NCBI GenBank assembly: GCA_027604185.1
Contig: JADGKB010000163.1
Coordinates: forward strand, 1 to 23,021
DNA: 23,021 bases
DNA from: Boothiomyces macroporosus
Taxonomy: Eukaryota; Chytridiomycota; Chytridiomycetes; Rhizophydiales; Terramycetaceae
Direction: 5' to 3'
Made by a program: the position numbers and the translations under genes. Under the pieces are notes generated by a model. It did not search any database, was not told the DNA's origin, and was given only the letters and a program-made list of their open reading frames with translations. Each line of letters starts with the position of its first letter. The stretch's first letter is position 1. Shown piece by piece: positions 1-23,021 of the stretch.

Positions 1-409
1 GAAACTCAAGCAACTGAAGTTGTCGAAGAAGTACAAGCAACTGAAGTAGTTGAAGATGCTCAAGTCACTGAAGTAGTTGAAGAAACTCAAGTCACTGAAG
101 TTGTAGAAGAAACTCAAGCTACTGAAGTTGTAGAAGAAACTCAAGTCACTGAAGTTGTTGAAGAAGCTCAAGTCACTGAAGTAGTCGAAGATGCTCAAGT
201 CACTGAAGTTGTTGAAGAAGCTCAAGTCACTGAAGTTGTAGAAGAAACTCAAGCAACTGAAGTTGTCGAAGAAGTACAAGCAACTGAAGTAGTTGAAGAT
301 GCTCAAGTCACTGAAGTAGTGGAAGTACAAGCAACTGAAGTTGTTGAAGATGCTCAAGCAACTGAAGTAGAAGAAACCCAAGCAACTGAAGTAGTCGAAG
401 AAGCTCAAG
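1..409 (+). repeat. 27-bp in-frame tandem repeat (9-residue units)
   Basis: About 15 units of 27 bp encode TEVVEE-x-Q-x; two units have lost one codon (8 residues). Repeats may continue upstream of the window. A 77-bp stretch at 1-77 recurs without mismatch at 244-320, exactly 243 bp (nine units) away, which indicates a recent higher-order duplication. Confidence 0.95.
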
Positions 410-1018
410 GTACAGATAATCTAGATCAACTTGTTCAATCTGAAATAATTAAAGTCAAAGAAGAGCAACGTTCCCAAATTGAAAGTGAGGCTGTTCAAAT
501 TGAAGCAGTCAATGATTCTGTTGTTGAACAAGAGGCTCAATTTGAAAGTATATATGACAGCACACAAGTAGATGAAGTTAAGGATGAAATTAGGGAAATT
601 AGCGAAGACTTGGAAAAGGAAACTGTCCCTGAATTGTCTTTCAAAGTAATTGAAACAAGTGTTGTTGTTCCTGAAGTTGAAGAAGAATTCCATGACGCAA
701 TTGAAGCTCCAGATACCCAGGACCAGCTAACTACAATGCAAAAAGACCTTGAGCAAGTGATCAATGATTCCTTCAAAGGTAGATATTTTCTAAAACAGAC
801 ATTGAAACTGAAACATTTTTACATGATGAAAAAGAGATCATGTTGGTTAAACCACCATCTAGAGAGAGCCTACTGACTGGTAATTTGCTATTGACATAGA
901 ACCTGTTGCCAAAGAGATTGTCACTGAACAAGAAGATGTTATCATAGTCAAAACTTCTGAAGAACAGCAGCCACCAGAAGAACCAAAGAGTATGCTCAGC
1001 AAGCTAAAGTTTTGGTGA
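1..1018 (+). CDS. Acidic repeat protein, 3' part (5' end outside window)
   Basis: The frame is open from base 1, so the start lies upstream. Exons are <1-778, 799-879 and 900-1018, joined across two 20-nt introns (779-798 and 880-899); without splicing the frame stops at 874-876. The visible part is 325 residues. About the first 136 residues are 15 copies of a 9-residue unit of the form (A/V)TEVVEE(A/T/V)Q, very acidic and probably extended or coiled. The rest is also acidic (many E, D, Q) and ends in a short basic-aromatic tail, KLKFW. No catalytic domain is visible and I do not recognise a family. It could be a cytoskeletal, scaffold or spacer protein, but nothing here decides. SPT7 follows on the same strand after 151 bp. 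Confidence 0.8.
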
Positions 1019-1169
1019 AAATAAAGGCATTTTAATCAATCAAGCAATTTGCACAAATTCAATTAAATCATGGATCCAATTTCCTATTACAATCAAGGCT
1101 ATTCATTCAATCGGATTGGATACTTTTGATTAATCTCTTAATTTTTACCTTTTTGTTGTAATCTCAAAA

Positions 1170-3834
1170 ATGGACTATCAGATTGCACTTGACTTGATTA
1201 AAACAAAAGGCTACAAAATGTATTTAAATGAAGAGGAATCAAGGGTATTTGAATATATTACAAAGACACAAAAGATTTTCAAATCGTTCATTGAAAATCC
1301 AAAATCCAAAAAGGAACTTGTCGGTAGCTGGTTATTAATCTAGGTAATTACCGCATTAATTCTAGGTATTTGGAACTAATGTAGATTTACTGGATCAGGA
1401 AAAGGAGAATACACTGTTGAATATTTCACTGAAAATTCGACTAATGCTCACTGAACTCTCAATGAACCCAGTGCAAGCAATCAATACATTGGAGGAACAA
1501 GACTTGTCTAGTTTAATCCCGTTTGATGATCAGTATTACAGCTTGGAACAGGATGAGAGCTTGATCCCTAAAATTTCAATCTTCAAACAAGTGAAACCAA
1601 AAGTAGTAGAAAAAGTAGAGAAACCTGTAGTTATACCGCCAGGAATGAAGTATTTATTGGAAATGGTGGATAATGTTAAAGCTGTACAAAAAATTGTTGT
1701 AGATTCCATTCCTTCGAAATCTAAATGGGCAAATGATGACCGTGTGGGACAGGAGCAATTATATGAAGCATTTGAAAAAGTATTGACCGGATTAAAGAAT
1801 TACACTGTACTATCAATTAATTTAGGAACACTCTTTGCCGTTTCTTAGACCAGTCCAAAAGAGAGAAGCTCCAAATTACTTTGATATTATAAAAAACCCG
1901 ATGGATTTAACCACCATGACTAAAAAGCTTAAAAATTTGCAGTACAACAACAAGGATGACTTTGCCGCGGACCTAGAGTTGATTTGGAGTAACTGTCTAA
2001 CTTACAACACAATGCCTGTAAAATTCTTTAATTCAGGAAAGTATATACAGACAGCATGCGTTTGCAATGAGAAGAAAGACGCAGGAGCTTTTAAAAAAGA
2101 TTCCAGAGATTTCTATTCAATCCAACAAAGAGTCTGATGATGAAAGTGGTAACCATTGCTTGATATAGACGATGAGGGAAAGTCAAAAGTGTCTGAAAAG
2201 GAAGATGTTGAGATGGAAAGTGTCAAGGAGGAAAAGGAGGAAGAAGAAAAGGAAGAGAAAGAGGACGAAGAAGAGCACGAAGATGGAATTAACAACCAGT
2301 TACAGCAAGAATACATGTATGACTCTTGCATTATTACAAAAAAATGGAAGCAGATTACCAGTAATGATCGAGCAATGGTTCTGGTAATCAACGTTAATAC
2401 AGACTCAAAAGCAGCTGAACAAACAGTTAAAGTTTGGTGATTGGCCAGCATTGATTAGAACAGAGCAAGACATGGCAAAATATGCCGATAATCAACAGAA
2501 ATTTTATGAAAAAGCTAAAATCAGGCAGAATATCCTGCAAGGTATGGAAAATGAAATTCCAGAACTGTCGTATTTCTTACCAGAAACTTACAATGTTGTT
2601 TCTTCGTTCCCAGAATCAAACACTCAAGCACCCAAATTTAATTTTGATGTCCAAGACTTTTTATCTCCAGATACATCGGAAAGGTAGACTTATTTAACAA
2701 AGCAAAATACCTCATCCACCTTTACCAACTTTGTCTGAATATTCAATCTTTAATATTGATACCAACAGCAAACTGAATATGGCAATGATGAAAAATATTC
2801 AAGAAATGAAAAATATTAAAGATATATACTCCAAGGTGCTGGCAAAGCAGAATATAAACGAACCACAGATGAATATACCTAAACCTGAACCTTATACGCC
2901 GCTATGGGATGAAAAAGATTTACCCCCTCCTGTGTTGAATCTCAATTCGTCTTTTCAGCTAATTCAAAAGTCTTGTGGATATATTTTGTCTCATATAGGA
3001 TTCGACTCTGCCACGGAACAAGCACTATCCACATTTTCAGACATAATGATGCAATTACTCTACACTGCTGGAAGAACAATGAGCGCATTTATTGATAAAT
3101 ATGGAACGATAATGCAATCTGAAGTAAGTTACCTTAACCCAGGAAATCTTGTTCCATGTGCTTTTAGAATTAGGAGTAAAAGATCCAATCGATCTCCAAA
3201 CGTACATAAACCATGATGTAATCAGATATGGCAACAAATTACATGAGCTATCTAGAAAGCTTGATTATGCTTGGAACGAATTCGGCCAAGTCCAGCAAGA
3301 CGATATAGAATTTGAAGACCAGCAAGAGAATTTCTACAGTGGCAATTTCTTGGAAGGTGCGGGAATAGATTTCTTGAATCTTAAAGATATCGGTTTAGAT
3401 TTCCACATTCCGATGGAGCTATGGAACAGAAAGGCAGATAAACCATTAACTGCACGAGTTAAACGCAACTTGATAAAGTATTTGCGACTAATAATAGTAC
3501 TGGTCCTGTCGCTGCTTCTGATTTGGAAACTGAAATTAAAGTGCCTGCATTTGAAAAGTGGGAACCTGTGGATCCCGGTAAACAAATCAAGCTGCTGGCA
3601 GACTTTTACTCTAAACTTACTCCAGAAACAATGATTGAAGACGAGTTCAAACCAAAAACAAAGGAACAAAAGATGATGGTCAAGTATGCTCAAACTGGTG
3701 TTCGGAAAAAGACTAATGTTTTACAACCGAAAAAGAAAGAACCAAAGACTACAGTTAAAAAGATTGTCAAGAAAGAGAAAAAGTTGAAGGAAAAGAAGAG
3801 AAAGAAGGGGGAAATGTCGCCAATGTTGGAATAA
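1170..3834 (+). CDS. SPT7: SPT7-like SAGA subunit (bromodomain + histone fold)
   Basis: Nine exons: 1170-1323, 1385-1806, 1826-2017, 2037-2148, 2169-2383, 2403-2683, 2703-3123, 3143-3477, 3498-3834; total 822 residues. SPT7 is a scaffold subunit of the SAGA histone acetyltransferase coactivator in the nucleus. The bromodomain spans about 165-276, with [17 protein letters not shown] at 204-220 and the acetyl-lysine pocket signature NCLTYN ending at N253. The segment just before it ([23 protein letters not shown]) is the SPT7-type arrangement. Glu/Lys-rich linker at about 294-333. Histone fold at about 540-625 ([15 protein letters not shown], then [12 protein letters not shown]), the heterodimerisation part. 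Lys-rich tail at the C-terminus. Seven introns are single (19-20 nt); the first intron site is a 61-nt array of three units. Every junction restores frame and bromodomain or histone-fold continuity. The PH gene converges on it with 33 bp between stops. Confidence 0.93.
1324..1384 (+). other. Three tandem introns with zero-length exons (SPT7)
   Basis: The gap between SPT7 exons 1 and 2 divides exactly into three intron-like units: 1324-1343 (20 nt), 1344-1365 (22 nt) and 1366-1384 (19 nt). Each begins GTA and ends TAG, and each has its own TTAAT or CTAAT branch-like motif 4-6 nt before the AG. Junctions between units read TAG|GTA. Removing all 61 nt joins GTC-G to AT-TTA in frame (V-D-L-L). 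Removing only one or two units shifts frame or leaves a stop. It could be excised stepwise or as one 61-nt intron. Confidence 0.8.
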
Positions 3835-3867
3835 TATAATCATCTAATTCAAAAAAGATATGAGGTT

Positions 3868-6117
3868 TTATTGAGCAATCGTGGATTTTCTTTTCATTTC
3901 TTGCTTTTGCAAAAGGGATATGATTGCTAGAGCGGATTCAATTGGTGCTGGATAGCTTTGCTCATCTTCAGTTTCTGAACTTTGTTCCAAGAAATCGGTA
4001 GATCTTGGCTCACAAGTCATAGTGAGAGAGCTAATTATTCTTGCCAAAGTGTCGATATCGACATCATACATTTTTTCATCTGATATTGTACTTACTGCAG
4101 GGACAACTGGTAATGCCTTTTCTTCAACAACTTCAACTTTTGGAATGGGTGGGAGTTTAGAGTTGCTGAATTTATCCACCGAAATAGTGTTTTGAATTTC
4201 TCTGTACCAGGTATCAAAGTCGTTCTTGCTTTGGCATACTAGAACCCAGGCGCTATTGCTGTCACTGATTTGGAAGGTGTACTTTGCTTGGTTTATCAGG
4301 GTTAAAGCACAGAATTGGCTAATGGTGATACAATCAACCATCTTTTCCTTCTTGTTATGGGTCTTGAACATATAGAGCATAGTTTCTGTTAGAATAAAGT
4401 ATCGTGTCTTTCCAGCTGTGGTTGCGGATTTGGTAAAAGTAAGATAGCCTGCAGCAACTCTTCTCATTGATGACAATTCTTGAACTGTTAAAGAAACAGG
4501 CGTTTCTTTGAAGATGCCTTTGTTGAATAAATTTGACATTCTATTCATCATAGATTTTGGCTTTAAATTTTTGTTCACACTACGGTTAGTATAAGCCTAC
4601 AGATTTGGTTGTGAGTCTGGGTGATCAAGTCCGAGCAATTTCATTGCCTTTGAATTGGGGTTCTCATTCATAAGATCTTCTACTGTGCTTTCACTGGTTG
4701 CAAAAGATGCCATTGATTGAGGGCGGGATTTATTGCTATCGATCGTAATTTTTGAATCACGTTTTTCATCTTGTACATTTATAGTACTGCTAGAATTATG
4801 TAGAGTTTCGTCAAGCTTCTCAGCAATACCCAACTGTTTAAGTGCTTTTGCTGATGCATTTGGGGGAACAAAGGTATTTGTTTCAGTAACTCCCAAAGTT
4901 TTCAAAGCTTTGGTTGAAACCGTTACAGGAATGTAATCAGATGGTGAAATGACTTTTTCTTCTTGCAATTGCTGTTCAGAGATACCCAACATGGTTAGTG
5001 CTTTAGCAGAACGAGCGCTCTGTGCATGAGGTTCGGGAGATTGTAGGGATCTTGCAGATTCTAACGGCTTTGATTCGAACTCTGGAGCAGAGTTTATCAC
5101 TAGATTCTGAGCATCAATATCACTTTCTGCTATTCCAAGCTTTTGAAGAGCTTTTGAAGATCTTTTGCTTACAAAAGTTTCATTGGAGCTAGAAATGGTA
5201 GAATTTCTGTTTGCAAACTGACTTCCATAACTATTTCTACCGCTTAAAGGACTGGTCAATGTGGAATTTCTATTTGTGCTCGGACTTGGGATGATAGATG
5301 CACGATTCCCAGCAGGACTATGAAAAACAGGACTATGTATAATTGAAGAGCGGTTTCCGTAGCTATTTGGACTAGCCATCATTGAAGAGCGATTACTGTA
5401 ATAGGAACCTGCGGGACTTTGAATTTGTGAAACGGGTCTCGCAACATATGGGTTGTAAGGATTTTCGGCAATTGAAGTGGTTGGTTGTACATGTTTAACA
5501 GGGCTTTTAATGTCATTAATTGGAACATTTGCATCTGGAATGGTTATACTGTTGCTTAGCCTAGATGGAGAGCGAACAGAGCCCTTCCCGCCAAACTTGT
5601 GGTCCATTCCGGAAAACCTTTGACTACTTTTTCTTCTGTTTTGAACTTCTGCATTCATTTCGTTATCTGAAAGTCCCAGCCTATTAAAAGCCTTCGCCAT
5701 TTTGCCATCGTCTGAATTGTCGCCGAACATGTCACTGCGAACGTTTTGCGTTGTAATTGGAGTTAGTGAGGCCTTGTTATTGTGAGGATAAACGGGTATC
5801 CCCATGTATGATGCCGGCCGTGAAGATTCTCGTTTGGTAATTTGTGGATACTGTTTTAATGTGGAATTTCTATGCGGGTCGGTATGTACATGTGCATGGC
5901 TAATATTTCCACCTTGAGTATTGGCAAAATTTGGTGGTAATGATTGCCTAACATTTCTAGAATTATTTGAAGAAACGGATTCCCGCCTTTGTGAATCTGC
6001 CATGTCAACGTTAAATTTACCTCTGGCAGACAAATCTTCTGCCAATTCTAAAAGCTCCAAATCCATCTCTTGTAGCTGCTGGTCCAGTTTGAAAAGGACT
6101 GAATTCGGATTGGACAT
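3868..6117 (-). CDS. PH-domain protein with KALxxLG repeats
   Basis: Two exons, 6117-4601 and 4579-3868, joined across a 21-nt intron (4600-4580, ACTAAC branch-like motif); 742 residues. A short helical or coiled segment at about 8-30 is followed by a long Ser/Asn-rich, probably disordered region. Within 240-310 there are repeated NR(S/N)S and SP motifs, plausible kinase targets. Six copies of an (S/A)KALxxLG(I/L)xE-like motif occur at about 140, 320, 370, 401, 422 and 488. The second exon encodes a pleckstrin-homology domain at about 547-638 (GYLTFTK start, WYREI near the C-terminal helix), so membrane phosphoinositide or protein binding is likely. The acidic tail ends IAQ. Exon 2 alone has a GTG where a start might be sought, but the splice joins it to exon 1 in frame. 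Function beyond a PH adaptor is not known to me. Its stop converges on SPT7. Confidence 0.85.
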
Positions 6118-6513
6118 GATGAAATATGATACAAGGTAACAATTTTCTCAAGTTCCCATTCACCTTATATTGATTGCGGCGCCAGGTCCTGCGACTTGAA
6201 TTATGAGGCAACCCAACAATGCAATCAAAAAATGTCTCAGCTTTCATTGTTTCCGGTTAGCTCAAGGGAAAAGGTTTCAGAGCTAATTATAATATTCCCG
6301 CTTGGGTGACCAGTATTTTTTGATTAACCACTCTTCCATAATTGGGCTCATGGCAAATGGAGATAAAAAATTCCAATTCAGCTGATTGATGGCTTATATG
6401 AGGTTAATATATCGACGAGCGCAATGTGCTGAAGCCCTTGATGAGGTCAATTTCCTGAGTTCATTATCGGAGTTGAGCGTTCATTTTGCAATCACGAAAT
6501 TAATATTTTAACT
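6118..6513. promoter_or_regulatory. Divergent intergenic region, 396 bp
   Basis: Lies between the starts of the PH-domain gene (-) and the CatSper-like gene (+) and so should hold both promoters. I see no open reading frame with family resemblance, no tRNA-like structure and no clear repeats. The 120-bp stretch nearest the PH gene is less AT-rich than the rest. Confidence 0.4.
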
Positions 6514-9500
6514 ATGATTATAGAGCTGATACTCTTTGGATCTTCGCTTCAGTATTCCAGTATCGATCAGAGGTTTTTTTATCAAAGTGAAGATCTAATA
6601 GGCAACAATTACTATGTTGGCCAGCCAGTAAATTAGCCTAATAGCAGATCAATCTTGTGTACACATCGCCAAACAACTACGTTACATGGTCTGATTCTTC
6701 TTCTAGCTGCAGCTTTAATTCTAACGGTGTAATAACTCAAGGAGCCTCGAATGGAACCTCTGTCACGATAACTTGTTCTGATGCTGCAGGAACAACAATT
6801 CAAGCACAGCAGGATGGGAATTCGCAGGAGGCAACAGTGTTCAATATCTCAGTACAATCGCCGCAATATCAATGGTATTACACATGGTCGTGTGGAAATG
6901 GAAATGTCCAGGTTCTATCTGCCTCATCAATTTGCAAAATGGCTATATGGGCTGTAAACCCAATCAATTTGAGCTCTGGAGAATTATCAGGAGCCGCTAC
7001 AACACCACTGCAAGTAATGTCAATCTAATTTAGTATTCTAAACAAATAACCCAGTCTCTGCAATTCATGGGCGAATATCCCCAACTGCATTTTGACAGCG
7101 ACTATATCAACATGACAGTCCCGTCATATAATGCAACTTCATTGTAAATCAATTACTAATACCTAGGTGCTGGGAGAGTCTAGCCACGGTTAATGGAAAC
7201 AATTATTTAGGGTCGACCACCATCAAAATCACTGGACAAGGTGTCTCACTGTTAGGAAACTACATTCAAGATCGTAAAGTAATTGTTTATATTCAAAAGT
7301 ACTATCCATCCACTCTTGGGTTCACGCCAAATACAACATACACGGCAGGAAGCAGTTCTTTCTTTAGAATCACTCATGATCCTTGCTCACCGGAGATTGC
7401 AATTGTTGTAGGATCGATGATTGGAGTGGAAAATATGTTACTTACAAACACATTGTTCAAGGAAACCCCGCAATATCTAAACCCAGGACAATCAATAGGA
7501 ACAATAACAGCGGTAGTAATGAATAACATGGGGATCGCAATCCTGGGGTCGAGTCAGTATGTTTTTGTCTTTGTAAACGGAACAAGAATTACGACAACTC
7601 TACCAGATACAACTGTAAAGAAAATGGCTACTACCAGTATGTGTAACAGAAGATTTTGGACCTTGGATAACGTAATAGTTCTATGGAGCTCTGCAACTTC
7701 AACTGGACCTTTGGAAAACATCTATATTTCCAAAGACTATGGGGCTACATTTAGTAAGGTTTCAATTGGTGTTGGTGGTGCAAACGGATATATTGCAGAC
7801 GTATACATCCAAGATATGTATTCACAGATCATTGTCTTGATAAAAGATTCATCCGGAAATGATATCATTAAATCATATGATTTGAATTTCAACTTTACAA
7901 TCAAGTATAGCAGTAGTGGGAGCCAATCGATAGTTAATGGAGGTATAAAAGGGTCGACACCGAAAATGGTGGGATTCAATACCGGAGAACTTTATTTTAC
8001 CGGGGATAATTTAAATTATAGTCCTGATAGTGGACAAACTCTTTTTTCGCTGACGATGCAATCAAGGTATTACGTGAATGCAAGTCTAGGAACCTTTGAG
8101 TATATTAAAGATATCGCAATCAGTAAAAATAATCGATATATAGCAGTACGGACTTCCATCAATCGAGTATTTATCGGACAGCTAGGCTCAACTATATTCT
8201 ACGATATAGTAGCTGGTATATTGCCTTCCGCAGGTACCTGCAAAGATTAAAATAGACGTTGGATTATTGTTTGACTCTAATAGCAATTTAAATGTGATTT
8301 CGTCTCCAAATGTGGTGAGGATGCTATCAATTCAAAACGAAATACAATCACTTGGAATTACCTGTCCATATTCACAGATATCTTTAAATGCACAACCATA
8401 TTACGAACTAGACATGGAAGACGTGCTTAATATTTCAGGGACAATAGTTTCACCAAAGAATTCTCCAGTTTCTTTTTCGTTCATGAATACCAATCCAAAT
8501 GTTGCAACGACAAATACTACCAAATCAGATATTAGTGACTTTAGTGATATTGTATACACCCAGGGTATTCAAGTATCTGCTTCTGCAGCCAATATTAGCA
8601 GACAGGGCGTCTCTGTTCTTGTGTTTGACCCATCATCATCAAATTTGGCATGCAGTGTTCAACGAACTGTACCTTTATAACTAATTTCAGAGTACTAATT
8701 TACTAGTTGGCTGTCCAAAGAATAGAAAATTGGTCTATTACAATCCAACCAGTTACGTGAATCCTCCATCCCCGACCCCAAGATATCATATTGATAGATA
8801 TTCCTCAGAGTATCACTCTTCATTTTCAGTAATCACAAACAACTCTACTGATGGCTTAATTCTAACTGATGGACCATGTGCAGATCAAACTTACACTATA
8901 CCTGCTGGCACATGGACCGACCTTAGTACTGGAAATCTAGGCACAAGTGACAAAACTGTATCCACAAATTGCAGTGTGCATGGTTCAATCACACAGAGAT
9001 ACTATGGTGCATATTTCCGACCACAGTTCGCCATTTACGAAAATGGCATATTTGTACGCAAAGTGACAGTCGATGTTGGAATCCAAGAAATCTATGGAAG
9101 AAATACATACCAGTTCAACATGACTGGATATGACGCACGGTGTACATTTAACCCATTAGATTTTAAATCAGGCTCAAACTTGGTGCTTTAGAATTAATTT
9201 AGACTTTCTGGAATTGTTACGGTGGATATTCGATTTCAGGGACTGGTGAGTTATGGAAAGAATATCAAGTGATGAATTCAACAAATTACAATTCAATTAC
9301 TTGGACGGGTAATCTCGATGGGATTTATATATTCAAAGCGGCGGTATTAGATCCAAATTATTCCTACTGCACACTTGAAACAGAATTCGCTATTCAAGTG
9401 ATTGGCTCCCCCACAAACACCGTAACACAGGTGTCAGTTTTGCTTCTAGTGAATGCATCCGCGATATCTATACTAGTTATAAGCTATCTCATTTATTCTA

Positions 9501-9553
9501 GAAACCAAAAGGCTACATTGAGATTTAATCTTGAAAAGAAAAAGCGAGAATAA
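6514..9553 (+). CDS. CatSper auxiliary-subunit-like type I membrane protein
   Basis: Seven exons: 6514-6627, 6648-7013, 7034-7143, 7167-8233, 8256-8668, 8691-9182, 9203-9553; introns 20, 20, 23, 22, 22, 20 nt; 970 residues. A short hydrophobic N-terminus (MIIELILFGSS) may be a signal peptide. A long ectodomain with many N-glycosylation sequons follows, then one TM helix at about 930-952 and a short basic tail. Exon 4 reads like a beta-propeller (blade-like YISKDYGATF, FTGDNLNYSPDSG). The C-terminal ectodomain contains LLVGCP, EIYGRNTYQFN and an AVLDPNYSYC...EFAIQV segment just before the TM. From memory, these resemble the shared ectodomain of CATSPER beta/gamma/delta/epsilon, which cap the flagellar CatSper calcium channel; the length fits too. 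A sortilin-like propeller protein is the main alternative. The last intron has an unusual GTGCTT donor. The next gene is ciliary and starts 18 bp after this stop. Confidence 0.65.
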
Positions 9554-9571
9554 AGATAGTTTACGCGTTTT

Positions 9572-10050
9572 ATGAGTGTAGAGTCAAAGTATTCAGGAGA
9601 GAAATTAGAAGAGGCTCAAAATTACTTGAACCAGCATCGGATACCGGAAATCATTCAGTCGTTAACACAGACTATTCTGGTAGAACGACCTGGTACTCTT
9701 GGTTAACTCAGAAAATCCTAGAGCTGCGATGGCAAAGCATCTACAGACAATGAGGTCAATTAGAGTATTAAGCAACTAATGTAGGCAAGGAATCAAAATT
9801 ATGTTGTTTTCACTGTACTTTTAATGTAATTGTAGAAGGAAAATTTGATGGGGCTGTTTCGTTATTTTGACCATGTAGGAAGAGGGTACATCACAATGGA
9901 TCAATACATAGAAGGTAAGATCAAACTAACTCTGCTATGAATACCGTTGGAGCTTCTAAATACAATCTAAAACCAACGGGGTACGGATTGGGACAAATTA
10001 CTGCTGAAACGTTTACAGAAGAAGCTCTTTCAGCTCTGCGAAAGTTGTAA
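9572..10050 (+). CDS. EFCAB10: EFCAB10-like RIIa/EF-hand protein (ciliary)
   Basis: Five exons: 9572-9692, 9712-9764, 9785-9814, 9836-9914, 9935-10050; 132 residues. Residues about 12-56 form an RIIa/DPY-30-like dimerisation-docking domain: AQNYLNQHRIPEIIQSLT, then VERPENPRAAMAKHL restored across the first intron. Residues about 70-95 (NLMGLFRYFDHVGRGYITMDQYI) resemble a degenerate EF-hand: the DHVGRGYIT loop lacks several acidic ligands. The order N-terminal RIIa then one EF-hand, at roughly this length, matches EFCAB10, a protein of cilia and flagella. Exon 3 is only 30 nt. The fourth intron (9915-9934) ends in TG rather than AG. The gene starts 18 bp after the CatSper-like stop on the same strand, so the two may be co-regulated or share a transcript. 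Confidence 0.8.
9915..9934 (+). other. Intron with GT-TG ends (EFCAB10-like)
   Basis: This 20-nt segment starts GTAAG, has a strong CTAAC branch-like motif and ends CTCTG. Removing it joins GAA-G to CT-ATG in frame, giving YIEAMNTVGASKYNL and open frame to the TAA at 10048. No nearby AG gives an open frame. The sister intron at 9693-9711 ends TTAACTCAG, so a single A-to-T difference explains the end. It may be a real non-canonical acceptor, a sequencing error or a disabling mutation. Confidence 0.65.
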
Positions 10051-10082
10051 GGAATAAACTCTTTTTATTGTACAAAATAATC
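10051..10082. terminator. Bidirectional 3'-end region with AATAAA on both strands
   Basis: The 32 bp between the convergent stops of the EFCAB10-like gene and receptor A carry AATAAA at 10053-10058 on + and AATAAA (as TTTATT) at 10064-10069 for the - strand. The two 3' UTRs must overlap or extend into the neighbouring coding sequence. Confidence 0.5.
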
Positions 10083-11159
10083 TTAACGTAGAGTGTCTTC
10101 ATCTACTTTAAAGGATTGCTCCGCTTTGGATGAAGACCAGTGTATAGTTTCCAATTCGATTGAAGCAGCAGTCTTGTTATTGTCTACAAACGTATACCGT
10201 TGAGACAGGTACAAGGCAGCAATGTGGTACATTCCTTTGGCAGCGACAGTCATATCGAAAAGGTATAATGGAATGTAATAGATTGGCAGACCAGACGGAT
10301 TTACCATATTTCCATTGTCATCATATATTCCCAGTTTGTGGGTTTGGTGGTAGAGCTGAAAGCTGTAGTTGTAGATCATTGGTATCCAACAGAACAGATT
10401 AGCTATGGTAATAGCTTGAATCATATTTAGCATAATTATTTTTGACCCAGTCATATCTGATTGACTCTTGAGCCCTCTCAATGTGAAAGTATAAAACGTA
10501 CACAGCAAGAGGACAATAACTGACGCAAGACTGATGTACATGGAATTGTACATTGTTCGCCTAATATTAATATGAAATACCATATGTTAATTAAGTGTAT
10601 CCGCTGTGTTTGGTCGTCAGTATGCAGTTTAATATTTTCAATTATCGCATAAGCTACTTCTGAAATGAGCCATATGAATACAGATAGCCCTATACAAGCA
10701 CTGATTAGCTTTTTCCACTTTATATTGCTAATTGTGCTATTCAAATGGACAACTGTAAACGCAATGTATGAAGCCGACAGACCCAGTAATCCAGACGCTA
10801 CTATGAAAGGGTCGGATAAATTCCCTATTTGCAATTTGCTGATAATCTCTGCATTACTTTGGTCGGCATTATTAACACAATTTATGTAGTCAATTGTGCC
10901 GCCTATAGCTGTAGAGAGTATGGTTAACACTGCTGTAATCAAATCGCATATTCCTATGGCCAGTATTAGATATCCAAACCCAGAATTAGCTTTGAAATAG
11001 TTTTTTCTAGTCTAATTGTTAAATTGGATTTACTGTAATAATTAATATCGATCCGGCTAGTCCAAGAAGGGTGAATATGTAAGTGACTAGTTCGACATAG
11101 TCATACTGATCTCCCAATCCATTCTCTATGAATGCTATTTTGAAGCATGTGCTGTTCAT
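10083..11159 (-). CDS. Seven-helix receptor-like protein A
   Basis: Three exons: 11159-11034, 11011-10581, 10560-10083; introns 22 and 20 nt; 344 residues. Seven hydrophobic helices are visible. The start MNSTC was chosen because it aligns with the N-termini of the five paralogues; an in-frame upstream ATG would add 30 unmatched residues. Family marks: N-terminal Cys, KNYFKANSGFGYLILAIGICDL leading into TM2 with its conserved Asp, a Cys in loop 1, IKWKK before TM4, LNMIQAITIANLFCWIPMI in TM6 (CWxP), and AAKGMYHIAALYLS in TM7. The tail has ETIHWSSSK. The CWxP motif and TM2 Asp recall class A GPCRs, but DRY and NPxxY are absent. Ligand and G-protein coupling are unknown. It has both family introns. 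Confidence 0.85.
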
Positions 11160-11272
11160 GGCAAAAGTTTTTGTGTTCGTCGACCTTGAAGGTCTCTGCA
11201 AGTTCCCTGAAGAATCCGGGTCGACATAAAACAGTAGAATGTTGATCACAAACAGAAAAAATAATAAAGTTT

Positions 11273-11289
11273 ACAAGGTTTTAAGGTTT
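11273..11289 (-). promoter_or_regulatory. AAACCTTAA-type element upstream of receptor A
   Basis: On the minus strand this reads AAACCTTAAAACCTTGT, 114-130 bp before the start of receptor A. An almost identical 16-mer (one A fewer) lies in the uS9/AKTIP promoter at 21938-21953. Two near-copies in upstream regions suggest a transcription-factor site, but this is only a sequence match. Confidence 0.3.
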
Positions 11290-11449
11290 ACTTTTTTTCC
11301 CTCTTTTTAATTTGTGAATTAAATTGGATATCAGTGTTGGTTACAATTCGGTTTACAGTTCCAAGCAAAAAAAGTTTAAGCGCAATTCTCCCACAAAATT
11401 AACCCGGAGCCCATTAACATTGACCCTTAAAATGGATCATCAATAAAAT

Positions 11450-12467
11450 TTATAAAGTGGTGTGGCCCATCGTATCATGAGTGGTTTGCCATTCAATCGT
11501 GTCCAGTTTGATGGACGAGGTCGATACTTGGGTATAGATTTTCTCTGAAAAATAAAGAGCCAGGAGGTGGTAAAGCCCTTTGGAATACACTGTGCAGTTC
11601 CACAAATATAATGAAGAGTAATAAACGAAATCGGTTTCGTAAAACCCAGACGGATTCAGCATTTCATTTGTTTGACAGATATAGAGATAATTTCCAATAA
11701 TGTATGGGATCCAGGAAACTAGATTTGAAATTGTGATGGCTTGAATCATGTTCAGCATCAGCTTCTTTGCTGGCGCGTATTCCATTTTGACAATCTGAAG
11801 TTTGTAAAATGTGCACGTATAGAATATTATAAACAGCACTACTAATATCAAGGCATAGATTCCATAAGTATAGTAGTAAATATACTGCCAAGTGCCAAGC
11901 GGTTGAATGAAATTATCTGGATCTTGAATTTGTTGTTTGTAGCTGCTATAGTAGAATATCGCACACACACCATACACCGATATGGATACTCCAATACAAG
12001 CCAAGCCAACGAATTTCCATTTGATATCAGCAGATATCCCATTCAAGCAAACAACTGCGAATGCGATAAATGCTACTGCTATGCCAACGTTTCCAGATGC
12101 CAATAAGAATATATCACTAATATGAATCATATTTCCAGCAACATATTCCATAGTAAGCGTGGTATTGTAAGATGTGTCTAGGTTGATACACAGGCTGTAG
12201 AAAACGGAGCTCTGAACCAAGCTGGCAACCAGAAACGAACATTCAGTTACAAGATCCAACACTGCAAGTAAAAATATCAAATATCCAAATCCAGAATGAC
12301 TCTTGAAATACTTTTCTCTATTCTATGTTAAATATAGATACTTTAATCATGATTATAGAGCCTGTTATTCCCAGGAGAACGAATAGATAATTGACCGCTA
12401 CGCCATAGTCGTATTCGTAGACCGCGGATTGCTTAAAGTAAGAGTTTGTTATACATGAATTGGTCAT
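11450..12467 (-). CDS. Seven-helix receptor-like protein B
   Basis: Two exons, 12467-12342 and 12322-11450, with a 19-nt intron; 332 residues. The intron is in the same position and phase as the first intron of A (after 42 codons, before (T/N)R(K/E)). The second family intron is absent, although the Trp codon that carries it is kept (GTWQYIYY). Family marks: N-terminal Cys, SGFGYLI and VLDLVT in TM2, DIFLLASGNVG in TM3, IKWKF, LMLNMIQAITISNL then SWIP in TM6 (CWxP changed to SWIP), YSKGLYHLLALYFSE in TM7, and tail LDTIEWQTTH ending TTL. 290 bp separate its stop from the start of A. Plasma or flagellar membrane receptor by inference. Confidence 0.85.
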
Positions 12468-12706
12468 TTTAGAAACTTTGAACTGCGCTGACCATCCGGG
12501 GCAGTCCAGGATCCAAGACAGGGTACTAACAAAGACAACTTCAAACCTGTATGATGAAACAATAAAGAAAGTATGCTACTGTACGTACCGCATGTTACTT
12601 GCTGGCATTTCCAATAACAGATTTGAGTCAAGTGTGTGTAGTCGGTTTCATTTCCAAATTAAGGCACCTTGAAAGGCTGTGGTTCAAAAACTTTTTGTAG
12701 AATTAG
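12468..12706. promoter_or_regulatory. Divergent promoter region between receptors B and C
   Basis: 239 bp between two divergent receptor starts. There is no supported gene. Joint control of B and C from here is possible but no operator-like repeat stands out. Confidence 0.4.
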
Positions 12707-13733
12707 ATGAACAGGACTTGCTTTGTACAGGCATTCGTAGAAAATTATACAGGACAAGATGTGCCGTACGATTACGGAACACTGGTTTCTTTTGTATTCA
12801 TTGTACTGGGAATAATTGGTGCTATATTGATTATTGTTACTAGAAAGTGGTATTACAAAGCAGATACAGGATTTGGATTTCTTATTCTTGCTCTGGGGAT
12901 ATGCGATTTGCTCACCTCTGGGACTTGGCTCATATTCAACCTTTACAATAGCATTACCACTTATCAGCAGTGTATAGGTCAACTCACATACACCGATTTT
13001 GAGATGCAAGCGAATTACGAATTGGGATTCTTTAGTGATATATTCTTGTTTAGTTCAGGAAACATCAGCTTAGCCATCTGCTATATAGCATTCGCAGTTG
13101 TTTTCATGAACGCTTCTGCAAGTTCAATCAAATGGAAGAAATTAGTTTCATTCAGTTTTACAATTGCGATTCTGATTTGGATTTTTATGGGGATCACATT
13201 CCACTATGCGTGGGAGTATGTAAATTCACATGATAAAACCAGAGTATTTATAATATGGTAATTCAAACTAATCTAGGCATCAGATATACTATGGCGTTTA
13301 CCTTTCTTATGCTTCTATACTGGTAGTACTGTTTGGTTCTTTTCTGATAAGCTCAATGTTTTATGTACATCAATCTACAAAGCCCAAATGGACAAAATCC
13401 GAATTGCTGCTGCTCAATACCGTCCAAGCGGTGACCTTTTCCAACCTGATATGTTGGATAGCAATGATAGTAGAATACACGAATTTGTACGACAGCTGGG
13501 TGAATCCTTTTTCTCACTTGCAAACAAATCTTTCTGCTCAATTATCAATACTGTACCTCACTAATATCACTGTTTATTCTAAAGGATTCTATCATATAAT
13601 CGCTTTGCTGATATCAGAGCGACTGACCAGAGATTTGAAAAACGGGTCAAGCACGAAAACAAGTGAAAAAGAGCTGGAAGTGATTGAAAGTATCCAGTGG
13701 TCAGCAACTAATGTAGAATCTAATTTATCATAA
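12707..13733 (+). CDS. Seven-helix receptor-like protein C
   Basis: Two exons, 12707-13257 and 13277-13733, with a 19-nt intron; 335 residues. The intron splits a Trp codon (TG|G, phase 2) just before TM5, the same site as in A and D; the TM1-TM2 intron of A and B is absent. Family marks: MNRTCF start, TGFGFLILALGICDLLT in TM2, Cys in YQQC of loop 1, DIFLFSSGNISLA in TM3, IKWKK, LLNTVQAVTFSNLICWIAMI in TM6 (the P of CWxP is replaced by A), YSKGFYHIIALLISERL in TM7, tail ESIQWSATN. C and D are the closest pair by motif wording and are adjacent, so they look like a tandem duplication. Confidence 0.85.
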
Positions 13734-13806
13734 TATAAATACTTTTACTCTGTTACGGGTAATTTACACAAAGGCTTTTTAAGATGGGATTTTTTGTACT
13801 AACCAA

Positions 13807-14827
13807 ATGGAACTAGATTGCTTGGGGGAAGCATTTATTAGACTGGCTTACTTTGAACACAACGACTATGCGCAAATACTGAATTATGTTTGTACCGTAC
13901 TTGGAATCCTTGGTGCAATGTTGATTATAAAAACAAAGCAGTGGTATTTCAAGGCAGATACTGGTTTTGGATACATGATACTTGCATTGGGCTACAGTGA
14001 CATGCTCACTTCTATTTCACATTTAATTTCTTGTTTATTTTGGAGCATCACCGTTTATTACTACTGCAAGATTGGGTTTACTAGGGAGCCACGTTACATA
14101 CTTGAAATACAACAGCAACTGGGATTAATTAGCGATATATTCTTGTTCGCATCTGGTAATATCAGTCTGGCCATCTGCTACATTTCGTTTTCTGTTGTTT
14201 TTATGAATGCTTCCACTGCTCATGTGAAATGGCGCAAAATGGCATTGTACAGCTTTGTAGTATCTCTTTCTTGCTGGGTTTTTATGGCACTCACTTACCA
14301 TGTGGTATTTACTTACACCGAACAACACCATGGACATTCATTCTTTCCATGGTAATTGTTCCTAATCTAGGTTTAAGCTATACAATGGATTCTATCTGGC
14401 TTATGCGTCATTACTGGTAATATTATTTGGAATATTCTTGATTTGCTCACTATCCATTATAACCAAGAGGCACAAATCAAAGTGGACAAATATAGATTTG
14501 CTATTATTGAATACAGTTCAAGCAATAACAATCTCCAATTTATTGTGTTGGACTGCTATGGTAATTTCATACGCGAATGATACGGACAGATGGGCAAACG
14601 AATATTCTCCCCTACAAAATAATGTCATTGCACAATATGTTATCTTGTATGTACAAAATCTATTCATATACCTGAAAGGATTTTACCATGTTATTGCATT
14701 AAAGCTATCCGAAAGGCTGACGAGAGACCTAGTTTCTGGCTCGAATAATTCTAGTGAGAATGGGTTGGAAATATTTGACACTATCCGATGGAACACCACC
14801 TTGGAATCAACAAAATCAGAAGTTTAG
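13807..14827 (+). CDS. Seven-helix receptor-like protein D
   Basis: Two exons, 13807-14351 and 14371-14827, with a 19-nt intron splitting a Trp codon at the same site as in C; 333 residues. It starts 73 bp after C. Family marks: MELDC start, TGFGYMILALGYSDMLT in TM2, Cys in loop 1 (YYYC), DIFLFASGNISLAICYI in TM3, VKWRK, LLNTVQAITISNLLCWTAMV in TM6 (CWTA rather than CWxP), YLKGFYHVIALKLSERL in TM7, tail DTIRWNTTL. It shares the RLTRDL segment after TM7 with C. Receptor role is inferred; no ligand is indicated. Confidence 0.85.
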
Positions 14828-15095
14828 TATTTATAATTTTTAGTTTAATTTTGGTAAACATCGCCAATAAAGATAAGCTGGCCTAAATTTTGAATTTACT
14901 TTTTAATGCAGAGCGCAATGATTACCATTTCATAACTCAATATGGTATTCTGCAATTAAGAATGGCTTTACTACATGAAATTTGAACTGAATAAAACCCA
15001 ACATCTCATTTGATTTATCCTTGAATGACAACTAGCCTAACTGTTGTGATAAAATTTTCCCAATTCAGATTTTGGAGTTTCAAACAGCGCGTCAA

Positions 15096-17699
15096 ATGAA
15101 CAAAGAGGACAGCTCACAGTCAAATCAAGAGACCACTGAAAATCTTTTACCAAGCCAACACACTCCACAAGTACAATTGTTATTAATGAATAGAAAGATA
15201 AACGACGCGGTAGTGTTGTATCATTTAAAGACCAACACCAAATTTCCAACCACTCAAAACCTAAAGAAAAATCAATAGGCTCCCAATTAAACTCCAGTTT
15301 ACTTTCGGTAAGTTGATGTTGATTTAGTCTGAAAGCCGGTCAAATAAGGTTGATATATCTATTACCCCATTTAATAGTGGAAATATGTCTGATGATAATA
15401 CACGAAACGACTACAAATCAGATTCTCACCTGGCGGAAGGAATGGTATTTAAATGGTAACAAAGGTCGCTGGATTGATCAAACAAAGAAATTCAACTGGT
15501 CAGAACACCAGAAATCAATATGGCACTATACAGGAGGTCCAAAATACAAAAGTTGAAAATCATGAGTCACATCTAATGGTTGATTCAGATAATTATAATG
15601 TAATTTGGGATAATTGTAGAACAAGGAAGTGCGAAAATCAATTCTGCATCCATCGGGCTCAAATGAAAGAACATCCGTTGCAAGGAAAAATACCACAGAG
15701 AGCCGTTCAGCCCGTATTTCTTTCCACGGTTCATCCAGTTCAGAGGAAGAGGAAGAGGCGAGAAGAGAAAGCGCAACGGTTGTTGGTTACTAACATGAGA
15801 AATCTAGAAGAAAAAGTTCGCTTTATGGATCAATTACCGGGAATACACTTCAATTTAAAGATCCAGGTATAGTACAGCCCATTATCTTGGAGCAGTCATA
15901 TGTGGATTCAAATCCAAATTTAGAACAAAGCGGACAGCATTTATCTTCGTTCAGCAACCTGTCTTCACACTCTTCTATCAATGAGCATTTTCTTGGTAGA
16001 GCAATGTTGTTTTTTACACGCATGAAGCAACACAGACTGTATAGGAAACTAAAGTACCAGATTAATTCCATTCCAATTAAAATGATTATATTCACAATTC
16101 TGTTTCTGCTGGTAAACCTATATGTAGCGGTCTCGCTGGTAATAATTCCGCAGAGTATATTTCCACAGTTTTCAGACTACAACGGTAATCGATCCTAATT
16201 CTAGCGTATCACATCACGTACACACTTTCCGGCCATTTAATTTTCTTTTTTTCAGATAAATTGCTACATTATTTGCATATTTGGATATTGGCCTCAAATT
16301 TATCCTACAAAGGTTGTACACTAAACAATCTACATGCTTCAATGTTCAAGGCGAACTTGCCCGGAAGTCAAATTAGGAATTTCCTATGGGCTTTGTCGCT
16401 CGCCATTGCAGTGCTTATTTCATATTCCGCCTTTGGGTTTTCCTGGACACCAATGATATCACGGACGGCAACAGACCCATGCATACCCGCAATATATGAA
16501 AGCATCAATTTCAAAGTACCTCTTGCATCGTATTTGCAAGGAGATGTTGGCCCAACTTCAATTACTTCGTATGCTATCCCATTAGCAGATGGAGTGGTAG
16601 GAGGCTGGAGTGCTTGGCCACTTGCCAATCCCAGCTCCTCCTTTTCAATTAGACATCCTGGATATATTTATTTGATGCAGTCAGACTGCACTGATCCTTA
16701 CCCTGCCACGACTGCCTATTCTACAACTAGAACTTGGACAAAAGATCTAAGGGTGGTTGGAACTGCTCTGCATGGAAATATAATTGTTTACTCTCCTCAA
16801 AACTCAATTGTTCTAGACTACTTGCAAGTTGCAAGCACAAAGGGTTACCAACAAGATTGTGCAATTATTACAAAGTTTTTCCCAGGGTTGGTAGAAAACG
16901 GGTTTCAGTCCGACACTTGGCAAATGGTAGCTTATAAATCAATTCTTTCCGTTGGTGTTGGGAGCACAAGTATCACTGCAGGTGCTGGCGAGGTTATGTA
17001 CTACGCAGATTTTGATCAGCATGTAATAGGCAAGCAACTAATTAATATTAGATGATAAATATAACCTCACGGGGTCCTATCTAAATCTTTTGGACACTTT
17101 GTTCACAAATGGGACATTTTATCCAGCAAAAGGAGCCCTATACAGTAATTTGTTCCAGTGGGCAACAGTATTCTATAATTTAATTGTAGGAACAAGATGG
17201 CTACTATCATGATAGCTTGATGAACCAAGGCATTCTGGGTGCTATGGCCGCTGCTGCACACACACTCCTGATGCAATACAACGGAGCAAACACTGATACT
17301 TGCGACTATTTTGCTGTTGATGGATCAGGTTACCTATCAGCCAACAAAACTCTAATTGTATTCATACAAATTTTAGTATGTTTACTGTCTGCAATAATAA
17401 TATTGCATATTTGGTGGGTGTACCTGATGTTTGGCATCCAGCCGGAAACTACCAGTGCTTACGTAGCGATAAAAAATAGGTTCAGGCTAGCCCATGACGT
17501 TCAACAAAGTGGAAGTGAATTGTTTGGAGATAGCAAGGGCAAAAAATATGATTATCTGACAACTAATACTGAAATAATGCAAGGAATTAAGGATAGAAAT
17601 ATTAAATTTGGGTTCCTGAGTGACTCGTTGGAAAAGGAAGATGGTCCGTATACTGGACTAGGAACAAAAAAGACAATTGTCCCCATTTACAAAATGTAA
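15096..17699 (+). CDS. Unrecognised three-TM membrane protein, 811 residues
   Basis: Nine exons: 15096-15170, 15194-15307, 15328-15444, 15465-15599, 15620-15778, 15800-16184, 16205-17029, 17052-17167, 17190-17699. The start is the ATG at 15096; the total is an exact 812 codons. Residues 1-290 are polar, Ser/Asn-rich and probably disordered and cytosolic, with an acidic SSSSEEEEEARRE patch. TM helices at about 295-316, 387-405 and 696-718. The roughly 290-residue region between TM2 and TM3 has paired Cys and few charges, probably extracellular. A tail of about 90 residues follows TM3. I recognise no family. The second intron-rich half is well supported; the intron at 15779-15799 (GTTGTT donor, ATGAG acceptor) is the least certain and could instead be 15782-15799. 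It sits inside the receptor cluster and ends 31 bp from receptor E on the other strand. Confidence 0.75.
17030..17051 (+). other. GC-AG intron, 22 nt
   Basis: The segment starts GCAAG, has a CTAAT branch-like motif and ends TTAG. Its removal joins ATA-G to AT-GAT in frame (VIDDKYNLTG). The GT six bases upstream would give a 28- or 29-nt intron and the wrong frame. GC donors with an otherwise strong consensus are a known minor class of spliceosomal introns. Confidence 0.7.
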
Positions 17700-17730
17700 G
17701 GCTTGAATTTCAATATACATATTGATATAT

Positions 17731-18678
17731 TTATAATGTATTGTCCAGATCTAATATTCTTTCTGGCTTGGATAACGTGAAATCCCATTTAATTGTATCT
17801 TCACCACTCGCGTTTTTGGGCTCTCTTTTCTCTGCGTATAATTCTGCCAAGTATAGGGCACAGATATGATAGAAGCCTTTGGCGTATACCGTGGCAGATG
17901 AGATATAGAGTATAACTGAAAAAAAACTTTCGTTATACGTCGCTATAGATTGTATTAAAAGTGCTGTAAAAGTGTAATTTAGTATTAGTGGTAGCCAGCA
18001 TAGCAAATTTGATATTGTTAGAGCTTGCAGCATTGTCAGCATCAACAATTTTGAACTATTTGCGGATTTCCGTGCATTCAACCCTCTATGCGTGGCAATA
18101 TAAAAGTACAGATATAATACTACCAGAATTATTGCATAGATATCGTACACTGTGTAATAAATAGAAATGTCAGTTCCAGCGTTCTTAAATGCTAGATCAA
18201 AGTACACGGCATAAGCGAGATACAAGCCCAGAGAGATTATTGTAGATATCAGCAGTAGTTTTTTCCAGTTTAGAATATGTTTGATACCATTCCTGCAAGT
18301 GATTGAATAAGCAATAAAAGATACCGCAACACCCAAGTTACCCGAAGCGAATAAAAAAATATCGCTTATTCTACTTCCTTGTGAAGAGTAATAGTATTCG
18401 TTTTCCGAAACGGTGCTATTTTGGATGCAGTGCTGGTAATTCATAATTCCGTTAGTGAATGCGCCGCACAACCATATAAATGCAGTAAGCAAGTCTAATA
18501 TTCCTATAGAGAGAATCAAGTATCCGAATTCAGAGTCTTTACTGAAATATCTGTTTTTTGTGATGATTATCATTAGTGAACCGAATACTCCAAATGCTGT
18601 CAAAATATATCCCACGATGGTAGAGTAGTCGCTGTAATTAACGAGAATGTTGTCTTGAAAACATTCGGCTGTATTCAT
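17731..18678 (-). CDS. Seven-helix receptor-like protein E (intronless)
   Basis: Single exon, 315 residues, starting MNTAEC. Seven hydrophobic helices. Family marks: N-terminal Cys, SEFGYLILSIGILDLLT in TM2, Cys in YQHC of loop 1, DIFLFASGNLGVA in TM3, LNWKK before TM4, LLMLTMLQALTISNLLCWLPLI in TM6 (CWxP kept), YAKGFYHICALYLAE in TM7, tail EDTIKWDFT and terminal DNTL. Both family introns are missing; the conserved Trp at the TM5 boundary is also replaced (ISIYYTVYDIY). 114 bp separate its start from the stop of F. Confidence 0.88.
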   Translation of the reverse strand: MNTAECFQDNILVNYSDYSTIVGYILTAFGVFGSLMIIITKNRYFSKDSEFGYLILSIGILDLLTAFIWLCGAFTNGIMNYQHCIQNSTVSENEYYYSSQGSRISDIFLFASGNLGVAVSFIAYSITCRNGIKHILNWKKLLLISTIISLGLYLAYAVYFDLAFKNAGTDISIYYTVYDIYAIILVVLYLYFYIATHRGLNARKSANSSKLLMLTMLQALTISNLLCWLPLILNYTFTALLIQSIATYNESFFSVILYISSATVYAKGFYHICALYLAELYAEKREPKNASGEDTIKWDFTLSKPERILDLDNTL

Positions 18679-18792
18679 TTTTGGTTGAGTTTCTTCAATG
18701 GCCTATTTTGACCATGCTGAGAGGTTCCCTGCTCAACCGCAGCAATTGGAACTAAACAGAAAAAGTGGCTATGAAAAGGTTTTATTGGGTAT

Positions 18793-19794
18793 TTAGAGAG
18801 TATCGTCGTTTAAGCTAAAGTTGAACTTGAACTCTTTTGTTGGAGTCCATTGAATGGTGTCAACTTCTTCCTTGACGGTGGTTTCAGCATTTCTTTGACA
18901 TAGCCGCTCACAGATATATAGTGATATCAGGTGATATAATCCTTTGCAAGAGGCTGTAGCATTGTATACATAGAGAATAGCATAATAGACCGGATCGCTT
19001 TCGCTATAGTCAGACATGTAACCAGCAGCTGTAGTAGCACAGAAAACGATCATTGGGATCCAACAAATCATGTTGGAGATTGTAATTGCTTGAATCATAT
19101 TCAACATTAGCGTCTTTGAAGAATTTAGCGGAGAAGACTTTTGATTTGACAGGCCGATTGTTGTCAACACATAGAATAATATGAAAAGCGCAACTACTAT
19201 GGAAGCGATGATTGAAATTACAAGGTTGTAGAATATGTTCCATTGAGCTCGTAACAAATTAATTCCGGGTTGATCAGATTTGGATCGCATGCTGAAATTA
19301 ACAGTGTACACGATAGTAATGACAATCCAATACACTAGCGGAATAGCAAAGCAAGCTGCAATTAACCTTTTCCATTGGATATTGTTGGCGATAGCATTGA
19401 GGTATAGTACAGAAATAGCAATGTATGAAACTGCCAATCCCATGAATGCAGATGCTAATAGAAACACATCATTGATATGATAAGCATTCGCTATCCAGTA
19501 CTTTGCAAGCTGTGTTGAAGTGGTATTTGTAATGCAGTTATGATACTGTACAGAGTTGTCAACAAAGTTTGCAGCCAACCACGTAAAGGAAACAAAAAAG
19601 TCGCAAACACCCATAGCCAGTATCAAGTATCCGAAACCAGAGTTTGTCTTGAAATATTTGTTTCTTGTGATAATAATAATTGATGAAGCAAGAATTCCAA
19701 AAATAGTAAATACATAGCAAACTAATTGACCGTAATCGTAAGAAACGCCGCTATTGTACTCTATGAAATTATCAACAAAGCACTCGCTGTTGGA
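18793..19794 (-). CDS. Seven-helix receptor-like protein F (intronless)
   Basis: Single exon, 333 residues from the ATG at 19794 (MSNSEC). The frame is open from an ATG 63 bp upstream, but MSNSECF aligns with the other paralogue N-termini, so I prefer it. Family marks: SGFGYLILAMGVCDFFVS in TM2, Cys in YHNC, DVFLLASAFMGLAVSYIA in TM3, IQWKR, LMLNMIQAITISNMICWIPMI in TM6, CKGLYHLISLYICERL in TM7, tail VDTIQWTPT and terminal DDTL. Several sequons lie in loop 1. It is closest to A in TM6 wording. Both family introns are absent although the Trp codon is kept (AQWNIFYN). Confidence 0.88.
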   Translation of the reverse strand, partial: SNSECFVDNFIEYNSGVSYDYGQLVCYVFTIFGILASSIIIITRNKYFKTNSGFGYLILAMGVCDFFVSFTWLAANFVDNSVQYHNCITNTTSTQLAKYWIANAYHINDVFLLASAFMGLAVSYIAISVLYLNAIANNIQWKRLIAACFAIPLVYWIVITIVYTVNFSMRSKSDQPGINLLRAQWNIFYNLVISIIASIVVALFILFYVLTTIGLSNQKSSPLNSSKTLMLNMIQAITISNMICWIPMIVFCATTAAGYMSDYSESDPVYYAILYVYNATASCKGLYHLISLYICERLCQRNAETTVKEEVDTIQWTPTKEFKFNFSLNDDTL

Positions 19795-20338
19795 CATCAA
19801 GTTAATTGATTTTGGAGTGCAGTTCTCGTTTTTCCATTTATACAGTTGATGAAACACGCACCTTGAAATTCTGGGAATTGGGCGAAACTAAAAAAAAGCA
19901 CACTGGAACTTGAATCAGGACTATGGTCTGTGTAACTAGCTGTTTGCAGATAAGCGGTCAAAGGCTAGCATCAGCAGCTCAACTTGAATGCTGGTTTAGC
20001 CCTTCAAGTTTTTTGTATAGCCTCCTTGGAAAATATAATTTGGGTCTCTGTTCGGTGACTCTTGATACGTAGGCCATCAGTGATCAATTCTGCCTATAAT
20101 TCAACCATGGTATAATTAATGCCAGTATTCACGCATTCACAGTTGAATAGTGGCACCACTTCTGTTTGGCTACATGTACATTTTGCTTTCATTGAAAAGC
20201 CCATGGGGATTATATGCCTTGGCTAATTGGTTGATTATTGAAAGCGTTCGCAAGCAAGTCTTTACATTATCAATAATCTTGCTTTTGGTTGCACCACTTT
20301 GGAGAATTTGTTGAGGATTTTTTTCCAAAACGGATTTA
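19795..20338. promoter_or_regulatory. Divergent intergenic region, 544 bp
   Basis: The largest gap in the window, between the starts of receptor F (-) and the HAD phosphatase (+). I see no supported gene, no tRNA with recognisable arms and no repeat array. It is less AT-rich than other gaps. The phosphatase promoter is presumably in the AT- and T-tract-rich last 100 bp. Confidence 0.4.
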
Positions 20339-21038
20339 ATGGGAAAAGTAACTCATGTATTATTTGATATGGACGGCTTACTGCTAGACACTGAAGCGGT
20401 ATATACTCAAGTCACTACGGAAATTCTTGCACGTTATGGAAAGACTTTTGAATGGTCCCTCAAGAAACAAGTATTTGTATTTAATATAGATGATGGGAAG
20501 GAAGGAACATGACTCTGCAGTGCTGCTGGTTGAAACTACTGGGATTCCGCTCACTCCTGAGGAATATCTGGTCGAGCGCAAAAAAGGACATGAAAAGCTA
20601 TTCCCATTCTGCAAACCATTGCCAGGAGTCATGAAATTAGTCAGGCATTTGAAGCAGCACAACATCCCAATTATAGTCGCCACTTCATCGCATAAAGATG
20701 CCTTCTTGCTAAAGTCTAAAAACAACACAGAGTTATTTGACTTGTTTGATGGCAAGATTGTGGTTGGAGATGACCCTAGAGTTCACAAAGGAAAACCTAG
20801 CCCAGATATTTTCCTAGTAGCAGCCGAGGAACTTGGAGCCAAAGACCACAGCACCTGCTTGGTTTTTGAAGACAGCGGTCCTGGAGTAATTGCTGGGTTA
20901 AATGCAGGCATGCAAGTAGTCTGGGTGCCAGATGAGCGATTTGAAATCACAGACGAAATGAGACAAAAATGTGCAAAGGTAGTTACTTCTTTGGAGCAAT
21001 TCAACCCAGAGGAATTTGGATTGCCTCCTTATCAATAA
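20339..21038 (+). CDS. PUDP: HAD-family phosphatase, pseudouridine-5'-phosphatase type
   Basis: Two exons, 20339-20470 and 20490-21038, with a 19-nt intron; 226 residues, normal for the HDHD1/PUDP group. HAD motif I is VLFDMDGLLLDTE with the nucleophile Asp10 and Asp12; the DGLLLDTE wording is typical of the beta-phosphoglucomutase-like HDHD1 branch. A helical cap follows (residues about 17-90). Motif II is ATSSHK at about 108-113, motif III Lys in KGKPSPD at about 144-150, and motif IV FEDSGPGV with acidic residues at about 171-172 binding Mg2+. Members hydrolyse small phosphometabolites, pseudouridine 5'-phosphate in the human enzyme; related yeast enzymes act on sugar phosphates, so substrate is inferred. 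All catalytic residues are present. The TAA stop lies within AATAAA. Confidence 0.92.
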
Positions 21039-21070
21039 ATTATGGAGTGGTAATTTGTAAATTGTATTTA

Positions 21071-21861
21071 TTAACGCTTGACCCAAGTATTCTTCTTTCT
21101 TGCCTTAGGCTGCCCAGTCTTTTTCTTTTCAACTTGTCTCCTATCGATTTTCAACATTCCATCTATGTTAATTTCAATTACTTTCGTACAAGACAGGATG
21201 ATGGGCTGGCTCATGAACAGTCAACCCTCTAGCAATCGCTACAGCAATTGAATCCGCTTGACCAGTAGATCCTCCACCTTTAACCAAAGCCCATACATTA
21301 TAGTCTGCCAATGTTTTTGTCAATTCAAATGGTTTTACAATCTTTTCCCTATCATATATTTCGTTGAAATATTCAGCCATATTAACTCCATTGACATATA
21401 CTTGTCCAGTTCCTTTTACTAGATATACCTGAGCACGAGAAGTCTTTCTTGAAGCTACAGTCAAAGACCTTCCGAATTCATCCAATTTGATTTCTGGTCT
21501 CGGTGGTTTAACAAGTGAATTATTACTTGAAACAAAGGTATTCAAGAATGAAAGAATTTTAGGATCATCTTTGTTACCGCAATTTACCTTTAACTCCAGA
21601 GAGGACATTTAATTTATGCACCAGCGATTCATAGTCATCATTCGTCAATCTCAGTTCTAAGTCCTGAACCATTTGGTGTTGAGACATCCACAAATTGTGC
21701 TTGCTCTCTACTTTTTGGTTGAAATCCAGGTAATTATTTCTAATATGTTGGTTCAATTGGAATACCAGCGAATAGTATTTTGAATTCCCTGTGAAATAGG
21801 CTGGATCAATTGGCTTTTCATGAATGAATCTTAGACGTGAAAATAGTTTTATCCTATTCAT
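21071..21861 (-). CDS. MRPS9: Mitochondrial ribosomal protein uS9m
   Basis: Three exons, 21861-21588, 21568-21182 and 21162-21071, with two 19-nt introns; 250 residues. A structural protein of the small mitoribosomal subunit. The first ~15 residues (MNRIKLFSRLRFIH) are basic without acids, as in a mitochondrial targeting peptide. The S9 core begins near GRSLTVASRKTSRAQVYLVKG, contains GGGSTGQADSIAVAIARGL, and ends with the invariant C-terminal tail KKKTGQPKARKKNTWVKR that reaches the P-site in ribosomes. The N-terminal extension PAYFTGNSKYYSLVF is typical of the mitochondrial form and excludes a cytosolic or bacterial S9. The gene converges with PUDP (32 bp) and diverges from the AKTIP-like gene (163 bp). 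Confidence 0.95.
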
Positions 21862-22024
21862 TCTGTGATTAGAAAAAAAAAGTAGAGAAAAATTAAAAAA
21901 TTAAACTTGATGAAAACATTAAACCTTAACTTTGTTGAAACCTTAAACCTTGTTTTACTGTAATATTCAATTTTTTTTAATTTTTTTAAAGTTTTGTTTA
22001 AGCCATTAATTTTGCCACTTTAAC
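21862..22024. promoter_or_regulatory. Divergent promoter with AAACCTTAA elements
   Basis: 163 bp, very AT-rich, between the uS9m and AKTIP-like starts. AAACCTTA occurs at 21921-21928 and a double form, AAACCTTAAACCTTGT, at 21938-21953; a near-copy of the latter lies upstream of receptor A. T-tracts occur at 21970-21990. It is probably the shared promoter. Confidence 0.45.
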
Positions 22025-22926
22025 ATGGAGTGGGACCATTCAAAGAGAGATTCTGGAGTGTCGATATTGAACCCCGCAATGGGTGCATTGCCCTATAGGA
22101 TGAATTTATTGCCAGACCCATCACTAGTGCAAATCGACGGACTGATATACTCTGAACAATGTAATTAAAACTAAAGCAGGTTTGTTGGTTGAATATGCAA
22201 TGATGAGAGACTACTGTCCAGACGGAATTTATGTTTTACCACTAATGGATTATCTGTACAAGTGGAATGGAGTAATGTTTGTCCAAGGTAATTATCGTTG
22301 ACATAGACGGGCCATTCAAAGGGGGTTTGTTTAGGTATATTGTGGTTAATTCTTAGGTAGATACAGTATTAATTATAGGTATGTATTTTTAATGGTAGGT
22401 TTACTATCGAGTTCAGTGACATGTATCCCAGTATAATACCAACCGTAAGATTTCAGACGAACGTATTTCATCCAATGATCGACTCTAATACCGGACAACT
22501 GGATACACTTGCAGGATTTCCCCAATGGAAATCATCTTCTCTAATAATTGACATTCTAAATTACATTGTAACAATATTGCAAATGCCAAAATGGATAAGC
22601 GGATATTTGGTAGCTGCTCCAGTGTTCACTCCAAATAGAAAGCAATCGAGGAATAACGAAGCAATGAATGTATATCTCTGCGACCAAGAGTTGTTTTCCG
22701 AAAAAACTAGAGAATCTGCAGAGAGCTCCAACTTGTATATTTATGATGATCCTGACTCAGAGATCAAGTTTCAGCCGTTCGACTTGGATTTGCATAGTAA
22801 ATGCCTGGAAAAAATTCTTGATGAGAGAGATGTAATGATTATTAACAAAAGATTGCAGAGTGTCTGCCAGAGATAGAGATTGAAGAACCTCCAGTTAGAA
22901 AGAGGTTTTCATTTTTTTGGAAATAG
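22025..22926 (+). CDS. AKTIP: AKTIP/FTS-like inactive E2 (UEV) protein
   Basis: Five exons: 22025-22160, 22180-22287, 22307-22334, 22399-22831 and 22852-22926; 259 residues. The E2 fold runs from about residue 45 (LLVEYAMMRDYCPDGIYVLP, YKWNGVMFVQDGPFKGGLF, RFTIEFSDMYPS) to HPMID at 115-119. The stretch where an active E2 has its catalytic Cys reads GQLDT here, so it is a UEV variant without transfer activity. Order and wording match AKTIP/FTS, a subunit of the FTS-Hook-FHIP complex that links cargo to dynein. Exon 3 is 28 nt. The third intron site is a 64-nt array of three intron units. The last 20-nt intron (22832-22851) is needed to reach the basic-aromatic C-terminus KRFSFFWK; reading through it instead would stop at 22876. 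Confidence 0.85.
22335..22398 (+). other. Three tandem introns with zero-length exons (AKTIP-like)
   Basis: Between exons 3 and 4 lie three units: 22335-22356 (22 nt), 22357-22378 (22 nt) and 22379-22398 (20 nt). Each starts GTA, ends TAG and has a TTAAT branch-like motif 5-6 nt before the AG. Unit junctions read TAG|GTA. Removing all 64 nt joins TTT-AG to G-TTT and restores the conserved E2 strand (GGLFRFTIEF). The units differ in sequence, so they are not recent copies of each other. Confidence 0.8.
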
Positions 22927-23021
22927 CATAATTACTTGATACAATTTATCACATAATTACTAATACAATTTATCACATAATTACTAATACAATTTATCAC
23001 ATAATTACTAATACAATTTAT
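22927..23021 (+). repeat. 24-bp tandem repeat, running off the window
   Basis: It begins at the base after the AKTIP-like stop: one 25-bp copy (22927-22951), two 24-bp copies (22952-22975, 22976-22999) and 22 bases of a fourth. The unit is AT-rich, contains ACTAAT in the later copies, and starts CATAATTACT. The later copies match one another exactly. The downstream boundary is not seen. Confidence 0.95.

What the first reader, a model, noticed from the sequence alone, without database searches (positions are those of the whole stretch)
22335..22398. Second, independent triple tandem intron (AKTIP-like gene)
The same architecture recurs in an unrelated gene 21 kb away: units of 22, 22 and 20 nt with the same TAG|GTA junctions and an internal branch-like motif each. 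Two arrays of exactly three, with all other sites single, argue against coincidence and for a process that stacks introns.
Basis: partly seen in the sequence, partly recalled or inferred. Interest (0 to 1): 0.85.

Follow-up and report, generated by a model that had tools for sequence, protein, structure and literature searches.

The report
Stacked tiny introns in a chytrid
A chytrid fungus has introns only about 20 letters long, and at some places in its genes it stacks two to nine of them end to end with no coding sequence between, which suggests that its introns can lengthen only by whole units.

Summary
The array at 22335-22398 is real: three abutting units (22, 22, 20 nt), TAG|GTA at both joints, in an AKTIP/FTS-like UBC gene. 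Only removal of all three keeps the frame (7 of 7 other choices break it), restoring a conserved UBC core. The genome is taken to be Boothiomyces macroporosus (Chytridiomycota): identical EF-1A on a contig of the same length. In 223 kb, 299 of 301 predicted single introns are 19-23 nt. Genome-wide the joined motif occurs 120 times at intron spacing against 34 at a shifted spacing; both units carry a branch motif at 26 of 84 such loci against 0 of 23 controls. "Exactly three" is wrong: arrays run from 2 to 9 units; the longest (179 nt) splits MGM101 between residues adjacent in its solved homologue. Three loci show recent whole-unit duplication; other pairs as a group show no kinship. Best reading: a size-limited spliceosome removes each unit separately, and introns grow in whole units. 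Separate removal is inferred; no RNA data were available. Nine literature searches listed no such report.

The parts
22335..22356 (+). array unit 1, 22 nt, GTATATTGTGGTTAATTCTTAG
   Evidence: read directly; intron score at the 6th percentile of 301 single introns
22357..22378 (+). array unit 2, 22 nt, GTAGATACAGTATTAATTATAG
   Evidence: read directly; 56th percentile
22379..22398 (+). array unit 3, 20 nt, GTATGTATTTTTAATGGTAG
   Evidence: read directly; 40th percentile; only removal of all three units keeps the frame
22025..22926 (+). AKTIP/FTS-like UBC-domain gene holding the array; ends uncertain (start 22025 or 22079; stop at 22876 in the hand model, 22926 in the gene finder's)
   Evidence: Pfam UQ_con E=1.7e-18; best PDB match AKT-interacting protein 8qat_D E=6.5e-19; gene models
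22161..22179 (+). single intron, 19 nt, same gene
   Evidence: gene model
22288..22306 (+). single intron, 19 nt, same gene, 28 nt upstream of the array
   Evidence: gene model
1324..1343 (+). sister array unit 1, 20 nt
   Evidence: 74th percentile
1344..1365 (+). sister array unit 2, 22 nt
   Evidence: 95th percentile
1366..1384 (+). sister array unit 3, 19 nt
   Evidence: 73rd percentile; forbidding this array costs the gene model 16.8 nats
1170..3834 (+). gene with bromodomain and Bromo_TP domain (Spt7-like, name recalled) holding the sister array
   Evidence: Pfam Bromodomain 3.6e-22, Bromo_TP 1.4e-9

Best explanation
Each array is a run of complete minimal spliceosomal introns (about 20 nt, each with its own 5' splice site, 3' splice site and, in many, a recognisable branch motif) that abut with zero-length exons. 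In this fungus (Boothiomyces macroporosus, inferred) nearly all predicted introns are 19-23 nt, so the spliceosome probably defines introns by a narrow size window. An intron can then lengthen only by whole units. Tandem duplication of an intron automatically makes the AG|GT joint (GT..AG becomes GT..AGGT..AG); duplications of other lengths would give an intron too long to splice. Units are removed one by one, in any order, and every order gives the same mRNA, so extra units are nearly neutral. Shown: anatomy, narrow intron size, frame and homology across arrays, genome-wide excess, duplication at three loci. Inferred: unit-by-unit removal, the size limit, and duplication as the general origin.
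For: Singles: 299 of 301 are 19-23 nt. Units of well-scoring pairs have nearly the same length profile (the pattern limited them to 18-23). Joined motif 120 vs 34 at shifted spacing; AGGTA pairs 278 vs 133. yTRAy branch motif at the right distance in first/second/both units at 37/40/26 of 84 array loci vs 1/0/0 of 23 spacing controls. Frame: 14 of 16 arrays are disrupted by every partial retention, the other two by 28 of 31 and 14 of 15; the nine-unit array by 511 of 511. Homology runs without a gap across the 179-nt nine-unit array: GGWAL|VPRG in MGM101, PDB 9yi6_A E=5.6e-55, and the model of Boothiomyces sp. JEL0838 has exactly GGWALVPRG there. Duplication: 7 of 48 neighbour pairs exceed the 99% null (0.5 expected), all at three loci; TRF finds 5.6 copies of a 20-nt unit in MGM101. 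One U6 and two U2 genes over cut-off.
Against: No RNA evidence: the same mRNA would result if the array were cut out in one step. Units of the five- and seven-unit arrays are mostly weak (percentiles 0-0.07 for four of five, 0.02-0.18 for five of seven). A hard size limit is not proven: planted joint-free introns of roughly 32-63 nt were recovered with support (delta > 2) in only 33, 32 and 27 of 100 trials, and with a generous prior 8 of 25 long calls pass delta > 2. My gene finder puts no extra penalty on chaining units, which favours arrays; 3 of 100 planted joint-free 42-nt introns were called as doubles. Several array calls have low delta. As a group, neighbour units outside the two most repetitive loci show no sequence kinship. 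The tool's reversed-pattern control gave more hits than the real pattern in all five motif searches (e.g. 234 vs 120; 251 vs 75); I judge it unfair because it spells ATG/GAT, common in coding DNA, while TAG is depleted there. U1 scores just under its cut-off (68.8 vs 69.5).
Confidence: 0.75

Rival explanations
1. The 64-nt stretch is one ordinary intron spliced from its first GT to its last AG; the internal joints are relics or unused.
For: The mRNA would be identical; typical fungal introns are 50-100 nt (recalled); some units in the longest arrays score poorly; a few candidate long introns remain.
Against: 299 of 301 single introns are 19-23 nt; periods of TAGGTA pairs cluster at 19-23 nt; units keep branch motifs that the spacing controls lack; few random 64-mers tile this way (118 of 200,000).
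Confidence: 0.17
2. Origin by partition (not exclusive with the best explanation's splicing step): longer ancestral introns survived a shift to a ~20-nt size limit only where internal AG|GT joints evolved, so the arrays are old long introns cut into legal pieces.
For: As a group, 41 neighbour pairs are unrelated in sequence (p=0.36); total array lengths (about 38-179 nt) fall in the range of ordinary fungal introns (range recalled); arrays sit towards the 5' end (median 0.20 of the CDS vs 0.48 for singles, p=5e-4).
Against: Clear recent unit duplication at three loci. Intron sequence this short saturates quickly, so lack of similarity does not exclude duplication (inference).
Confidence: 0.35
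3. The joints are dual-specific splice sites and units are optional micro-exons, as in human polyubiquitin UBC.
For: Every joint has the AG|GT core of such sites (Duan et al. 2024, PMC10809524; abstract, passages and one section read). A relative's gene model keeps 12 residues at the MGM101 site (P0122).
Against: Keeping any subset of units breaks the frame or adds a stop in 14 of 16 arrays and in nearly all subsets of the other two.
Confidence: 0.04
4. Chance alignment of AT-rich GTA..TAG strings.
For: Some genome-wide pattern hits are chance: about 34 of 120 by the spacing control, and only 48 of 95 pairs have both units scoring 5 or more.
Against: The three genome-wide spacing tests (Poisson p < 1e-24) and the frame and homology evidence.
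Confidence: 0.01

Closest known systems
Recursive splicing / ratchet points (Drosophila, human)
   Same: Abutting AG|GT sites, apparent zero-nucleotide exons, stepwise removal of one intervening sequence (PMC8605326, abstract start and passages seen).
   Different: Known cases lie in very long introns and need a cryptic exon at the site; here the whole array is about 38-179 nt and each step would be a complete ~20-nt intron.
Spliceosomal twin introns (stwintrons) of fungi
   Same: Fungal complex introns made of more than one U2 intron and removed by consecutive splicing reactions (PMC12403724, abstract start and passages seen).
   Different: Stwintrons are nested: one intron splits a splice element of the other and must leave first. 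Here units are side by side and removable in any order.
Dual-specific splice site arrays (polyubiquitin UBC)
   Same: Tandem AG|GT sites in a repeat array; repeat expansion tied to intron gain (PMC10809524, abstract, passages and one section seen).
   Different: There the repeats are coding monomers that may be kept or removed; here keeping units breaks the frame.
Ultrashort introns of mikrocytids, chlorarachniophyte nucleomorphs and heterotrich ciliates
   Same: Narrow size classes: 16-17, 18-21 and 15-16 nt (PMC10245619, passages seen).
   Different: Those are other lineages, and no tandem arrays are described in the passages seen.
Intron gain by DNA repeat expansion in Cryptococcus
   Same: New introns by duplication of existing intron sequence within a gene (PMC2395259, passages seen).
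   Different: Gain of near-identical introns in a repetitive region of one gene; the passages seen do not say that the introns abut.

Membership tests
Canonical U2-type GT-AG introns (each unit) | GT...AG ends with a branch motif at a fixed short distance from the 3' end | tested here: met
   GT and AG ends hold by construction of the units. Branch-like yTRAy at 5-8 nt from the end in 37 of 84 first and 40 of 84 second units, 1 and 0 of 23 in controls; in singles 220 of 301 at that distance, 230 anywhere.
Canonical U2-type GT-AG introns (each unit) | Removal restores a conserved reading frame | tested here: met
   UBC and MGM101 homologues align without a gap at the array site, Hat1 with a one-residue gap next to it; frame tests. 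The Cyc8-like array site is not covered by the PDB matches listed.
Canonical U2-type GT-AG introns (each unit) | Observed splicing in RNA | not testable with these tools
   No RNA reads available.
Recursive splicing (ratchet points) | Juxtaposed AG|GT | tested here: met
   Holds at every joint of the arrays read, by construction of the array definition.
Recursive splicing (ratchet points) | Location in long introns, with a cryptic exon downstream of the site | tested here: not met
   Arrays total about 38-179 nt and the next unit follows at once.
Stwintrons | One intron interrupts a splice element of another | tested here: not met
   Units abut; none is needed to complete another's donor, branch or acceptor in the arrays read.
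Dual-specific splice sites | The same AG|GT used as donor and as acceptor in RNA | not testable with these tools
   Sequence permits it; no RNA data.
Tandem-duplication intron gain | Neighbouring units descend from one copy | tested here: inconclusive
   Met at three loci; no group signal in the 41 pairs left after setting aside C1:351 and C8:114.

The most novel reading that the evidence does not exclude
This fungus has quantised introns: its spliceosome accepts only a window of about 19-23 nt, so intervening sequence can grow only by whole units, giving 'intron minisatellites' of up to nine or more introns that are removed one by one in any order. Such arrays would be a distinct gene architecture and a direct view of intron multiplication.
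Probability: 0.5. Interest if true: 0.87.

Novelty: new variant of a known kind. Interest (0 to 1): 0.78.

Why it matters
If true, it gives a natural test of how a spliceosome measures intron size, shows zero-length exons stacked in a compact genome, and offers living intermediates of intron gain by duplication. It also suggests that public gene models of these chytrids can be wrong at array sites: the UBC query found no protein at E <= 0.001 (140 candidates of comparable length), and of the three closest MGM101 models, two are distorted at or around the array.

Tried and rejected
Rejected ideas: mikrocytid or other Rhizaria (mikrocytid introns are 16-17 nt; ascetosporean genomes looked at in passages; EF-1A then showed a chytrid). 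An 18S barcode pattern found nothing. The flat-length gene finder called many 'long introns'; most vanished or became weak once a learned length model and chaining were allowed. The gene finder mis-called the MGM101 boundaries and took the seven-unit array as five units; both were corrected by hand from reading frame and homology. The 40-nt call at 8216-8255 is more likely a 22-nt single intron. The tool's reversed-pattern control was judged unfair and replaced by shifted spacing. A further spacing control did not complete. Passages of PMC7138796, PMC9505925, PMC13391722 and PMC8469720 described nothing like these arrays.

Dropped rows: I used 95 of the 100 pairs listed (left out: three on contig C100 that repeat C49, one repeat on C1, one overlapping alternative on C13); 20 of the 120 hits were not listed by the tool. 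In one search I used one pair per locus (84), and 23 of the 29 control pairs whose letters one search printed (of 34 hits): four identical, one overlapping and one overlapping a real array were left out.

Full report
What was checked. The window is contig C163 of an unnamed 15.2-Mb eukaryotic genome. The second array at 1324-1384 is 20+22+19 nt. In each gene, of the eight ways to remove none, some or all units, only removal of all three keeps the frame open. The spliced protein of the finding's gene is a UBC-domain protein (Pfam UQ_con 1.7e-18) whose best solved relative is AKT-interacting protein (8qat_D, 6.5e-19); the alignment has no gap at the array site.

Whose genome it is. The EF-1A protein of locus L047 (contig C16, 181,885 bases) is 100% identical to one of Boothiomyces macroporosus whose record lists a longest contig of 181,885 bases. 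EF-1A of Boothiomyces sp. JEL0838 is also given as 100% identical, but on a 164,512-base contig, so the contig length decides. I take the genome to be B. macroporosus (Chytridiomycota, Rhizophydiales, Terramycetaceae). The name is an inference. One U6 and two U2 genes are over their cut-offs, and a U1 match lies just below (68.8 against 69.5).

Intron size. I wrote a gene finder (codon model plus intron model, standard code) and ran it on the window and twenty 10-kb pieces, one from each of contigs C1-C20 (223 kb). With chaining allowed, and no penalty on chaining beyond each unit's own score, it gave 301 single introns, 2 triples (both in the window; delta 16.8 and 3.6), 2 doubles (23+22 nt in L044, delta 5.0; one weak, delta 0.26) and 6 longer introns, all with delta 1.05 or less. 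Of the 301 singles, 299 are 19-23 nt. Consensus: AAG|GTAAT ... yTAAy ... TAG, the branch-like A usually 6-7 nt from the end. Planted controls: arrays made of real introns were recovered with support in 99 and 98 of 100 trials, but joint-free introns lengthened by 12, 22 or 43 nt in only 33, 32 and 27 of 100, and 3 of 100 of the middle class were miscalled as doubles. With a generous prior, 8 of 25 long calls pass delta 2. So long joint-free introns look rare, but they are not excluded.

Arrays genome-wide. TAGGTA...TAGGTA pairs with a 12-42-nt period number 75; 45 have a period of 19-23 nt, where 5.8 would be expected from the other periods. Five of the 45 come from one repetitive array. GTA..TAGGTA..TAG with units of 18-23 nt occurs 120 times, against 34 for units of 30-35 nt. 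AGGTA pairs: 278 at unit size against 133 at a shifted spacing. The search tool's own control, the pattern read backwards, gave more hits than the pattern in every one of these searches (251 for 75, 234 for 120, 212 for 34, 485 for 278, 500 for 133); it spells ATG and GAT, which coding DNA favours, and is high at the shifted spacings too, so I rely on shifted spacing. A branch motif at the right distance, which the search pattern did not ask for, is found in both units at 26 of 84 loci and at 0 of 23 control loci. Of 14 distinct sites with a 19-23-nt period among loci L003-L031, 10 are called as arrays in a same-strand gene (4 of these 10 with delta below 2); of 8 sites with other periods, 1 is (L025) (my reading).

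How long arrays get. MGM101 (L003 1463-1641, contig C1) holds nine units (21, 20x6, 19, 19 nt; 179 nt) between GGWAL and VPRG. The solved MGM101 9yi6_A aligns there without a gap (E=5.6e-55). The protein of Boothiomyces sp. JEL0838 reads GGWALVPRG (P0121), that of JEL0866 has 12 extra residues exactly there (P0122), and the Terramyces model lacks the stretch on both sides of the array (P0123). A WD40 gene (L016, minus strand) holds seven units (149 nt). A TPR gene (L008; Cyc8/Ssn6-like, name recalled; its PDB matches are TPR proteins in general and the alignments listed do not reach the array site) holds five (110 nt). A gene with a BSD domain and a sub-threshold TFIIH p62 match (L011) holds four. 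Another gene in L016 holds three (two identical) and four, a HOOK-domain gene (L024) three and two, fibrillarin (L023) two and two, Hat1 (L029) two. A four-unit run is also seen at C90:51643-51724 (gene context not fetched). 'Exactly three' is therefore wrong.

Constraint. Any partial retention breaks the frame or brings a stop in 14 of 16 arrays tested, and in 28 of 31 and 14 of 15 subsets in the other two (the 28 of 31 case is part of the seven-unit array); in 511 of 511 subsets of the nine-unit array and 120 of 127 of the seven-unit array. Units are therefore unlikely to be optional coding exons. Units of the five- and seven-unit arrays mostly score low as introns, which speaks against each being an efficient intron.

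Origin. Among 48 neighbour pairs whose units both score as introns, 7 are more alike than 99% of pairs from different arrays (0.5 expected), all at three loci: MGM101 (C1:351642-351741), C8:114397-114453 and C92:40613. The tandem-repeat finder sees 5.6 copies of a 20-nt unit at 94% in MGM101. The 41 pairs left after setting aside C1:351 and C8:114 (the C92 pair still among them) show no excess as a group (p=0.36). So duplication of whole units happens, but for most arrays the origin (old duplication, partition of longer introns, or serial insertion) is open. Arrays lie nearer the 5' end than singles (17 arrays, median 0.20 of the CDS, against 258 singles, 0.48, p=5e-4); most of these arrays were found by pattern, and some genes are cut by locus ends, so this is suggestive only.

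Mechanism. A perfect tandem duplication of an intron makes GT..AGGT..AG, a second complete intron with a zero-length exon. Whatever pairing is used, from any upstream GT to any later AG until all is gone, the mRNA is the same; that makes extra units nearly neutral. In a fungus whose introns are nearly all 19-23 nt, a duplication of another length would give an intron outside the size class. This predicts growth by whole units, as seen. Separate removal of units is inferred; no RNA was available.

Known relatives. Recursive splicing has abutting AG|GT sites in long introns (PMC8605326, passages). Stwintrons are nested (PMC12403724, passages). Polyubiquitin uses tandem dual-specific sites around coding monomers (PMC10809524, abstract, passages and one section). 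Repeat expansion can create introns in Cryptococcus (PMC2395259, passages). Introns of 15-21 nt are known in mikrocytids, nucleomorphs and heterotrich ciliates (PMC10245619, passages). I found no report of ~20-nt introns in a chytrid or of tandem intron arrays in the searches, of which I saw the listings (titles and abstract starts, at most 30 papers each) and passages of some papers. The library lacks most subscription papers, so this is weak evidence of novelty.

Noticed in passing
window 10083-14827 and 17731-19797: Six neighbouring genes on both strands with similar sequences (by eye, about 320-335 aa where complete, hydrophobic, with alike openings): a cluster of paralogous, probably multi-pass membrane proteins.
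   Followed up: no
window 22927-23021: The contig ends in a 24-nt tandem repeat (CATAATTACTAATACAATTTATCA, 3.9 copies, 97%), probably where assembly stopped.
   Followed up: no
window 1-409: Coding tandem repeat of 27/81 nt (EVVEETQ-type repeats) at the contig start.
   Followed up: no
L016, L023, L024: Arrays seem clustered: neighbouring genes or the same gene carry two or more arrays each. Not tested against a control.
   Followed up: partly
window 22025-22926 and L024 1464-3025: Array-bearing genes include homologues of AKTIP/FTS and of HOOK, partners in one animal complex (recalled); may be chance.
   Followed up: no
window 22025-22926: The spliced UBC protein found no relative at E <= 0.001 in the large protein set (140 candidates of comparable length), though it matches solved AKTIP; public models may miss or break this gene.
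   Followed up: partly
L016 2164-2240: The exon after the 3x19-nt array starts GTAATAGGCAG, much like the units (GTAATAGCAG...), as if exon sequence had taken part in the duplication.
   Followed up: no
G000:C49/C100, C1/C173, and pairs within C1, C3, C18, C69, C90: Identical arrays or motifs on two contigs or at two places of one contig suggest duplicated or haplotype segments in the assembly.
   Followed up: no
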